Source: Streptomyces mirabilis
GTDB lineage: Bacteria; Actinomycetota; Actinomycetes; Streptomycetales; Streptomycetaceae
Assembly (NCBI RefSeq): GCF_039503195.1
Contig: NZ_JBCJKP010000001.1
Coordinates: 186,001-250,000, forward strand
DNA length: 64,000 bases
Reading direction: 5' to 3'
Below, piece by piece: positions 1-64,000 of the stretch. The notes beneath the pieces were generated by a model that saw only the letters and a program-made list of their open reading frames with translations, did no database searches and was not told the DNA's origin. The number at the start of each line of letters is the position of its first letter. Within the stretch, counting starts at the first letter, position 1. A program made the position numbers and the translations under genes.

Positions 1-467
1 TCCGCCGCCGACGGGGCAACGTCCTCGACGGAGAGGTGATGGTGTTCCGCACGGGCCACGGCGCCGAAAGCGGTGGTCACGGTGGCGGTGACGCCGGCTC
101 CGTTGGCGCTGGCGTAGAGCAGGTTCCCCTTGCCGAGGTAGGCCGCGTACACGGACCTGTCCTGGACAGCCCGTCGGGCGGTGGATTCGTCGGGGTAGGT
201 CTCGAGTGTGAAGCCGCCCGGTACGGCGCGCGCGAGGCCCTGGCGCAGCTGCGCCTGATGTGTGCCGACCTCCGTCGTCCCCACGCGCAGTTCATGAGGG
301 CGTGGCGCGTGGAAGGCGGCGAGATAGACGCTGACGAACACTGTGCCTATCAGCAGGACGACCGCTACGGGGCCCAGGACGGCGCGTGCGGTTCCAGGGC
401 GGGGCAGCGGGTGGGCCACGTCCAGGGCATGCTTGTGAGACTTTGGGGTCGAGGAGCGCAGTGCCAT
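1..467 (-). CDS. Membrane protein, N-terminal part (YhgE/DUF3533-like permease), cut by window edge
   Basis: The first 155 residues are visible; the rest lies left of the window. A basic cytoplasmic start (residues 1-27) is followed by one strong membrane segment (about 29-51, rich in V, L and I). An extracytoplasmic stretch follows, with the pattern of a solute-exporter or YhgE/DUF3533-type ABC-2 membrane protein (sequence around RVGTTEVGTHQ, then a periplasmic-type domain). The ATG is chosen because it faces the MarR gene and lies just inside the divergent promoter. The MarR gene is divergent, and such pairs are commonly regulator and exporter. Family assignment is by pattern only; membrane topology is the safest statement. 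Confidence 0.7.
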   Translation of the reverse strand, partial: MALRSSTPKSHKHALDVAHPLPRPGTARAVLGPVAVVLLIGTVFVSVYLAAFHAPRPHELRVGTTEVGTHQAQLRQGLARAVPGGFTLETYPDESTARRAVQDRSVYAAYLGKGNLLYASANGAGVTATVTTAFGAVARAEHHHLSVEDVAPSAA

Positions 468-493
468 CGCAAACAGATTCCTAGAATAGAAGC

Positions 494-527
494 CAACTGA
501 TAATATCTTGTACATCATAATCAGCTG
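494..527. promoter_or_regulatory. Candidate MarR operator in divergent promoter
   Basis: An AT-rich island between the divergent membrane-protein and MarR genes carries inverted arms CAACTGAT and ATCAGCTG (one mismatch, 18-bp spacer). Its position over both promoters fits autoregulation by the MarR protein. Confidence 0.5.
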
Positions 528-548
528 ACTTACAAAGGGATCCGCCGC

Positions 549-1022
549 GTGAAACATTCCGTCCAGCGCACGGGCCATGTGGCCTGGCAGATCGGCCAGA
601 TCGTGGCGTCCCGGGTCGAGCGCGCACTGCGTCCGTTCCAACTGACCCTCGCCCAGAACAGCGCCCTGACTCAGGCCATCCTCGATCCGGGTGTCTCCAG
701 TGCGACCGCGGCGCGCAGGACGGCGATCACCCCTCAGTCCATGGGAACCGCGGTCAACGGGCTGGTCGAGCGGGGGCTTCTGGAGCGCCGGACTACCCCC
801 GGCGACAGGCGCACGCACCGACTGCACGCCACCGAGGCGGGCCTGCGGCTCTCGGCGGAGGCCAGCAGCGTGGTGGACGCCACCCACGCCGACGCTCTGG
901 AAGCGCTGACGCCGCTGGAGCAGGAGCAGGTGCACTCACTGCTGGTGAAGCTGTTGGCGTCACTGAATCCGGCATCCATGGACGGCGCCAGCGCACCCCG
1001 GGGAGCCGGGGGGCCGATCTGA
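549..1022 (+). CDS. MarR-family transcriptional regulator
   Basis: A 157-residue winged-helix regulator. The central part has the MarR pattern: helix-turn-helix around residues 52-75 (SSATAARRTAITPQSMG), recognition helix then NGLVERGLLER, and the beta-wing with the DRRTHRL motif. Length is normal for the family. GTG start with AAAGGGA about 9 bases upstream. It is divergent from a membrane protein with an inverted repeat between them, so it probably represses that gene and itself, with a small aromatic or drug-like effector as is usual for MarR proteins. The ligand cannot be read from the sequence. Confidence 0.88.
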   Translation: MKHSVQRTGHVAWQIGQIVASRVERALRPFQLTLAQNSALTQAILDPGVSSATAARRTAITPQSMGTAVNGLVERGLLERRTTPGDRRTHRLHATEAGLRLSAEASSVVDATHADALEALTPLEQEQVHSLLVKLLASLNPASMDGASAPRGAGGPI

Positions 1023-1170
1023 GGAGTCGTCCTCGGGGGAACCACCGCTCGTGCTGCTGTACCAGTTCCTGACGCAGCGACGTGACAGGCCGGTCTCCTT
1101 TGGGGCCCGGCCCGTCAGTGTGGCGACGGCTCTTCAGGGCGCGTAACCGCTATGGCATCAGCTCGTTGGG

Positions 1171-1525
1171 GTCGCTATCGAAGGCATCGTCGCCAAACGC
1201 ACCACTTCCCCCTACCGGGCCGGCCGCGCCGGAGTGGTTGAAGATCCGCCACGCGGACACGATCGAGGCGGCCCTCGCCGGGTTCACCGGCACCGCGCGC
1301 CAGCCGCGGGCACTCGCCGTACGGCTCCCCGACGGGCGCGTCGCGCTGTCCCAGCGCCTGACCACGACCCTGCCCACCCGGATCGCCCCGCGCCTGGTCC
1401 CCCAGCCCAGGCGCGCATACACGCAGGGCGGCGACGCCTACACACCCGTGAGCGGGAAGGTCGTCATGGAAGTCGTGGCAGGCACCACCCGACATGCAGT
1501 GGTCACCGTGGTCCGCCTGCGCTGA
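1171..1525 (+). pseudogene. ATP-dependent DNA ligase, C-terminal relic
   Basis: Two frames together give the end of an actinobacterial ATP-dependent DNA ligase. Frame one has EGIVAKRTTSPYRAGRAG, the motif around the end of the adenylation domain. After a one-base shift near 1232 the second frame has WLKIRHADTIEAALAGFTG and continues into the OB-fold, ending in RHAVVTVVRLR and a stop. The N-terminal two thirds and the catalytic lysine motif are absent. It is a decayed fragment in an accessory region and cannot be functional as a ligase. Confidence 0.7.
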
Positions 1526-1966
1526 CCCGACCAGGCTTCTGCTGGAGTGGAGGAGTGCGGCGCCCGACCTCCCCCGGCTGTGCTCCCGCGCTCTCACTCG
1601 GCTGAGGCGGATATCAGTCCTTGCTCTCGGTCCTCGCGTGCTTCTTCTTCCGAGTGCGCATCCAGGCTGCTGCCACGTGGCTTCGTTCACTTCAAGCAGC
1701 AGCGTTTGTGCGCCGGTTTGGGCAGCAGTTGGTGATCTTGAGGCTCGTGGATGTCCACCAGAAATGACGTCAGTGCCTGACGCAGCGGCTGACAGGCCGT
1801 TGCTCGGAGGAGCCTTCGGCCCAGAAGCAGTCGTCCGGCGGCCATATCCTTCTGTCATGGCAACTTCACTTCGGCTGGAGTGGCCTGCGCGGAGACTGGA
1901 GAGGGCAGGTGGAGGGTGGGGGCGACACGCAACCCGAGGGCTGAGTTCTTCAGCAGTCCGGGGTGG

Positions 1967-2140
1967 ATGGGCGTATGCATCCTGTTCTATGCACTAACAG
2001 CAGCCAGCAGCAGCACCCCGCCCTGGCTGAGGGGCATCGCGGCCGTCCTTCTGGCCGTCTGGGTGACGTTGCTGGCGAGGCACCTCTTGCGACGTGCCCA
2101 TAAACGCACTGAGCACCCGGACGACCCGGCATCCGGGTGA
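1967..2140 (+). CDS. Possible small membrane protein
   Basis: A 57-codon ORF whose product has two hydrophobic stretches (around residues 2-15 and 22-40), separated by SSSTPPWLRG and followed by a basic tail (HLLRRAHKR). The upstream GGGG is a weak ribosome site. I recognise no family. The stretch from 1526 to 1966 before it shows nothing else convincing on either strand. It could equally be a chance ORF in high-GC DNA. Confidence 0.3.
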   Translation: MGVCILFYALTAASSSTPPWLRGIAAVLLAVWVTLLARHLLRRAHKRTEHPDDPASG

Positions 2141-2205
2141 TGTTGATGCTTTGACGGCCCGCCGCCCGTGAGGACGGCGGGCCGTCGGCTGGGGGCCTGC
2201 AGGTG

Positions 2206-2812
2206 TCAGCCGGCCTTGGCGGGTTCCTCGGCTCGGGCCCGGGTGGAGGCGAGGCGGTAGGAGTCGGTGCCGGTTTCGATGATCGTGCCGTTGAAGGTGA
2301 GCCGGTCGACGATGGCCGCGCAGAGACGTGGGTCGGTGAAGGTCTTGGTCCACCAGCTCGCCCGCGAGCCGCACCGCCACGTCGCCGAAGTCGACCTCCG
2401 CCTCCATGCCGGGCGGATGGGTCTGCGGGACGAACGCCTCGATGGGCGCCTTGCCCGCCTCCACCGCGATCTGCGGCTTCCGGTCGGCGACATACCGCCT
2501 GACCATCGGATACGACACGTTCGCGCCGTGCTCCTCGACCAGACGGTGGAAGATCCTCGTGACCGTGTGCCGCTGCTTGCGCGGCGCGTCCAGGTCCGCC
2601 CGCAGGATCCCGTCGATCACCGCCTTGTACGGATCCAGCGCCGACGGCCGCGGCGGCAACGGCTTGCGCGGCTCCGGCCACGCCGAGTCCAGAGCCCTGC
2701 GCACCGTCCGCCAGGCGACGTTGTACTTGCGCTCCAGCTCCCGCATCGTCACGCCGGCCCGGTGGTCCCGCCGGATCGCCGCGTACAGCTCGACCTTCGA
2801 CATCTGCGGCAT
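2206..2812 (-). pseudogene. IS21-family relic: istA N-terminus joined to istB C-terminus
   Basis: The N-terminal part is an IS21 transposase IstA: helix-turn-helix (VTMRELERKYNVAWRTVRRA) and the first catalytic strand region (MEAEVDFGDVAVRLAGEL). Near 2345-2360 it switches frame and runs into the last 35-40 residues of an IstB helper ATPase (TDPRLCAAIVDRLTFNG, GTDSYRLA). The catalytic core of IstA and the ATPase domain of IstB are deleted, so the relic is inactive. It belongs to a different IS21 subgroup from the element at 8.5-11.4 kb. Confidence 0.8.
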
Positions 2813-2944
2813 GACCAGGACCTTTCACCGGAAACACTCCGATGCTGGCCTGGCAAGCCCCCCACTGCCTTCAAAACTCGTGAACATCACCCGACCGTGG
2901 AAACGGGCGCCTCCCAAACCCGTGTACAACCGCCGTCACAACTC

Positions 2945-2983
2945 GGGTTCTGGCTCAGGTTGTGTGGTGAGGGCACGCTGAGT
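2945..2983 (+). repeat. ISL3-type terminal sequence, copy 1
   Basis: This stretch is closely similar to the one at 4224-4262, directly in front of an ISL3 transposase fragment: both share TTCTGG-TCAGGTTGTGTGG. It looks like an orphan end of the same insertion-sequence type. The region 2813-3236 around it holds no gene I can support. Confidence 0.45.
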
Positions 2984-3236
2984 AACCGGTTGGGGAGGCA
3001 GGAGAGTCTGGCGCTGTTCGATTGCCAGGCGATCAGAACAGGCTGCCGATCCGCCCTGGGCGAGCTTCTTGAGGATCGCGCGCATCCACGGGCTGCGAAC
3101 GGCTGGCAGCCGGACCAAGGTGTGCTGAAGGGTTCCCCGCACGCCGGCGGCGGCGGGGAGCACCGCGTGCGCCCTGACCGCCGTATGTCGTACGGCGGTC
3201 AGGGCGCACGGATCCGCGTATGGATCCGCGGCCGCG

Positions 3237-3656
3237 TCAGCCGGGCTGCTCATTGTCCTTCAGCGCACCCCATCCGTGCCAGCGGTCGATCTCGATCCAC
3301 GCGCTGTAGCGGCGCCGGTCGCGCTGCCCGTAGTCCTTGCCCAGGTACTGGCGGGACAGCCGGTCGATGCCGGACAGGTCGGTGTCCTCCTGCAGGTCGA
3401 CGACGCGGCCGATGATGGTCACATGGGTGTACCAGCCGCCCTCGTCGAGCACGGTGAGCGAGACCCTGGGGTCGTTGCGCACGTGCTGGAGCCGGACGCG
3501 CCCCTCGTCCATGTTGATGAGCACACGCCCGTGGTCCCACAGGTACCAGGTGGCCGCGGACACCGGCTGGCCGTCCCGGCGCAGCGTGCAGATGACGGCG
3601 GGGTTGGCTTTCTCCAGCATGGCGACGGCGGCTTCGGGCAGGGGCGGCTTCGACAC
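3237..3656 (-). CDS. PPOX-class (pyridoxamine-phosphate-oxidase fold) flavin/F420-dependent protein
   Basis: 139 residues, the usual size for the small split-barrel PPOX proteins of actinomycetes. Visible landmarks are the N-terminal helix (PEAAVAMLEKANPAVICTL), the strand pair G-Q-P-V-S-A-A-T-W-Y-L-W, the barrel core around RVLINMDEGRVR and DPRVSLTVLD, and a C-terminal YSAWIEIDRWHGWG. Members bind FMN or F420 and reduce or oxidise small substrates; the cofactor cannot be decided here. GTG start with GGAGG 8 bases upstream. It stands alone between insertion-sequence debris and a carbohydrate-binding fragment. Confidence 0.82.
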   Translation of the reverse strand: MSKPPLPEAAVAMLEKANPAVICTLRRDGQPVSAATWYLWDHGRVLINMDEGRVRLQHVRNDPRVSLTVLDEGGWYTHVTIIGRVVDLQEDTDLSGIDRLSRQYLGKDYGQRDRRRYSAWIEIDRWHGWGALKDNEQPG

Positions 3657-3761
3657 GGGTCATCCTCCACGGCGTAAGGCGGGACGCTTCTCGATCACCA
3701 GCATGATTGCCCGGGGCAGCGCCGCGCGCACGCACCGCCCCGCGCGCACCCGGGTCTGGTG

Positions 3762-4106
3762 CTACGAACTCCGGACCTCGAACTCCGAGAGCTGACCGGC
3801 CGGCCAGCCGCTGTTGGCCGTGACCGTCAGCCGGAACCAGCGCTGGACGGTGGCGGGCAAGGTGAGGGTGACGGTGTTGTCCGCCGCCGGGTCGAAGGCG
3901 TAGGCGGCTGCGGCCTTCACGGTGGTGAAGGTGGAGCCGTCCGCGCCGGCCTGCAGGGACAGCGTCTGGGTGCGGGCGCCCCAGCCGGCGGGGAGCCGGA
4001 GCACCACGCGGGAGACGCTCCGCGCAGCCCCGAGGTCCACCCCGGCAAGCCAACGTGTTTTCTCATCCTCGTGGGAACAGCACCGGCCACCGCCGTGGAG
4101 GAGCAA
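3762..4106 (-). pseudogene. C-terminal F5/8-type (CBM32) carbohydrate-binding domain fragment
   Basis: The product from about residue 17 onward is the end of a discoidin/CBM32 beta-sandwich: TRWLAGVDLG, then VSRVVLRLPAGWGAR, TLSLQAGADGSTFTTV and RWFRLTVTANSGWPAGQLSEFEV. In Streptomyces such domains sit at the C-terminus of large secreted glycoside hydrolases. The catalytic part and a signal peptide are missing, and the sequence upstream of residue 16 does not fit, so this is a severed gene end. The 3657-3761 gap holds nothing recognised. Confidence 0.7.
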
Positions 4107-4223
4107 CGCAGCGCACGCGTGTGCTGACCGTCGTCTCTGACGGCGGCAGGTGGCTCAGTCAGCGTTCGAATGCTCGGTGTGCTGTGCTGCCTCCCAAGTC
4201 ATGAACATCTGCTGTCCAATCTC

Positions 4224-4262
4224 AGGTTCTGGTTCAGGTTGTGTGGCCCGTGCACGGTGAGT
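4224..4262 (+). repeat. ISL3-type terminal sequence, copy 2
   Basis: It lies about 85 bases in front of an ISL3 transposase fragment and is closely similar to the stretch at 2945-2983. Its position is that of the left terminal inverted repeat of the element. Confidence 0.5.
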
Positions 4263-4344
4263 GACCGCTGAACTTCCTTTGAGCCTCCGGAAGTTGCCTC
4301 AAAACGAGCAGTGGCAGGAGTGACTGACCTGACAGTTCGGGACT

Positions 4345-4761
4345 GTGAAAGAGGCCTTGCTCCGACTGGAGGAGCTGCTGTTCCCGTCGATCGACGACGT
4401 CGCGGTGCTGTCGGTGGACGTGAACATCGCGATAGCGCGTGTTGGTGTGCAGTGCACCGCCGCGGGTGCCTCGTGTCCGGGTTGCGGAACGTGGTCCTGC
4501 CGGGTTCACCGCTCCTACCTGCGGTTTCCCGCTGATGTTCCGAGTGTGGGACGAAGCGTCGTACTCCAGCTGCGGGTCCGCCGGTTCACCTGCCGGAACG
4601 CCGAGTGTGGACGTCACACGTTCGTCGAGCAGATACCCGGTCTGACCCGAAAGCACGGCCAGCGGACCGAGCGGTTGCGCTCGACCTTGGCTGCGATCGG
4701 TCTCGCCCTCGCGGGCCGGGCCGGCGCCCTACCGACCGAGCCAAATGAGATGGCCTCTTAG
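4345..4761 (+). pseudogene. ISL3-family transposase, N-terminal fragment
   Basis: The first 125 residues are an ISL3 transposase N-terminus: a zinc-ribbon with Cys pairs (CPGCGTWSCRVH and CRNAECGRHTF), followed by PGLTRKHGQRTERLRS, the start of the helix-turn-helix. The reading frame then enters unrelated sequence containing GAGATGGCCTCTTA, which resembles the end of another insertion sequence (compare GAAATGGCCTC near 60.7 kb and its mirror near 62.67 kb). The DDE catalytic domain is gone. Insertion and later deletion by a second element would explain the break. Confidence 0.75.
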
Positions 4762-4975
4762 GGCGCCGGGCGCGTGGCCGCAGCGGTGGAAGGGACGCTT
4801 CATCGGGTGGCCTCCTGCGTGGGGCTGGGGTGGGCGGTGCCGTTGGCGGGCGTCTTGAGCACGCGCGGCAGATGGACGTGAAGGTGCTCGACTTCGACCT
4901 CACGGCCGCGGTCGCGCACTTCGCGGGCAAGCAGCTCGGTGAGGCCGCATGCCCTTTTCCGGACTAAGAGCTCGT
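4738..4975 (-). other. Truncated pair of overlapping small ORFs (unrecognised)
   Basis: One reading frame ends in REVRDRGREVEVEHLHVHLP and stops at an ATGA overlap with a second ORF that begins MKRPFHRCGHAPG and is cut off within 24 codons by the insertion-sequence-like boundary. The four-base overlap is typical of a coupled operon. I do not recognise the family; the setting suggests plasmid or integrative-element debris. Confidence 0.3.
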
Positions 4976-5052
4976 CCCTGGCAGTGACTGACTCAGGGCC
5001 CGGACGGCTTCGAGGGTTCGCCAGCCGTTGCCGGTGACGGGCCTCAACGTCT

Positions 5053-6387
5053 TCATTTGTGATCGCGCAGGAAGGTAGGGATCTCGTCGCGAGTCGGGTA
5101 GTTCGGCAGGGGTGCTGGCTTGTCCTGAAGGAACGCGGTGATGACGGCGGCGGCTCGGTCGTTGTTGTCGTCCAGGCCGTTCCACATGTGGTGTCCGACT
5201 CCGGGCATGTACTGCGTGCGCTGGATGGCGGGGTCATTGGTAAGGACGGTGGTCTCCCATTGACGGATCTGGGAGGAGCACTCGGCGATCATCAGCATCG
5301 CGGGGGTCCGGGACTGCCTCAGTTGTGAGGCGATGGAGGGTGAGTCCTTGACCGTCTGCTGGATGCGGAGGCTGGCGGCGGGGCTGAAGGAGAAGTTTTG
5401 TGCGGTGTCCTCGGCGGGGATGCGGTGCGCGTCGCGCACGCAGTATGCGGATGCGGTGTCGCTGCCGAGGTCTGCGGCGGTGAAGGCGTTGTCGCCTTCG
5501 GCCTGTCCGATCAGTCCTGTGTCGGGGCTAAGGAGTCCGAGCCGCATGAGGCCGAATGCCACGGCGTACCGGGGGACGTGTGTCGATCGCGGTCCGGTCG
5601 GGGCCGGCGCGAGGCCGCGAGCGGATTTTCGGCCCTTGTGCCCGGTGATGTGTGCGGTGGGGCCATCCATGGGGCCGGGCTCGGCGATGATCGCCCGGTG
5701 CAAGCGTCCGGCGACGCGCGGGTCGGCCAGGGCTCGGGTGAGCACGGCCCCGCCTGAAGAGAATCCGAGGATGTCGACCTTGCCTTTGTTCAGGTGGTCG
5801 ATGAAAGCGGCAAGGTCGCTGACCGGCCTGGAGATCGTGTACTGGCCTATGGGGAGCAGGTCGCTGCGTCCGCCGCCGGCCTGTTCGTAGGCGTAGACGT
5901 CGTAGCCCTGGCGGGCCAGGAGTTGCAGGAACCGGTGGTCGAGCACTGAGATGCCACGGACTGGCCCGCCGTTGAGGTACACGAGCGGGATGGGATGCCG
6001 GAGACTGGGGTGCGCGGGCGGGTAGTGGTACGCCGCGACCCGGCTGCCCGTGGTCAGGCTCCAGTGCTGCGTGGTCACGAACGGCAGGACGGGCGGGTAC
6101 CGCCGGGCCGTCGGCACGGTCGGGATGCAGACCGCCGCCGTCAACGCCGCCGCGACAGCCACCGGCAGGAACGGCACGAGCCGTGCCGGCCAAGTGCGGC
6201 GCCGGCCCCGCCACGTCGCGAGGACAGCCCCGACTCCAAGGGTCGTCAACCATGCGGCGAGCCCCGAGCCTGCCCCGTCTGTGAGGGCGATCAGTGCGAG
6301 AAAGACGACGACCAGCATCGCGACGGCGGCCAGGGCCAGCAGTAAGCGTCCGGTGAAGCGGACAAGACGTATGGCGAGCGTGGGCAT
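5053..6387 (-). CDS. Membrane-anchored alpha/beta hydrolase
   Basis: 444 residues. The N-terminus carries three or four hydrophobic segments (about 11-38, 42-58, 70-92). A cytoplasmic- or surface-facing alpha/beta hydrolase domain follows: oxyanion region PLVYLNGGPVRG, the strand YDVYAYEQAGGGRS, the nucleophile elbow DILGFSSGGAVL (serine in G-F-S-S-G) and a C-terminal catalytic histidine in YMPGVGHHMWNG. Substrate unknown. ATG start with GGAGG seven bases upstream. It is divergent from a TetR gene, with a perfect palindrome between them, so it is probably the main target of that repressor. The last codons run into sequence that looks like mobile-element debris. Confidence 0.8.
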   Translation of the reverse strand: MPTLAIRLVRFTGRLLLALAAVAMLVVVFLALIALTDGAGSGLAAWLTTLGVGAVLATWRGRRRTWPARLVPFLPVAVAAALTAAVCIPTVPTARRYPPVLPFVTTQHWSLTTGSRVAAYHYPPAHPSLRHPIPLVYLNGGPVRGISVLDHRFLQLLARQGYDVYAYEQAGGGRSDLLPIGQYTISRPVSDLAAFIDHLNKGKVDILGFSSGGAVLTRALADPRVAGRLHRAIIAEPGPMDGPTAHITGHKGRKSARGLAPAPTGPRSTHVPRYAVAFGLMRLGLLSPDTGLIGQAEGDNAFTAADLGSDTASAYCVRDAHRIPAEDTAQNFSFSPAASLRIQQTVKDSPSIASQLRQSRTPAMLMIAECSSQIRQWETTVLTNDPAIQRTQYMPGVGHHMWNGLDDNNDRAAAVITAFLQDKPAPLPNYPTRDEIPTFLRDHK

Positions 6388-6409
6388 AGCGGACCTCCGA
6401 CAGTTTCAG

Positions 6410-6431
6410 AACGTCGTTTCAAAACGACGTT
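6410..6431. promoter_or_regulatory. Perfect palindromic TetR operator
   Basis: Arms AACGTCGTTT and AAACGACGTT are exact inverted copies separated by CA. The site lies between the divergent hydrolase and TetR starts, 26 bases before the TetR start codon and 23 before the hydrolase start, so one bound repressor could block both. Confidence 0.8.
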
Positions 6432-6456
6432 ATCAAACCGAGGTAGGCTGCTGGCC

Positions 6457-7074
6457 GTGGGTAGGCCGAGAACAAACGACGAGGCCGTCAAAGAGCGGCT
6501 TGTGGAGTGCGCGACCGAGATGCTTGCCACCCGTCCGCGGGAGTCGCTCACGGTCCGCGCCGTGGCCGCTGCTGCCGAGGCGTCGACGACGGCGGTGTAT
6601 TCGTTGTTCGGCGGTAAGGACGGGCTGATCGGTGCGGTGCGCGACAGAGCCGTCGCTGGCCTGTTCCAGGACCTGTCGGCGGTGAAGACCTCCGCAGACC
6701 CTCTTGCCGACCTCTATGCGCTGGCTGTCGCCTACCGTCGTTGGGGGCGCGGACACACCCATCTGTACACGGTGCTGTTCGGTGGTGTGCAGTCCTTCGA
6801 CCCGTCGGGGGAGGTCGGTGCCAGTGACCCGATCCTTCCGCTCCTCGCGGCGATCGATCGCGCGTTGGCGGCGTCCGTCCTCGTCGGCGATGCAACGTCG
6901 ATCGCCCTGTCGATCTGGGCCACCCTGCACGGACTGGTGACTCTCGAACTGGCCGGGGCCCTCGACGCCGCCACGGCCGAGACCGCATTCCGCTCGACGA
7001 TTCACGCCACGTTGCGCGGGTGGGCGACCCCGGCGGTGTTCCGCAGCCTTCGCCAAGCCGAACTCGCTCACTGA
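6457..7074 (+). CDS. TetR-family transcriptional regulator
   Basis: 205 residues. N-terminal DNA-binding domain (about 9-55) has SLTVRAVAAAAEASTTAVYS, then LFGGKDGLIGAV, the standard TetR recognition helix and following helix. The C-terminal ligand domain (VAYRRWGRGHTHLYTVLFGG, then WATLHGLVTLELAG) is of the WHG/TetR_C_33 type. GTG start without a ribosome site: a TAGGCT minus-10 lies only 8 bases upstream, so the message may be leaderless. The palindrome upstream should be its operator, controlling itself and the divergent membrane-anchored hydrolase. Confidence 0.9.
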   Translation: MGRPRTNDEAVKERLVECATEMLATRPRESLTVRAVAAAAEASTTAVYSLFGGKDGLIGAVRDRAVAGLFQDLSAVKTSADPLADLYALAVAYRRWGRGHTHLYTVLFGGVQSFDPSGEVGASDPILPLLAAIDRALAASVLVGDATSIALSIWATLHGLVTLELAGALDAATAETAFRSTIHATLRGWATPAVFRSLRQAELAH

Positions 7075-7089
7075 CAGGATCAGGGCCGG

Positions 7090-7362
7090 TTATCCGCGCC
7101 CTCCCGGTCCCTGCCGGGGCGAGGGTGCATGGTCGGTGAAGACCGGCATGCCAAGGTCGACCAGCTGCGGCCGGCCATCGGTTGGAGATCGCTTGAGGCT
7201 GTTGAGCTTGGCCATCGCAGCATCGAAGCTGACCTGGAGTCCCCCAACCTCGCCGAGCCAGCCGTTGGCGCGGGCCTCGGTGATGCGCTCGCGGAGGCTC
7301 TGGATGATCTCGATGAGGCGTGGCCTCTGGCGAGGATCCACCTGGAGAACGGGGCAGCGGAT
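7090..7362 (-). pseudogene. Site-specific integrase/recombinase, C-terminal fragment
   Basis: The fragment reads ACIRCPVLQVDPRQRPRL and then IIQSLRERITEARANGWLGE. A short cysteine-pair motif followed by a long helix ending in NGWLGEVEGL-like sequence is characteristic of the tail of transposon-type tyrosine recombinases in actinomycetes. A stop codon directly precedes the alanine, and no catalytic domain is left. Confidence 0.55.
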
Positions 7363-7556
7363 GCAGGCTTATCCGAACTACCCAGTTCACGGACCGACGG
7401 GGCCGCTCGCAGGCGAGTTGCTAAAAGTAGTGGGCGACAATCTCGGCGCCCCGAAGTGTCCGGGCGTGTCGCGCCGCCGACTCCTGCAGGGGGACATCAC
7501 CGTCGGCGACTGCATCGAGCTGACCGCCGCACTGGAGGCCGGACCCCTCACCAACC

Positions 7557-7741
7557 TCAGCCGAGGTGGAAGATCTCTTCGGCGGGAGCCCACCACTGCC
7601 CCTCGGTCACGGTGTCCAGTGGTTGCTGGCACGGGTCGGTCAACGCCCACCACTCGCGAGAGACCGGGTCGGCGCCGAGCGCTCCATCCCGATCAGCCCT
7701 CCTTCCGCAGCAGCAGTCCGTCCATGCCGCCGTCCACGGCC
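7557..7741 (-). pseudogene. Inverted relics: SDR C-terminus and L-rhamnose mutarotase C-terminus
   Basis: On this strand the tail of a short-chain dehydrogenase (LAVDGGMDGLLLRKEG, stop) is followed by the tail of an L-rhamnose mutarotase (GADPVSREWWALTDP, then TEGQWWAPAEEIFHLG, stop). Both belong to an L-fucose/L-rhamnose catabolic operon as found in Streptomyces. The pieces meet matching pieces of the same two genes on the opposite strand at about 7738, so the operon has been broken by an inversion. Confidence 0.6.
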
Positions 7742-7980
7742 AGGCCGTGGGTCGGCCGACTCCTTGAGCGGGCGAACGACCCGGCGGCGGAGCGCGCGGC
7801 GCTGGCGGCCAGGCAGCCGCACGGCCGCCTGGTCAGTGCCGACGAGGTCGCCTATCTGGCCTCTCCCGCGGCCGCCTCCACGACGGGCACTGGCGGCCCT
7901 CAAGCGGGCCAACATCGGCAACTACTCCATCTTCCTGCGGGACGGACTGCTGTTCAGCTACCTCGAGTACACGGGATTGC
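7735..7980 (+). pseudogene. Relics of SDR (L-fucose dehydrogenase type) and L-rhamnose mutarotase
   Basis: The plus strand carries the next-to-last part of an SDR (PWVGRLLERANDPAAERA, then GRLVSADEVAYLASPAAAS and TTGT), joined directly to the middle of an L-rhamnose mutarotase (ALKRANIGNYSIFLRDGL, LFSYLEYTG). The ends that complete both proteins are on the minus strand just to the left. This is a scrambled remnant of one operon, not two genes. Confidence 0.6.
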
Positions 7981-8290
7981 GGCTGCCGAGGACGAGCTGT
8001 CCCGGCTGGAGATCACCCGAGAGACCCCGGCCACTCTGGGCGCCAAACACATCTCTCCAACGCTGCAGTTCGAGCCGTCCCGCTCCGGAGATGCGAATCC
8101 GGACGATCTGTCCGCGCCCGTCACGCCAGGGGTCAACCTGGCGACCGGCGAGGTGCCCCCCGGAGGGCGACTGGCCCGTGCTCGCCCTGCTGGCCAGCAC
8201 GGACGCGCCACTGCGAGCCAAGCAGATCTGCGCAGGCCGGGGCGCGATAGCTGCCCGGGCCGGTCACACCTCGTACGGGAGCGACGCCCA
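7981..8290 (+). pseudogene. Relic of a Streptomyces coiled-coil/winged-helix accessory protein
   Basis: Two frames give AAEDELSRLEITRET, typical of a coiled-coil segment, and LALLASTDAPLRAKQIC, typical of the following DNA-binding-like helix. Proteins with this build are common beside insertion sequences in Streptomyces; I know no established function. Frameshifts make this copy inactive. Similar pieces recur at about 18.7, 60.5 and 62.9 kb. Confidence 0.4.
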
Positions 8291-8564
8291 CGATAGAAGA
8301 GCTGCGTTGTTCGAACTACGTTCGATACATTAGCGACAGTTCCAGCCATGCGGCTTGAACTGAGGCGCGTGTGATCGGAGGTGGACGTGTCGCCCCCCGG
8401 GAATGCGCACCTGCACGTCGCCTCCGGTTACTCGGCCCGCTACGGCGCCTCTCTCCCGCGCTGTCAACGGCCATTGAGATGCCCAGGTGAGTGGCCGCGG
8501 GGTGTCCAGGCTGGTGGCCATCAGAAACCCAGACGTGCGGCCAATGGTGTTCCCGGGGTGGGGG

Positions 8565-9338
8565 TCAGTTCAAGGGGACCACTCCTTTCCCGGCGAGGGC
8601 CTCGGCGAGGCGGTGCGAGTCGCCGGTGGTGGTCACGAGGTGAGCGTGGTGCATGAGGCGGTCAGTGCTCGCGCCCGCGAGAGTCTTCGGCATGATCGTG
8701 TCGAAGCCCGAAGGGTGGATATTGCTGCTCACCGCGATGGACCGGCGTTCGTAGGCCGCGTCGATGATCCGGTAGAACGCCTCGGCGGCGTCCTCCCCGA
8801 CGGGCAGCAGGCCAATGTCATCGATGACGATCAAATCGGCCCGGCAGATCCGGGCGACGGTCCGTGCGGTGGACCCGTCGACCTTCGACTTGCCGATCGC
8901 GGCGCTGAGTGTCTCCAGGGTGAACCAGGACACTCGCAGGTCGCTTTCGATCGCGGCCTGGGCCAGGCCCTCGGTGAAGTGGCTCTTGCCCGTCCCCGAC
9001 GGGCCAGCGATCACCAAGTTCTCGGCGCGGCCGATCCATTCCAGGGTGGTCAGGGAGTTCTGGGTGGGTTCGGGGATGGTGGAGTCCTCGGCCCGCCAGG
9101 AGCCCAGGGTTTTGCCGGTGGGGAAGTTCGCCGAGTGCCGGCGGAGACGCCGGGTGGCGGCGTCGCGGCCGGTGGCCTCCTCAGCGATCAGCAGTCGCAG
9201 GACCTCGGCGGGGTCCCAGCGTTGCGCGCGGGCGGTGGCCAGCACGTCGGGAGCGGCTTTGCGCATATAGGGCAGGCGCATCCGGCGCATCAGCCTGTCC
9301 AACTCCTCGGGCAGGGCCGGGGCCTGGGGAAACGTCAC
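8565..9338 (-). CDS. istB: IS21 helper ATPase IstB
   Basis: 257 residues, normal for IstB. AAA+ ATPase with Walker A at GPSGTGKSH, Walker B at LIVIDDIGLLP, and a C-terminal GASTDRLMHHAHLV region with the arginine expected for the sensor. The N-terminal LPEELDRLMRRMRLPYMRKA domain binds the transposase. IstB directs IstA to target DNA. GTG start chosen because GAAGGA lies 10 bases upstream and upstream homology stops there. The gene looks intact although its istA partner is frameshifted. Confidence 0.9.
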   Translation of the reverse strand: MTFPQAPALPEELDRLMRRMRLPYMRKAAPDVLATARAQRWDPAEVLRLLIAEEATGRDAATRRLRRHSANFPTGKTLGSWRAEDSTIPEPTQNSLTTLEWIGRAENLVIAGPSGTGKSHFTEGLAQAAIESDLRVSWFTLETLSAAIGKSKVDGSTARTVARICRADLIVIDDIGLLPVGEDAAEAFYRIIDAAYERRSIAVSSNIHPSGFDTIMPKTLAGASTDRLMHHAHLVTTTGDSHRLAEALAGKGVVPLN

Positions 9339-9387
9339 AGTCGTATATTCCTTCGCTGGTCGAGGTAACCGCCGATAGGCTCGGCGG

Positions 9388-9678
9388 GTGATCAATATGG
9401 CGGTGCGTGGTGACAGCGGGGACGTCGTGGCTCGCGCCAAGGCCGGTGTGGTGTGGACCGCTGACTTCGCGGATCTGGACCCGGCGGACTTCCCGATGCT
9501 CTTCGCCCTGACCCCGTATGGGGATGCGGTGTTCAACCAGCGGCAAATGCCGCTGCTGCTGGCGGAACTCGACCGGCTTCCGGCCGCCTGCGGTGGTGAA
9601 TGGGTCGCTCAGGCCCGCGAGTTGTGCCAGGTCGTCGAGCGTGGGCTGCACCTGTATCTGTGGTTCATCGGCGACTGA
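9388..9678 (+). CDS. Small hypothetical protein carried inside the IS21 element
   Basis: 96 residues beginning MINMAVRGDSGD (GTG-initiated) with a conserved-looking core: VVWTADFADLDPADFPML, then TPYGDAVFNQRQMPLLLAEL and a C-terminal amphipathic helix. No signal peptide, no membrane segment, acidic overall. I recognise the pattern from uncharacterised Streptomyces proteins but no function. It lies on the strand opposite to istA and istB, between them, where IS21 elements normally have the two genes overlapping. TAGGCT ends six bases before the GTG, so transcription is likely leaderless and independent of the transposase genes. Confidence 0.6.
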   Translation: MINMAVRGDSGDVVARAKAGVVWTADFADLDPADFPMLFALTPYGDAVFNQRQMPLLLAELDRLPAACGGEWVAQARELCQVVERGLHLYLWFIGD

Positions 9679-9717
9679 CCCCGCTCGGCTGGGCTTCAAC
9701 TTTCTTGGGGCCGTTGC

Positions 9718-11214
9718 CTACTGGCCCAAGGCCTGCCAGCCGATGGTTCCGTTCTGGACGGAGTGGGACTCGTCCGCGCGGACGATCTCGCCGGCGGGCT
9801 TACTGTCGGCGATGTGTCCCAGGATCGAGAGCAGGTCGCTGTCGGCGAAGCGCCCGGCCGTGGCCGCCAGACCGAGGGCCTGGTCGACTTTGTCGTTGCC
9901 CAGGACGGTGGAGCTCGACCGCGCGGGCCATCTTGGCGCGGATGCGGGTGGCGCCGGCGGGTCCGGCCTCCTTGAGCCAGCGCCCGGCCCCGGGACCGAT
10001 GCCCACGAACGCGATCTCCGCCTCCGAGCAGGGCTGCAGCCTCGGCTGGTGGATGCTGCGGCCGTCCGGGTGGTCGGGGTAGTGCGCGTCGATGATCTGC
10101 GGAACACCCGGAGTGGAAAGCTGGTGGCGCCAAATCTCGAGCAGGTCACCGGAGTTGGTGCGGGCGGTGATGGAGAGTTCCTCACCGACCACCCGGCACC
10201 ACACTCTCACTCCGGTATACCCCGGCGGGGTCGAGTAGCGCACCGAGTTGAAGCTGATGGTGCGGTCCGAGCCGACCAGCCGTTCTTCGCCCAGTGCGAG
10301 CGCGAACGGCTCGATGGGCAGGACATGCAGCGTGGTGCGTTCGACGTCCAGACGGCTCGCGGGTATCTGCCCGGTCGCCCGGTGACGGCGCGAGTTCACC
10401 GCATCACACCAGGTCAGGCAGGCATCCGCGAGCTCGGCGAAGGTATCGTAGGCGGCCAGCAGGTTTGTGCTGGTGGGCACAGGTCGGCCTTCACGATACG
10501 GACCGTGGCCTCCGCACCGCCCTTCGACTCGGGGTCGTAGGGCACGCAACTGACCACCTGGCAGCCGTAATGACGGCCCGCGGCGACCATCTGCGGATGA
10601 CGTACCGGGATCCCGGCGATGTGCTCGACGGTGACCGTCTTCGCGTTGTCGGTCAACACATACGTCGGCGCCCCGCCGATCCGCCTGAGCGTGGTGTCCA
10701 GGCAGGCCACCAACGTGCCCAACGTGCAGTCCCAGACCGGGATCACCACCCGAAACCGCGACCAGGACAGCCACGCGCAGAACAGCCAGGTCCGACGCCC
10801 CGCGATGCGCGGCCCCTCACCCCAGTCGAACTGCAGCCACCGGCCCGGCTCGGGAATCCACGGCCGGTACGTCCGGCGCTTGCCCGCCTTCCACGCGGTC
10901 TTCGCCGTATTCACCGCCCGTCTCGTCGAGCGTTCGCTGCCTCGGTAGCCCATCTTCACGAGCTTCTCGTGGACCACATCGGCGCGGATCGTCGCCTTCG
11001 ACTGCTCGACCCACTCCTCGACCTTTTCCAGGAACGCGTCGATCATCTTCGGCCGCGGCTCTCGCTCATAGGGATTGCGCCCGCCGTTGCGGGCCTCGAC
11101 ATACCGCTTGACCGTCTTCGGATCGTGCCCCGTCAAGTTCGCCGCCGACCAGACCGTCCCGGTCAGGTCGTACGCCTCAAGGATTTCCATAATCTCCGTG
11201 TCAGACTTCGTCAC
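9718..11214 (-). pseudogene. istA: IS21 transposase IstA, two frameshifts
   Basis: Three frames together give a full IstA: N-terminal helix-turn-helix (SDTEIMEILEAYDL, then HDPKTVKRYVEAR), the DDE core with WLQFDWGEGPR, YVLTDNAKT and the late ESKGGAE catalytic glutamate, and a C-terminal half ending IGWQALGQ. The first break, near 10481, is explained by loss of one G: restoring it gives KADLVPTSTNLLAAY. The second, near 9915, lies between KMARAVEL and STVLGNDKVDQAL. The GTG start has AGAGGTCC just upstream. Either sequencing error or real decay could be responsible; two separate breaks favour decay. Confidence 0.8.
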
Positions 11215-11388
11215 AGGACCTCTCCGGCCGTAGCTGATGCGCGCAAACACCAGCAAACGGGCGGAGGGGCCCCTCCAGTTAAAGAAGTGATCAGGAACAC
11301 CACTGGTCAGACGGCCATGCACCTGGATTTCCGGTGGCCATCAGCCTGGACTCGGCTGGCCGCACACCTGGACTTTGCCACGGCCGCC

Positions 11389-11496
11389 GTCACGCGCGAC
11401 GAAGCACGCTGACTTCTCACCTCGGGCGTGCGTGCCTGCACCCACTGCAAGCCCGACGCCCAGGTGTGCGACCAGCGCCCGGGCGATTACTGGTGA
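11389..11496 (+). pseudogene. DUF6233-like C-terminal scrap
   Basis: Reads AVTRDEAR, stop, LLTSGVRACTHCKPDAQV then CDQRPGDYW and stop. The ACTHCKPDAQ ending resembles small Streptomyces DUF6233-type proteins. The internal stop and missing front part show it is a remnant just outside the IS21 right end. Confidence 0.3.
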
Positions 11497-11857
11497 TCCC
11501 GGCTATCCGTAGCTGCGGAGTTGGGCCGCCGGGCGGTCGATCTCGGGACGCCTTCGTTCACTCGTGCACGGGGGTCACCGGCCGGCGGTGTAGGTGCAGG
11601 GGCAGCCAGTCCGCCAGTCGGCGGCGGCGAGGACACCGATCTGCCATTCCAGCTTCTGGCTGCCGGTCGAAACTGGCGCGTGCGATCTTCAGAAGACGAA
11701 GGTTTCTTGAAGGTCCGAGCGCGGTCAAATGGTGGCCGACACGCGTGCGTCGTACTGGGCCACGGTCTCGTCTCGGGACCGAGAACCACCGTGTGACGTG
11801 CTGCAGCAGTGGGGAGGCGGTGCGCCCTCCCAACCGCAGATGGGGTTCAGGGTCGGC
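11497..11857. other. Gap without a supported gene
   Basis: Open frames exist on both strands but none has a recognisable family, a good ribosome site or sensible composition. It separates the IS21 element from the PadR promoter. Confidence 0.5.
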
Positions 11858-11887
11858 TTGACGTTCCTATTAGATAACCGCTATCTA
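11858..11887 (+). promoter_or_regulatory. PadR-operon promoter with overlapping operator
   Basis: TTGACG (minus 35) is followed 18 bases later by TATCTA (minus 10). The minus-10 is also the right arm of a perfect palindrome TAGATA-ACCGC-TATCTA. A repressor on this site would sit on the RNA polymerase contacts, which fits autoregulation by the PadR protein encoded directly downstream. Confidence 0.65.
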
Positions 11888-11914
11888 TAGTGCGTCGCAG
11901 AGGAGGGCGGTCTG

Positions 11915-12457
11915 TTGCAGGACGTGGTGCTGGCGCTGCTGGTCAAGGAGCCGTCGCACGGGTACGACCTGCGCATGCGGTTGGCGGCGGCGCTCGGACC
12001 GCTGGGCGAGACGCTGAACGCGGGTCAGGTCTACGTCACGCTCACCCGGCTGGAGAAGGCGGGGCTGGTCGTCCTGGAGCGTGAGGATGCGCCGGTGCGC
12101 GGCCCGCGGCGCAAGGTGTACGCGCCGACCGCGGCCGGGCAGGAACGGGTGGCCGCGTGGATGGCTGAGAGCGCCGGGCCCAGAGCGGACGTGGCGGAGT
12201 TCCACCTGAAGCTGGTGGCCGCCGCCGAGTCGGGTCTGGCCGATCCGCTCGTGCTCGTGGACACGCGACGGCGGGAGCTGATGCGCAACCTCGCCGAGGC
12301 CCAGCACGTCGTCCTCGCTCACGACACGAACTCGGAGGCCGGACTGCTCCTGGAGGGCATCGCGCTCCGGTTGCAGGCCGATCTGCGCTGGCTGGAGGCG
12401 TGTGAGCGGACCTGGTCCGCCCGCGCCCCGCATGGGAGAGGCGGAAGGATCGGATGA
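11915..12457 (+). CDS. PadR-family transcriptional regulator
   Basis: 180 residues. The N-terminal PadR winged helix is clear: VLALLVKEPSHGYDLRMRL, then GQVYVTLTRLEKAGLV and the wing RKVYAPTAAGQ. The C-terminal helical domain for dimerisation follows from about residue 95. TTG start with GAGGAGGG eight bases upstream. The gene overlaps the next one by four bases (ATGA), so it is co-transcribed with an ABC exporter, the usual target of PadR repressors in actinobacteria. Confidence 0.9.
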   Translation: MQDVVLALLVKEPSHGYDLRMRLAAALGPLGETLNAGQVYVTLTRLEKAGLVVLEREDAPVRGPRRKVYAPTAAGQERVAAWMAESAGPRADVAEFHLKLVAAAESGLADPLVLVDTRRRELMRNLAEAQHVVLAHDTNSEAGLLLEGIALRLQADLRWLEACERTWSARAPHGRGGRIG

Positions 12458-13296
12458 CGAGGGACGTGCCGCGGGTCAGGGGCCGGTCACGGCGGAGGAG
12501 TACGGACGACAGCCCGGGCGCCGGACTGGTCGGCCGCCACCCCGGTGCTGCGGACGGGCCGCTACTGCGGGCGGTCGGCCTGTCGCGGGTGTACGGGGAG
12601 GATGAGAGCCTGGTACGGGCCGTCGACAGGGTCGACCTCGACGTGCCGGCCGGGCAGACGCTCGCGGTGACCGGGCCCAGCGGCTGCGGCAAGTCGACGT
12701 TGCTGCAGCTCCTCGGCGGTCTTGACCGGCCCAGCGACGGCGAGGTGTGGCTCGGCGGGCAGCGCATCGACCACCTCGGCGAGCGGGCGCTGGCCAGGCT
12801 GCGGCGCCGGGTCGTCGGCTTCGTCTTCCAGGATTTTCACCTGATGGACGAGCTGACCGCGGCGGAGAACGTCGAGCTGCCCGTGCTGCTCACCGGCGCC
12901 TCACCGCGCACCGCCCGCCACTGTGCCGCCGGGCTCCTGGACCGGGTCGGGCTCGCCGACCGGGCCCGGCATCTGCCCTCGGAACTCTCCGGCGGGCAGC
13001 GGCAGCGGGTCGCCATCGCCCGTGCCCTGGTCAACGAGCCACTCGTTGTCCTCGCGGACGAACCCACCGGAAACCTCGACAGCGCCGCGACGCACGACGT
13101 CCTCCGCCTCTTCGGCGAACTGCGCGCCGTCGGCCAGACCCTCGTCGTGGTCACCCATGACGAGCGCGTCGCCGCCACCGCGGACCGTGTCGTCTCCCTG
13201 CGCGACGGGGCGTTGGCCGACGACACCCGCCTGGACAGCGGCGGCGACCACGGCGACACTACACGGCTCGGTGCGCTGCTGAGCTGGGAGGAGTGA
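12454..13296 (+). CDS. ABC transporter ATP-binding protein (MacB/LolD type)
   Basis: 280 residues. Walker A at TGPSGCGKSTLL, Q-loop in VFQDFHLMDELTA, signature LSGGQRQRVAIARAL, Walker B LVVLADEPTGNLDS and H-loop VVTHDERVA. The first 35 residues are an uncharged-to-basic leader not found in most relatives; an internal start is possible. It powers the FtsX-like permease encoded next, with which it overlaps by four bases. Such pairs act in extrusion of peptides, antibiotics or lipoproteins from the membrane rather than in uptake. Confidence 0.92.
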   Translation: MTRDVPRVRGRSRRRSTDDSPGAGLVGRHPGAADGPLLRAVGLSRVYGEDESLVRAVDRVDLDVPAGQTLAVTGPSGCGKSTLLQLLGGLDRPSDGEVWLGGQRIDHLGERALARLRRRVVGFVFQDFHLMDELTAAENVELPVLLTGASPRTARHCAAGLLDRVGLADRARHLPSELSGGQRQRVAIARALVNEPLVVLADEPTGNLDSAATHDVLRLFGELRAVGQTLVVVTHDERVAATADRVVSLRDGALADDTRLDSGGDHGDTTRLGALLSWEE

Positions 13297-15071
13297 CCGT
13301 GGGACGCCTGCTGCTGATATGGCGCCTGATCGCGCGCGACTTGCGCCGCCGTCCCGGCGAGGCCGTCATGTTCCTGATCGCCGTCACCGCCGCCACCGCC
13401 GCCCTGGCCCTCGGTCTGGCGATCGACAGCACCGTGGCCACCGCCTACGCGAAGACCCGCGCGGCCACCGCCGGCCCCGACGTGATGGTCTCGACGACGG
13501 ACCCGGACCCTTCCGGCATCGCTGCGCGCCTCGCCCATGCACCCGGCGTGACCGCGCTCGGTGGCCCGTTCTTCGCGTTCGACACCACCATCCGGGCGAA
13601 CGGCCGTTCCGCGCACTCCGCGGTCGAGGGGCGCGGCGGCTCACGGTCCGCCGTGGACCGACCGCTGGTGACCGCCGGCAGCTGGGTGCGCCCCGGCGGT
13701 GCGGTGATCGAGCGCGGCTTTGCGCAGTCACTCGGCATGCATGTCGGTGACAGCATCACCGTCGGCGGGCGCGGCTACCCGGTCGTCGGGACCGCGGTCA
13801 GCGCGGCCACCTCGGTGTATCCCTGGGGCGACCCAGCGCAGGTCGGGCCGTCCGATGCCGGCGGCATGGTCTGGCTCACCACCGCCGACGCCCACGCGGC
13901 GGCGGGCGATGCGCCCGTGGTCCACCTGATCCACCTGAAGCTGTCCGACCCTGCCGCGACCGAAGCCTTCGGCAGATCCGCGGCCGTCCAGGCCAGCGGG
14001 GCGGACGGCCAGCTCAGCTACCACTACTGGCAGGACGTCCTCCACACGGACATGGCCATGATCCGGTTCACCCGGCCCACTCTGGTCATCGGCGGCTGGC
14101 TGCTCGCCGTCGCCGCGATCGTCACCCTCGCCGCACTCACCGCCCTACGCGCCGCCCGCGACCGGCGGCGTGCCGGACTGCTCAAGGCCGTCGGCGCGGG
14201 CCCCGGCACCGTCACCGCCGTACTGCTGACGCAGTACCTGCTGCTGACCGTCCTGGCCACCGCGCTCGGACTGGCCGCCGGGACGGTGGCCGCACCCGAA
14301 CTGGCCGATCCCAGTGCTGGGCTGCTCAACACCGTCAGTGCCCCGGGCACCGACAGCGTCGTCGGCACGGTCTTCCTCGCCGTCGTGGTCGCCCTCGCCG
14401 GTACGCTCGGCCCCGTCCTGCGCGCCGCCCGTGCCAGCACCGTCCACGCCCTGGCCGACCCGGCGCACCTGCTCACGCACCGCCCGCGGCTGAACGCCAT
14501 GACGGCCTACCTGCCCACGTCGCTGCTGCTCGGCGTACGGCTGCTCGCCCGTCGGCCCGGCCGCGCCGCCCTGGCCTCCGCCAGCACGGCCGCCACCACC
14601 ATCATGGTCACCGCGGTGCTCACCTGGCACACCGAGTTGAACGCGGCCCCCGACTTTGTGCGGTTCGGCCCCATCGAAGTGCGGACCGACCAGACCGGCC
14701 AGGTGCTGCTCGCCGTCACGCTCGCGCTAGGTGCGCTGTCCACGCTCAACACCGTGCTTCTCGGCTGGAGCACCGCCGTGCAGGCCCGGCGCGCCCTGAC
14801 CATCACGCGTGCCCTCGGCGCCACTCCCGGCCAGGCCGTCTCAGCGCTCTGCGTCGCACAACTGCTGTCCGCCGTGCCCGGATTGGCGGCGGGTATCCCG
14901 GCCGGGCTCTGCCTGTACTGGCTGTTCGGCGACACGGTCACGCCCCCAGCGTCGTGGCTGCTCACCACCGCACTCGTCATCCTGACGGCAGTCGGAGCGC
15001 TGACCGCCCTGCCGGCGTGGGCTCACACCCGCCATCCCGCCGGGCGCGCCCTCAACACCGAACCCGTCTGA
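13293..15071 (+). CDS. FtsX/MacB-like ABC transporter permease
   Basis: 592 residues with two repeats of the FtsX core. An N-terminal membrane helix (about 21-43) precedes a large extracytoplasmic domain (about 45-250), then three helices (264-290, 310-335, 352-375). A second set is at about 410-435, 465-490, 515-540 and 555-580. The GTG start overlaps the ATPase stop, so the complex is translated as a unit. The PadR protein upstream is likely its repressor. Substrate cannot be read from sequence. Confidence 0.88.
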   Translation: MTVGRLLLIWRLIARDLRRRPGEAVMFLIAVTAATAALALGLAIDSTVATAYAKTRAATAGPDVMVSTTDPDPSGIAARLAHAPGVTALGGPFFAFDTTIRANGRSAHSAVEGRGGSRSAVDRPLVTAGSWVRPGGAVIERGFAQSLGMHVGDSITVGGRGYPVVGTAVSAATSVYPWGDPAQVGPSDAGGMVWLTTADAHAAAGDAPVVHLIHLKLSDPAATEAFGRSAAVQASGADGQLSYHYWQDVLHTDMAMIRFTRPTLVIGGWLLAVAAIVTLAALTALRAARDRRRAGLLKAVGAGPGTVTAVLLTQYLLLTVLATALGLAAGTVAAPELADPSAGLLNTVSAPGTDSVVGTVFLAVVVALAGTLGPVLRAARASTVHALADPAHLLTHRPRLNAMTAYLPTSLLLGVRLLARRPGRAALASASTAATTIMVTAVLTWHTELNAAPDFVRFGPIEVRTDQTGQVLLAVTLALGALSTLNTVLLGWSTAVQARRALTITRALGATPGQAVSALCVAQLLSAVPGLAAGIPAGLCLYWLFGDTVTPPASWLLTTALVILTAVGALTALPAWAHTRHPAGRALNTEPV

Positions 15072-15191
15072 CGGATCCGTTCACAGGGGCCGCCGACCGG
15101 GTGTGCGACCGTCAGTGCTCATCCTCATCGTCAAACCGCCCTGCCCCAAGCTCGAAGAACGCATCTGCCTGGAACGGCCCGACGTCGCCAC

Positions 15192-17234
15192 ATGCGCTCT
15201 GATCTGGTTCTTCCTCGACCATTCAGCGCCTCACCCAGAGCGGCCCGCTCCCCGACGACACCAACGGGCATCACCGTCGACACGGCCGCAGGCTGGACGG
15301 GTGGACTGGCCCGTCTCCGTCGCCCTCGCACAGTCCGTACCGGAACTGCCCACCAGCACGGACTGGAGCTACTAGGTGAAACTCGACGGCCACAGAATGA
15401 TCATGTGGCGGACCAACGCCGGAGTCCGACTGCAGGCCCACGCCGGCCACCACCTCCCAGCGGGGACCGTCCTGCCCGACCAGCAGACCGCGCCCCCGCG
15501 GCGGACACGGCGGCCGACAACGCCGAGGCGGCGGCTGGCCGGGCCCGTTCTGAGGCGGACGCCGCCACGCAGGCCGCGGCCGACGCCGCAGCCACCCGCG
15601 CGGAAGCAGCCGCGAAGCGGGCCCGCTCCGACGCGGACGCCGCGCAGGCGGCCAAGCTCAAGGCGGACGCGGCGGTACGGACGGCCACCAGCGCCGCCGC
15701 GGACGCGATCAAGGCGTCCCAGGACGCCGCCGCCGAGGCCAACGCCGCCAAGAACCTCGCCGATCAGGCCAAGGGCGACGCCAAGGAGACGTACACCCAC
15801 GCGGCGAACGCCGCCAAGTACGCCGCCGACGCCCGCACCTACTCCAAGGACGCCCTGGGCTACGCGGCCGACGCCGCCAAGGCAGCGGCGGCGGCGCAGG
15901 CGTCATTGGCCCGCACCATCGAGTACGACCGGCAGGCCGCCGCCGACGCTGCAGCCGCCGACAAGGCGGCCGGCAACGCCGAGGGTTACGCCAAGGACGC
16001 CCGCGACTCCGCCGACGCAGCCGCACTCGATGCCGAAGCCGCCCGCGCCGCCGCCGACCGGGCCGAACAGGACGCCAAGGACGCCGACAAGTACGCCAAG
16101 GAAGCCCAGGACACCGCTGACCGCACCGAACGGGAGGAAGCCAACAAGGAGGCATCCCAAGGGGCTGGTACGGGCATTCCCGGTGTGTTCGCCGTCCCGG
16201 ACGAGTCCACCATCGAGATCGTCAGCAGCAAGCAGATCGGCACCTGCCCGGGGATGCCGGAAGCGGCCTTCCAAGGCTGCAACGCGAAGTACGACCTGGT
16301 CGTCACCTACGAGGCCGATTTCTACCTGTGCACCGACGACCAGGCCCAGGCCACGGCCGACGGGTGCCCGAAGACGGCGTGGCAGTTCCTCCAGCGGGCG
16401 ACGCTGAAGAACATCAAGATCGACGACTGGACGCACAAATTCTCCGGCAAGGACATCGTCCGCGCCGGATGGCAGAGCCTCTTCGGTGATGTGCCCGGGG
16501 CGATCCTGTTCTCCTTCTCCGCCGAAGACCTGATGGACTGCTGGCACGGCAGCAAGACCGCCTGCGCCTGGAGCATCGCCACGTACGTTCCGATCGAAGG
16601 CCTGCTCGCCCCGATCTCACGCGCTGTCAAGGCGCTCGACGCCGCCGCCAGGACAGGCATCGACTTCGAAGACGCCTTCAAGGCACTACGCAGCCTGGAA
16701 GGTCTGTCGCCGCTGGCAAAGGAAGGAATCGGCGCTAGGGTCCTCCGACAGCTGTACGAGACGTGCACGAAGCGCGGCAAGGCAGCATTCGCACTCTCTG
16801 CAGGCGGCGCGTGCGCGAAGATTATCCCGTACGCCAGTACGGACTTGGCCGTTGTTGCCTACAAGTTCCGGATAGGCAGCGGACTCAGGTACAAGTTCGG
16901 ACGGAACGTCGCGGTTGCATGGGTTCCAGGATGGGCTAAGAAAACCGGCGCGAAGGATGACTTTGTCGCCTTTGCGAATATCCCCCTGGGGCTTAATTCC
17001 GAGAAATTGATCGTAAAAAAGCTGGAAGAAAAGGGATTCAACAAGAACCAGATCAAGGAACTCTACAGCGAACGCAGCCCTTGCGATGCCAGGTGCTCCC
17101 CTCTCATGGAAGGCATCCCGGTAACCTACTCAACTCCAGACGGACCTGGATCAGCCCAAATGATCAAGTACATGCTCGACACGTTCGAGCGTGGAAAGTT
17201 TGCACGCTCCACACAGCAAAATCTGTCTGAGTGA
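15192..17234 (+). CDS. Polymorphic toxin with Ala-rich coiled coil and C-terminal deaminase-like domain
   Basis: Real homology starts about residue 99 (near 15490): about 220 residues of Ala/Asp/Lys repeats of the ALF/coiled-coil toxin-stalk type (KYAADARTYSKDALGYAADA). A cysteine-containing pretoxin region (about 330-540) follows, then a toxin domain of roughly 130 residues. The toxin has NVAVAWVPGW, a GLNSEKLIVKKLEEKG helix and LYSERSPCDARCSPLM, the Cys-pair helix of nucleic-acid deaminase toxins. The catalytic H-x-E position appears as N-S-E here. The first 98 residues look out of frame and there is no signal peptide, so the N-terminus is probably truncated. A terminator and a candidate immunity gene follow. 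Confidence 0.65.
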   Translation: MRSDLVLPRPFSASPRAARSPTTPTGITVDTAAGWTGGLARLRRPRTVRTGTAHQHGLELLGETRRPQNDHVADQRRSPTAGPRRPPPPSGDRPARPADRAPAADTAADNAEAAAGRARSEADAATQAAADAAATRAEAAAKRARSDADAAQAAKLKADAAVRTATSAAADAIKASQDAAAEANAAKNLADQAKGDAKETYTHAANAAKYAADARTYSKDALGYAADAAKAAAAAQASLARTIEYDRQAAADAAAADKAAGNAEGYAKDARDSADAAALDAEAARAAADRAEQDAKDADKYAKEAQDTADRTEREEANKEASQGAGTGIPGVFAVPDESTIEIVSSKQIGTCPGMPEAAFQGCNAKYDLVVTYEADFYLCTDDQAQATADGCPKTAWQFLQRATLKNIKIDDWTHKFSGKDIVRAGWQSLFGDVPGAILFSFSAEDLMDCWHGSKTACAWSIATYVPIEGLLAPISRAVKALDAAARTGIDFEDAFKALRSLEGLSPLAKEGIGARVLRQLYETCTKRGKAAFALSAGGACAKIIPYASTDLAVVAYKFRIGSGLRYKFGRNVAVAWVPGWAKKTGAKDDFVAFANIPLGLNSEKLIVKKLEEKGFNKNQIKELYSERSPCDARCSPLMEGIPVTYSTPDGPGSAQMIKYMLDTFERGKFARSTQQNLSE

Positions 17235-17240
17235 CGCACG

Positions 17241-17280
17241 AAGGGGGGCGTCGGAGAGCTGAACTTTTGGCGCCCCCTTT
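17241..17280 (+). terminator. Rho-independent-type terminator after toxin gene
   Basis: Arms AAGGGGGGCG and CGCCCCCTTT surround a 20-base loop, and the second arm runs straight into TTT. It begins seven bases after the toxin stop codon. Confidence 0.7.
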
Positions 17281-17395
17281 ATGCGTACGGAAACGCATCG
17301 CTGTCGGCCAGAGAAGTAAGTTTCTGGCCAACCGGAGGAACTGCGGCTTCCAACATCCGTATCATCAGAGATGACCTCACTCCAGGAGATACCCA

Positions 17396-17848
17396 GTGAC
17401 GTATATAGACCCCGAGAGTCGAGCCAATACTAAGGCGCACGGTCACCCGTACGCTTCGGAGGAAATCATCGCCGATGGGTACGACCTGGCAGGCCGGGTC
17501 TGCCGAGAACTCCACCGCGCCGGTCTTCCCGCTTATGTCGAGCGTCCGGGAGTACCGAAACAGCCCGGCGTCTGGGTGGAAGTCGACAGCCAGGGTGAGT
17601 ACGCCGGAGGCCTCTACGTCCGCTGGAACGCCCCAGAACTTGGAGAGGCCGGTATGCGGGCAGTGGCAGAACGGCAGGACCCGGCGGCGCCGGAGTGGAA
17701 GCGCTACGCCGAGGTCGTTCTACTCATGCAGACGGCATTGATCGGGATCCTGCGGCTGGCCGGCTTCTCCGTCGTGCGGGCCGAGGAGGTCGACGACGTC
17801 GCCGAGGGTGATGTGTACGTTCACGCCGATACGCCCTCGCCTTCGTGA
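17396..17848 (+). CDS. Probable immunity protein for the deaminase toxin
   Basis: 150 residues, acidic, with no signal peptide or membrane segment. The core VWVEVDSQGEYAGGLYVRW looks like paired beta strands, flanked by helices (EEIIADGYDLAGRVCRELHR and the AEVVLLMQTALIGILRLAGF stretch). GTG start with AGGAG seven bases upstream. I do not recognise a named immunity family. The role is inferred from size, charge and place as the first gene after the toxin on the same strand; a terminator lies between, which would let it be expressed separately. Confidence 0.55.
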   Translation: MTYIDPESRANTKAHGHPYASEEIIADGYDLAGRVCRELHRAGLPAYVERPGVPKQPGVWVEVDSQGEYAGGLYVRWNAPELGEAGMRAVAERQDPAAPEWKRYAEVVLLMQTALIGILRLAGFSVVRAEEVDDVAEGDVYVHADTPSPS

Positions 17849-17884
17849 GCACCCTCATGCTCCAGGACATGCTCGCCGCCCCCC

Positions 17885-17965
17885 GAATGGGCCGACATCC
17901 TTGCCAACGAGGACAGACAGACCCTTAACCCCACCGACAAGCCCGCCAAGCCCCCGGTCCGCTAA
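17885..17965 (+). pseudogene. C-terminal scrap of a conjugation/transfer-type protein
   Basis: In frame it reads EWADILANEDRQTLNPTDK then PAKPPVR and a stop. The position immediately before a replication-relaxation fragment is that of the tail of an ICE/plasmid transfer ATPase, but the assignment rests on position alone. Confidence 0.25.
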
Positions 17966-17988
17966 CCGCCCGGGCAACGGGTGCTGCG

Positions 17989-18501
17989 GTGGGCGGAGCA
18001 ACTCGCCTCCGAATGGCCCGAGATGCGCGGGCACCGGCCCTCCAGGACCGTCTCTGGCGCGGTCCCGTCGACGGTGACAACGGGGCGATGCTGCGGGCGT
18101 TCGTGGAAGTCGACCGGGCCACCATGGGCCCTGAACGCCTCGCCGCCAAGCTGTCCGCGTACGAGCGCCTCTACCGCTACGTGCCCACGGTCCGGGGGCG
18201 CCGCCGGCCGTCCATCGGTCAGAAGCCGGAACTGGAGGACTGGCGGCGGCACTACCCACTGTTCCCGCGGCTGCTGTTCGTCCCGGACGGCACCGGACCC
18301 GCCGGCGTCGAGAACCGGGTGACCGCCCTGTGTGCGGCCGCCAGGCAGTTGGCGCCGCCCCGTTTCCTGCAGGACGTGCCCATCATCGCGGCGTCGCTGG
18401 CCGACCTGCTCCACCACGGCCCCTCCGCACCCGTATGGCGCCCCGTTCGTGAACCCGACCAGCGAGTCCGCTGGACCGTGTCCGGGCATCGGCAGACGTG
18501 A
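17989..18501 (+). pseudogene. Replication-relaxation family protein, truncated
   Basis: The product from about residue 28 matches the C-terminal half of the replication-relaxation family found on actinomycete plasmids and integrative elements: MLRAFVEVDRATMGPERLA, the YRYVPTVRGRRRPSIGQ stretch, then WRRHYPLFPRLLFV, PRFLQDVPIIAASL and PVWRPVREPD. The N-terminal winged-helix half is missing; a possible piece of it (VLRWAEQLASEWPEMRG) lies in another frame near 17980. The gene therefore appears deleted and frameshifted. Confidence 0.65.
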
Positions 18502-18559
18502 CAAGGCCGCCGCAGCTGACACTCCTCCGGCGGTGCTGACCAGCCGTGGTCGGGGGTGA

Positions 18560-18803
18560 GCACGGCACGGCCAGACCCATGGTCGGGGTGGTCCGCCCCA
18601 GCGGCTGACCGGCGCTGCTCCTGCCCGCTCTCGTCCGCCGGGGCCAGCACTTCGCCGACCCGCGAGCAGGCGATGGCCCACTCCTTCCATTCCCGCTCGG
18701 CCACGGCCAACTCTGCCTGGACGCGGTCGACTTCCTCCCGCAACTCGTCAACACGGCGGCGAGCACCCAGCTCACGCTCCAACAGCCCAACCACCGACGG
18801 CAT
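18560..18803 (-). pseudogene. Coiled-coil/winged-helix accessory protein, N-terminal fragment
   Basis: Begins MPSVVGLLERELGARRRV, followed by ELREEVDRVQAELAVAE and VGEVLAPADE, a coiled-coil start I recognise from uncharacterised Streptomyces proteins that end in a winged helix. Homology stops near the ADESGQ region and the remaining frame has no family character, so the C-terminal domain is lost. Confidence 0.45.
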
Positions 18804-19600
18804 CCACGACCTCCCGGGCAGCGACAGCACACCAGGCCACAACTCCCACGGGATCGCCGACCCTATGCCCGACCAGCGGAAACGCAGTCCTCAAGCCCGG
18901 AAAGACAACAGCTTCTTACGTCCCGGCCGTCGAGCCGGCCGGGATACGCGTGCGTTCAACTGGGGTGCATCCTGTCCGCGTACAGAAGGCCTTTGTCAGG
19001 CAGGTAGAGCTCGCGGTCGACCTGGGCGTGGCCACCGACCCTCTATCCACCCGGCCGTGCCGGAGTATTGGCGCTGCGCCCCCGCAAAGGTGGTGCCCCT
19101 TCTTCACCGCACAGCCAGTGCCTGGACCGGAACCGGGGAAGGTGCGCAGCACGGTCGCCAGCGAGAAGGTCCGTGCCCAGGCCGAGCAGGTCGTCGGCGA
19201 GGCAGTCCAGGCAGCCGGACGGGCCACCGGCAACGACGCTCATCGCCCCGCACACACTGGAAGCCGCGGGCGACTCCTGCGAAGCCAACGAACCGGTTGG
19301 CCCTGAGCGGCACTGAGGACCTCTGCGTGGGGGCGGCCCTGGTATCGGGAACCATGGCTGTGCCTCTACCAGGTTGCCGGCGCGAGGCAGGGCACCGACA
19401 GAGACGGCCGCACCATCCAGCTTCCGGGCGGCCCGACACGCGCGGGCGTCTGGGCCCTTCGCGCTACCCGCGGACGGCTGCCCGGTCACGGCGGAGCGCA
19501 CCGGAGCGTTTGTGGAGGGGCGAGCATGACCGACCCGCCCCGCTCACCGGCCGATCGGCTCATCACCGCTCTCCGGCGCCACAGCTTGCCGCCGCGCCGG
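18804..19600. other. Degenerate gap
   Basis: Short transposase-like scraps may be present; for example, the minus strand near 19015 reads VDRELYLP, as in IS701 transposases. No continuous gene can be supported on either strand. Confidence 0.4.
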
Positions 19601-20487
19601 TCAGCGGAAGGCGGGTTCGCTGTCCAGGAACCGGGACACGTGGCTCACGAACAGCTCCGGGTACTGGAACAGCGCGCCGTGCCCGGAGTCGGGGTAGATG
19701 ACCAGCTGCGCGTTCGGAATGTGCTGCTGCAGGATGTAGGAGTTGATCGTCGGCACCATGATGTCGTGGCTGCCATTGACGACCAGGGTGGGCTGCTGGA
19801 TGGTCTTCAGCTCGCTCCAGCGCTCACCAACCTGCTCGCGCCATTTGGCCATGGCCCCGACCTGGGCCTTGGCGACCTGCATCGAGCTCAGCGGGACGAC
19901 GTCGACGGTGCGCTGGTGGCGCCGCGCCAAGAAGTCTCTGCCGGCCTGCTGACTGGTTTCAGTCGGCTCGAAGAACAGGAACAGGTACCCATCGTCGGTG
20001 ATCTCCGGATCGTGCCCGGCCACTTCATAGATCTTTGGGTCCTGGCCCTCGAATTCTCCTGCCCGCGGTCCCGTGCCGACCAGCACGAGCCGGCGCACGA
20101 GCTCAGGGTGGCGCAGCGTCAGAGTCTGGGCGATATAACCGCCGATGGAGAAACCAAGAACGTCGGCCTGCGAAATACCCAGCGCCCGGATGACCTCCGC
20201 ACTGTCGTCACCGAAGGCCTCGAACGTCTCCGGCACCTCGCCGCTCGACCCGGCCACCCCCGCATAGTCGAACAGGATCACTTCCCGGTTCGCGGCCAGC
20301 CCGTCAGTGACCGCCGGATCCCAGTTGTCCATCCCACCGCGGAAGTGCACCAGGAACACCAGCGGAATGCCCCCCGGCTTGCCGAACCGGCGGTATGCGT
20401 GCCGGACCCCTCCCGCCTCCACGTACTGCGTGGGTGCGGTGACGTGCGTGTACGACATGTTCTGCTCCTTTGATACTTATTTCGATT
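19584..20487 (-). repeat. Tandem duplication, unit 1
   Basis: About 905 bases matching the unit at 20604-21504: identical at both ends (hydrolase N- and C-terminal coding parts and about 29 bases upstream of the start) but clearly diverged in the middle third. Confidence 0.85.
19601..20458 (-). CDS. Alpha/beta hydrolase, copy 1
   Basis: 285 residues, a standard alpha/beta hydrolase. Oxyanion region VFLVHFRGGMDNWDP, nucleophile elbow DVLGFSIGGYIA (serine in G-F-S-I-G), acid in VNGSHDIMVP and catalytic histidine in DSGHGALFQYPE. The pattern is that of lactonase, esterase or haloperoxidase-like members; substrate unknown. ATG start with AAAGGAG six bases upstream. It is followed upstream by a close paralogue in the same orientation; the two differ mainly over residues 105-205, the cap domain that sets substrate choice. 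Confidence 0.88.
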   Translation of the reverse strand: MSYTHVTAPTQYVEAGGVRHAYRRFGKPGGIPLVFLVHFRGGMDNWDPAVTDGLAANREVILFDYAGVAGSSGEVPETFEAFGDDSAEVIRALGISQADVLGFSIGGYIAQTLTLRHPELVRRLVLVGTGPRAGEFEGQDPKIYEVAGHDPEITDDGYLFLFFEPTETSQQAGRDFLARRHQRTVDVVPLSSMQVAKAQVGAMAKWREQVGERWSELKTIQQPTLVVNGSHDIMVPTINSYILQQHIPNAQLVIYPDSGHGALFQYPELFVSHVSRFLDSEPAFR

Positions 20488-20505
20488 GGATTATGATCTT
20501 GACAA

Positions 20506-20519
20506 AAGCCGTTCGGCTT
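20506..20519. promoter_or_regulatory. Palindrome upstream of hydrolase copy 1
   Basis: Exact arms AAGCCG and CGGCTT with a TT centre, about 50 bases upstream of the hydrolase start. It is a candidate operator; no matching regulator gene is adjacent. Confidence 0.35.
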
Positions 20520-20603
20520 CGTACCCCAACGGGGCCGCAGCCCACTCGATGTGCGGGCCAGTAGGCGGCCGTCTCGACACCAGCGCCTTGGCGTTCGGCT
20601 GCG

Positions 20604-21504
20604 GCTTGCCGCCGCGCCGGTCAGCGGAAGGCGGGTTCGCTGTCCAGGAACCGGGACACGTGGCTCACGAACAGCTCCGGGTACTGGAACAGCGCGCCGT
20701 GCCCGGAGTCGGGGTAGATGACCAGCTGCGCGTTCGGAATGTGCTGCTGCAGGATGTAGGAGTTGATCGTCGGCACCATGATGTCGTGGCTGCCATTGAC
20801 GACCAGAGTGGGCTGCTGGATGGTCTTCAGCTGGCTGAACCCCTCACCGACGGGCTCGCGCCATGCCGTGATGGCCGCGACCTGAGCTTTGGTCACCTCG
20901 GGCCCGCTCAGCAGGTCGACGTCGACGGTGCGCTGGTGACGCCGCGCCCAGAAATCCCTGCCGGCCTGCTGACTGGTTTCGGTCGGCTCGAAGAACAGGA
21001 ACAGGAAGTCCTCCATGGTCGGCACCGGGTTCGCGGCCACCTTCAGCGCCTTCGGATCCCGGCCTTCGGCTTCGCCGCCACGCGGTGCCGTGCCGACCAG
21101 CACGAGCCGGCGCACGAGCTCGGGGTGGCGCAGCGCTACCTCCTGCGCGACGTAACCGCCGATGGAGAAGCCGAGAACGTCGGCCTGCGAAATACCCAGC
21201 GCCCGGATGACCTCCGCACTGTCGTCACCGAAGGCCTCGAACGTCTCCGGCACCTCGCCGCTCGACCCGGCCACCCCCGCATAGTCGAACAGGATCACTT
21301 CCCGGTTCGCGGCCAGCCCGTCAGTGACCGCCGGATCCCAGTTGTCCATCCCACCGCGGAAGTGCACCAGGAACACCAGCGGAATGCCCCCCGGCTTGCC
21401 GAACCGGCGGTATGCGTGCCGGACCCCTCCCGCCTCCACGTACTGCGTGGGTGCGGTGACGTGCGTGTACGACATGTTCTGCTCCTTTGATACTTATTTC
21501 GATT
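20604..21504 (-). repeat. Tandem duplication, unit 2
   Basis: Partner of the 19584-20487 unit; the offset between the two changes by 3 bases within the diverged middle, matching a one-codon length difference. Confidence 0.85.
20621..21475 (-). CDS. Alpha/beta hydrolase, copy 2
   Basis: 284 residues. Identical to copy 1 over roughly the first 105 and last 75 residues, including LGFSIGGYVA, NGSHDIMVP and SGHGALFQYP. The cap region differs (APRGGEAEGRDPKALKV against GPRAGEFEGQDPKIYEV, and DLLSGPEVTKAQVAAIT against PLSSMQVAKAQVGAMA). Same ribosome site and start as copy 1. Upstream DNA is unrelated to that of copy 1 beyond 29 bases, so the two can be regulated differently. The pair looks like duplication followed by divergence of the substrate-binding lid. 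Confidence 0.88.
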   Translation of the reverse strand: MSYTHVTAPTQYVEAGGVRHAYRRFGKPGGIPLVFLVHFRGGMDNWDPAVTDGLAANREVILFDYAGVAGSSGEVPETFEAFGDDSAEVIRALGISQADVLGFSIGGYVAQEVALRHPELVRRLVLVGTAPRGGEAEGRDPKALKVAANPVPTMEDFLFLFFEPTETSQQAGRDFWARRHQRTVDVDLLSGPEVTKAQVAAITAWREPVGEGFSQLKTIQQPTLVVNGSHDIMVPTINSYILQQHIPNAQLVIYPDSGHGALFQYPELFVSHVSRFLDSEPAFR

Positions 21505-21890
21505 ACAGGACCTGGCTCAATATCCGCCACGGCCTGGAATTTACGGTTTCCCTGACTTCGACACAGGGTGTAAACCAATCGGTTCTTTTAATTAACATCG
21601 AATGAAAGCCGATCGATTTCGCATGGTCGCGAGAGGGTAATCACAGTGATATGACGCGCGGCGGTCCGACCCGGGATATACCGGGGAAGGTGGGGGCGAC
21701 CCTGGGACAAGAAGGCGTACGAGAGGAACCAAGGCGAACGTTCCGCGAGCTCGAGCAGGCGCAGAAGTTCGTGGCAGGTACTGGGGGCGAGGTCGGGCGA
21801 TCATTGGCGCGCGTCCGAGGGCGGCGGTGACGGCCACCGGCATTCCCACGGATGCCAATACCCACCGGACCCGCATCGGCTGGACCAAGG
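21505..21890. other. Gap with an operator-like palindrome
   Basis: The AT-rich start contains AACCAATCGGTT (21573-21584, self-complementary but for its centre) and nearby GAAAGCCGATCG, both upstream of hydrolase copy 2 and possible regulator sites. The remainder to 21890 has no gene I can support. Confidence 0.4.
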
Positions 21891-23516
21891 TCACGAGCTA
21901 CAGCACCGTGGCGACGGTAGGTCAGGCGCTGTCGGGGTGTGAGAGGCGACCGAGCGCATCGGCACCTCCTTGATGAAGAGGGTGGCGATCAGCGTCAGCA
22001 GCGCGAACGGCGCAGCGGCGAGGAAGACCGCGCCCACGCCCTTGCCGAAGGCGTCCTCGATGAACGGCCGCACACCCGGCGGGATCAGACTGAGGTCCGG
22101 GATCGCCGAGTTCTTCAGCGACTGCGCCGCGGCCACCGGCACTCTCCCTGCCAGCAGGTCCTGCGCCACCTGGTGGTTCACCCGGTTGTTGAGCAGCGCG
22201 CCCAGCGCGGAGACGCCGCTCGCGCCGCCCATCGTGCGGAAGAAGGCGACCAGCGCGCTGGCCGAGCCCAGTTCCCGGACAGGCACGGTGTTCTGCACCG
22301 CCAGCACGAGGTTCTGCATCATCATGCCGATGCCGAGTCCCGAGAGGGTCATCGAGACCGCCACCTGCCAGTACGCGGTCTCCGTGCGGGCGGTGCCCAG
22401 CAGAGCGAAGCCCGCGGCGAGGCAGACCGCGCCCAGCACCAGGAAGATCTTCCACCGGCCGATCTGCGTGATCAGGCGGCCGGTCAACAGGGAGGCGATG
22501 CCGAGGGCGAGCACCATGGGCAGGGTGTAGACGCCGGACAGGGTGGGTGTTTCGTCCCGGGCCAGCTGGAAGTACTCGCCGAGGAATGTGGTCTGGCTGT
22601 ATATGCCGGCGCCTACGGTCAGCGAGGCCAGACACGCGAGCGTGACCGTCCGGTGGCGGAAAAGGTGCAGCGGCACGACCGGCTCCGCGGCCCGCCGCTC
22701 CACGAGAACCGCAACCGCGAAGAGCGCTAGGCTGCCGCCGACCATCGCACAGGTCTGCCAGGAGAGCCACGGGTACTTGTCCCCGGCCAGAGTGACCCAG
22801 ACCAGCAGCAGGCTCACCGCCGCGGCGATCACCGCCGAGCCGGGATAGTCCACCTTCACCCGCCGCTTCACGGTGGGCAGGTGGAGGGTCTTCTGCAGCA
22901 GCACCAGGGCGAGGATGCCGAACGGCACGCCGACGTAGAAGCACCAACGCCAGCCGAGCCAGGAGGTATCCGCGATGGCGCCGCCGATGAGCGGTCCGGA
23001 GACGGTGCCGAGCGCGAAGACCAGGCCGAAGTAGCCGCTGTAGCGGCCGCGCTCGCGCGGTGTGGCCATGGCCGCCACGCAGACCGGGCCCAGCGCGCTG
23101 ACGCCGCCCACTCCGACGCCCTGGAGCACCCGGCAGGCGATCAGCTCACCGATGTTCTGGGAGAGCCCGGCCAGCATGGAGCCGAGCACGTAGGTGCCGA
23201 GGCCGAGCTGCACCAGCAGCTTCTTGCTGACCAGGTCGGAGAGCTTGCCCCAGAGGGGGGTGGTGGCGGTGAGGGAGAGCAGGGTGGCGGCGACGATCCA
23301 GGTGTATGCCGACTCACCGCCGTGCAGGTCGCGGAGGATCGTCGGCAGCGCGGTGGCCACGATGGTGGAGGAGAGCATGGCCACGAAGAGCCCGAGCAGC
23401 AGCCCGGACATCGCGGAGAGAATCTCCCGATGGGACATCCCGCCATCGATTTCGCTGCTGCGCACGGACTGGCCCCCCTGGGCCGCACCCGGGGTGATGG
23501 CCTGGCGCACGTGCAT
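21891..23516 (-). CDS. MFS drug exporter, DHA2/EmrB-QacA type (14 helices)
   Basis: 541 residues with about 14 membrane segments from residue 33 on. Motif A-like GKLSDLVSKKLL after helix 2, the arginine of motif B in ACRVLQGVGVGGV, and motif C ALGTVSGPLIGGAIAD in helix 5 mark a proton-coupled multidrug exporter. The first 27 residues (TPGAAQGGQSVRSSEIDGG) are not part of the transporter fold and are nearly the same as the start of the unrelated exporter at 24.5 kb. The ATG lies after GGTTGGGAG. Two TAGACA-type operators are in its promoter, so it is probably repressed by the TetR protein encoded at 25.9 kb. Confidence 0.92.
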   Translation of the reverse strand: MHVRQAITPGAAQGGQSVRSSEIDGGMSHREILSAMSGLLLGLFVAMLSSTIVATALPTILRDLHGGESAYTWIVAATLLSLTATTPLWGKLSDLVSKKLLVQLGLGTYVLGSMLAGLSQNIGELIACRVLQGVGVGGVSALGPVCVAAMATPRERGRYSGYFGLVFALGTVSGPLIGGAIADTSWLGWRWCFYVGVPFGILALVLLQKTLHLPTVKRRVKVDYPGSAVIAAAVSLLLVWVTLAGDKYPWLSWQTCAMVGGSLALFAVAVLVERRAAEPVVPLHLFRHRTVTLACLASLTVGAGIYSQTTFLGEYFQLARDETPTLSGVYTLPMVLALGIASLLTGRLITQIGRWKIFLVLGAVCLAAGFALLGTARTETAYWQVAVSMTLSGLGIGMMMQNLVLAVQNTVPVRELGSASALVAFFRTMGGASGVSALGALLNNRVNHQVAQDLLAGRVPVAAAQSLKNSAIPDLSLIPPGVRPFIEDAFGKGVGAVFLAAAPFALLTLIATLFIKEVPMRSVASHTPTAPDLPSPRCCSS

Positions 23517-23530
23517 CTCCCAACCTTAGG

Positions 23531-23573
23531 TAGACAGGTCTGTATGACTGTCAACTCTAGACAGCCTTGTCTA
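23531..23573 (-). promoter_or_regulatory. MFS-1 promoter with two TetR operators
   Basis: Two copies of the same motif: TAGACAGGTCTGTA (23531-23544) and TAGACAGCCTTGTCTA (23558-23573). Between them on the minus strand lies TTGACA (23549-23554), 16 bases before TACCTA, so the near operator covers the spacer and minus-10. The same motif precedes MFS-2 and the TetR gene. Confidence 0.7.
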
Positions 23574-24430
23574 ATCGGGTCAATGCCAGTGCGCCGTGCC
23601 ACACCGCCAGGCGTGGGCAGTTCTCCCACCCGTAGTCGCATCCCATGAATGGAATGACCTGGTCACAAGCCTGCTTGAAGGTGGCGATCACCCGGGCTCC
23701 GCCGGCCCTGGGTCCTCACGCAGCCGCTCCAGAGCCTCAAGGGCGGCGGCCGCGCCGACGACAAGGGAGACCCACCACAGGGTGGCGACCTACTCGCGGT
23801 CGGTTTGGCCCACGCAGCACAGCACCGGCCGGAATCAGGCGGCTCGGAGACGAGCCAAGCGGAGAGGTCCCTAGTAGCCTGCGCCTCACGGCCCATATCG
23901 CCATGCGGCCGGTGATGGCCGAGGTCAGGGCGCCGGGGCCGGCAGGCTGCCGATTCTTCAGGTGGAGCTTGGGGTCGCAGGCGGTGCGGTCGGCCAGCAG
24001 CGCCACAGAACGCGGACCCAGCGGCTTGCCGAGTCCGTACAGGGCTCCGTTGCGCGGCCCACCGCGAGCACAGACGTCATCACAGGCAGCCTCAACCCTG
24101 GGCGTTGCCGCCGGCGGAAATGAAAGCCTCCCCACGATGGCGTCACGCCTGCGCTCGCCGCCCGGGGAGCGGAACCGAGCCTGGCGTCCACGGCGGGAGA
24201 ACTGGGTGACCGGGCGCAGCCGGTCTCGGCCAGGAGAGCCGGGGCGGGGGAAGCGGGGACCGCACCGAGGCGGCTAGTCGCCGCCACCGCACCGATCCGG
24301 CAAGCCGCTGCGGACCGGCTGGCCGCAGGTATCAAAGCCGCGATGCCACCGAAGAGCACCCCGGCAGCGGCCGTGAAACCACTCACGCCCCGCCGGGCCG
24401 ACGATGCGGCGGTGAAGCGCTGACATTGAC
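23574..24430. other. Gap between the two exporter promoters
   Basis: No gene is supported. Short minus-strand frames (for example one reading ATLWWVSLVVGAAAALEAL and one reading CDQVIPFMGCDYGWENCP near 23.65 kb) look protein-like but have no usable start or family; they may be relics. Confidence 0.4.
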
Positions 24431-24434
24431 CGGC

Positions 24435-24478
24435 TTAGACAGATCTGTCTAAAGTTGGCGACCATACAGACCTGTCTA
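24435..24478 (+). promoter_or_regulatory. MFS-2 promoter with two TetR operators
   Basis: A perfect palindrome TTAGACAGATCTGTCTAA (24435-24452) and a second site TACAGACCTGTCTA (24465-24478) flank TTGGCG. Order, spacing and sequence mirror the MFS-1 promoter, so both exporters should answer to the same repressor. Confidence 0.75.
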
Positions 24479-24491
24479 CCTAAGGTTGGGG

Positions 24492-25973
24492 ATGCACATG
24501 AGCCGCACCATGACGCCGGGTGCGACCCAGGCGAGCCAGTCCGTACGCAACAGCGAGATCGACGGCGGGCTGAATGCCGGCACCCGATCCCAGCCCAGCA
24601 AGCGCCTGTCCGGCCCATCGGCGCTGTACCTGCTGGCCTCGGTGTTCGTCTCACTGCTGGCCTCGTCAAGCGCGCCGACGCCGCTGTACGCCCTGTACCA
24701 GGCGCGATGGGGCTTCTCGCCGATCACGACCACCATGGTGTTCGGTGTCTACGCCCTGTCCGTGCTCATGTCGCTGCTGACCTTGGGCAAGTTGTCCGAC
24801 CACGTCGGCCGCAAGCCCGTCCTGCTGGTGACGTTGCTGATTCAGGTCGCGACGATGGTGGTGTTCGCCACGGCTGACGGCGTGCCCTCGCTGCTACTCG
24901 CCCGCGTCCTACAGGGCGTGGCGACCGGCGCCGCCATCGGCGCGGTCGGCGCAGGCATGCTCGACATCGACGCGAGGCGCGGCCAGCTGGCCAATGCGGT
25001 GTCGCCGACCATCGGCACAGGGGGCGGCGCGCTTGTGTCGGCGCTGCTGGTGCGCTACCTGCCCGCGCCCACGCATCTTGTCTACTTCCTGCTGCTGGCG
25101 GTGTTCGCGCTGCAGGCGATCGGCGTCGCCCTGATGCGTGAGACGGTCACGCCGGCACCTGGTGCGCTGGCCAGCCTCAGGCCCGAGATCAAGCTGCCGC
25201 GGAAGGTCCGTGCACACGTGCTGGCCGCGGCTCCCGTGCTGTTCGCCGGATGGGCGTTGGCCGGGCTGTACGGCGCGCTGGGCCCCGCGCTCGTCGCCAC
25301 GCTGACCGACGGCAACGCCGAGGTACTTGGGGGCTTGAGCGTGTTCGTGCTGGCCAGCGTCGCCGGAGTCGCGGTAGCCGTGCTGCGCAACGCTCAGCCG
25401 AGAACGATGATGCTGATCGGGATCGGCTCGCTGCCTGTGGGCGTCGTTATCACCCTCGTCGCGCTCGCCGTGGTGTCGCTCCCGTTGTTCTTTGTCGGCA
25501 CCGCGGTGGCGGGGGCCGCCTTCGGTGCCGGCTTCCAGGGCAGCATCCGCACGGTGGTGCCACAGGTCACGCCGCACGAGCGGGCCGGTTCGCTGTCGCT
25601 GCTCTATGTGGTGTCGTACCTCGGCTTCGGTGTGCCCGTTGTGGTGGCCGGTTTCCTGACCGTGCACGGCGCGGGTTTGCTGGGCGCGACCCGGGACTAC
25701 GGTGCCGCAGTGATCGTGCTGGCGGCAGTGGCACTGCTCGCGCTGATGCGGACCCGGCGTGCCGCTCGGCGACTGATCCAACGACCGGACAGGGTGGGCA
25801 CTCAGGCGCGGCTGTCGATGAGCCGGGTGACCACGACGAGCAGCAGGACGAGATCCTCGGCCCGCTTCGCCTTCCGGCGTCATCAGCCGCGGTTTCTTGT
25901 ATTCTGTACAGACCTGTCTAATGAGAGGGATGATGGAGATGGCGAGGGCCACGGCCAAGTCATCCGCACGTGA
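24492..25973 (+). CDS. MFS transporter, 12-helix type
   Basis: About 493 residues. After a 40-residue leader (RTMTPGATQASQSVRNSEID), copied from or to the MFS-1 start, come 12 helices. Motif A is GKLSDHVGRKPVLL, and LARVLQGVATGAAIGAVG in helix 4 is typical of sugar- or drug-efflux MFS proteins. The fold differs from MFS-1 (12 against 14 helices). The start ATG is chosen by alignment with MFS-1. The last about 60 residues after RRAARRLIQRP are basic, lack family character and run through the TetR operator, overlapping the TetR start, so a frameshift near the end is possible. Confidence 0.85.
   Translation: MHMSRTMTPGATQASQSVRNSEIDGGLNAGTRSQPSKRLSGPSALYLLASVFVSLLASSSAPTPLYALYQARWGFSPITTTMVFGVYALSVLMSLLTLGKLSDHVGRKPVLLVTLLIQVATMVVFATADGVPSLLLARVLQGVATGAAIGAVGAGMLDIDARRGQLANAVSPTIGTGGGALVSALLVRYLPAPTHLVYFLLLAVFALQAIGVALMRETVTPAPGALASLRPEIKLPRKVRAHVLAAAPVLFAGWALAGLYGALGPALVATLTDGNAEVLGGLSVFVLASVAGVAVAVLRNAQPRTMMLIGIGSLPVGVVITLVALAVVSLPLFFVGTAVAGAAFGAGFQGSIRTVVPQVTPHERAGSLSLLYVVSYLGFGVPVVVAGFLTVHGAGLLGATRDYGAAVIVLAAVALLALMRTRRAARRLIQRPDRVGTQARLSMSRVTTTSSRTRSSARFAFRRHQPRFLVFCTDLSNERDDGDGEGHGQVIRT
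25907..25920 (+). promoter_or_regulatory. TetR operator in front of its own gene
   Basis: TACAGACCTGTCTA, the same motif as at both exporter promoters, 19 bases before the chosen TetR start. It indicates autoregulation. Confidence 0.65.
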
Positions 25974-26511
25974 GCGTCTACTGACCGCCGCAGACGAGCT
26001 GTTCTACGACGAGGGCATCCGCTCGGTCGGCATCGACCGGGTCATCGAGCATGCGGGCGTCGCTAAGGCATCCCTGTACAACACGTTCGGCAGCAAGGAC
26101 AAGCTGATCCAGGCCTATCTGAAGGGCAGGCACGAAAAGATCGCCACGCGCATATCGGCGGCGGTCCAGGCTGCCGAGACGCCGAGAGAACGCCTGCTCG
26201 CGGTGTTCGACGCGCAGGGAGCTCTGTACGCCGAGTCCGGCTTCCGCGGATGCCCGTTCGTCCGCGCCAACGCCGAGGCCCGGCCCGGTGACACGGTGGA
26301 CCGAGCCACGAGCGACTACCGGGCGTGGGTACGCAGCCTGTTCACCGAGCTGGCCGAGCAGGCTGGCGCATCCGACCCGGAGGCACTCGCGCGCGCCCTG
26401 CACATGGTCTACGACGGCGCCGTCTTGTCCGCCCGAAGTGAGCACGACCCCGGCGCGAGTGCCGCCGCACGGGCCGCCGCCGGTGTGCTGCTGGACGCGA
26501 CGCTGAGCTGA
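25939..26511 (+). CDS. TetR-family repressor of the exporter pair
   Basis: 190 residues. DNA-binding domain near residues 10-56: ARERLLTAADELFYDEGIRS, VIEHAGVAKASLYNTFGSKD and KLIQAYLKGRHE. The ligand domain has a GFRGCPFVRANAEA segment typical of the AcrR/YcdC-like group that controls exporters. ATG at 25939 is chosen because AGAGGG lies nine bases upstream; ATGs at 25930 and 25933 are alternatives. The shared TAGACA operator at three promoters links it to both MFS genes. Confidence 0.9.
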   Translation: MARATAKSSARERLLTAADELFYDEGIRSVGIDRVIEHAGVAKASLYNTFGSKDKLIQAYLKGRHEKIATRISAAVQAAETPRERLLAVFDAQGALYAESGFRGCPFVRANAEARPGDTVDRATSDYRAWVRSLFTELAEQAGASDPEALARALHMVYDGAVLSARSEHDPGASAAARAAAGVLLDATLS

Positions 26512-27003
26512 CCCACCGCTGTCGGCTGCAGACTGCCGCCGACCAGGGCACATACACGCCACCGAACCGGACACTCCCCTGCTCGGGCCGATCGGCCGGA
26601 CGGTCCCGGACAACCTGCTGCCCCGCTCTGCGACACACCGGCGGCAGCTCCCGCCACGAGCGCCGGGGATGACGATTGCCGAAGGGGCGGGATGGAGACC
26701 CCGGCTTTTCCTCCACCTTGACCGGAGCCGCCTGCGCTGCCCTCCCTGCGGCGCCACGGAGAAGTGCCTCTGCGCGGCCTCGTAAAAGAAGGCCGCGCAG
26801 TTGCGCAACGAACACCGCCCGTGTCAGTGGACCACGGACACCCTCCCGCCCTCGCAGATGAAGAGACGCCGGCGCTGACGTTGAGCACGCCGAAGATCAG
26901 CGATCAATGCCGCGACTGCGTGAATGATGCGCCGGCACCCGCACACCTGCGACGGCATCGGCTCGATGTGCATGCACTGCTCGGGCCTGACGAGCTGGTC
27001 AGG
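26512..27003. other. Gap between convergent genes
   Basis: Apart from a hairpin at 26770-26800 I see no gene or family signal in this stretch between tetR and msrB. Confidence 0.5.
26770..26800. terminator. Terminator-like hairpin
   Basis: Perfect 10-base arms CTGCGCGGCC and GGCCGCGCAG around an 11-base A-rich loop, between the convergent tetR and msrB genes. Confidence 0.5.
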
Positions 27004-27417
27004 TCATTCGGAATCGGCAGGCTTCAGTCGCAGAGAGAGGCTGTTGATGCAGTATCGCTTGTCTGTCGGCGTGGCAAATCCCTCACCCTCGAACAATTCT
27101 CCAAGATATGAGCCGCATCGAGCGCACCGAACCACGGGAGCTTCCTGGCCGAAGGGCGGTTGATGCCGTTCCACTTCGACAGAGTCGAGGTCCTTGGGAT
27201 CGTAGAACGAAGGCCAGCCACAACGAGAATCGAATTTCTCCTCAGAAGTGAAGAGCTCAGCACCGCACGCCCTGCAGGAGTACACACCCTCCACCTTCGT
27301 GTCGGTGTACTCTCCCGTAAACGGCGCTTCATCCCTAGCGCCACGCAGCACCCTGTACTCAGCGGGGGTGAGCTCTGCACGCCACTCGGCGTCTGACTTG
27401 TCGATATCGTAGGCCAT
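27004..27417 (-). CDS. msrB: Peptide-methionine (R)-S-oxide reductase MsrB
   Basis: 137 residues, full length for MsrB. It repairs methionine-R-sulfoxide in proteins. Structural zinc cysteines lie in YSCRACGAELF and VRCARCGSYLGE. The core KFDSRCGWPSF and the catalytic cysteine in KRYCINSLSLRL are intact. ATG 27417 is chosen since AAGGA lies seven bases upstream (the ATG five codons further up has none). It is transcribed away from the TetR gene and towards nothing else, next to the Tat operon and other oxidative-stress genes. Confidence 0.95.
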   Translation of the reverse strand: MAYDIDKSDAEWRAELTPAEYRVLRGARDEAPFTGEYTDTKVEGVYSCRACGAELFTSEEKFDSRCGWPSFYDPKDLDSVEVERHQPPFGQEAPVVRCARCGSYLGELFEGEGFATPTDKRYCINSLSLRLKPADSE

Positions 27418-27622
27418 GACGTCATCCTTCAAATTTGGGATAAGTGATCATTTCACCCGTCGACTACCGCTGAACTCTCGTCGTCATGACGAGTCCAGAA
27501 GCAGTTCCAGGGCGGGAAATGATAGGGCGCACCAGAGATGGTCACCGGCGCAGTGAGGCATATTGTCGCTGAGCCTGAGCATGGCCCTGCTCGGTGGTGA
27601 TCTGCGGGGGTGGAGTTCGCGG

Positions 27623-27997
27623 TCATGTAGTGGGCCGGTCGTCGGTGCTGTTCGGTGTGTATGCCTGAAGGGCTTGCATCGATGCCGTGATTTCCCGGGT
27701 GTTTTCCGCGATGTCGTGGCGCAGGCCCTGGATGTCGTTCTGGCCGTAGTCGTTGCCGGGAGCGGCCAGTTGCTTGCGGACGAAGGCCTTGGGGTTGAGG
27801 TCCTGGAAGTCGAATTCCTCGAACCCGGGGCCCAGTTCCTTGCGGATGTCCTGCTTGGCGCTCTCGGAAACATCACGGAACTTGCGGAGGACCCGCATGG
27901 CCTCGCTGATCATCTTGGGGAGTTTGTCCGGGCCGAAGATGAACACGGCGGCGACGGCGAGAGTGACCACCTCGAGAGGACTCACATCGAATATCAC
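27623..27997 (-). CDS. tatB: Sec-independent translocase TatB
   Basis: 124 residues. A single N-terminal membrane helix (SPLEVVTLAVAAVFIFGPDK) with the TatB hinge FGPDKLP, then a long amphipathic helix (MISEAMRVLRKFRDVSES) and an acidic polar tail. TatB with TatC forms the receptor for twin-arginine signal peptides. GTG start, AGGAG eight bases upstream. It is the last gene of a tatA-tatC-tatB run. In the Streptomyces core genome tatB is normally apart from tatAC, so this is an additional, compact system. Confidence 0.9.
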   Translation of the reverse strand: MIFDVSPLEVVTLAVAAVFIFGPDKLPKMISEAMRVLRKFRDVSESAKQDIRKELGPGFEEFDFQDLNPKAFVRKQLAAPGNDYGQNDIQGLRHDIAENTREITASMQALQAYTPNSTDDRPTT

Positions 27998-28075
27998 CCT
28001 ATGTCTCCTCAGACGTTCGGACAGGTTTTTGTGGCGTGTTCCGGGGATTTTCCGCAGGCTCTGCGAGCGCGGCGG

Positions 28076-29050
28076 TCATGCGGTGTCGTCGGGATGGGCG
28101 GCCGTGGGCTGGACCACCTCGGGGTCAGCGTTACGGACCGGTTGTGGGGAGTGCGGGCCGGCGGCGACCACCAGGGAGGGAGCCGGAGCCAGCACGGAGG
28201 CCTCATCCGGGCCGAGCCCATTGTCGGGGTCGGCAGCCCTGCGGCGAGCCTTCGCACGGTCGTGGACGGTCGCCACAACCAGGGCGAGCAGGAACAGCAG
28301 GCTGATGGGCACGGCCAGGGCGGTCATGGTGATCGGATCGCCGGTCGGGGTGGCGACCGCGGCGAAGACGAAGACGCTGAAGACGATGACCTGCCATCGT
28401 CGCCTCAGAGCCGCGGCGCTGAAGATACCCAGGAAGTTCAACAAAACCAGCAACAGCGGCAGTTCGAAGGACAGGCCGAAGACGAGCACCATGCGCAGGA
28501 GGAAGTCCAGGAACTCGTCGCCGGGCAGCGACAGGGAGAAGGCGTGCGGGTTGAAGCCCGCCAGAACTTCCAGGGCCTTGGGGAAGACCACGTAGGCGAG
28601 GTATCCGCCAAGGCAAAACAGGGGGACGGCCGCCGCGCTGAAGCCGAGCCCGTACCTCTTCTCCTGCTTGTACAGTCCCGGCGCGACGAAGGCCCACACC
28701 TGGTAGCTCCACACCGGGGCGGCCATGACGAACCCGGCCGACACCGCCACCTTGAAACTCAGCGACAGCGGGGACAGGATCCCTGTGTTGACCAGCAGAC
28801 CGTTCGGACATTCCCGGGTCGGCCGGCCTACCCCGTGGACATGGGGCAGAGCACAGGCCGGTCCGGTGATCCGCTCGAGCAGCCAGTCATGGGCCAGCCA
28901 TCCGACGACGGTGGTCACCGCCAGAGCCAGCACCGAGACAGCCAGACGGTTGCGCAGCTCCCGTAGGTGCTCCGTCAACGGCATGACGTCCATGGGCGCA
29001 TGCTGCGGTTGCTCAAAAGCGGTGGCTTCTGTGTGTTGGGGGTCGTTCAC
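28076..29050 (-). CDS. tatC: Sec-independent translocase TatC
   Basis: 324 residues with six membrane segments (about 38-60, 107-127, 141-160, 170-200, 217-235, 240-258). The conserved N-terminal signal-binding patch is present (MPLTEHLRELRNRLAVSV). The middle region SLSFKVAVSAGFVMAAPVWS, then QVWAFVAPGLYKQEK, is standard. The C-terminal 60 residues are a long Pro/Ala tail, longer than in E. coli TatC. GTG start 49 bases after tatA. It forms the Tat receptor with TatB and sits downstream of a Tat-dependent epoxide hydrolase. Confidence 0.93.
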   Translation of the reverse strand: MNDPQHTEATAFEQPQHAPMDVMPLTEHLRELRNRLAVSVLALAVTTVVGWLAHDWLLERITGPACALPHVHGVGRPTRECPNGLLVNTGILSPLSLSFKVAVSAGFVMAAPVWSYQVWAFVAPGLYKQEKRYGLGFSAAAVPLFCLGGYLAYVVFPKALEVLAGFNPHAFSLSLPGDEFLDFLLRMVLVFGLSFELPLLLVLLNFLGIFSAAALRRRWQVIVFSVFVFAAVATPTGDPITMTALAVPISLLFLLALVVATVHDRAKARRRAADPDNGLGPDEASVLAPAPSLVVAAGPHSPQPVRNADPEVVQPTAAHPDDTA

Positions 29051-29099
29051 CGGATGCCCTCGGTTTCTCGTGGCCGGCGAGTGCGGCGGCGGTGCGCGG

Positions 29100-29366
29100 T
29101 CAGACTCGGTTCGTCGTTTCGGCTTCGACGTCCACCCGGTTGCCGCTGTTCTCGGCCGGTACGGCCTGGATGCTTGCGCGCGGCGCGGTGGTCGGCTGCG
29201 CGGTGTCCGCCCGGGCGGTGTCCGTCTTCATGGCGCTGACTTCGGACTTGAAGATGCGCAGGGACTTGCCCAGTCCGCGTGCGGTCTCGGGCAGTCGCTT
29301 CGCTCCGAAGAGCAGCAGCACGACAGCCGCGATAATCAGGATTTCCAGGGCACGGTTCTCAAACAT
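29100..29366 (-). CDS. tatA: Sec-independent translocase TatA
   Basis: 88 residues. One N-terminal helix (ALEILIIAAVVLLLFGAK), the TatA hinge FGAKRLP, amphipathic helix RGLGKSLRIFKSEVSAM and an acidic tail. TatA oligomers form the protein-conducting part of the translocase. The ATG is the first codon that keeps the family N-terminus (MFENRALE). It is first of the three tat genes and follows a Tat-signal epoxide hydrolase by about 250 bases on the same strand. Confidence 0.9.
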   Translation of the reverse strand: MFENRALEILIIAAVVLLLFGAKRLPETARGLGKSLRIFKSEVSAMKTDTARADTAQPTTAPRASIQAVPAENSGNRVDVEAETTNRV

Positions 29367-29612
29367 GTGGTTCTCGTTCCCGTACGGGCTCGGATGCCGA
29401 ATCGGTACCAAAGCTGCTGGTCGGTGGAGGTGAAGCCGGTTTCGGCTTCGGCCGCAGGCCGTGGACCGCCTGGCAGCCGGGGCTGAGGGAAGAAGCCCGG
29501 TTCGGTGCGGCCGGGCGGCGACTGGGATGGAGCCGCCCGGCCGCACCTGTGGGGCGCGGACTGTGCACGTCGTCGGCTGTGGCCGGTTTCTTGGGCCGTC
29601 CGCGGTGCGGCG

Positions 29613-30730
29613 CTGGCGGTTAGCGCAGCGGTCGCAGGCCTTCGCGCAGTTCGTTGACGAAGAGCTTGGGCTGCTCCCAGGCGGCGAAGTGGCCGCCGGT
29701 GGGGAGGGTGTTGTAGTGGATCAGGTTGGGGTAGGCCTTCTCGGCCCAGCTCTTGGGGGCCTCGTAGATCTCGTGGGGGAAGACACTGACGGCCACCGGC
29801 AGGGTCACGCCCTTGCTGCCGAAGAACTGGAACTTGTTCTCCCAGTACAGGCGGGCTGCGGAGACCGCGGTGTCCGTCAGCCAGTACAGCGTGACGTTGT
29901 CCAGGAAGTCGTCGCGGCTCAGGCCACCCGGGTGGCCGGCGAAGGCGCGGGAGATCAGTTCCTGGCTGGCCGTGTCGTGGTCAAGCAGGTAGGACGCCAG
30001 ACCCAGCGGGGAATCGGTCAGTCCGACCAGGGTCTGCGGGCGCCGGCCCATCTGGTTGGCGTAGCCGACACGCTTGTAGAAGAAGTCCAGCTGCTCCACC
30101 GCCCGCTTCTCGTCCGAGGAGAAGCTGCTGGTGTCCACCGGGTTTCCGGCGAAGAGCGCGGCGTCGACCGCGGGCGGAACCACACCAGCCATGTTGGTGT
30201 GGATACCGGCCAGCCCCTGAGGCTTCTGCAGAGCCATCAGGTCCACGATGACCGCACCCCAGTCGCCGCCCTGCGCGGCGTACTTGGTGTAGCCCAGACG
30301 CTTCATCAGCTCAGCCCAGGCTCGGGCGATGTGGTCCGGGCCCCAGCCGGTCGTGGTCGGCTTACCGGAGAAGCCGTAACCGGGCATCGAGGGGATCACC
30401 ACATGGAAGGCATCCGACGCCTTCCCGCCATGCGCGGTGGGGTTGACCAGCGGGTCGATGATCTTCAGCTGCTCGATGACCGAACCCGGCCAGCCGTGCG
30501 TGACGATCAGCGGCAGCGCACCCTCATGCTTGGAACGGACGTGGAGGAAATGGATGTCCACCCCGTCGATCTCGGTGAGGAACTGCGGGTAGGAGTTCAG
30601 CTTCGCCTCCACCTTGCGCCAGTCGTAGCCCGACGCCCAGTAACCGGCGATCTGCTTCACCGTCTCCAGCTTCGTACCCTGCGACAGGTCGGAGACGGTC
30701 TCCTTCCCCGGCAACCGCGCAGCCACGACA
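29613..30730 (-). repeat. Near-identical 1.1-kb direct repeat, copy 1 (epoxide hydrolase body)
   Basis: Matches 31062-32179 with one difference noticed (CCCGGG against CCGGGG near 29930/31379). It covers the hydrolase from about residue 75 to beyond the stop codon. Confidence 0.9.
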
Positions 30731-30945
30731 CGCCGGCGGAGGTCGGCCAGGTCCCGCTCTGGGAAGTGGACGCGGAAGGGGCGGATCCTGGGATCCGACG
30801 CTGTGCCGTGGCCGGAGCGCAGGTCGGCTGCCGCGGCCGACTGGGCGGGGATGAGGCCGAAGGATCCCGCCACCGCCGCGGCGGAGGCGGCAGCGGAGGT
30901 GGAGAGGAACTTCCGGCGGGAGTGCGGCGGAATGAGCTCAGACAT
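29620..30945 (-). CDS. Tat-exported epoxide hydrolase
   Basis: 441 residues. The N-terminus is a textbook twin-arginine signal: SRRKFLSTSAAASAAAV, a hydrophobic Ala-rich core, then AQSAAAA before the mature part. Next comes the epoxide-hydrolase N-terminal domain (IRPFRVHFPERDLADLRRR) and an alpha/beta hydrolase domain: oxyanion HGWPGS near 150, nucleophile Asp near 228 in QGGDWGAV, a lid tyrosine region, and catalytic His in GGHFAAWEQP. It opens epoxides to diols, here outside the cell. ATG with AGGAG seven bases upstream. The tatA-tatC-tatB genes follow directly. The body is nearly identical to its neighbour, but the first 74 residues differ. Confidence 0.93.
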   Translation of the reverse strand: MSELIPPHSRRKFLSTSAAASAAAVAGSFGLIPAQSAAAADLRSGHGTASDPRIRPFRVHFPERDLADLRRRVVAARLPGKETVSDLSQGTKLETVKQIAGYWASGYDWRKVEAKLNSYPQFLTEIDGVDIHFLHVRSKHEGALPLIVTHGWPGSVIEQLKIIDPLVNPTAHGGKASDAFHVVIPSMPGYGFSGKPTTTGWGPDHIARAWAELMKRLGYTKYAAQGGDWGAVIVDLMALQKPQGLAGIHTNMAGVVPPAVDAALFAGNPVDTSSFSSDEKRAVEQLDFFYKRVGYANQMGRRPQTLVGLTDSPLGLASYLLDHDTASQELISRAFAGHPGGLSRDDFLDNVTLYWLTDTAVSAARLYWENKFQFFGSKGVTLPVAVSVFPHEIYEAPKSWAEKAYPNLIHYNTLPTGGHFAAWEQPKLFVNELREGLRPLR

Positions 30946-31061
30946 GGTGGATCTCCTGGGGTGGTAGGGGCTCGCCTCGCTGCTTTTGCGGATGCGGGGG
31001 CGGCCGGTTGGTGCGGGAAATCAGGCGCCTGTCGGATGAGGCGGCGGGGCGTGGGGAGAGG

Positions 31062-32179
31062 CGCTGGCGGTTAGCGCAGCGGTCGCAGGCCTTCGCGCAG
31101 TTCGTTGACGAAGAGCTTGGGCTGCTCCCAGGCGGCGAAGTGGCCGCCGGTGGGGAGGGTGTTGTAGTGGATCAGGTTGGGGTAGGCCTTCTCGGCCCAG
31201 CTCTTGGGGGCCTCGTAGATCTCGTGGGGGAAGACACTGACGGCCACCGGCAGGGTCACGCCCTTGCTGCCGAAGAACTGGAACTTGTTCTCCCAGTACA
31301 GGCGGGCTGCGGAGACCGCGGTGTCCGTCAGCCAGTACAGCGTGACGTTGTCCAGGAAGTCGTCGCGGCTCAGGCCACCGGGGTGGCCGGCGAAGGCGCG
31401 GGAGATCAGTTCCTGGCTGGCCGTGTCGTGGTCAAGCAGGTAGGACGCCAGACCCAGCGGGGAATCGGTCAGTCCGACCAGGGTCTGCGGGCGCCGGCCC
31501 ATCTGGTTGGCGTAGCCGACACGCTTGTAGAAGAAGTCCAGCTGCTCCACCGCCCGCTTCTCGTCCGAGGAGAAGCTGCTGGTGTCCACCGGGTTTCCGG
31601 CGAAGAGCGCGGCGTCGACCGCGGGCGGAACCACACCAGCCATGTTGGTGTGGATACCGGCCAGCCCCTGAGGCTTCTGCAGAGCCATCAGGTCCACGAT
31701 GACCGCACCCCAGTCGCCGCCCTGCGCGGCGTACTTGGTGTAGCCCAGACGCTTCATCAGCTCAGCCCAGGCTCGGGCGATGTGGTCCGGGCCCCAGCCG
31801 GTCGTGGTCGGCTTACCGGAGAAGCCGTAACCGGGCATCGAGGGGATCACCACATGGAAGGCATCCGACGCCTTCCCGCCATGCGCGGTGGGGTTGACCA
31901 GCGGGTCGATGATCTTCAGCTGCTCGATGACCGAACCCGGCCAGCCGTGCGTGACGATCAGCGGCAGCGCACCCTCATGCTTGGAACGGACGTGGAGGAA
32001 ATGGATGTCCACCCCGTCGATCTCGGTGAGGAACTGCGGGTAGGAGTTCAGCTTCGCCTCCACCTTGCGCCAGTCGTAGCCCGACGCCCAGTAACCGGCG
32101 ATCTGCTTCACCGTCTCCAGCTTCGTACCCTGCGACAGGTCGGAGACGGTCTCCTTCCCCGGCAACCGCGCAGACACGA
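31062..32179 (-). repeat. Near-identical 1.1-kb direct repeat, copy 2 (epoxide hydrolase body)
   Basis: Partner of 29613-30730; homology ends abruptly inside codon about 28 of the cytoplasmic hydrolase. Confidence 0.9.
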
Positions 32180-32258
32180 CACGTGCATGCAGTTCCTTGA
32201 GCTCTGCCTCGGGGATATTGACCTTGAACGGGCGGATCGTAGTGGATGCGACGGACAT
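31071..32258 (-). CDS. Cytoplasmic epoxide hydrolase, twin of the exported enzyme
   Basis: 395 residues, no signal peptide. N-terminal domain starts IRPFKVNIPEAELKELHARV. HGWPGS lies at 104-109, nucleophile Asp182 in QGGDWGAV, and the C-terminal GGHFAAWEQP histidine is present. From residue 29 on it matches the exported enzyme almost base for base, while the N-terminal 28 residues differ. ATG with AGGAGG six bases upstream. The region 450 bases upstream has a conserved regulatory-looking element shared with the third epoxide hydrolase. The identity implies a very recent duplication or gene conversion. Confidence 0.93.
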   Translation of the reverse strand: MSVASTTIRPFKVNIPEAELKELHARVVSARLPGKETVSDLSQGTKLETVKQIAGYWASGYDWRKVEAKLNSYPQFLTEIDGVDIHFLHVRSKHEGALPLIVTHGWPGSVIEQLKIIDPLVNPTAHGGKASDAFHVVIPSMPGYGFSGKPTTTGWGPDHIARAWAELMKRLGYTKYAAQGGDWGAVIVDLMALQKPQGLAGIHTNMAGVVPPAVDAALFAGNPVDTSSFSSDEKRAVEQLDFFYKRVGYANQMGRRPQTLVGLTDSPLGLASYLLDHDTASQELISRAFAGHPGGLSRDDFLDNVTLYWLTDTAVSAARLYWENKFQFFGSKGVTLPVAVSVFPHEIYEAPKSWAEKAYPNLIHYNTLPTGGHFAAWEQPKLFVNELREGLRPLR

Positions 32259-32711
32259 TTCAGCCTCCTGGTCGTGCAATTGATTATCGGAAAGGACTGT
32301 GCAGCACTTCCGTCGATGCAAATGGATATGTGAATTCGCCTGCCCAAGAGCGGCGAAGGTTGGCAGTGGAGCATCCCCGGCGTTGGGGTAGGCCTTTCTC
32401 GCCCAGTTCCTGGCCCTGGAGAGTGCGCCGGGAGCATGCTCTGCAACTGACCGGAGACGTCTCTCTCCTGGGCCAGCACGCGGTCTTGGTCCGCACACTC
32501 AGGTCCTCAAGTGCCGCCTGGTGAACGGGGACTGGGACGGACTACCGGCGTTCCGGGAGTGGAATACACGCCGGGTTCCTTGCATCTGGAGTTAATGATG
32601 CCGGGTTCCCAAGAATTCCTCCCGAGATGAGCCCGCCATCTCTTCCTGCGGCCAGCGCGGACTCACCGCGCCACCCGTTCCCGTTCTGACGACTCCATTA
32701 ACAGTAGGGCC
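32259..32711. other. Long upstream region of the cytoplasmic epoxide hydrolase
   Basis: No gene supported. It lies between the hydrolase start and the conserved element at 32712-32783. Confidence 0.45.
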
Positions 32712-32783
32712 CGGCTGCCATTCCCGTAATCTGTCACATGGCTGCAGGTACCGAGGCAGAGGCTGCGATTACTTAGGTAACCG
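32712..32783 (-). promoter_or_regulatory. Conserved upstream element, copy A
   Basis: On the minus strand it reads GGTTACCTAAGTAATCG, then about 30 variable bases, then CATGTGACAGATTACGG. The same two blocks at the same spacing occur at 44228-44300 and 44584-44655. The first block is an imperfect CCTAGG-centred palindrome like a MarR/TetR operator and the second could hold a minus-10 (GATTAC). It points towards the epoxide hydrolase. Confidence 0.55.
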
Positions 32784-32809
32784 CACGAGTCTGCGGGACC
32801 GCACCTACG

Positions 32810-32985
32810 TGCTCCATACAGAAGACCAGGCACTGATGCGAGCCGAGGCGCGGCCATCCGGCCGCCGAAGATGATCGAGTACTCGATCCGGCGGCAGAAG
32901 CGCACCCCGGAGTAGCACCTCGCCGAGACCCTTCGCACCCGATCCGCGTCGGAGACGGGCAGCACGTTGAGTCCGAGCTTCAAAC
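32810..32985 (-). pseudogene. VOC/glyoxalase-fold relic
   Basis: Contains LKLGLNVLPVSDADR and IEYSIIFGG, then RLASVPGLLYG, aligned in order with the intact VOC gene at 36.6 kb (LKLELLVLPVSDVDR, SECSIIFGDG, GSTQGLYL). The 25 residues between the blocks are mostly deleted and no start remains. Confidence 0.5.
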
Positions 32986-33464
32986 CACGGCGATGTCCTC
33001 GCTTCTGTCTCAACAGGTGGTCGCAGTCGACGGGCGCTAGTTCCGTCCTCGCCAACCCACGAAAAACCTATCGCCACATCACCTTGTACACAAGTTAATT
33101 TGGAGCACGTAAAGAGTGGCAAAGGTCACCGTGCCCGAGGGGAGGCCGTGCGGGCGAGGTCGACCATCGTCCCCGGCTGCGCGACCGACGCGCCTTGAGC
33201 ACCAGATACCTGCAGCCGCGCCGAGTGCCCGGCCACCTCGACCATCGTGGTCCCCCTACCTCGGGGCGACACCATCCGCGCAGACAACCGTGCCCCTGCG
33301 GAGGCGACGTGTCCGCCTCACCCGCAGGGGCGCAGGGCCACCGGCCCTGGTCTTCGTGCTGTTGGTGGGAGGGGGACGTCCCAGCCAGAATTGTGATTGG
33401 TGGACTGCGCTCTGCCGACCGGGCACTGCACGGTCGGCATCTCCCCTGTGGAAGGCGGACGGGC
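32986..33464. other. Gap before mycothione reductase
   Basis: An AT-rich patch near 33085-33110 (TTGTACACAAGTTAATTTGG) could hold promoter elements. No gene is supported. Confidence 0.4.
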
Positions 33465-34820
33465 ATGCGTCACTACGATCTCGTCGTCCTGGGGGCAGGC
33501 AGCGGCAACATGCTGCTCAACGAGGAATTCGATCACCTCGAGACCGCCATTGTCGAACCTGACCGTTTCGGCGGCACGTGCCTCAACCGCGGGTGCATCC
33601 CGAGCAAGATGTTCGTCATCGCGGCGGACGCGGCCGAGGACGCACGGGCGGCCGAGCGACTTGGCGTGCACACGTGTATCGCGCCCGTCGACTGGAAAGC
33701 CGTCCGTGACCGGGTGTTCAGCCGCATCGATCCGCTGCACGAGAGTGCGGTTGACTACCGCAGGAAGAACGGTGTCGACGTGTACACCGAGGAGGCACGG
33801 TTCGTCGCCCCGAAGGTGGTCCAGGTCGGAGACGAGCGGATCACCGCCGACACATTTGCCATAGCGGTCGGGTCACGGCCGGTAGTACCGGACATCCCCG
33901 GCCTCGACACCGTGGCGTACCACACCTCGGACACCATCATGCGGATTGATGATGTGCCCCCGTCCATGGTCGTGATCGGGGGCGGCTTCATCGCGGCCGA
34001 GTTCGGCCACGTGTTCAGCGCCTTCGGCACCAGCATCACCATCGTGCAGCGCGGGCCGCGTCTGCTGATGGCGGAGGACGAGCAAGTGTCGGCGCGCTTC
34101 ACGGAACTCGCGTCCCGGCGGCATCGTGTGCTTCTCGATGCAGAGGTCGCATCCGTCGAACCGCATGGGGACGGTGTGGCCGCCACCGTGGTGTGCCCGG
34201 ACGGGGAGCAGGTCATCGATGCTGCCCTGCTGCTGGTCTGCGTCGGCCGCAGGCCCAACACCGACCGGCTGCGGGCCGTCGTCGGCGGGCTTGAACTCGA
34301 CGAGCACGGCCACATAGCCGCCGACGGTGCCTATCGCACGTCCGTGCCGGGCGTCTGGGCGCTCGGTGACGCGGTGAACCACTTCCAGCTCAAACACATG
34401 GCGAACGCTGAATCACGGCTCGTGCGGCACAACATCCTCCATCCGGACGACGCGCGGACGCTCACGAACAAGGTGGCGCCGCATGCGGTGTTCACCAGCC
34501 CGCAGATCGCTGGTGTCGGCCTTACAGAGCAGGAAGCACGCCGGCACCAGGTCGACTACCGCGTGAGTGTCCGTGACTACGCGGACACCGCATACGGGTG
34601 GGCCCTGGAGGACACCACCGGCTTCGCCAAGGTCCTGGCCGACCCAGCCGAGCGCACGATTCTCGGCGCTCACATCATCGGCCCCCAGGCCGCGACGCTC
34701 ATACAGCCGCTGATCCAGGCCATGGCCTTGGGGCTGACGGTAGATCAGGTGGGACGTGACGTGCTGTATATCCATCCGGCCCTGACCGAGGTCGTCGAAC
34801 AAGCTCTGCTGGCCCTGTAG
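33465..34820 (+). CDS. mtr: Mycothione reductase-type flavoprotein disulfide reductase
   Basis: 451 residues, class I pyridine nucleotide-disulfide reductase. FAD-binding start MRHYDLVVLGAGSGN, redox-active cysteines in GGTCLNRGCIPSKM, NAD(P)H site VVIGGGFIAAEFGH, second FAD motif VWALGDAVNHFQLKH, and dimer-domain histidine in VLYIHPALTEVVEQAL. The GSGN variant of the GxGxxG motif and the start pattern are those of mycothione reductase, which keeps mycothiol reduced in actinomycetes. ATG chosen by family start, with GAAGGCGG eight bases upstream. It could instead be a mercuric-reductase-like paralogue; the fold itself is certain. Confidence 0.82.
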   Translation: MRHYDLVVLGAGSGNMLLNEEFDHLETAIVEPDRFGGTCLNRGCIPSKMFVIAADAAEDARAAERLGVHTCIAPVDWKAVRDRVFSRIDPLHESAVDYRRKNGVDVYTEEARFVAPKVVQVGDERITADTFAIAVGSRPVVPDIPGLDTVAYHTSDTIMRIDDVPPSMVVIGGGFIAAEFGHVFSAFGTSITIVQRGPRLLMAEDEQVSARFTELASRRHRVLLDAEVASVEPHGDGVAATVVCPDGEQVIDAALLLVCVGRRPNTDRLRAVVGGLELDEHGHIAADGAYRTSVPGVWALGDAVNHFQLKHMANAESRLVRHNILHPDDARTLTNKVAPHAVFTSPQIAGVGLTEQEARRHQVDYRVSVRDYADTAYGWALEDTTGFAKVLADPAERTILGAHIIGPQAATLIQPLIQAMALGLTVDQVGRDVLYIHPALTEVVEQALLAL

Positions 34821-34932
34821 TGGCCGACGCCCGACGACGGACCGCAGATGTACTGGTCTGCCGGTGGCTCATACGCGTCCAGGCATCTGGTCCATCTCGT
34901 CGGCACCGGGTGTACCCGCTTGGACGGTCCGG

Positions 34933-36156
34933 TCAGGTGGCGGGCAGGGCGTGGGTGTCGGTGCGCTCGAGGTCGATCAGTAGCCGCTCGAGGTCGGTCA
35001 TCAGCGATCCGTAGACGTGCCAGGCATGTGGGCGGGCCAGGGTGCCGTGCCCGACCAGGTTGGTCATGGTGTCGTGCCAGGACTGGGCGCGTTCCAACGC
35101 CCCCCGCAGCCGCTTCCGGGCGGCGTCCTGGTCGGCCGGCTCCGGCCCGTACGGTGCGACGAACGTCTCCACCGCATCGCCGGCCAGCTCCAGCAGCTCG
35201 GCGTAGCGCTCCAGGAAGACCGGGCCGAGGCAGCGGGCGCCCCCGTCGTCCGCATTGTCGGCGAGTGTCCGGGCGATGCCGCGGATCTGGAATGAGACAC
35301 CGCGCAGAGCGTGCCATAGCTCACTGTGTGTAACCGAGCCGCAGCGGCCGAAGGCGCAGCGGGTGTTCCAGCGCAAGGACTCCTGGCCCTCCTCAACGTG
35401 CTGCTGCGCCTCACCGACCAGCCGCTCCAAGCCGCGGGCCTGCTCCAGCCAGAGGTCGGCCCGGTCGAGGTCTTGGCGCTCGCACAGGCCGCCGCCCATC
35501 TGGCGGAGCAGCGCGCCCATCGACCCGGCGAGATCACGGATGGCGGTGTCGGACTGGGCGAGGTGGAGTGGCGGCAGGACGAGAGCGTTCACCGCGATAC
35601 CGGTTGCTCCGCCCAGTACGGTGCCGATCGCCGCGAGGATCGCATGGCCGACCGGGGCCGCGGTGGCCGCGGTGGCCGCAGCGAGGGTGAGCACCGCGCT
35701 GGAGGCGATTTGCAGACGGTCGTCGGAGATCTGGCGGCCTGCGGTGACCAGGGTGATCGCCAGGACGGCGGCCACCGTTCCGACGGCCGAGCCGAGCAGC
35801 CAGACCACCAAGAGCGCCAGCGCGGTTCCGGCGATCCGGGTGAAGGCGCTGTGCAGGGCCCGGTTCACCGAGCGGTAGACGGTGGAGGTGTTCACCAGGA
35901 GCAGCGCACCGGCCACGGCAAGGTACTGGTCCTGCACGGGCATCCAGCGGATGGTGGCACCCCACGCAAGCACCGCGGCGATCAGGCTCTTGAAGAGGTG
36001 CACGGCGGCGTGGCTGTCGCCCGAGCGAGGCGTGTGGGTCCACGAGGCCGCTTTGAACGACGGATAGGACGCAAAAGAAAAACGCACAAAAGGTAGATTG
36101 CCACAGGCTTGCTTGGTCGACGGGTGCCCTCCATCACATCCGGCCGCGCCAGACAT
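34933..36156 (-). CDS. FUSC-family membrane protein (aromatic acid exporter type)
   Basis: About 407 residues. Six short helices in the N-terminal half (HLFKSLIAAVLAWGATI, DQYLAVAGALLLVNTSTVY, IAGTALALLVVWLLGSAVGT, VAAVLAITLVTAG, VLTLAAATAATAAPVG and ILAAIGTVLGGATGIAVNAL) are followed by a long helical cytoplasmic domain (about 200-400). This is the half-size FUSC build associated with efflux of aromatic carboxylates and similar compounds. The start is uncertain: ATG 36156 lacks a clear ribosome site, and other in-frame starts exist up to 36429 and down to GTG about 36090. It is convergent with the reductase upstream. Confidence 0.75.
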   Translation of the reverse strand: MSGAAGCDGGHPSTKQACGNLPFVRFSFASYPSFKAASWTHTPRSGDSHAAVHLFKSLIAAVLAWGATIRWMPVQDQYLAVAGALLLVNTSTVYRSVNRALHSAFTRIAGTALALLVVWLLGSAVGTVAAVLAITLVTAGRQISDDRLQIASSAVLTLAAATAATAAPVGHAILAAIGTVLGGATGIAVNALVLPPLHLAQSDTAIRDLAGSMGALLRQMGGGLCERQDLDRADLWLEQARGLERLVGEAQQHVEEGQESLRWNTRCAFGRCGSVTHSELWHALRGVSFQIRGIARTLADNADDGGARCLGPVFLERYAELLELAGDAVETFVAPYGPEPADQDAARKRLRGALERAQSWHDTMTNLVGHGTLARPHAWHVYGSLMTDLERLLIDLERTDTHALPAT

Positions 36157-36579
36157 GATGCGATCAGCCCATTTCGCAGGCCGGCATACGACTCCACGGG
36201 GTGCGCACGGCACCACGGCATCTGTCGCTGTCTCCTTCGTCACAGGTTCCACGCGCAAACTTTGCTTGTGCACTCGGTATATTCGGGCACAGGCCGGAGA
36301 CGACAGCTCTCCGACACCGCTCTCCCGCTGCAGGCTCCGTCCTCGCGACGGACACGGCAACGAAGCCATCAGCGAGCGGTAGGCCCCAGGCACCTCTTGG
36401 TGCATCGTCCCCGGCCCGCTCGTCAGCACCGGCCCGTGCGTTGCGGCCCGTGGGTCATTGCCCTGTCCACCGCGACAGCAGCGACGACGGACATACCTGC
36501 GTCCGCTGCACCCGGGCTATCGGCCGGCTGCACCCAAAGTGCACAACTTCCCCGACACCACAAAGAAGGACACCCCCCA

Positions 36580-37053
36580 ATGAACCTGAAACTTGAACTC
36601 CTCGTACTGCCCGTCTCGGACGTCGACCGCGCCAAGGCCTTCTACGAGGCCCTGGGGTTCCGCCTGGACGTGGACTACACCGCCAACGAGGAATTCCGGG
36701 TGGTGCACTTCACACCGCCGGGCTCGGAGTGCTCGATCATCTTCGGCGACGGTATGACCACCGCCGCGCCCGGCTCGACCCAGGGCCTCTACCTCATCGT
36801 CTCGGACATCGAGCAGGCCCGCACCGACCTCGTCGCCCGCGGCATCGATGTCAGCGAGATCTTCCACGACGCCGGAGGCCTGCTCCACCACGGCCACGAC
36901 GCCGGGGACACCGTGCACAACGGTCCCGGCCAGGAGCGGCTTGCCGGTGTGCACCCCGAGCGCGCTTCCTACGGCTCCTACCTCACCTTCAGCGACCCGG
37001 ACGGCAACGGCTGGGTGCTCCAGGAGGTGAAGCAGCGGCTCGCCGGCCGCTGA
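36580..37053 (+). CDS. VOC-superfamily (glyoxalase/dioxygenase fold) protein
   Basis: 157 residues: two paired beta-alpha-beta modules. Module one starts LKLELLVLPVSDVDRAKAFY and EALGFRLDVDY; the metal-type histidine is in FRVVHFTPPGSECSII. Module two has GLYLIVSDIEQARTDLVARG and ends YLTFSDPDGNGWVLQEVKQ, with the glutamate that usually ligates the metal. Members isomerise methylglyoxal-thiol adducts, cleave catechols or bind bleomycin-type drugs; which applies here is not decided. ATG with AAGAAGGA ten bases upstream. A decayed copy lies at 32.8 kb. Confidence 0.88.
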   Translation: MNLKLELLVLPVSDVDRAKAFYEALGFRLDVDYTANEEFRVVHFTPPGSECSIIFGDGMTTAAPGSTQGLYLIVSDIEQARTDLVARGIDVSEIFHDAGGLLHHGHDAGDTVHNGPGQERLAGVHPERASYGSYLTFSDPDGNGWVLQEVKQRLAGR

Positions 37054-37201
37054 CAGCACACCGGCACGGCCGGGCACGGTCGGCCGTGACCGTCCCCGGC
37101 CACGACCCCCGACCCGAGTGCATCACCGGCAAACCCGAACCGGACCCGGCAGCAAGCACACGGCGACGTACTCCGGGCAGCCCGAGTCTCGGGTGCTGAC
37201 G

Positions 37202-37247
37202 CCGGACCGCTGGGTGTGCAGGCAAGCATCACCGCCCAGCGGTCCGG
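37202..37247. terminator. Terminator-like hairpin after VOC gene
   Basis: Perfect 13-base arms CCGGACCGCTGGG and CCCAGCGGTCCGG with a 20-base loop, about 150 bases after the VOC stop. No T-run follows, as is common in Streptomyces. Confidence 0.55.
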
Positions 37248-37527
37248 CCACCACCGGGCCGCGCCAACCGCCCGGACTGATCTAGCTTGACCAGCCATAT
37301 CCGTCCGCGATGCGGCAGACCTCCCGGCCACCGGGCAGCGGCTGAACACCCAGCACGCGGCCGCACGGCCCTTCCATCAGACACCCGGAGTTCGACCTCG
37401 GGTGCCACCGAAGCACCGTCACCGGCCAGGCATCAAGCCGCTTCGGCGACGAACCGGCGTGCAGCAGACACCGCTACAGGCACGCAAGCCGGAACAGCTG
37501 GCTTAGTGACGCAAGAACGGAGCAGTG

Positions 37528-38964
37528 ATGAACGAAACCCGCACCTACGATGTGATTGTCATCGGCGCAGGTCCGGTCGGTGAGAACGTGGCCGAACGGG
37601 CCCGCGCCGCCGGTCTCAGCACCGTGATCGTCGAACGAGAACTCCTCGGCGGCGAGTGCTCGTACTGGGCCTGTGACCCCAGCAAGGCCCTGCTCCGGCC
37701 GGTGGTGGCGCACGCCGACGCGCGCCGCATACCAGGCCTGCGCCAGGCAGTCACCGGACCCCTGGACGTCGCCGCGGTCCTCGCCCACCGCGACGCCATG
37801 GCCTCGCACTGGATGGACGACGATCAGGTTGCATGGCTGAACTCGGTGGACGTCGACCTGATCCGCGGCCATGGCCGGCTTGCCGGCACCCGCCAGGTCG
37901 CCGTGCAGACTGCCGAAGGCCACACCATCCAGTTGACCGCCCGGCATGCCGTGGCCATCTCCACCGGCACCAGCGCCGCCCTGCCCCCCATGCCCGGAAT
38001 CGAGGCCGTCGACCCCTGGACCAGCCGCGAGGCCACCAGCGCCGCCCAGGTACCCAGGCGCCTCGCCGTGGTCGGCGGCGGCGTGGTGGCCGTCGAAATG
38101 GCCACCGCCTGGCAGGCCCTGGGCTCCCAGGTCACCATGCTGGTCCTCGAGAATGCGCTGCTGGAGCGGATGGAGCCGTTCGCAGGCGAGATGGTCGCCG
38201 ACGGACTGCGCGACGCCGGCGTCGACATCCGCTTCGGGGTCTCCGTGACTTCCCTTGTGCGTGAGGGCGGTAGCAACCGGGAAGTGCGGATCACGCTGTC
38301 GGACGGGAGTGAACTGGCTGCGGACGAGATCCTGTTGGCCACCGGCCGGGCCCCGCGCACCGCCGACCTCGGCCTGGAGACCGTCGGCCTCACCCCCGGT
38401 GACTGGCTCACCGTGGACGACACCTTCCGCGTGACGGCCATCGCCGACGACTGGCTCTACGCAGTGGGTGACGTCAACCGCCGTGCCCTGATGACCCACC
38501 AGGGAAAGTATCAGGCCCGGATCGCCGGCGCCGTCATCGGCGCCCGGGCCAACGGCGAGCCTGTCGATGACACCGCGTGGGGCGCCCACGCCGCCACCGC
38601 CGACCACGCCGCTGTGCCCCAGGTCGTCTTCACCCACCCGGAAGTCGCCGCCGTCGGCCTGACCACCCGCGAGGCCGAGCAGAACGGACGCCGGATCAAG
38701 GTCGTGGACTACGACCTCGCACACGTCGCCGGTGCCCACCAGTACGGCGAGGACTACCGCGGCAGGGCCCGCATGCTCATCGACCTCGACCGCGGCACCG
38801 TCGCCGGAGTCACCTTCACCGGCCCCGGCGTCGGCGAACTCGTGCACTCCGCCACCATCGCCGTCGCAGGCGAAGTCCCGCTCGAGCGGCTCTGGCACGC
38901 CGTCCCCGCCTTCCCCACCCTCGGTGAAGTCTGGCTCAGGCTTCTCGAAGCCCACCGAGGCTGA
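37528..38964 (+). CDS. FAD/NAD(P)-dependent disulfide oxidoreductase (dihydrolipoyl-dehydrogenase-like)
   Basis: 478 residues. FAD motif YDVIVIGAGPVGENVAERA, redox cysteines in GGECSYWACDPSKALLRP (C-x4-C), NAD(P)H motif RRLAVVGGGVVAVEMA, second FAD motif WLYAVGDVNRRALMTHQGKY, and a C-terminal dimerisation domain. The final histidine-glutamate base of true lipoamide dehydrogenases (HPxxxE) is replaced by AVPAFPTLGEVW, as in the actinomycete subgroup of unknown substrate. ATG with GGAGC six bases upstream. It is the second such flavoenzyme within 4 kb, pointing to thiol or quinone redox chemistry in this block. Confidence 0.88.
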   Translation: MNETRTYDVIVIGAGPVGENVAERARAAGLSTVIVERELLGGECSYWACDPSKALLRPVVAHADARRIPGLRQAVTGPLDVAAVLAHRDAMASHWMDDDQVAWLNSVDVDLIRGHGRLAGTRQVAVQTAEGHTIQLTARHAVAISTGTSAALPPMPGIEAVDPWTSREATSAAQVPRRLAVVGGGVVAVEMATAWQALGSQVTMLVLENALLERMEPFAGEMVADGLRDAGVDIRFGVSVTSLVREGGSNREVRITLSDGSELAADEILLATGRAPRTADLGLETVGLTPGDWLTVDDTFRVTAIADDWLYAVGDVNRRALMTHQGKYQARIAGAVIGARANGEPVDDTAWGAHAATADHAAVPQVVFTHPEVAAVGLTTREAEQNGRRIKVVDYDLAHVAGAHQYGEDYRGRARMLIDLDRGTVAGVTFTGPGVGELVHSATIAVAGEVPLERLWHAVPAFPTLGEVWLRLLEAHRG

Positions 38965-39015
38965 CAACCACACCCCCGCGCCGAGAGGACGCGCCACCGG
39001 GCAACCCAGGAAAGA

Positions 39016-39058
39016 CCCCCGCGCGGCAACCGAGACCGTATCCCGGTTGCGCGGGGAC
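39016..39058. terminator. Terminator-like hairpin
   Basis: Arms CCCCGCGCGGCAACCG and CGGTTGCGCGGGG pair apart from a three-base bulge; loop AGACCGTATCC. It lies about 50 bases after the reductase stop. Confidence 0.55.
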
Positions 39059-39342
39059 AGTGGTCAGCGAAGGTGGCGTGGGCGGCCTGCTCAATGGTGC
39101 TGGAAGACCGAGACGGACCGACACGCTCCCGCCCGCACCTGCGGGAGCGAAAGGCGGCGATGGTGACCAGCGCCTTGCCCATTGAAGGCGGTGGCCTGGG
39201 GGATCACGGCGCTGCCACGAGACGGGGTGGCAAGCATCGTTTCAGGGTGCCGACGGCAGCCGGCGGGCGATTTGAGGCCCCAATCCTCCTGCCGGAGCGT
39301 AGCGAGGTACCCCCATGTACCCGTCACCAGTTTACCTTGCGT

Positions 39343-39357
39343 CCAATATAAGATTGG
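39343..39357. promoter_or_regulatory. Candidate OhrR operator
   Basis: CCAAT and ATTGG arms around ATAAG, about 70 bases upstream of ohrR, in the only AT-rich patch of the intergenic region. A second half-site CGATTGG follows at about 39377-39383. Confidence 0.4.
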
Positions 39358-39426
39358 GCGTTGAACCGTTGCGCTCGATTGGACGTAGCCTTGTGAGTGA
39401 AGGACAAGCGGGAGAGAGGAGTCGTG

Positions 39427-39912
39427 ATGAGTGAGTCCAAGGGGGGCAGTGAACCAGACGTCGAGCAGGTCCAGGCGCCCGAGGGCAGTCTGCTTCTCGA
39501 GGATCAGATGTGCTTCGCCCTGTATGCGGCGCAGCGGGCGCTGACGAACCGCTACCGTCCGTTGCTGGAGGAGCTCGATCTGACCTATCCCCAGTACCTG
39601 GTGATGCTGGTCCTGTGGGAGCACGGCGCCCTGTCCATCAAGACCCTGGGCACGCTTTTGCAGCTCGACTACGGCACTCTGACGCCGCTTCTCAAGCGTC
39701 TGCAAGCACGCGAGCTGATCCGGCGCGAACGGCAGGCAAGCGACGAGCGCTCGGTGCAGATCACCCTCACCCCGCAAGGGGCCGAGCTCCGCGAACGCGC
39801 TCGCCCCATCCCCGCCGCCATAGGCAAGGCCGTGGGCTTGGCCGACTGGGAGGTCGGCGCTGCCAAGTCCCTCCTGGAGCGTCTGACCGCCAACGTCACC
39901 GCGCACGACTGA
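39427..39912 (+). CDS. ohrR: OhrR-type MarR regulator (organic peroxide sensor)
   Basis: 161 residues. The OhrR signature is intact: LLLEDQMCFALYAAQRALTN with the single reactive cysteine, the tyrosine-rich LLEELDLTYPQYLVMLVLWE, recognition helix DYGTLTPLLKRLQARELI and wing SDERSVQITLT. In this family the cysteine is oxidised by organic hydroperoxides, releasing DNA and inducing an Ohr peroxidase. No ohr gene is adjacent, so its targets lie elsewhere or among the redox genes here. ATG chosen because GAGGAG lies five bases upstream. Confidence 0.9.
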   Translation: MSESKGGSEPDVEQVQAPEGSLLLEDQMCFALYAAQRALTNRYRPLLEELDLTYPQYLVMLVLWEHGALSIKTLGTLLQLDYGTLTPLLKRLQARELIRRERQASDERSVQITLTPQGAELRERARPIPAAIGKAVGLADWEVGAAKSLLERLTANVTAHD

Positions 39913-40137
39913 CCCGGCTGCCGCCTTTCGCCGATCCGCCGCGAGCGACGTCTCGGACCAGATCGCGGCCGAGGCCCGTGCCGGGCTGGTACCACGACGG
40001 TGAGCGTCCTAGCGCGCCCGGTTGCTGCATGAGCCAGGGCGGGGCTTTCTGGAGAAGAGCCGCCCGGTGTATCTGCCGGGTGGACGAGCCTGCCGCCGGC
40101 ACAGGGTGGGCAGGGATCCAGGCGGAGGTGCTTTGGG

Positions 40138-42440
40138 ATGCCCGACAATGACGTGCTTGCGCTCATTGACGAGGGCGGCCGAGTGGTCGAGTGGGGACGC
40201 CTGGCGGAGGAGCTGTTCGGATGGTCCGCCGAGGAGGCTGTCGGCCAGTCTCTGAGCGTGCTCATGCGCGAGGCCGCCACGTCTGACGACTGGCGGCGGA
40301 AACGGTTCTCCGAGACGGCCGCTGTGCTGGTCAAGCCAGTGCTGCAGGGCACCTCCATGGTGTGGCAGGTGACCGTAACCGAGGATGCCGTCTCAAGGCA
40401 GGACAAGGCGGTCCTGCAGACCGTGTTCTCCCAGTCCGCGGTGGAACTGTACGTGCTGGACGACCAGCTGCGCGTGGTCCGCATGAGCCCCCCGCCCACG
40501 GGCTGCAGGAAGGCACGGTAAAACACCTGGTGGGTAGGTATTTCACCGAGGTGTACGCCTTTGAACGCCCCGAGGACGAAGCCGCCGTGGCGCAAGGCGT
40601 CCTCGAAAGCGGGGAGCCGGTGGTCGATCGGCTCCTCCGAGACGTCGAGGTGCCGGGTCGGCCCGGAAGGCGCATCTTCACCGTCTCCTACTTCCGCCTG
40701 GAAGATTCCCACGGCGATGTGCTCGGACTGGTGGTGCCCGTGGTCGACGTCACCGAACGGGAAAACGCCCGCAACCGCCTGGCGCTGCTGGACACGGTCC
40801 GCGCCCAGGTGGGGCACCGGATGCACGTGATGGACGTGTGCCGGGAGCTGGTGGAGGCAGTGGTGCCCAGCTTCGCGGGCAGCGCCGACGTCGAGGTGGT
40901 CGAGGACGTCGTCCGCGGAGAGGACCCTCCCCCGACCCCGGCCCCACAGGACCTTCCCCTGCGCCGTACGGCGTCCCGGAGCCTCATCTGCGGAGCCCCG
41001 GTCGCAACCGTTCGCCCCCTGCCCCCTGCTACCCCCTACTCGCGCATCCTGTCCGACCTCAGGCCGCGGCTCGTCGCAATCGAGGAGGACAGCTCCTGGC
41101 TGGCCGCCGACCCGATCCGAGCCGCCGTGATCAAACGATCAGGAGCCCACTGCATGATCGTGGCGCCGCTGACCTTGCACGGCCAGGCTCTGGGCGTAGT
41201 CAGCTTCTACCGCCACCAGAACGAAGCCCCCTTCGAGGAGGACGACGTCATGGTGGCATCCGCAATGTGCGCTCATGCCGCACTGTGCCTCAACAACGCC
41301 CATCGGTACATGCGTGAATGGATCATCGCATCCACTGCTCAACGCAGGCTTCTCCCCCGGCCTCCGGCAACACGGACCACCGTGGAAATCTCTCCACTGC
41401 ACCTTCCCAGTCCCCAGGGCGGCGGCGCTTGGTACGACGCGATCCCGCTGCCCGGCGTGCGGACCGCGCTGATCGTCGGCGACGTCGCAAGGCAGGGCAT
41501 CGCCGCAGCCATCACCATGGGCCTGCTACGGACCGCCGTTCACACCCTCGCGGCCCTGGACCTGCCGCCCGACGAGCTACTGGCCCGTCTCAGCGACACC
41601 GCGGCCCGCCTGCTGTCCGCACGCGCCGCGATGCCTCCCATGGACCCCCTCGACCGCGAGCCGCTCACCGCCAGATGCGCCATCGCAATCTACGACCCGG
41701 TCGAGCTCACCTGCACCATCGCCCGTGCCGGCTTGCCGGAACCAGTCGCAGTCTTCCCCGACGGCACCTCGGCCGTCCTGCCCGCCTCACCAGGCCCCCT
41801 GCTCACTGGAACAGACAACGCCCCATTCCCTGCCACCACCGTCGGCCTCCCCGAAGGGAGCACACTGGCGATGGGCACGGCCGCACTCGCGGACGAGGTA
41901 CTGGCGCCATCCGGCCCTTTGCATCCGCTCCTGGACGGCGCCAGCACCAGGCCCCTGTCTGAGCTACGCGACACCATCGCCTCCGCGTTCCGAGGTTCCC
42001 CGAGCAACGAAACCTTGCTGCTGCTCGCCCGCACCAAGGCACTGCCCGCAGACCACGTACTGACCCGCTCACTGCCGGACCACCCCAAGGCAGCCTCGCT
42101 CGCCCGCGAAGCGACCCGCCACCAGCTGGAACTGTGGGGCGTGGACGAGGAAACAGCGTCCACCACCGAGCTCATCGTCAGTGAGTTCGTCGGCAACGCA
42201 ATCCGCTACGGCGCCCCTCCCCTGCGACTGCGCCTGATACTGGAGCAGAAACTGACCTGCGAGGTCAGCGACGCCGCGACCAGCGCCCCGCACGTCAAAC
42301 ATGCCCGCACCATCGACGAGACCGGCCGCGGACTGTTCATCATCGCAGCACTCGCGGACCATTGGGGCGCCCGCTTCCAGGAACAAGGCAAGAGCGTCTG
42401 GGCAGAGCAGTCGATGGCACACCCGCTGTCACTGAAGTAA
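40138..42440 (+). pseudogene. PAS-PAS-GAF-SpoIIE-HATPase protein, frameshifted at a C run
   Basis: Two frames make one protein. PAS-1 (LALIDEGGRVVEWGRLAEE) and the start of PAS-2 (VELYVLDDQLRVVRMSP) are in the first frame. The rest of PAS-2 (LQEGTVKHLVGRYF), a GAF domain (SGAHCMIVAPLTLHG, QALGVVSF), a PP2C/SpoIIE domain and a histidine-kinase-like ATPase (TELIVSEFVGNAIRYG, DETGRGLFIIAAL) are in the second. The break is at six C residues (40488-40493); adding one C gives SPPAHGLQEG. Such proteins tune sigma factors in Streptomyces. The phosphatase motif reads QGGGAWYDAIPL, lacking the metal Asp of GGDWYD. Confidence 0.75.
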
Positions 42441-42857
42441 CGGGCATTGCACGACGATCATCTGGCGGTGGGTGCTGCCTTTGCGTCCCGCTCCGTCGCT
42501 GGCGCGGTGGTGGGGCAGCGAGAGCTTCGGGCCGGCGATGCCGCCCTTGTCCAGGAAACCCGAGGCCCCGCAGGGCTTCGAAGGCTGCCGGTCCATGGTG
42601 TCGGCCCTTCGCGGGTCGGCGAGTTCCGGCGAGCGAGGGGCATCGACGCCCAGAGATGTGGATGGGAGCGCAGTGCACTATCAGCTCTACGACCACGCAC
42701 GGACGGGAGGCTGTGTGCCCACCTCCGGCTGTCGAGGGTCTCAACTGCGAGACCCTCGACAGCCCCGGTCTAGTGCCGTACTCGCCGACCCAGGCCCTGC
42801 GGGGCGGGCATTGGGGCCCTAGGCCGGGAGCGTGCGCAGATGGTCGGGGACGGTCGT
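42441..42857. other. Intergenic region between convergent genes
   Basis: It holds a strong hairpin (42728-42763) and no gene that I can support. Confidence 0.5.
42728..42763. terminator. Strong bidirectional terminator hairpin
   Basis: Perfect 15-base arms GCTGTCGAGGGTCTC and GAGACCCTCGACAGC with a six-base loop AACTGC, between the convergent SpoIIE-like gene and epoxide hydrolase 3. Confidence 0.75.
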
Positions 42858-44054
42858 CTAGCGCAGCGGCCGGAAGCCGGCGCGGACCTCATCGACGAGC
42901 AGTTGCGGCTGCTCCCAGGCGGCGAAGTGACCGCCCTTGGGGAGCCTGTTGTAGTGGATGAGGTTGGGGTAGGCCTGCTCGGACCAGCTCTTGGGGGCCT
43001 GGTAGAGCTCGTCGGGGAAGACGCTCACGGCGACCGGGAGGGTTACGTCGTTGATGCCGAAGAAGGAGGTCTTGTTCTCGGCGTAGAGGCGGGCCGCGGA
43101 GACCGCCGTGTTGGTCAGCCAGAAGAGGGTGATGTTGTCCAGGACGTCGTCACGGCTCAGGCCCTCGGTGACTCCGGCGAAGACCCGGGAGATGAGGGCC
43201 AGGCTGGCCGCGTCGTGGTCGAGCAGGAAGGCCGCCAGGCCGACCGGGGAGTCCACCAGGCCGGTCAGGGTCTGCGGGCGCGAGCCCATCATGTAGGCGT
43301 AGTAGACGTGCCGGTAGACGAAGTCCAGCTGCTCGACAGCGGCCTTCTCCTCGTCGGAGAGCGACAGGCCCGCAGGCAGCGGGTTGCCCGCGATGAGCGC
43401 GGCGTCGATGTCCGCCGGAATCACCTTGGGCATGTTGGTGTGGATGCCGATCAGGCCCTCGGGCTCCTGCGCACCCATCAGGTCGGTGACGATCGCGCCC
43501 CAGTCGCCGCCCTGCGCGACGTACTTGGTGTAGCCCAGGCGCTTCATCAACTCGCCCCAGGCGCGGGCGATACGCTCGGGCCCCCATCCGGTGGTGGTCG
43601 GCTTACCTGAGAAGCCGTATCCGGGCATAGAGGGGATCACTACGTGGAAGGCGTCCGCGGCGCTGCCGCCGTGGGCGGTGGGGTTGACCAGCGGGTCGAT
43701 GATCTTCAGCTGCTCGATGACCGAGCCTGGCCAGCCATGGGTGACGATCAGCGGCAGCGCGTCCTCATGCTTGGAGCGGACGTGGATGAAGTGGATGTCC
43801 AGCCCATCGATCTCGGTGGTGAAATTCGGCAACGCCTTCAGCTTGGCCTCGGCCTTGCGCCAGTCGTACTCCTCCGCCCAGTACCGAGCGAGCTCCTTCA
43901 TCGTCTCCAGCTGCACGCCCTGCGACTGGTCCGCAACGGTCTCCTTCTCAGGCCACCGCGCCGCCTTGATCCGCGCACGCAGGTCCTCGAGCTCCGCGTC
44001 GGAGAACTCGAACGTGAATGGCCGGATCGCAGGGGTTCCGGAAATATCAGACAT
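42858..44054 (-). CDS. Epoxide hydrolase, third copy
   Basis: 398 residues, cytoplasmic. N-terminal domain IRPFTFEFSDAELEDLRAR, oxyanion HGWPGS, nucleophile aspartate in QGGDWGAI, and catalytic histidine in KGGHFAAWEQPQ. It is a clearly diverged relative of the twin enzymes at 29.6-32.3 kb and has its own lid sequence (PKVIPADIDAALIAGNP against AGVVPPAVDAALFAGNP). ATG 44054 fits the family start; AAGGGA lies 13 bases upstream, slightly far. The same conserved upstream element as at the cytoplasmic twin lies 175-245 bases upstream in the same relative orientation, so a common regulator is likely. Confidence 0.92.
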   Translation of the reverse strand: MSDISGTPAIRPFTFEFSDAELEDLRARIKAARWPEKETVADQSQGVQLETMKELARYWAEEYDWRKAEAKLKALPNFTTEIDGLDIHFIHVRSKHEDALPLIVTHGWPGSVIEQLKIIDPLVNPTAHGGSAADAFHVVIPSMPGYGFSGKPTTTGWGPERIARAWGELMKRLGYTKYVAQGGDWGAIVTDLMGAQEPEGLIGIHTNMPKVIPADIDAALIAGNPLPAGLSLSDEEKAAVEQLDFVYRHVYYAYMMGSRPQTLTGLVDSPVGLAAFLLDHDAASLALISRVFAGVTEGLSRDDVLDNITLFWLTNTAVSAARLYAENKTSFFGINDVTLPVAVSVFPDELYQAPKSWSEQAYPNLIHYNRLPKGGHFAAWEQPQLLVDEVRAGFRPLR

Positions 44055-44227
44055 ATTGGTTTCGTTTCCCTTGGTTTCTGAGTTCACTGGAAGCCGTGAA
44101 GGGCAGGCGTCGAAGCCGGGCTCGCAGGGATTTCGCCTGCGGTGAACCTGGTCGTGTTCCGCCGCCGGACGGTGGCGTGTTTTCGCGCCGTCCGTCCCTG
44201 TTCGGCCGACGCTTCAATACTGGGTGC

Positions 44228-44300
44228 GGGCTGCCGTCTCGGTAATCCGTCACATGACTTCGGTTGCCAAGGACCGACTGCCGATTGCCTAGGTACGGGT
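44228..44300 (-). promoter_or_regulatory. Conserved upstream element, copy B
   Basis: Minus strand: GTACCTAGGCAATCGGCAG, variable middle, then CATGTGACGGATTACCG. Same block order and spacing as copy A and same orientation to its epoxide hydrolase. A TTGGCA 17 bases before GATTAC would make a promoter. Confidence 0.6.
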
Positions 44301-44583
44301 TCACGTCTTCATGAGCGGTCATGAGCAGCCGATCAGTGGTTCAGGTGGAAGGCCAACGAGAAAGCGGTGCTGCTGGTTTCCCGTCGGCTGGGGTGCGGGC
44401 AGTCCTCGGCCAAGCCGACCCGGGCGTCGGCAACGACCAGCTGTGTGGGCCTGTTGGCTGCCTGTTGGCTGGCGGTCAGCCATTCCCCCGGCGTCCGGCT
44501 GCGGCGGGTCGGTTACGGCATCTGTCGAAGGCGAATTACCAGAGGGGGGTGTGCCGTCCCGCCGGCCCAGACCGTCCGGTGGT

Positions 44584-44655
44584 CGGGTTACCTAGGCAAT
44601 CGGCAGGGCCGTTCGGTGGCCAGGTCATGTGACGGATGACGAGGCGGCGGCCCGC
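44584..44655 (+). promoter_or_regulatory. Conserved upstream element, copy C (orphan, inverted)
   Basis: Plus strand: GGTTACCTAGGCAATCGGC, variable middle, then CATGTGACGGATGACG. It faces right, towards the 3' end of the LAL gene, where no same-strand gene starts. It may be left from a deleted gene or act with copy B. Confidence 0.55.
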
Positions 44656-44817
44656 ACTCCACCATGAACAGGAACTGGCCGGATAGGGGGGTCCGGCGTA
44701 GCAGCTCCGTCCTGGGGCGGCACAGAGGGCTGCTTGGTCTGCGGACCCGCATGTGTGATCCCGGGGCTGTTGCCCGTGCCCGGCCCCGGAGGCTGGGACC
44801 GGGCGGAATCAGGGGGA

Positions 44818-47616
44818 TCAGATGTCGGAGGCCGTATCGGAATCCAGGGCATCTCGCAGCATGGCCCGCGAGGTGATGCCAAGTTTCGGGAAGAGCTGGT
44901 AGAGGTGGGCGCCAATGGTCCGGTGAGAGAGGAAGAGACGTTCGGCGATCTGCTTGTTGGTCAGGCCGGATGCCGCCAGCCGGGCGATCTCCATCTCCTG
45001 CGGAGTGAGCGCATGCGTACGTTCTTGTCTCGCACGCCGCGTGTTTGCCCCGGCGGCGCGGAGTTCCTTCCCTGCGCGCTCCGCCCATGGCCGGGCTCCG
45101 AGCCGTTCGAAAGTGACCAGGGCGACGCTCAGTGGCTTTCTGGACTTCTCCGTCGCCCTCATACGCCTCAGTCGCTCACCGAGGAACAGCTGTACGCGGG
45201 CGTAGTCGAAGGGCCACCGATCCGCTCCAGAGATGTCCAACGCGGTCTTGAACAATCGCACGGCCGCGGCGTCTTCACGTGTACACAACGCGGCGGAGGC
45301 TTGCATGGCGAGGGCGAGCCGTGGAGAGAGTGCTGCGACGTCGGCGTCCTGCATCGCCCGCACATGGCGCACGGCCTCCTCCTGGCTGCCGGTGCGGACA
45401 GCCGCCTCGACCAGGTCCATCATCACCCACAGAGCGTGCGGCACGTGCGAGGCGAGCCGACCCGCCGGACTGATGGCGCTCGCGTACTGGTAGGCGCTGG
45501 AGAAGTCACTGCTTCCCAGGGCGGCGATGGTTGCCGCGTGGTGGGCGTAGTGCAGGGCGCTGTGGACTCCCCGAGGTGTCGCCCAGCGTGTGATCCGGTC
45601 GACCGCCGTTCGGCAGGTCGCCTCTTCGCCGCGGGCCGCGGCGACCATCGCCCGGATGGAGAGGAAGTACCAAGAGAAAAAGGTGTATCCGTAGTCGTCG
45701 CACAGTCGGCTGCCCTCGTCCGCCAGTTGCTGCGCCTCGTCCCAACTGCCCACGAGGTAGTCGTCCAGGCACAGGTGCATCAGTCCGGCCAGATGCCGGC
45801 GGGCCGGACCGCCGGCGCGACCCTGGCGCACCACCCGCCAGGCGGCTTCGCGAACGTCACCCAGCCGATCGAGGTAGAGAGCGGCCGTACCGGTCCTCGC
45901 GATCTCGGCGGGATCGGTCTGTTGCGGCAGTTCCGCGAGGAGCCGCTCAAGTTCCTCACGTGCCGCAGCGCCCGTGCGCGCCGGGTCGGAGAACGTCTTG
46001 GCCGCTGCGGACAGGGTCGGCGGAACCTTTGGCCTGAGCCGCTCCAGCGCGGTGTAGAAGGGGCGCCACAGTTCCTGCCGCCCGCCGTAGAAGCAGATCA
46101 GCAGAAGAAGATGGAGGGCGTCGATGAGTGCCGCGTCCCGCGCGTCGTACTCGTGAGGGGTGTCCTCGATGGCACAGACCAGCAGCCGGTGGGCCGTGTC
46201 GAGGTCGCTGTCACCGTTGAGAAGCAGGACAGCTTCTGCGGCGGCGGAGCGCAGGGAGACCTGCACAGTCGGGCCGGCCTGCCGGACGTCGTCGAGGAGC
46301 GCTTGGGCACTGTGCAGCGAGCCGGTGGATTCGGCACCGATGTAGGCGGCTTCAGCCAGCCGACGACCGCGCTCGGGGCCGTGCGGGGTCAGTGCCGCGG
46401 ACCTCATCAGCGTCCGCACACTCCCCACGGCGTCACCGCGTTGCAGGGTCAGGCACGCGGCGTGTTCCAGGAGCGCGGCCACATGCTCGTCCGGTTCCAG
46501 GGTCGCCTCGCCCAAATGCCAGGCCTGGCGCTCGGGCTGCTCCGCCAGGGCGTGGGCGAGCGCGCGGTGTGCCGCGTGCCGCGCGCCGCTCGCGGAGGTC
46601 TCCACGGAGGCGGAGCGAACCAGCGGGTGGCGGAAGCTCAGCCGCCGGGTCTCCAGGTCAATGTGCACCAGGTGAGCCCGTTCGGCAGGTGCGAGATCAT
46701 CCAGGGCGTCCCCGAGGCCAGCCTGGCGCGCGGCCGCCTGAAGGATGCCGAGATCGCCGGTCCCCTCCAGCGCCGCCAACAAGATCAGACGTTGCGACCG
46801 CTCGGGCAGGCCCGCGATCCGGGAGCCGAAGAGGTTTCCCAGGCGTCGAGGCAGCGGCAGTACGGCGGGCAGTTCCTCCAGCGCGGCAAGCTGTGCCGCG
46901 CGCAGCGCCGTCGGCAGCTCCAGCAGCGCCAGGGGGTTGCCCTGAGCGGTGGTCATCAGACGCTCGCGCACCCTGCCGGCGAGGCCCGGGAACCGGCTGG
47001 TCAGCAGGTGGTCCGCAGCTTCCTTGTCCAAAGGCGCCAGCGCGTACTCCTGCAGTCCGCCGCTCTCGTACAGGGGCGGTGATCCCGAACGCGCCGCGGC
47101 GAGCAGACTCACCCCGCTGCCGGTCATTCTCCGCGCAGCAAAATCCAGTACGGCGGCACTTGGCCGGTCGATCCAGGGCAGGTCGTCAATGATCACCAGC
47201 AAGGGCTGGTCGGCGGCGGCCTTCTGCAGCAGGGCCAGCGTGGCGTTGGAGACGACGAGCCTCTGCGGCGGTGGTCCGCTTTGAAAACCCAACGCGACAC
47301 GGAGCACGTCGCGGTATGTGTTCTCGAGACAGTCCATCGCCTCCTGAAGCGGGAAGAGAACCTGGTTGAGGCCCGAATAGCTGCAATCCGCCTCGAACTG
47401 TGTTCCGGTGGCGCGCAGCACCCGGGCCCCAGCCACCGAGGCTGCTTCAGCAACCGCGTCCAGGAGTGCCGACTTCCCGACCCCCGCCTCGCCCGACAAC
47501 AGCAGCGCTCCGCCTTCGGCTCCCAGACCCAGCAGGTCATGGAGCTGCTTCAGGTCCCTGCTGCGGCCGATCAGGGTGCCTGTCGCGGTCTGCCCGCGGG
47601 AGTCACCACTGCTCAC
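44818..47616 (-). CDS. LAL-type (LuxR) ATP-dependent transcriptional regulator
   Basis: 932 residues, the normal size for LAL regulators. N-terminal ATPase: Walker A at LLLSGEAGVGKSALL, Walker B at PLLVIIDDLPWIDRPS. A long helical TPR-like middle follows (about 400-850). The C-terminal LuxR helix-turn-helix is ALTPQEMEIARLAASGLTNK, then QIAERLFLSHRTIGAHLY. These proteins activate operons on binding a small inducer. GTG start chosen because AGGAG lies seven bases upstream. Its position next to the epoxide-hydrolase block makes those genes candidate targets. Confidence 0.92.
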   Translation of the reverse strand: MSSGDSRGQTATGTLIGRSRDLKQLHDLLGLGAEGGALLLSGEAGVGKSALLDAVAEAASVAGARVLRATGTQFEADCSYSGLNQVLFPLQEAMDCLENTYRDVLRVALGFQSGPPPQRLVVSNATLALLQKAAADQPLLVIIDDLPWIDRPSAAVLDFAARRMTGSGVSLLAAARSGSPPLYESGGLQEYALAPLDKEAADHLLTSRFPGLAGRVRERLMTTAQGNPLALLELPTALRAAQLAALEELPAVLPLPRRLGNLFGSRIAGLPERSQRLILLAALEGTGDLGILQAAARQAGLGDALDDLAPAERAHLVHIDLETRRLSFRHPLVRSASVETSASGARHAAHRALAHALAEQPERQAWHLGEATLEPDEHVAALLEHAACLTLQRGDAVGSVRTLMRSAALTPHGPERGRRLAEAAYIGAESTGSLHSAQALLDDVRQAGPTVQVSLRSAAAEAVLLLNGDSDLDTAHRLLVCAIEDTPHEYDARDAALIDALHLLLLICFYGGRQELWRPFYTALERLRPKVPPTLSAAAKTFSDPARTGAAAREELERLLAELPQQTDPAEIARTGTAALYLDRLGDVREAAWRVVRQGRAGGPARRHLAGLMHLCLDDYLVGSWDEAQQLADEGSRLCDDYGYTFFSWYFLSIRAMVAAARGEEATCRTAVDRITRWATPRGVHSALHYAHHAATIAALGSSDFSSAYQYASAISPAGRLASHVPHALWVMMDLVEAAVRTGSQEEAVRHVRAMQDADVAALSPRLALAMQASAALCTREDAAAVRLFKTALDISGADRWPFDYARVQLFLGERLRRMRATEKSRKPLSVALVTFERLGARPWAERAGKELRAAGANTRRARQERTHALTPQEMEIARLAASGLTNKQIAERLFLSHRTIGAHLYQLFPKLGITSRAMLRDALDSDTASDI

Positions 47617-48384
47617 CAACACTCTCCTATCAACGTGCAAGGTTTTCATGATCAAGGCCTACGGTGCGGTGCTCATCCGTGACGTAAGCCAGCACCCGCG
47701 GCCAGGCCACCTATCGGAACCGGGCTGCCGCGCCGTCGGAATGGAGATCGGTCACAGCCAAAGTCCGCAGATCACCATCGGGAACCGCAAGACATGGGAC
47801 GAGCCCGGGCGTGCGACGCTCCACGTGAAACAAGGCGGGTTCACGTGACGCCCTCACATGAGAGGGGACCACGGGTTTCGCAGGTGGGCCGGGCGACTTC
47901 CTCCCGGAAGGAAGCGGGCCGATTCCACCGGGCTGCAACAGGAACGACGATCGTGCCGAGCGCAGCCTCCCAGTTCCCTGGGGCGCGCTCGCCCATGCCT
48001 CTTAAAACAGCATGATGGCCAGGTCCTCCTGGCACACGATGTAGGCGCTGGGCACCGTGGGCCACACGGCCCGGGTGAGGGGGGCAGGTCATCGAGGCCA
48101 GCGCTGGGCGCCCGAGTCCGTGGACGTTCCAACAGGGCGGACAGACGCCGCCCATCAGGAAGTGAGAACCGACCACCCACCTCCTGCACAAGGCAGTGAA
48201 CTAGATGACGGGCTGCACGCCGCCGGCTGCCGCGGCAGCCTCGATGGCGAGCATTGCCCCGGCCCCGACCACCCGATCGAGAATCCCGTTCGACACAGAC
48301 CGTTCAAGATCGAAAAGCCCTCGCAGGCATCAGCCGGGACAGCATCTGAAGCGATCGCTCGCGCTTCAAGCCGGTGGGTGGGGA
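47617..48384. other. Gap with relics
   Basis: Minus-strand scraps look protein-like, for example TVPSAYIVCQEDLAI near 48.05 kb (alpha/beta-hydrolase-like end) and LDRVVGAGAMLAIEAAAAAG near 48.25 kb. Neither has a start or a continuous frame. No intact gene. Confidence 0.35.
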
Positions 48385-48972
48385 TCAGGCAGCCGGGTTC
48401 GCGGCTCCCAGCCCGCGTCGCTTCAGCTGTTCGGCGACTACCTCCAGAATTTCGTCGGAGAATTCCGGATCGGCTACGGCCCTGGAGATGAGCATGGCAC
48501 CTACCAGGGCGCTGAGGGTGAGCACCGCCTCGGCCTGTGCCTCCTCGCCGTCGGCTAGGCCGGGGATCAGGTCCAGGTATGTGCGGACCTGCTTTTCGTA
48601 GGCGGCCTTGAAGCGCTGGTCGCTGCGCCCAGCCGCGGCACCGAGGGTGACCAGGGCGCAGCCCGTGGCAGGGGCGTCGCGGTGCTGCTTGCCGAGGTAG
48701 GCGTCGATCAGGCCGGTCAGCGGTTGCTGCTTGTTCTTCTGCGCGGCTTTCTCCATCTTCGCCGTGCCCTCCGCCAGGGCGCGGGCTGCGGCCTGGGCGA
48801 TCAGGTCGTCGCGGGAGGCGAAGTGCTTGTAGAAGCCGCCATGCGTGAGTCCCGCCTCCTTCATCAGCTCCGCGACGCCGGGGCGGGTCACGCCCTCCGC
48901 ACGTACCTTGCGGGCCGCGATGCGCAGCACACGCTCGCGGGATGCCGCCTTCTCCGCCTGTGAGTGCCCCAT
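48385..48972 (-). CDS. TetR-family regulator
   Basis: 195 residues. DNA-binding part: SRERVLRIAARKVRAEGVTR, PGVAELMKEAGLTHGGFYKH, FASRDDLIAQA. The GGFYKHF helix and the later APATGCALVTLGAAAGRSD segment place it in the group of NemR/YxaF-like repressors that sense electrophiles or quinones. The ATG keeps the family start (MGHSQAEKAASRERVL). Perfect ATGATG/CATCAT arms lie upstream. The target is not obvious, since no gene is divergent within 900 bases. Confidence 0.9.
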   Translation of the reverse strand: MGHSQAEKAASRERVLRIAARKVRAEGVTRPGVAELMKEAGLTHGGFYKHFASRDDLIAQAAARALAEGTAKMEKAAQKNKQQPLTGLIDAYLGKQHRDAPATGCALVTLGAAAGRSDQRFKAAYEKQVRTYLDLIPGLADGEEAQAEAVLTLSALVGAMLISRAVADPEFSDEILEVVAEQLKRRGLGAANPAA

Positions 48973-49020
48973 CCTCGGCCTTCCCTTCGAGAAGCAGCGC
49001 CTGCGCACCCTGACAACTAG

Positions 49021-49034
49021 ATGATGGTCATCAT
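49021..49034. promoter_or_regulatory. TetR operator candidate
   Basis: ATGATG-GT-CATCAT, exact arms, about 49 bases upstream of the TetR start. Position and symmetry fit autorepression. Confidence 0.55.
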
Positions 49035-49913
49035 ACACATGCGTCGGCGTCGGTGGATTGAGCTGCTCGTACTGCCAGACGCTGAACATGATTCGCGTCA
49101 GTGCTGTTCTGCGGACGTTCGGGCTGTCGCGGCAGAGGCTTCAGGCGCCGTCCGGGTAGTTTCAAGGCTGCCTGCGAGCAGTCCGTCGGGAAGCACTGGC
49201 CGGCGTAGCCGTCTCGGTCGGCGCGGCAGAGCGCGAAACTCCAGGTGTGCGGGAGGCCGGTGAAGCGCAGGGCACAGCGGCAGTCGTTCACTGTCCTGCA
49301 ACTCGCCGGACACACAGGCGATTTAGGCCAGGAATCGAAGGTGGGTCCGGGCCGTCTGTGGCGAGCACTCGGCAACTCGGGCGTTCAGCCGCCGGCGCAG
49401 GTGTGCTGCATGGACTCGGGCGGGCTCTCCAGTACGGCATCCGCATCTCCGACCGGCCCTCACTGTTCATGATCGAGAACTCGGGGAGGGGCGCCGCGGT
49501 GGTGGTTTCAGTGGACGAGGAGACGTGCGGTGTGCTGCAGCGGATCACCCCCTCGGCGAAGGAGCAGGTGAGGAAGGTATCGGGACAGGATCGTGCCAAG
49601 CCGGCAGCCAGTGGGGCGGCCAGCGCAGCGATCGTGCGCGGACTGGCGGTGTGAGCGCCGTCGGCACGTGGCGTAGGCAGCTCACCGGGCTTGAAGTGAA
49701 CCAGCCGGGATGACCTGATCGGGCACATGGACGCCTGGACGATCCAGTGCCACGAATGCGTGCGCGCCTTCCGCCGGCTCCGCCAGGGCACTGCGCTCAA
49801 GCACATGGCCCACCACTCCACGAACTCGCGCAGAACGGGCAGCCGACAGTTCGCGGTGTGTCCCGCCGACGTGGATACCTGCCGGTCGGGCGATGTCCGG
49901 GCTGCGGCCGCCT
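49035..49913. other. Gap without a supported gene
   Basis: A plus-strand ORF starting near 49469 (MIENSGRGAAVVVSVDEETC) is the only protein-like stretch, without ribosome site or family. Nothing else is convincing. Confidence 0.4.
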
Positions 49914-50189
49914 TCAGAGCTCACGGCGCTCACTGTGGTCGTGCCCGGGGTGCTCGTAGTGATACCGACGGCCGGAGTCGCCGCCGTTGCCGTGCTCGAA
50001 GAGTGCCAGCTGATCAGCGATCCAGGGTGAGTAGCGGGCGTCGGCGGTGCTGACGGCGACGATGGCCCCGTGGTGACCACTGGGCGCAAACACGACGGCC
50101 GAGGCGGAACCCTCGGCGGCCAGAACGGTCCCGCCGACAACCGCGATCGAAGCACCCATGGTCGCTATGCGCCGTATGAGTTTGTTCAT
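49914..50189 (-). CDS. Small secreted protein, unknown function
   Basis: 91 residues. Sec signal peptide: basic MNKLIRRIATM, hydrophobic GASIAVVGGTVLAAEG, cleavage after SASA. The mature part of about 60 residues has HHGAIVAVSTADARYSPWI and a His/Asp-rich tail (RRYHYEHPGHDHSERREL) that could bind metal. ATG with AAGGAG eight bases upstream. Streptomyces encode many such small exported proteins of unknown role; I cannot name a family. Confidence 0.75.
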   Translation of the reverse strand: MNKLIRRIATMGASIAVVGGTVLAAEGSASAVVFAPSGHHGAIVAVSTADARYSPWIADQLALFEHGNGGDSGRRYHYEHPGHDHSERREL

Positions 50190-50935
50190 GATCTTTTCTC
50201 CTTGAGTTGCCCAAGGTTTTCTCGAGCCCTGGGCTGTCGACTGTGTTTTGGTGGCCAAGCCCGAATGCGATTCAGCGATGCAGCAACGGAACCCGAGCCC
50301 GCCTCTTGATGTGCGTCCGGCCCCGGCCAGGAGGGCCTTCGCGACTCTCGGCCACCCCACTCGTGGAGCTCGACCCGGCAACAAATTACCTGGTGCACGA
50401 GGAAAGCGTGAGCGTTTAAAGTGTGACAAAGTAAACGCCCGAACCTGCAGCAGGTCGAGCTCTGCCCCCACGCCACCGACACCGGGAGCAGGGGCGGGAC
50501 GGGGCACTTACTGGGGCCCTGTCAAAAGCTGTTGATCACGTGGCTGTCGGCTTGCTACTCATCGGCGTGGCCGTGGGTAGAGGCAGTCGCGGGCGTGAAT
50601 CGTGTTGGATGAACTGTGGACACTGAATCGAGCCATTGCTTCGCCCCGGCCCGAAACAGGTGGAAGAGCAGTTGCGGCCAGGGGACCCAGGCAGGGTGCG
50701 GGATGTTCTTCGCTGCAGGCCAGGCCGGGGCCCAGTAGAAGTAGCTTCGGCAGGAGCCGGGCTTCACAGGGCGGCTCACAAAGGCCCAAGAGGTTCCCAG
50801 CCCGGTCGAGCGGGAGCGTCCGGGCGGCAGGCACCATGGCCGTCTCCACCTGGTGAAATGGTGGCGAGTCTCGACAGCGCTGGGCCCGCGCCAGCAACGC
50901 TGTCCAGTTTGCGAATTCGGCTGTCGAGCGCGAGC
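50190..50935. other. Gap without a supported gene
   Basis: Promoter-like AT-rich sequence occurs near 50380-50430 upstream of the secreted protein. No recognisable gene. Confidence 0.45.
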
Positions 50936-51447
50936 TCAATCGGACGGCGCGACCGGGGACCGCAGGCCGAGCCATTGCTCGGCGTCCCAGGCATGGAACC
51001 TCTCTACCCGGTGAACCCCGGCTTTGCCGCGAGGCGCATCGAGCCGACGTTGGCGGTCTGGGTGGTGAGCCCCACCGGCTCGCCGGGAAGGACGCCGTCG
51101 AACAGTCGAGTGCCGCCGCGCACGCCTCGGCGGCGTACCCGAAGCCCCACGCTCGCGGCAGGAAAAGGTAGCCGAGATCGACTTCCCCGCTGCAGCTGGG
51201 CGACGGTGCCCCGTTGCTCTCCTGAGCAGGATCTGGCCGATCATCGCCCCGTCGAGATCAGCAACGAAACTCCCGGGCCACCGCTCGGGCGCCCCGGGCA
51301 TGTCGCGCTCAAGCTCGCCTCGTGGCCGGGGCCGCCGAGTTAGGTGTGCACCTCTGGCGATGCCAGCAGCTCGATGAACACCGCACGGTCTCGGGCCTCG
51401 GGCTCACGGAGCACGAGCCTCTCGGTCCTGATAGGGGCAGTGGCCAT
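50936..51447 (-). pseudogene. GNAT acetyltransferase, broken
   Basis: Starts MATAPIRTERLVLREPEARD, followed by LLASPEVHT and a TAA where related proteins have HTYLGG. A second frame continues PERWPGSFVADLDGAMIGQI. Acetyl-CoA-binding and C-terminal parts are spread over other frames, ending VERFHAWDAEQWLGL. One stop and at least two frameshifts show the gene is dead. The family (ribosomal-protein-alanine acetyltransferase-like GNAT) is clear from the start. Confidence 0.7.
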
Positions 51448-51973
51448 GCGACGGGCCCAAGATCAGACCTGCCGGTCAGCCAATCAACAAGCTCGGTACC
51501 GATCAAGACGCGAGGACCTATCAACGCACCGGCCCGCGCCCCACCCTCACTAACGGGACCGGGCCTTACAAGCCTCGCCTGCCGGAACGGGATGCCTCCC
51601 AATCTGCTCGGCGATGGCACGTCGCGGCCTGCGTACCAAAGAATCAAGGACACCTGCCGATCGTCTCGAAGCCCGATTGCCGCACCGGACCTGGACCCGG
51701 GTGCGCCCTCAGCGCTCGCACGAAGACGGAGCCGTCTCGACGCGGCTGAGCGCCGACCCTCGGCGCAATGTGCACCGTCGAACCACCACCGCACCGTACG
51801 GCGAGCGCTACGTTGCGTTCCAGCGGCCCGCTACGCGATCTTGAGGGAAATGAAGCAGCAGTGCAGGATCCCGGCGGACCAGGACAAAGACCGGTCTGCT
51901 TCAGATTCACTGGGCTACCGAGACGGCTTCATCAGCGTGATCACTGCGGGCGCCGCTGGTGCGTGCGTCATCC
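51448..51973. other. Gap without a supported gene
   Basis: Open frames on both strands are arginine/proline rich and lack starts, ribosome sites or families. Confidence 0.45.
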
Positions 51974-52669
51974 TCACCGGGCCGGGTAGAGCGTGGCGAT
52001 GTCGTTCGGCAGTGCGGCCTTGATCTGACGACTGAACTCGTCAACGAGCACTTCTTCTTCGCCGGAGAGGAGTGCTTTGATCGCGGCTCGTGCGACCTCC
52101 TCTGTGCTGATCTTGGGCTGGTCGACACGGGCAGACAGGTCGGTGTCGACATAGCCGACGTGCACACCAAGCACGCGGGTTCCCTGTGAGCGCAGGGCGA
52201 GCCGCATCGCGTTGGACAGCGACCACTGCGCTGCCTTGCTCGCCGCATAACCGGGTGCCTGCTCCAAAGCCAGCCAGGAGGCAGCGGACAGCATGTTGAT
52301 GACGGCACCGCCGTCGTTGCGGGCCAGCGCCGGCGCGAACGCCTGGGTCACAGCCCATGTGCCGAAGTAATTGACCTCCATCTCGCGCCTGGCGTCGTCG
52401 AGTGACGCGGTGAGCACCGGTGCAGCGAAAGCGGTTCCGGCGTTGTTGACCAGGAGCGAGAGGTCGCCGACGGCCTCGGCCGCCTTGGTGATGGAGGCCG
52501 GGTCGGTGACGTCCATCTGGATCGGCACCACTCCCGGGTCTGTGATCAGTTCGGGGCGGCGGGCCGCGGCATAGACCGTGGCGCCGTGCTCGGCAAGCTC
52601 ACGGGCGAACGCCCTGCCGATCCCCCGGTTGGCGCCCGTAACCAAGGCGGTCTTGTCGTGAATCCGCAT
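51974..52669 (-). CDS. Short-chain dehydrogenase/reductase
   Basis: 231 residues, classical SDR. NAD(P) motif ALVTGANRGIGRAFA, NNAG in LLVNNAGTAFAAPV, catalytic Ser in INMLSAASWLAL and Tyr-x3-Lys in GYAASKAAQWSL. An arginine after the first strand (AAARRPELI) suggests NADPH. Substrate unknown. ATG with AGGAAAG six bases upstream. It is downstream of the aldehyde dehydrogenase on the same strand with an 88-base gap, so it may be the last gene of that operon only if transcription began there; its order suggests separate control. Confidence 0.9.
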   Translation of the reverse strand: MRIHDKTALVTGANRGIGRAFARELAEHGATVYAAARRPELITDPGVVPIQMDVTDPASITKAAEAVGDLSLLVNNAGTAFAAPVLTASLDDARREMEVNYFGTWAVTQAFAPALARNDGGAVINMLSAASWLALEQAPGYAASKAAQWSLSNAMRLALRSQGTRVLGVHVGYVDTDLSARVDQPKISTEEVARAAIKALLSGEEEVLVDEFSRQIKAALPNDIATLYPAR

Positions 52670-52757
52670 GCTTCTTTCCTGTCCGTTCGGTTGTTTGCAG
52701 GCCGAGGTCCGGCCTGCGCGGTGCAGTCCCCTGTGTGACAAGCCTTGCGGGCGTCCG

Positions 52758-54335
52758 TCAGTCGTGGGTCATGCGCCCGTCGATCAGCCGCCACAGCCCC
52801 AGGGGGTTGCGCGTGGCCAGTGCGTCGGGCAGCAGTGCGTCGGGGAAGCCTTGGTAAGTGACGGGCCGCAGGAAGCGGTCGATCGAGCTCATGCCGACCG
52901 AGGTGAAGCGACTGTCCGTGGTGGCCGGGTACGGGCCGCCGTGGATGGTGGCGTGGCCGACTTCCTGGGGATGGGCGAAGGCGTTGACCACGATGCGGCC
53001 GGTGCGGCGCTCCAGGATGGGCAGCAGCCGTGCGGCGTCGTCGTAGTCGGGCTCGTCGATGTGCATCGTGGCCGAGAGCTGACCGCGGAAGCTTCGCGCC
53101 ACCTCGAGGAGCTGGTCTATTCCGCTGAGGCGGACCAGGAGTGCGGCCGGTCCGAAGACCTCCTCGGCCAGTGCGGGGCTGGCGAGGAAACGGTTCCCGT
53201 CGACCTCGAGCAGCTGAGAGCGGCCCTCCCAGGCGCCCTGGGGCTCCGGGCCCTGCGTGAGTGTCGTGGCACCGAGGTCGTGCAGGCGCTGTGTGTTGCG
53301 GGCGTAGGCGTCGTGGATGCCTGGCGTGAGCATGGTGCGCGCTTCCATCGCGCTCACTCGTGTGGCGGCCGCCTCGCGCATCTCGGCGTAGCCCGGGCCG
53401 TCGACGGCGAGCAGGATGGCCGGCTTCAGGCAGGCCTGGCCGACGTTGACGAGCATGCGCTCGGCGAAGCCGTCGCCGACCTGGTCCCCGCGCGCCGCCA
53501 GCGCGGCGGGCAGGACAAAGGTCGGGTTGACGCTGGTCATCTCGGCGAAGACCGGGATGGGGTCGGGGCGCAGCTGTGCCCGCCGGTACAGCGCCATACC
53601 GCCGCCCTCGGAACCGGTGAAGGTCACCGCCTTGATCAGCGGATGGTCGACCAGGGCCTCTCCGATCTCGTTGCCCGCTCCGCGCACCAGGGAGAACACT
53701 CCTTCGTGCAGTCCGCAGTCGGCAGCGGCGCTCTGGATGGCTCGTCCCATCAGTTCCGATGCGCCCGGATGGGCGTTGTGCGCCTTGACGACGACCGGGC
53801 AGCCCGCCGCCAGTGCGGAGGCGGTGTCGCCGCCGGCGACGGAGTAGGAGATGGGGAAGTTGCTCGCCCCGAAGACGGCGACCGGGCCGACCGCGATCTT
53901 CTGCATGCGGTGGTCCATGCGCGGCCGCGGTTGCCGTTCCGGCTGGGCGGGGTCGATGGTGGCTCCGTGGAAGCGGCCTGCGCGGACAACGTCGGCGAAC
54001 TGCCGGAACTGGCCGGCCGCCTTGGCTGCTTCGGCCCGGAGCTGCGCGACGGGCAGACCGGTTTCCAGTGCCGCGCGCTCGGCCAGTTCCTCGTTGATGC
54101 CGTCCAGCCGCTCCGCGATCAGATCCAGGAAGGCAGCACGCTCGTGCGGGCTGATGCGGTTGTAGCTGTCGAAGGCCTCGTCGGCCAGTCGGGCGGCACG
54201 GTCGACCTCGGCCGGACCGCCGAGCGCGAAGCCGGGTTCGATCGGCCGGCCCGTGGCGGGGTTGAGGGCCTTCATCGTGCCCTGGGATGCCGACGTGGAC
54301 GACGAGCCGATCAGCATGTCTCCGGTCAGTGCCAT
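52758..54335 (-). CDS. Aldehyde dehydrogenase (NADP+-type, ketoglutarate-semialdehyde-like)
   Basis: 525 residues. Cofactor region GPVAVFGASNFPISYSVAGG, VTFTGSEGGGMAL, general base Glu in PVFAEMTSVNP, and catalytic cysteine in LVNVGQACLKPAILL. The GASNFPISYSV and EMTSVNP motifs are those of the alpha-ketoglutaric-semialdehyde dehydrogenase branch; the residues around the cysteine (QACLKP instead of QFCTNP) differ from the common form. The ATG lies one base after the stop of the isochorismatase-fold gene, so the two are translationally coupled. It oxidises an aldehyde, possibly the product of the partner enzyme. Confidence 0.92.
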   Translation of the reverse strand: MALTGDMLIGSSSTSASQGTMKALNPATGRPIEPGFALGGPAEVDRAARLADEAFDSYNRISPHERAAFLDLIAERLDGINEELAERAALETGLPVAQLRAEAAKAAGQFRQFADVVRAGRFHGATIDPAQPERQPRPRMDHRMQKIAVGPVAVFGASNFPISYSVAGGDTASALAAGCPVVVKAHNAHPGASELMGRAIQSAAADCGLHEGVFSLVRGAGNEIGEALVDHPLIKAVTFTGSEGGGMALYRRAQLRPDPIPVFAEMTSVNPTFVLPAALAARGDQVGDGFAERMLVNVGQACLKPAILLAVDGPGYAEMREAAATRVSAMEARTMLTPGIHDAYARNTQRLHDLGATTLTQGPEPQGAWEGRSQLLEVDGNRFLASPALAEEVFGPAALLVRLSGIDQLLEVARSFRGQLSATMHIDEPDYDDAARLLPILERRTGRIVVNAFAHPQEVGHATIHGGPYPATTDSRFTSVGMSSIDRFLRPVTYQGFPDALLPDALATRNPLGLWRLIDGRMTHD

Positions 54336-54336
54336 C

Positions 54337-54966
54337 TCAGTGCTTTCCTTCCGCAAGAGCCTGCAGGAGTTCCTGGGTGCTGGTGATGGTGTGGGCGTAG
54401 GTGGGGCCGTTGAGCTCGTGGGCGGCGTGCATCATCTCGGGCTTGAAGGCGGCGGTGGCGTCGCGGACGAGGGTGACGTGGTAGCCGAGTTCCATGGCGT
54501 AACGGCTGGTGGATTCGATGCAGGTGTTGGCGAGCAGGCCGATGACGATGACGTGGGTGATACCGCGCTGCTTGAGCTGGAAGTCCAGGTCGGTGTTGGC
54601 GAAGCCGCTCTGGGCCCAGTGTTCGTGGATGACGGTGTCGCCTTCAGCGGGCTGGAAGTCGGGATGGAACTGACCGCCCCAGGTGCCCTGCGCGAAGGTG
54701 TGGCGCTGCTGGACGAGCCGCTGGGTGGGGTTCGGATGGTCCCAGTCCTCGTAGTCGCCTTCCTGCCAGCGGCGGTGCGGGACGAAGAAGATCTGCAGGT
54801 GTTCCCGGCGGCCGGCGGCGACGACAGCGCGCAGGTTGTCCAGCAGTCCGACGTCGGTGGCCACGCGCTTGAGCGCAGGCCAGAGCTTGCCTCCCTCGGA
54901 AAGGAAGTCGTTGTAGGGGTCGACCAGCAAAACCGCGGTGCGGCTGGAGTCGTAGGTGTCGGTCAC
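54337..54966 (-). CDS. Isochorismatase-fold cysteine hydrolase
   Basis: 209 residues. Active-site aspartate in TAVLLVDPYNDFL, a cis-peptide region, and nucleophile cysteine in IGLLANTCIESTSRYAMELG. The lysine of the triad would lie near FFVPHRRWQEGD. Family members hydrolyse amides, ureas or isochorismate. GTG start with GAGGAAG eight bases upstream. Its stop is next to the aldehyde dehydrogenase start; an inverted repeat upstream marks a regulated promoter. Confidence 0.88.
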   Translation of the reverse strand: MTDTYDSSRTAVLLVDPYNDFLSEGGKLWPALKRVATDVGLLDNLRAVVAAGRREHLQIFFVPHRRWQEGDYEDWDHPNPTQRLVQQRHTFAQGTWGGQFHPDFQPAEGDTVIHEHWAQSGFANTDLDFQLKQRGITHVIVIGLLANTCIESTSRYAMELGYHVTLVRDATAAFKPEMMHAAHELNGPTYAHTITSTQELLQALAEGKH

Positions 54967-54983
54967 GGTGTTTCTTCCTCACT

Positions 54984-55005
54984 CTGGAAGATGAGTATCA
55001 TCCAG
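54984..55005. promoter_or_regulatory. Operator-like inverted repeat
   Basis: Arms CTGGAAGATGA and GTATCATCCAG pair over 8 of 11 bases, just upstream of the isochorismatase-aldehyde dehydrogenase operon. It suggests TetR-type control. Confidence 0.4.
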
Positions 55006-55411
55006 ACACAGGATGTTGGACGTCATCCTGAAGGTCAAGGAGAGGTGGGGCCTTTATGGGCAAATGTTCGTGTTGGCCGTAAGTCATATCGCTCGGGCCG
55101 CTCCCACCTCTGGGTATGCCTGCGGAAGGCCTGCCAACAGGGGCATGCCACGGACCGAAGGACGCTCAGTTTCACGGGCCCCGACACAGTCGCCGCTCCC
55201 GCCGCACGGGCGACCTGCCGCAAGCACACCTGCGGCGAGCGACCCCACAGCGCTTCGAGTCCAGGCCACGGCCGCGCGGCCATCGGACGGCGCCCCCGAG
55301 GTTCCGAGTGACCCGTCGCCTTGCTTCGCAGAGCAGCCACGGTTCCCCAGGACGCGAACAGAACAAGCCCCAAAGACTTCTCGGCTGCGTCAGATGCCAG
55401 TAAGGAACGAC

Positions 55412-55858
55412 ATGACTCCCGAAGAACTCCGCAGCGCCCTGGTCGGCGCGTGGCGTCTTGTTTCGTACGAGGCCACCGACATCGACGGCGGCGACGTCAT
55501 CGAGCCTTTCGGCCCGCGACCCCAGGGGCTCATCCTCTACACCCCCAGCGGCCACATGTCGGCCCAGATCATGCATCCCGAACGCCCCCACTTCCGGCAG
55601 GGGCGGCTCGAGGAAGGACTGCCCCAGGAACTGGCCGCTGCGACCCTCGGCTACCTGGCCTACGGAGGGACCTACGAGGTCCCCACGAGTGACCGCGTGG
55701 TCCACCACGTAGAACTCAGCCTGTTTCCCAACTGGGTGGGCACCACCCTGACCAGGGTTGCCGACTGGGACGGCGAAAGACTCCGGCTGATCCTGCCCGA
55801 GCCCGCCATGATCTGGGGCGCACGCCGCAATGGCATCCTCACCTGGAAACGCACCTGA
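55412..55858 (+). CDS. Lipocalin-like domain protein
   Basis: 148 residues. Family pattern is clear: LVGAWRLVSYEATDIDGGDV, then PFGPRPQGLILYTPSGHMSA, a middle segment AYGGTYEVPTSDRVVHHVEL and the closing strand LRLILPEPAMI. This is the bacterial lipocalin-like barrel (PF13924 type), cytoplasmic, often beside SDR and short-chain enzymes of polyketide or detoxification pathways; ligand unknown. ATG with AAGGA five bases upstream. It is divergent from the isochorismatase-aldehyde dehydrogenase operon. Confidence 0.85.
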   Translation: MTPEELRSALVGAWRLVSYEATDIDGGDVIEPFGPRPQGLILYTPSGHMSAQIMHPERPHFRQGRLEEGLPQELAAATLGYLAYGGTYEVPTSDRVVHHVELSLFPNWVGTTLTRVADWDGERLRLILPEPAMIWGARRNGILTWKRT

Positions 55859-57681
55859 TCTCCCGACCCTCGAGTTCGGCGCACCACGTGAGCGGGTGCG
55901 GATTCCCCGACGCGGGCAAAGACCCACGCAGTGATGTCTCCACCGAAACAGAGCACCCGACGCACTCACCCAGCTCCGAGCCACGGGACGGCCACGCCGT
56001 CATCACGCTGTCGATCACGGGCAGGCGATCCTTCCCCACCCCGCCCGAGGCCGACCCTGGTGGACTCCTGCCCGCGAGCCCTACTACGAGTGGCACCGCA
56101 CCCATACCTACAAAGCCACTCCCCCGTCCTCGCCATCCCACCCGGCAGGCCGCGGCAGATCCGGGGCGTGCGTGCGGCCAGGCCAAGTGCGTTTGATGCA
56201 GGCCCCGTCACCGCGACGGAGCACCCCGCGGGGCCGTGACCGTAGGCACATACAGGGGGCTGCCGCGTCTGCCTCCCGCAGCAGGTGTCACCCGAGCGAC
56301 CTGCAGCGCGGAGGCCCCGCCGACGCGCCGCTACCCGCAGGCTGCCCGGATCCCCCGAGGCAGCGCACCCCGCCCCCGCCCCTCCCTTCTTCCCTTACTT
56401 GTGTATGTGAGGTGGGTGCAGGGGGTTGCTGAGGGGGATGTCAGGCCCCCGACCACGGAAGAATCGTGGGATGACCAGCGGTGATGCGAGCAGCGAATTC
56501 TGGTGAGGGCAGCCGAAGCCGAAAGAGCTGTAGTAAGAGCTGGCGCATCCCTTGGTGCAGGAGACGTATACCGGCTGGCTCATCAACACGCGGATGTCGT
56601 TTGGTCGGGCGCAGACGGATGGCTGCGACCGGCCGGGAGTTCGGTGGCGACAAGGCGGCTCGCGCAGGAGTCCGTAGGTTCTTCCGTTCAAGCGCCGAAA
56701 CAGCCCACCACGCCGCCCACTACTGCATCTGCCTGGCCACCCTCTCGAACAGGCGATCCCCGCGCATACGACAACAGCCGGGTCGGTCCTGACGGCGTTG
56801 CATGGGAGGCGAGTTGAGCTTCGTTCGCCGTCCCGGGGCGGCCTCGGCGGTCTTCCTCAGGCGCCAGTGGCTGCTTCGGCGCATACCTTGTGGGAGGGCT
56901 CGCCCTGGTCGTCGAGGAGGTTGGTCGGCTTGGAGCAGTGCCGGCAAGGCTGGGGCTCGAAGGACCAGTGTGCGGAGGAGCTCCAGTCCAACAGTCGTGG
57001 AGGCACGTGCTGGGCGGACGCCGGCGGGACAGTGGCCGGCCAGCAGGTGGGCCGTCGTCGGCTCGCGCCGGCGGGGCCGTCCTCCTGACTGTCGGGGAGA
57101 GGCGGGAGGTTGGTGTTGTCGTGACGGTGGTCCTCGAGCCGGTCGCGGTCGGTACTGGTCACCCAGAACCCCCCGCTTGGCACACCGACCGAGCCGACTA
57201 CGCCCGCCGCCACGACACCCACTGGACCCGCAGCAACAACCTGCCTGCTCACGTCATCGCCAGGACCGGCGTGATGCCGTGTCCCGGTAGGCGGCGAAGC
57301 CGCGTGAGCAGGACGCGCAGGTGTCCCGGGTCGGGACGCGTGAGCCGATCTGCATCAATCCCAAGGTCACAGCCATGCGGCGCGTGATCCGCCCGGAGAA
57401 CTATCGGTGCTCGCAGTGGGTCGTCCAGCTGGCGCACGCCACCGGGCTACGGCCTTGACGAACAGCCAGACCCAAACGTGCGTGACCAGGCTGCTCGCCG
57501 AGTTCACCGACGGCTGCCCGGCGGCCCGGGGGCTGGAGGCGGCCGAAGCACGGCTGGACGGAGCGGTCATCGACCTGACGGAGTGATCTTCGCCTTCGAG
57601 AAGGACGTGCAGGACGGCTACCCCGCCGACTCGCCACGGCCTCACGTGGCGAGTCCTTTCGGTGATCCGTCAACCGTTAAC
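55859..57681. other. 1.8-kb gap without intact genes
   Basis: Only scraps are visible. A minus-strand fragment near 56.9 kb reads PCRHCSKPTNLLDDQGEPSH, a Cys-pair zinc-finger tail seen in Streptomyces plasmid-type proteins. A plus-strand end near 57.5 kb reads RLLAEFTDGCPAARGLEAAE, then a stop. No continuous gene can be supported. Confidence 0.4.
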
Positions 57682-58305
57682 TCAGACGGGAAGTTCGGTG
57701 ATGCTGAGGGCGAAGTCCAAGTTCCCCACCCCGTGGTTGGCGAGGCCCACCGTGACCACGCCCGCTCCTTCCAGCCAGTGCGCCATTTTCAGGCCGCCGA
57801 CGTCCAGCGGGCGCAGCCCGAGGGTCTCGATGAACGCCTCCACACTTGCCTTGGCCTGCGCATTATCGCCAGCGATGAAGACGTCGGGCCGACCCTTCTC
57901 CAGGACATGGCGGAAGATGGTGTTGAACGCCTTCACCACGCTGGCGCTTGCCGGGGCGGCCTTGGCGACTTCCTGCGCGATCGAGGTCTCCTCGCGATGG
58001 GCTAGCCCGTCGAACGTGGAGTTGAAGGGATTGCTGATGTCGACGATGACCTTGCCCGCGAGAGCGTCTCCGTACCGGGCGACGACCGGCACGACGCCGT
58101 CGTACAGCAGGGCCACGATGACGATGTCCCCGGCCGGGGCGGTGCCCCATTCTCCCGTCGTGGCGCCGCCGCCGAGAGCCTTGGCCAGGTCAGCGGCCTT
58201 GGAGTGATCGCGGCCCATGACCTCGACGGTGTTGCCGCCCGCTATCGCCCGCGCGGCGATGGTGCGGGCCATGTTCCCGGTGCCGATGATGCTGATGTTG
58301 CTCAT
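57682..58305 (-). CDS. NADPH-dependent F420 reductase-type NAD(P)-binding protein
   Basis: 207 residues. Starts MSNISIIGTGNMARTIAARA, a Rossmann GxGxxA/G motif, then VEVMGRDHSKAADLAKALGG, the VIVDISNPFNSTFDG region and FNTIFRHVLEKGRPDVFIAG. This is the compact fold of F420:NADP oxidoreductases and their paralogues. The F420 site cannot be confirmed. ATG by family start. It lies 32 bases downstream of an SDR on the same strand and is most likely co-transcribed with it. Confidence 0.88.
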   Translation of the reverse strand: MSNISIIGTGNMARTIAARAIAGGNTVEVMGRDHSKAADLAKALGGGATTGEWGTAPAGDIVIVALLYDGVVPVVARYGDALAGKVIVDISNPFNSTFDGLAHREETSIAQEVAKAAPASASVVKAFNTIFRHVLEKGRPDVFIAGDNAQAKASVEAFIETLGLRPLDVGGLKMAHWLEGAGVVTVGLANHGVGNLDFALSITELPV

Positions 58306-58337
58306 GAGATGTCCTGCCCTGGTTGTGGTTGTTCGGT

Positions 58338-59072
58338 CTAGATGGCGGTGGTGCCGCCGTCGGCGATGAGTTCCATGCCGTTGACGTAGCTGGAGTCGTC
58401 GGAGGCGAGGAAGAGGGCGACCGTGGCGATTTCGTCGGGGCGGCCCATCTGGCCGCGGGGGATGAGGGACTCGAACTGGCGCTTGGTGGCCTCGTCGAAG
58501 AGTTCTTCCTGCTTGGCGGTGGCGACCTGACCGGGAGTCAGGACGTTGACGCGGATGCGGCGGTCCTTGAGCTCGTTGAGCCAGACGCGGGCCCAGGCCT
58601 GCTGGACGGCCTTGCTGCCGGCGTAGACGCTCCAGCCGGGGAAGGCGCCGAGGGAGGCGTTGGAGCCGGTCATGAGGATGGAACCGCCGTCGTTGAAGAG
58701 CGGGAGGGCCTTCTGGACGGTGAACAGGGTGCCGCGGGCGTTGAGGTGGAACGCGGCGTCGAAGTGGGCCTCGGTGATCTCGCCGAGCGGGGCGGGCTCG
58801 CCCCCTCCGGCGCTGGCCCACAGCACGTCGAGGCTTCCCTTCTCCCGCTTGACGGTGTCGTACAGGCGGTCCAGGTCATCCAGGTCGGCGGCGTCGCCCT
58901 GGACGCCGGTGACGTTGCGGCCGATCTGCTTCACGGCCTCGTCCAGGGCGTCCTGGCGGCGGCCGGTGATGAAGACGTGCGCTCCCTCGTCGACGAACAG
59001 CTTCGCGCCAGCCAGCGCCATGCCGGTGGTGCCGCCCGTGATGACCGCGACCTTGCCGTCAAGCTTTCCCAT
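58338..59072 (-). CDS. Short-chain dehydrogenase/reductase
   Basis: 244 residues. MGKLDGKVAVITGGTTGMAL carries the NAD(P) motif, RNVTGVQGDAADL the adenine pocket, WASAGGGEPAPLGE replaces the usual NNAG with ASAG, SILMTGSNASLG holds the catalytic Ser, and WSVYAGSKAVQQAW the Tyr-x3-Lys. It ends YVNGMELIADGG. Divergent from a TetR gene that should control it, and followed by an F420-reductase-type gene: regulator plus two reductases of probably one pathway. Confidence 0.92.
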   Translation of the reverse strand: MGKLDGKVAVITGGTTGMALAGAKLFVDEGAHVFITGRRQDALDEAVKQIGRNVTGVQGDAADLDDLDRLYDTVKREKGSLDVLWASAGGGEPAPLGEITEAHFDAAFHLNARGTLFTVQKALPLFNDGGSILMTGSNASLGAFPGWSVYAGSKAVQQAWARVWLNELKDRRIRVNVLTPGQVATAKQEELFDEATKRQFESLIPRGQMGRPDEIATVALFLASDDSSYVNGMELIADGGTTAI

Positions 59073-59216
59073 AGTCGTTCCCTTGAGTCGGTGGTGCCGT
59101 GTGTACCTGGGGCGACGGAGTTATGTATACCGCCCTGTGTGCTTACGGTACGGGGCAGGCGGGCGAGACGCAAACTATGTACACCGGTCGTTACCTAGCT
59201 GCGGTACGATGGAGCC

Positions 59217-59828
59217 ATGACGGAGTTGGAGAAGGGCCCCACGGGCCGCCGCCGCGGCCGGGGCGCCCGCGAGCGCATCATCAGCGCGTCCCAGCAACTG
59301 TTCCGCGAGCAGGGCATCAACCGCACCGGCATGGACCAGCTTTGCGCGGCGGCCCAGGTGTCCAAGCGCACGGCCTACCAGCACTTCGCCGGCAAGGACG
59401 AACTCGTCGCCGAGTACCTGCGCCGGTTCGACCCCTCCGTTCTGTCCGGCGTGTTCGACCGCACCGACCTCACGCCCCGCGAACGGCTCCTCGCCGCCTT
59501 CGACGTCCCCCCCACCACTCCCCTGTGCCCCTACATTGCCGCCGCCGTCGAACTTCACGACCCCCAGCACCCCGCGTCCCAGTACGCGCGCGACTACAAG
59601 GAAGCCGTCGCCGCGCGGCTCGCCGACACCGCCCGCGAAGCCGGCGCCGCCGACCCTGAACAGCTCGGCGAGCAGCTCGCGTTGCTCATCGACGGCGCCG
59701 CGGCCCGCACCCGGGTCCTCAACGCCGACGCCTTCCCCACCGCCGCCGCCATCGCCGCCGTCCTCATCGACAACGCCATCCCCGCCACAGCCAGCGATGA
59801 CCGGCGACGGGAGGAAGTGTCGAGTTAA
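59217..59828 (+). CDS. TetR-family regulator
   Basis: 203 residues. After a basic N-terminus (RRRGRGARERIIS) comes the DNA-binding domain ASQQLFREQGINRTGMDQLC, AQVSKRTAYQHFAGKDELV. The C-terminal domain has CPYIAAAVELHDPQHPAS, as in AcrR-type repressors of SDR genes. ATG 59217 follows GGAGCC. Two related half-sites (TATGTATACCG at about 59122 and TATGTACACCGG at about 59176) lie in the divergent promoter and could be its operators. Confidence 0.9.
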   Translation: MTELEKGPTGRRRGRGARERIISASQQLFREQGINRTGMDQLCAAAQVSKRTAYQHFAGKDELVAEYLRRFDPSVLSGVFDRTDLTPRERLLAAFDVPPTTPLCPYIAAAVELHDPQHPASQYARDYKEAVAARLADTAREAGAADPEQLGEQLALLIDGAAARTRVLNADAFPTAAAIAAVLIDNAIPATASDDRRREEVSS

Positions 59829-60299
59829 CGGGGCACATCGCGGCCGGGCTGGACGCGCTACCGGTCACGCGGCTGCACCGGCCGGCACGCGATACCGGCC
59901 GCCCGGCACCTGGCATTGCCGGCTTTTACGGAACTGGCCGCCCCGCCCGCCTGTTGAAGGCCGCAGCAGAAGCCGCCGGGGAATGGCGGCCCTCGAAGGT
60001 TGCAGGAGTTCGAGGCCGTCGTCTCGGCCCAGGGCGCTGACGCGCCGCCGGTTCGAACGGACGGCTGATCACATACATCCGTACGCGGTGGCGCATGAAG
60101 AACTCGTACGCAGCTGGCAGAGGTGGAGACTTGCCACCCCCCTCATCCACTCCACCGCGGTGCTCTCCCGCGGGGCAGCACGGCCTTGACTTCTGGACCG
60201 AGCCAGCTGAACCGTTCACGCTGATCATCAGTGAGCGGCCCATCTCGGCCACGCCAGCCCGAAACGAAGGCCAACAGGCGGGCAGCCAACACGTCCGGC
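59829..60299. other. Gap before insertion-sequence arm
   Basis: No gene supported. The first bases read HIAAGLDALPVTRLHR, which may be the start of a lost MFS gene. Confidence 0.35.
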
Positions 60300-60507
60300 T
60301 GGAACCCGCCGTCGGGTTTTCGGCCGGTTCTTGTCCCCGGTGCGCCGGCGGGTGCGGATGAGAGTGCCGTCGAGCAGCACGACGACGCCACCCTTGCGGG
60401 CGATTTTCTTCAGCGCGGTCCGCGTCCATGTCCGGCTCGCGCTGCGGAACCAGCAGCATCCCGCCCGCTCCCAGCGTGCTGGTCACCTGCTCCAGCTCCG
60501 CATCCAT
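60300..60507 (-). pseudogene. IS5-type element relic: orfA start fused to transposase core
   Basis: Begins MDAELEQVTSTLGAGGMLLV (the helper-type ORF also present at 62887). After 30 residues it jumps in another frame to RTALKKIARKGGVVVLLDGT and LIRTRRRTGDKNRP, the first DDE block of an IS5-family transposase. The rest of both genes is deleted. Confidence 0.6.
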
Positions 60508-60726
60508 GGCCGGATCGTCCACACAAGCCGTCCCTCACGCCGTGAACTCCCCATTTCCCACCGACCGTAGGCGCCACAGACCGTCACGGCGCACGTTTCC
60601 GACAAACCAGCCCCACGGCAGACGATCACCTGCTACCGATCACACACCCGACCAGCACGAGCAACCTCAATCCCACCCACACCAACCCCATGACCAGCAA
60701 CTTCAAGATGAAATGGCCTCACTGGG
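60417..60726 (-). repeat. Inverted insertion-sequence arm, left
   Basis: About 310 bases nearly identical, in inverted orientation, to 62667-62977. Its inner end is GATGAAATGGCCTCACTGGG. The arms enclose the TetR and HAD genes. Confidence 0.85.
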
Positions 60727-61321
60727 AATCCTCTCGCACAGGCTGTGACTGGAGGGACGGCAGAGTCAGGTGCCACCAGTCGGTCAGGCGCTCGGTGACG
60801 ACGGCCGTCCCTTCGAGCGCCTCGGTAAGGGCGCACAGCCCGAAGAACGCGCGCACCAAGGCCCGGGCCGTGCGAGCGGGGCGGAGATGCGCGTTCAGGT
60901 GGCCGGTGAGCCGGGCCTGCGCGAGCAGTCGCGTGGCGGCGGCGGACCACAGCGCGAATGGATGGGGAAGGGAAGCGTTGATGGTGGCGCGCTCGGCCCA
61001 CAAGCGGGCGCCGGCCCGCGTCACCGGGTCCTCGGCGAGGGCATGGGCGATGTCGTAGCTGAGAGCGACGAGCCGCTCGAGAGGGGGGACCGAATCGTCC
61101 GCGTAGCGTGCGGCGAGCTGCGACCAGGTGGCGAACCGGCTCTGGACGACGGCTACTGCGATGCCCTCCTTGCCTTCGTAGTGGAAGTAGATGGCGCCGC
61201 TGGTCCGGCCTGATCGGGCGCTTATGCCGTTGACGCTGGTGGCCGCGTACCCCTGTTCGGCGAAGAGCTGGGCAGCCGCTTCCAGCAGTGATCTGCGGGT
61301 TTCCTTCGCCCGTTCCTGCAA
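60719..61321 (-). CDS. TetR regulator of the gamma-butyrolactone-receptor (ArpA/ScbR-like) type
   Basis: 200 residues. DNA-binding part: TRRSLLEAAAQLFAEQGYAA, SVNGISARSGRTSGAIYFHY, EGKEGIAVAVVQSRF, as in ArpA/ScbR receptors. The C-terminal half keeps the family tail (ALVRAFFGLCALTEALEGTA, then TDWWHLTLPSL). Its stop codon falls inside the insertion-sequence arm, so the last few residues may have been replaced on insertion. A HAD phosphatase lies divergent. The combination recalls butyrolactone signalling loci, but no AfsA synthase is in the window. It could also be an ordinary TetR. Confidence 0.75.
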   Translation of the reverse strand: MQERAKETRRSLLEAAAQLFAEQGYAATSVNGISARSGRTSGAIYFHYEGKEGIAVAVVQSRFATWSQLAARYADDSVPPLERLVALSYDIAHALAEDPVTRAGARLWAERATINASLPHPFALWSAAATRLLAQARLTGHLNAHLRPARTARALVRAFFGLCALTEALEGTAVVTERLTDWWHLTLPSLQSQPVREDSQ

Positions 61322-61716
61322 CGTCCCGTCCGCCCTCGCTGGGTTGTTCCGTCGGTCACGAATTTAGTGCGCCAGCGTACGCCTGGAGTACAAGCGGTCA
61401 CACGCATGCGGTAATTACATATTTCTTCCGAAAGGAAGTGCGGGCGAGTGATAAGGAGCACGGTTCGCCCCAGGTGTCGGACGGTCCCGTGGCATGTGTC
61501 AACTCCCTGTTGCAACAGCGGTTTTGACGGTCCCGATCGCCGATCGCCTGCTGTCCCGGCCGCACGGCCATACGTCAGGATCCCGGAGCAGTCGAGTCAC
61601 TAAATAGGGTCATTGCCTGATTTATCAGTCTGAAATAACGTAGCGTCATTATCTTTCTGCTTCCTATGGATAGGCGGAAAGCCGCACTTCATGCGTACGA
61701 CCGCATAGGAGCCCCT
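61322..61716. promoter_or_regulatory. Divergent regulatory region of tetR and HAD genes
   Basis: AT-rich, with CTGAT-TT-ATCAG (61617-61628, exact arms) 89 bases before the HAD start and a CTTCC-GAAA-GGAAG hairpin near 61425-61440 closer to tetR. Either may be a receptor binding site. No further gene is seen. Confidence 0.4.
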
Positions 61717-62427
61717 GTGACCACCACGCCCCACGGCCTGCTCGCCTGGTCGCTCGAAGCCGTCGTCTTCGACTGTGACGGCACACTGATGGACAGCGAA
61801 CGCCACTGGCAGGAAGCCCGAAGCCGGGCCTTCCGGGAGTACGGACTCCAGCCACCTCCCGGATTCGCGGAACAAGCCACGGGTCTGCACTACGAGGACT
61901 GTGGCCGGCTGATGGCGCGGACAGTGAACAAGCCCGAACTGGCGGAAGACCTGACGGCCGCGCTTCTCGACCACTTCCTGGCCCTGGTCACCGACGACCC
62001 GGTGACCATGCCGGGCGCAGTCCAGCTCGTCCGGCTGCTCTCCGGCCGGCTGCCCCTGGCCGTCGCCAGCAACTGCCCGAGGGTGGTGGTGGAAGGCAGC
62101 CTGGAACGGGCCGGGCTGCGCGCGCACTTCCAGCACATCGTCGTCCCGGACACCGGGGACGGCGTGCGCCCCAAGCCGCACCCGGACACCTATGCCGTGG
62201 CGGCCCGGCTCTGCGGTGTCCGCCCGCACCGAGCCCTGGCCATCGAGGACTCCCTGACGGGTGTGGAAGCGGCCCACCGCGCTGGACTGCGGGTTCTTGG
62301 CGTCGGCCCCAGGCCGCAGGGCGACGGCGCCACTCGGGCCGACCTATGGTTACCGGCGCTGCATGCCCCCGAACTGCTGACCTGGGCCCAATCCTCCGGT
62401 ACTCCGAAGCCGTTGCCGGAATCCTAG
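61717..62427 (+). CDS. HAD-superfamily phosphatase (subfamily IA)
   Basis: 236 residues. Motif I EAVVFDCDGTLMDSE with the nucleophile Asp, a helical cap domain (about 25-95), motif II LAVASNCPRVVVEG (Ser/Asn form), motif III lysine in GVRPKPHPDTY, motif IV LAIEDSLTGVEAA. It hydrolyses small phosphate esters. GTG 61717 is chosen as TAGGAG lies five bases upstream; ATG 61666 has none. It is divergent from the butyrolactone-receptor-like gene. Butyrolactone biosynthesis needs a dephosphorylation step, so a signalling role is possible but unproven. Confidence 0.88.
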   Translation: MTTTPHGLLAWSLEAVVFDCDGTLMDSERHWQEARSRAFREYGLQPPPGFAEQATGLHYEDCGRLMARTVNKPELAEDLTAALLDHFLALVTDDPVTMPGAVQLVRLLSGRLPLAVASNCPRVVVEGSLERAGLRAHFQHIVVPDTGDGVRPKPHPDTYAVAARLCGVRPHRALAIEDSLTGVEAAHRAGLRVLGVGPRPQGDGATRADLWLPALHAPELLTWAQSSGTPKPLPES

Positions 62428-62429
62428 TG

Positions 62430-62635
62430 CGCTGCTGGATGAGGACAACAATGCCCCCGTCGGCGACTCCAGCGAGCCGTTCCGCACCGCCGAAGGCGTC
62501 CATGCCCCCTCCGCCGCAGGCGATGAACTCCGCTCCCGGCAACGGGCCCATTCCGGGCATGCTGACGATCACAGTGACTACACCACCTTGTTCGGTCCGC
62601 ATCTCCGCAGAACTGGGACAAGCCCGTGCAGTCAA
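62430..62635 (-). pseudogene. IS110-family transposase relic
   Basis: The minus strand reads VVTVIVSMPGMGPLPGAEFI, then MDAFGGAERLAGVADG, the C-terminal domain start of IS110 transposases (usual form LSMPGMGPxLGAEFL, then FGxxDRLAGFAG). Nothing of the catalytic DEDD domain remains. Confidence 0.65.
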
Positions 62636-62666
62636 GACCGACCGGCTTCATCACAGGGTGCTGTAC

Positions 62667-62977
62667 CCCAGTGAGGCCATTTCATCTTGAAGTTGCTGGT
62701 CACGGGGTTGGTGTGGGTGGGATTGAGGTTGCTCGTGCTGGTCGGGTGTGTGATCGGTAGCAGGTGATCGTCTGCCGTGGGGCTGGTTTGTCGGAAACGT
62801 GCGCCGTGACGGTCTGTGGCGCCTACGGTCGGTGGGAAATGGGGAGTTCACGGGCGTGAGGGACGGCTTGTGTGGACCATCCGGCCATGGATGCGGAGCT
62901 GGAGCAGGTGACCAGCACGCTGGGAGCGGGCGGGATGCTGCTGGTTCCGCCGCGCGAGCCGGACATACACGCGGACC
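62667..62977 (+). repeat. Inverted insertion-sequence arm, right
   Basis: Partner of 60417-60726; starts CCCAGTGAGGCCATTTCATC and runs through the first 30 codons of the helper ORF. Confidence 0.85.
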
Positions 62978-63149
62978 TGCTGCCCGAGGACCATCAGGTG
63001 ATCATGCAGGTGGTAGCCCGGGCGGCCGAGCCGGTCAAGGCTGGTGAGGTCAGCGTCGCCTTGGGCAAGGGAACCCTGCCGGGCCAGGTGGAGGCGGTGC
63101 GCGCGAAGCTGAAGCGGCTGGCGGAGCGGGGACAAGAACCGGCCGAACT
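62887..63149 (+). pseudogene. IS helper ORF fused to transposase scrap, interrupted by group II intron
   Basis: Reads MDAELEQVTSTLGAGGMLLV, HADLLPEDHQVIMQVVARAA, then the winged-helix end VEAVRAKLKRLAERG. It then joins, out of place, GACAAGAACCGGCCGAACT, the part of an IS5 transposase coding for DKNRPN. At 63149/63150 the group II intron begins on the other strand. The helper lacks its tail and the transposase is missing; both are inactive. Confidence 0.55.
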
Positions 63150-63212
63150 GTTGAGTCGGCACGGAGCGCGGTGCCGGTGTTGCCACCGGTCCGTTTCTCC
63201 GTGCCGCTCGCC

Positions 63213-63246
63213 GAACCCGGCGTGCGGCTCTCACCGCACCGGGCTC
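63213..63246 (-). ncRNA. Group II intron domain V
   Basis: A 34-base hairpin with the domain V layout: GAGCCCGGTGCG, a GTGA-type loop, then CGCACGCCGGGTTC, with the two-base bulge. This is the catalytic core of the ribozyme and lies just after the maturase stop codon, as usual. Confidence 0.8.
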
Positions 63247-63263
63247 TCCACGGTCTCTGCCGT

Positions 63264-64000
63264 TCAAGCGTGGTCGAGTGTCCAGGGGTTGGGGATCGTG
63301 TTGCCCCGATATCGGTAGCGGGTGACCGCGATCGAGACCATGGGGAACAGTTCGATCCCGTCCGCCGAGAGCTTGTGCCACCGGCCGTTGCGGTCGGTGA
63401 AGCGTCTGCGGACGTCCTTCCACCTCCAGCGATACAGCACCATCCACCAGCTGGTCACCCGTCGCCATACGAACTGGTCCAAGGCTTTCAGGGTGGTCTT
63501 GCATACCGCGTGCCTGAAGTAGTTGACCCAGCCGCGCAGAATCGAGTTGATCCTCTTCAGCACGGTCCCCGGGTCCTGCTGCGACGTTCTGTTCGTCAGG
63601 GCACGGACCTTGTCCTTCAGCTGCCGGATGGGCCTCTTGGCGATGAAGGTGTAGACGTACCACTTGTTCGAGCCCCGCTTGCGGCGCCACTGGATGTGGA
63701 ACCCAAGAAAGTCGAACCCGTCCGACATGTGCACGATCTGCGTCTTGGCCGGTGACAGCCTCAGCCCGAGAGGGTGCAGTACGTCGGCGATGTCCTCGCG
63801 CAGACGGGCGACGTCATCACGGCTGCCGTCGACCAGGACGACGAAGTCATCCGCGTAGCGGACGATGCGCCAGTTCGCGTGGCCGTGGAGACGATGATGT
63901 GCCCGCCTGCCTCTGGTGGACATCCTCCCGCCCGGCTCCCACGGCTCCATCACGTGCTCGTCGAGCGCGGACAGGGCGATGTTCGCCAGCAGCGGGGAGA
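63264..64000 (-). CDS. ltrA: Group II intron reverse transcriptase/maturase, C-terminal part
   Basis: The last 245 residues are visible. Reverse transcriptase block with SPLLANIALSALDEHV and the catalytic IVRYADDFVVLVDG (YADD), then LRLSPAKTQIVHMSDGFDFL, the maturase (X/GIIM) domain RINSILRGWVNYFRHAVCKT, and a short basic C-terminus. No HNH endonuclease is present. It splices the intron and copies it into DNA target sites. Cut by the right edge of the window. Confidence 0.93.
   Translation of the reverse strand, partial: SPLLANIALSALDEHVMEPWEPGGRMSTRGRRAHHRLHGHANWRIVRYADDFVVLVDGSRDDVARLREDIADVLHPLGLRLSPAKTQIVHMSDGFDFLGFHIQWRRKRGSNKWYVYTFIAKRPIRQLKDKVRALTNRTSQQDPGTVLKRINSILRGWVNYFRHAVCKTTLKALDQFVWRRVTSWWMVLYRWRWKDVRRRFTDRNGRWHKLSADGIELFPMVSIAVTRYRYRGNTIPNPWTLDHA

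Follow-up and report, generated by a model that had tools for sequence, protein, structure and literature searches.

Why does Streptomyces mirabilis encode a complete set of Tat components directly downstream of an epoxide hydrolase (EH) gene that carries a twin-arginine leader? We addressed this question using profile matches, alignments and trees for a 64,000-nucleotide window (contig NZ_JBCJKP010000001.1, positions 186,001 to 250,000) and for related loci of other genomes.

Organization of the locus

A preliminary description had reported four genes on one strand, an EH with a twin-arginine leader followed by tatA, tatC and tatB, and profile matches confirmed all four. The description was incomplete in that it missed an untagged twin of the EH directly upstream. 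The features are listed below in the direction of the genes.

32382..32413, minus strand: possible remnant of a third EH C terminus, 5′ of the untagged EH (a 32-base match of 81% identity to the sequence that encodes the EH C terminus; weak)
31071..32258, minus strand: untagged, presumed cytosolic EH of the EHN family, 395 aa (PF06441 and PF00561), which opens the same-strand array
29620..30945, minus strand: Tat-signal EH of the EHN family, 441 aa (PF06441, E = 1.1e-37; PF00561, E = 3.4e-13)
30814..30945, minus strand: conserved Tat leader of the tagged EH, first 44 codons, from alignment to other leaders
29100..29366, minus strand: tatA, 88 aa (PF02416, E = 6.6e-18; the NCBIfam models TatA PRK00575 and tatAE exceed their cut-offs)
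28076..29050, minus strand: tatC, 324 aa, GTG start (PF00902, residues 27-248 on model positions 1-208, E = 2.8e-61)
27623..27997, minus strand: tatB, 124 aa, GTG start (PF02416, 22.4 bits)

The tagged EH, TatA, TatC and TatB all exceed curated Pfam cut-offs. TatB does so only narrowly (22.4 versus 21 bits), and one NCBIfam sec-independent translocase model is over its cut-off for this protein; the best NCBIfam models were sec-independent translocase/TatB for the protein encoded at 27623 and TatA for that at 29100. By these profile matches, a full-length TatC domain is accompanied by both a TatA and a TatB partner. The acidic residues of the TatC motifs HLRELR and LYKQEKR, which are signal-binding, are retained in the S. 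mirabilis locus, and HLREL and the E of the GL[YH]xxE[KR] stretch are conserved in 8/8 aligned TatCs.

Same-strand gaps from the tagged EH through tatA and tatC to tatB are 253, 49 and 78 nt, and the genes may be co-expressed. A site scan of limited power in Streptomyces found no sigma-70-like or terminator-like site on this strand and lends no support to an operon. Values of dN were well under dS for all four genes (dN/dS of approximately 0.2 to 0.5 in eight gene comparisons), indicative of purifying selection.

A second TatC is encoded at C1:2480348 with a TatA adjoining, and three more TatA/B-like matches lie elsewhere in the genome, in line with the earlier statement that Streptomyces core genomes keep tatA and tatC together and tatB apart. 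As a separate core Tat set is present, the tatACB genes beside the tagged EH represent an additional set. An additional tatC has been counted before in Streptomyces (S. hygroscopicus; PMC5001237, PMC3827258); it is likewise an extra copy, and the excerpted descriptions assign no cargo to it.

One catalytic core with two N termini

The tagged EH leader reads MSELIPPHSRRKFLSTSAAASAAAVAGSFGLIPAQSAAAAD and contains the twin arginines. The untagged EH starts with MSVASTTIRPFK, preceded by AGGAGG; the ORF-level domain match used a longer start (31071-32411). Downstream of these N termini, the tract 29609..30722 (minus strand) equals 31060-32173 at an offset of 1451, with one mismatch (29929) in 1,114 positions. 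The two genes are 99.8% identical over 1,124 bp, and the proteins differ only at the N terminus. Judging from their near-identity, the catalytic cores would stem from recent duplication or gene conversion.

The tagged EH consists of an EHN domain and an α/β-hydrolase domain with aligned catalytic motifs HGWP, GGDxGA (nucleophile) and C-terminal GGHF. Its closest solved structures are 5f4z and 4i19, which we take to be SgcF-type EHN epoxide hydrolases, and the matches begin around residue 50, past the leader. The tagged EH shares its two-domain family and these motifs with the SgcF-type (4i19, 5f4z) as well as the juvenile hormone and microsomal epoxide hydrolases but differs from the SgcF-type enzymes in carrying a Tat leader and in having tat genes linked to it.

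Tagged enzymes among EHN-family relatives

The preliminary description had considered EHs of this family to be usually cytoplasmic. This holds for most, 74 of the 120 listed relatives being untagged, but not for a recurring leader-bearing minority (41/120), which also occurs in Pseudomonadota; the other five comprise one N-truncated protein and four with other N termini. A Tat-type N-terminal linker was found in 13/13 tagged EHs profiled, though several of their cores resemble untagged EHs. On a tree of 71 of the 120 listed EHs and eight sequences from the S. mirabilis and other loci, tagged and untagged cores interleave, with seven label changes in 75 rows, counted without one N-truncated and three Paenibacillus rows. 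A single tagged clade was rejected in a test that covered 39/43 tagged rows and left the identical S. mirabilis pair free, a rejection that partly reflects near-identical tagged/untagged pairs such as P0001/P0003. The EH family thus has a mosaic structure; which way sequence was exchanged, and why, is inferred.

Recurrence of the gene order

The linkage is not confined to one genome. Leader, EH, tatA, tatC and tatB occur in the same order and strand in S. mirabilis, in S. olivochromogenes (L045) and twice in streptomycete G312 (L065 and L066), i.e., in 4/4 loci read as DNA for EHN enzymes with this leader. This recurrence supports the earlier notion of a self-contained export module. In streptomycete G294 (L050), the same leader type and tatACB accompany a Cif-like epoxide hydrolase instead, and the EH gene precedes tatA in 5/5 loci with this leader when this locus of another family is included.

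The nearest solved relatives of the L050 cargo are Cif-like (7jqx, E = 4.7e-53), making it a candidate member of this type; no curated NCBIfam model matched it at its cut-off. Cif carries a secretion signal and is regulated by epoxides, and thus provides a precedent for the export of an epoxide hydrolase, whereas no signal is predicted for the two Cif-like enzymes of Burkholderia (PMC8244358). Cif belongs to a different α/β-hydrolase family from that of the tagged EH, and the excerpted description of it does not mention linked Tat genes (PMC8244358). An analogous locus, L059, lies on a 970-kb Streptomyces plasmid, where a Tat-signal α/β-hydrolase 65% identical to the L050 enzyme accompanies tatB-tatA-tatC; in the plasmid sample, five EH records were read among 15 listed of 482 matched.

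By contrast, no TatC match was found near divergent Tat-signal EHs (0/8 in loci DNA, of which L068, 4.7 kb, and L142, 8.8 kb, lie on short contigs), which come from Streptomycetaceae and Pseudomonadota, or near untagged EHs outside the S. mirabilis genome (0/36, approximately 1.5 kb of flank). Contig sizes identical to those of a listed TatC, which denote the same contig but not adjacency, with one contig per 90% cluster, were noted for 7/41 listed tagged EHs (four on contigs below 33 kb) and 4/74 untagged ones (one below 33 kb). The other 34/41 tagged EHs had no same-size contig among the TatC sets compared, the best 120 of 1610 and the best 120 of 3005; 158/240 TatC and 28/41 tagged-EH sizes were compared by computation, and the rest, checked by eye, gave no match. 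A count of linkage from TatC searches alone was rejected because E-value cuts miss the second TatC clade described below. The idea that most Tat-signal EHs are unlinked to tat was likewise dropped, as both G312 enzymes are linked to a TatC too distant for the search threshold.

The genes might be functionally unrelated neighbours brought together by chance in a gene-exchanging chromosome arm. The locus is indeed approximately 214 kb from the end of a 10.97-Mb contig, and L065 and L066 are both near contig ends. However, the identical order in separate species, in all four loci read, already strains this explanation, and the TatC and the leader-bearing EH are each rare, with at least 4/392 genus genomes per search (genus and family counts are lower bounds from the part of the first-look candidates that was scored, and the two draws overlap). 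Because the gene order recurs elsewhere and dN is far below dS in all four genes, the linkage is more than chance, and mere coincidence is highly improbable.

Accessory tat genes with other neighbours

Accessory tat genes at L046, L051-L054, L057 and L058 have different cargo or none obvious nearby, so that an accessory TatC cannot be taken as a general marker of an EH. One set adjoins a Tat-signal PAD-family protein in Streptacidiphilus, and others adjoin biosynthetic genes; L051 and L052, which we presume to be enediyne-like, matched only polyketide-synthase and fatty-acid-synthase models, none above its cut-off. Such genes may provide general export capacity. By extension, the S. mirabilis set could raise the dosage of translocase for every Tat substrate, with the EH as just one co-travelling neighbour in the chromosome arm, as the company of the PAD-family protein and biosynthetic genes would allow. 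Against this, the EH precedes tatA in 5/5 loci with the leader, even where it is of a different family (L050), and tatC is absent at the other EHs read, which argues for a cargo relation. We therefore regard a general supplement as unlikely.

Leaders and TatC clades

The preliminary description had also suggested specificity between this TatC and this leader. In the strictest form of this idea, TatC would recognize no other leader, and the EH could not be exported by the core system. Conservation of the leader along its 44 residues, even on the unrelated G294 enzyme, exceeds the needs of a generic Tat signal and speaks for it: leaders of the four EHN loci are 70-82% identical to one another, and that of S. 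mirabilis is 70-77% identical to those of L045, L065 and L066 and 61% to that of L050, whose match has a z of 11.6 against shuffles. Despite these similar leaders, the linked TatCs fall in two distant clades, 44-46% identical, on a midpoint-rooted tree of 106 rows (fewer than half of the listed TatCs, plus those of the loci) with unsettled bootstrap and a long-branch warning. Leader-TatC specificity is therefore unsupported. In addition, the divergent Tat-signal EHs carry related leaders and lack linked tat genes in the loci DNA, so that the core Tat system is presumably able to export enzymes of this type. Exclusive recognition thus appears distinctly improbable. In 15 genomes belonging to other genera in the family, TatCs similar to that of the S. 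mirabilis locus were found (E ≤ 1e-85); these may be the standard TatC of their hosts.

Proposed mechanism

Gene content and order lead us to favor a co-encoded accessory Tat exporter for an extracytoplasmic EH, in which both the EH core and the translocase are replaceable and the cytosolic twin is gene-converted; we consider this the probable explanation. The tagged EH would fold in the cytoplasm, where a TatBC complex would bind its twin-arginine leader, and TatA would let the folded enzyme cross the membrane. With TatABC encoded at the locus, export capacity would arrive with the cargo and not depend solely on the core translocase. Once exported, the tagged EH would open epoxides to diols, making epoxide detoxification outside the cytoplasm, as proposed earlier, plausible, and the untagged upstream twin would do the identical job in the cytoplasm. 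Gene conversion would hold both catalytic cores identical while the N termini, i.e., the addresses, remain different. Over evolution, the leader and tat unit would have received different epoxide hydrolase cores, and the tat set itself would have been replaced beside a conserved cargo.

A more far-reaching version, to which we give slightly less than even credence as a whole, is that a conserved Tat leader and a translocase form an export slot into which EH cores are recombined, the neighbour's by gene conversion, with the translocase replaceable and one enzyme held sequence-identical in two compartments. If so, selection would act on exporting an EH with its own Tat system, not on any single enzyme or translocase.

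Comparison to known cargo-linked Tat systems

The best-known examples of Tat systems linked to their cargo are those of Bacillus. The TatAdCd-PhoD and TatAyCy-EfeB/YwbN pairs of Bacillus subtilis similarly have an extra translocase adjoining its cargo. The S. mirabilis locus resembles TatAdCd-PhoD, with what would be a new cargo class: both kinds have an extra translocase besides the core one, an adjacent gene with a twin-arginine leader and linkage conserved in relatives. Bacilli lack tatB, and their cargo is a phosphodiesterase or a peroxidase, whereas the loci described here encode TatA, TatB and TatC beside an epoxide hydrolase as cargo, their TatCs form two clades, and in S. mirabilis the cargo has an untagged twin. 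Dependence of the cargo on its linked translocase has been reported for Bacillus; for S. mirabilis it is a possibility. In B. subtilis, linkage to tat genes has served to infer cargo (PMC3827258). No title or abstract opening among the literature matches listed, which in part comprised 10 of 119, 8 of 58, 12 of 164 and 15 of 198 matches, describes an EH paired with linked tat genes, and in passages of two papers where the terms co-occur, they stand in unrelated places.

The streptomycete loci recurrently combine a constant leader with enzymes of different families, and a constant cargo with translocases of different clades. This makes testable the open question of whether duplicate Tat systems serve substrate recognition or co-regulated capacity, and suggests that hydrolyzing epoxides outside the cytoplasm is a trait that merits its own exporter in soil bacteria. 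The natural twin pair, in which the leader is present on one copy of the catalytic core and absent from the other, could be used to gauge what export adds.

Regarding the surrounding genes, a pathway reading based on neighbours was set aside: the SpoIIE-, SDR- and HxlR-type genes that recur around L045 and L065 are missing at L066. The S. mirabilis window contains weaker SpoIIE and SDR relatives only, located farther off.

A second, complete tat set beside twin epoxide hydrolases

Five genes lie on the minus strand in the following order.

31071-32258, minus strand: EHN-family epoxide hydrolase (EH) without a leader (untagged)
29620-30945, minus strand: EHN-family EH with a twin-arginine (Tat) leader (tagged)
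29100-29366, minus strand: tatA
28076-29050, minus strand: tatC
27623-27997, minus strand: tatB

From the coordinates, the successive gaps are 125, 253, 49 and 78 nt, and RBS-like purine-rich stretches occur 5′ of the genes, most clearly for tatB and both EHs. As the genome (11.1 Mb, 2 contigs) encodes another TatC, at position 2480348 of contig C1 with TatA adjoining, and three more TatA/B-like matches elsewhere, the tat genes of the window form an additional, complete set. A search of the genome found six genes of the EHN family, and three of these lie in the window; the third (42858-44087, minus strand) is untagged and 73% identical to the tagged EH.

Aligned at an offset of 1451, the tagged and untagged genes show one mismatch across 29609-30722 (blastn, 99.8% over 1,124 bp). 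Similarity between them ends abruptly in the first part of the EHN domain and in the leader. The near identity of the two genes may reflect an assembly error. The same pattern is seen in two database proteins from JGI contigs, possibly of separate genomes: the cores of P0001 (441 aa, with leader) and P0003 (395 aa, without leader) are 99.5% identical to each other but only 89-90% identical to those of the window pair. Higher identity within pairs than between lineages is expected from repeated gene conversion or repeated duplication.

Linkage recurs in other genomes

The preliminary description proposed a private Tat translocase linked to a Tat-signal EHN hydrolase, and this linkage does extend beyond the window genome, to Streptomyces olivochromogenes (locus L045) and two loci of genome G312 (L065 and L066). 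A scan of genome contigs with TatC yielded two relatives. In L045, the tagged EH, tatA, tatC and tatB have the order and strand of the window. In Streptacidiphilus anmyonensis (L046), the neighbor of tatA-tatC codes for a PAD_porph protein with a Tat signal, and the 11.3 kb read showed no EH. A relative (41-42%) of the window's tandem a/b-hydrolases (19601-20458 and 20621-21475, minus strand; 88% identical) also adjoins tatA-tatC in L046.

At E≤1e-78, TatC was found in at least 4 of 392 genomes of the genus, namely the window genome, G294, G427 and G185, and at E≤1e-85 in 17 of 394 family genomes (the window genome, G294 and 15 of other genera). A search of the 392 genus genomes with the EH N terminus gave at least five places in four genomes: the window genome, G312 (two), G409 and G412. 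Both G312 loci read EH-tatA-tatC-tatB, with 82% identity between their EHs and about 88-90% between their TatCs; they lie near opposite ends of a contig (C1:201865 and C1:8140390 of 8,164,743). G409 and G412 encode more distant tagged EHs (55-56%), and TatC was not found in the stretch read around each. Using the full-length EH, leader-spanning matches among the candidates scored in 333 genus genomes came from the window genome and G312 only, while 375 family genomes yielded at least six further, more distant leader-bearing EHs (L140-L145), with no TatC found in the stretches read around them.

Altogether, the DNA read covers 12 EHN genes with a leader in Streptomycetaceae. All four with a PHSRR[KAT]FLSTSAAA leader and at least 69% identity are linked to tat; no linkage was found for the eight divergent ones in the stretches read. 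For 36 loci with untagged EHs outside the window genome, flanks of about 1.5 kb contained no TatC, and none was found within 6 kb of three plasmid-borne tagged EHs (Cupriavidus, Paraburkholderia and Rhizobium) or of two further plasmid loci.

In the protein database, 41 of the 120 EHs listed carry a twin-arginine leader. Taking contigs of exactly equal size as a sign of a shared contig, at least 7 of these 41 matched a TatC among those listed (best 120 of 1610 and best 120 of 3005): P0008/P0260, P0009/P0261, P0013/P0270, P0017/P0253, P0018/P0308, P0021/P0242 and P0245, and P0030/P0130. Four of the seven contigs measure 6.7-32.3 kb; the remaining three, of 159 kb to 9.5 Mb, indicate the same contig only and do not imply adjacency. 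As a control, at least 4 of 74 untagged EHs had such a match: P0004, which is related to the untagged twin of the window, on a 13.7 kb contig with P0124, and three (P0042, P0068 and P0116) on contigs measuring 1.2-9.5 Mb. The other 34 tagged EHs had no equal-size match among the TatCs listed; one of them, P0006, has a core identical to that of the L066 EH, itself tat-linked at the DNA level.

Probable exchange of the translocase and of the enzyme

On the TatC tree, EH-linked TatCs fall into two groups. The window, L045 and P0130 proteins group with that of L050 (the G294 locus), nested near Streptacidiphilus TatCs; the other group comprises L065, L066, P0242, P0245, P0253, P0260, P0261, P0270 and P0308, and the sister of the L065/L066 TatC group contains the TatC of a Streptomyces cadmiisoli plasmid (L059). 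Aligned TatCs are 44-46% identical between groups, and the core TatC of the window genome stands apart from both. The EHs of L045 and L065/L066 are nevertheless 79-82% identical, and L045 and L065 have SpoIIE-type (76%), SDR (85%) and HxlR (80%) neighbors in common, differently arranged. Similar cargo and neighbors beside two different tat sets suggest that the translocase set was exchanged. Three tat cassettes have a gene for a PAS/SpoIIE-type phosphatase in their vicinity, and two have an HxlR-SDR pair (L045:780-5431, L065:13816-18059, L059:2-2518).

The enzyme may also have been replaced. L050 encodes, in order, a leader-bearing enzyme, tatA, tatC and tatB. Compared with the EH leaders, its leader scored 114.6 (z=11.6; shuffles 33.8, sd 7.0), which is less than those leaders reach with one another (148-163) and more than any of the eight divergent tagged-EH leaders (48-82). 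The mature L050 enzyme is a Cif-like a/b-hydrolase outside the EHN family. The L050 cargo is 65% identical to that of L059, whose leader is of another type (60.8, z=3.8). The presence of a Cif-like instead of an EHN enzyme after a leader of the same type provides the best sequence evidence, in a single case, that exported epoxide hydrolase activity itself may be under selection. The S. cadmiisoli plasmid (L059:5755-8906) carries a gene for a Tat-signal a/b-hydrolase with tatB-tatA-tatC, in a different gene order.

On the EHN core tree, tagged cores are intermingled with untagged ones (75 rows, 7 label changes), and a grouping of 39 tagged rows into one clade was rejected. The N-terminal linker (23 columns) was nearer the canonical tagged set in 13 of 13 tagged EHs profiled; in P0014, P0007, P0005, P0008, P0009 and P0027, a linker of the tagged type is joined to a core leaning to the untagged set, and the core of the window EH leans weakly.

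Functional constraint and known systems

Between the window and L045, dN was lower than dS for tatA (0.224 and 0.588), tatC (0.191 and 0.657), tatB (0.23 and 0.455) and the EH (0.204 and 0.653), indicating that the set is not decaying. The window EH keeps the EHN hydrolase motifs (compared with 5f4z and 4i19). We infer its substrate, its export and its dependence on the local translocase. FepB of Staphylococcus aureus is linked to tatAC. It is described as a Tat cargo (PMC3577903). Exported epoxide hydrolases are already known from Cif (PMC8244358). Among known systems, the cargo-linked Tat system of Bacillus, as outlined in PMC3827258, comes closest. For Streptomyces hygroscopicus, a second tatC is counted, with no cargo named in the passages concerned (PMC5001237, PMC3827258).

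Other accessory tat sets

In G427 (L051:8421-12082) and G185 (L052:7006-10782), tatB-tatC lie near polyketide genes, presumably enediyne-like, and a gene for a small protein with a Tat signal. On Streptomyces linear plasmids, tatA-tatC end a run of mevalonate-pathway genes and adjoin condensation-domain and aromatase genes (L057:7615-8858, L058:7613-8858). In the window, two MFS transporters (21891-23516, minus strand; 24486-25973, plus strand) resemble each other in an N-terminal stretch, TPGA.Q..QSVR.SEIDGG, which may stem from duplication of an upstream segment.
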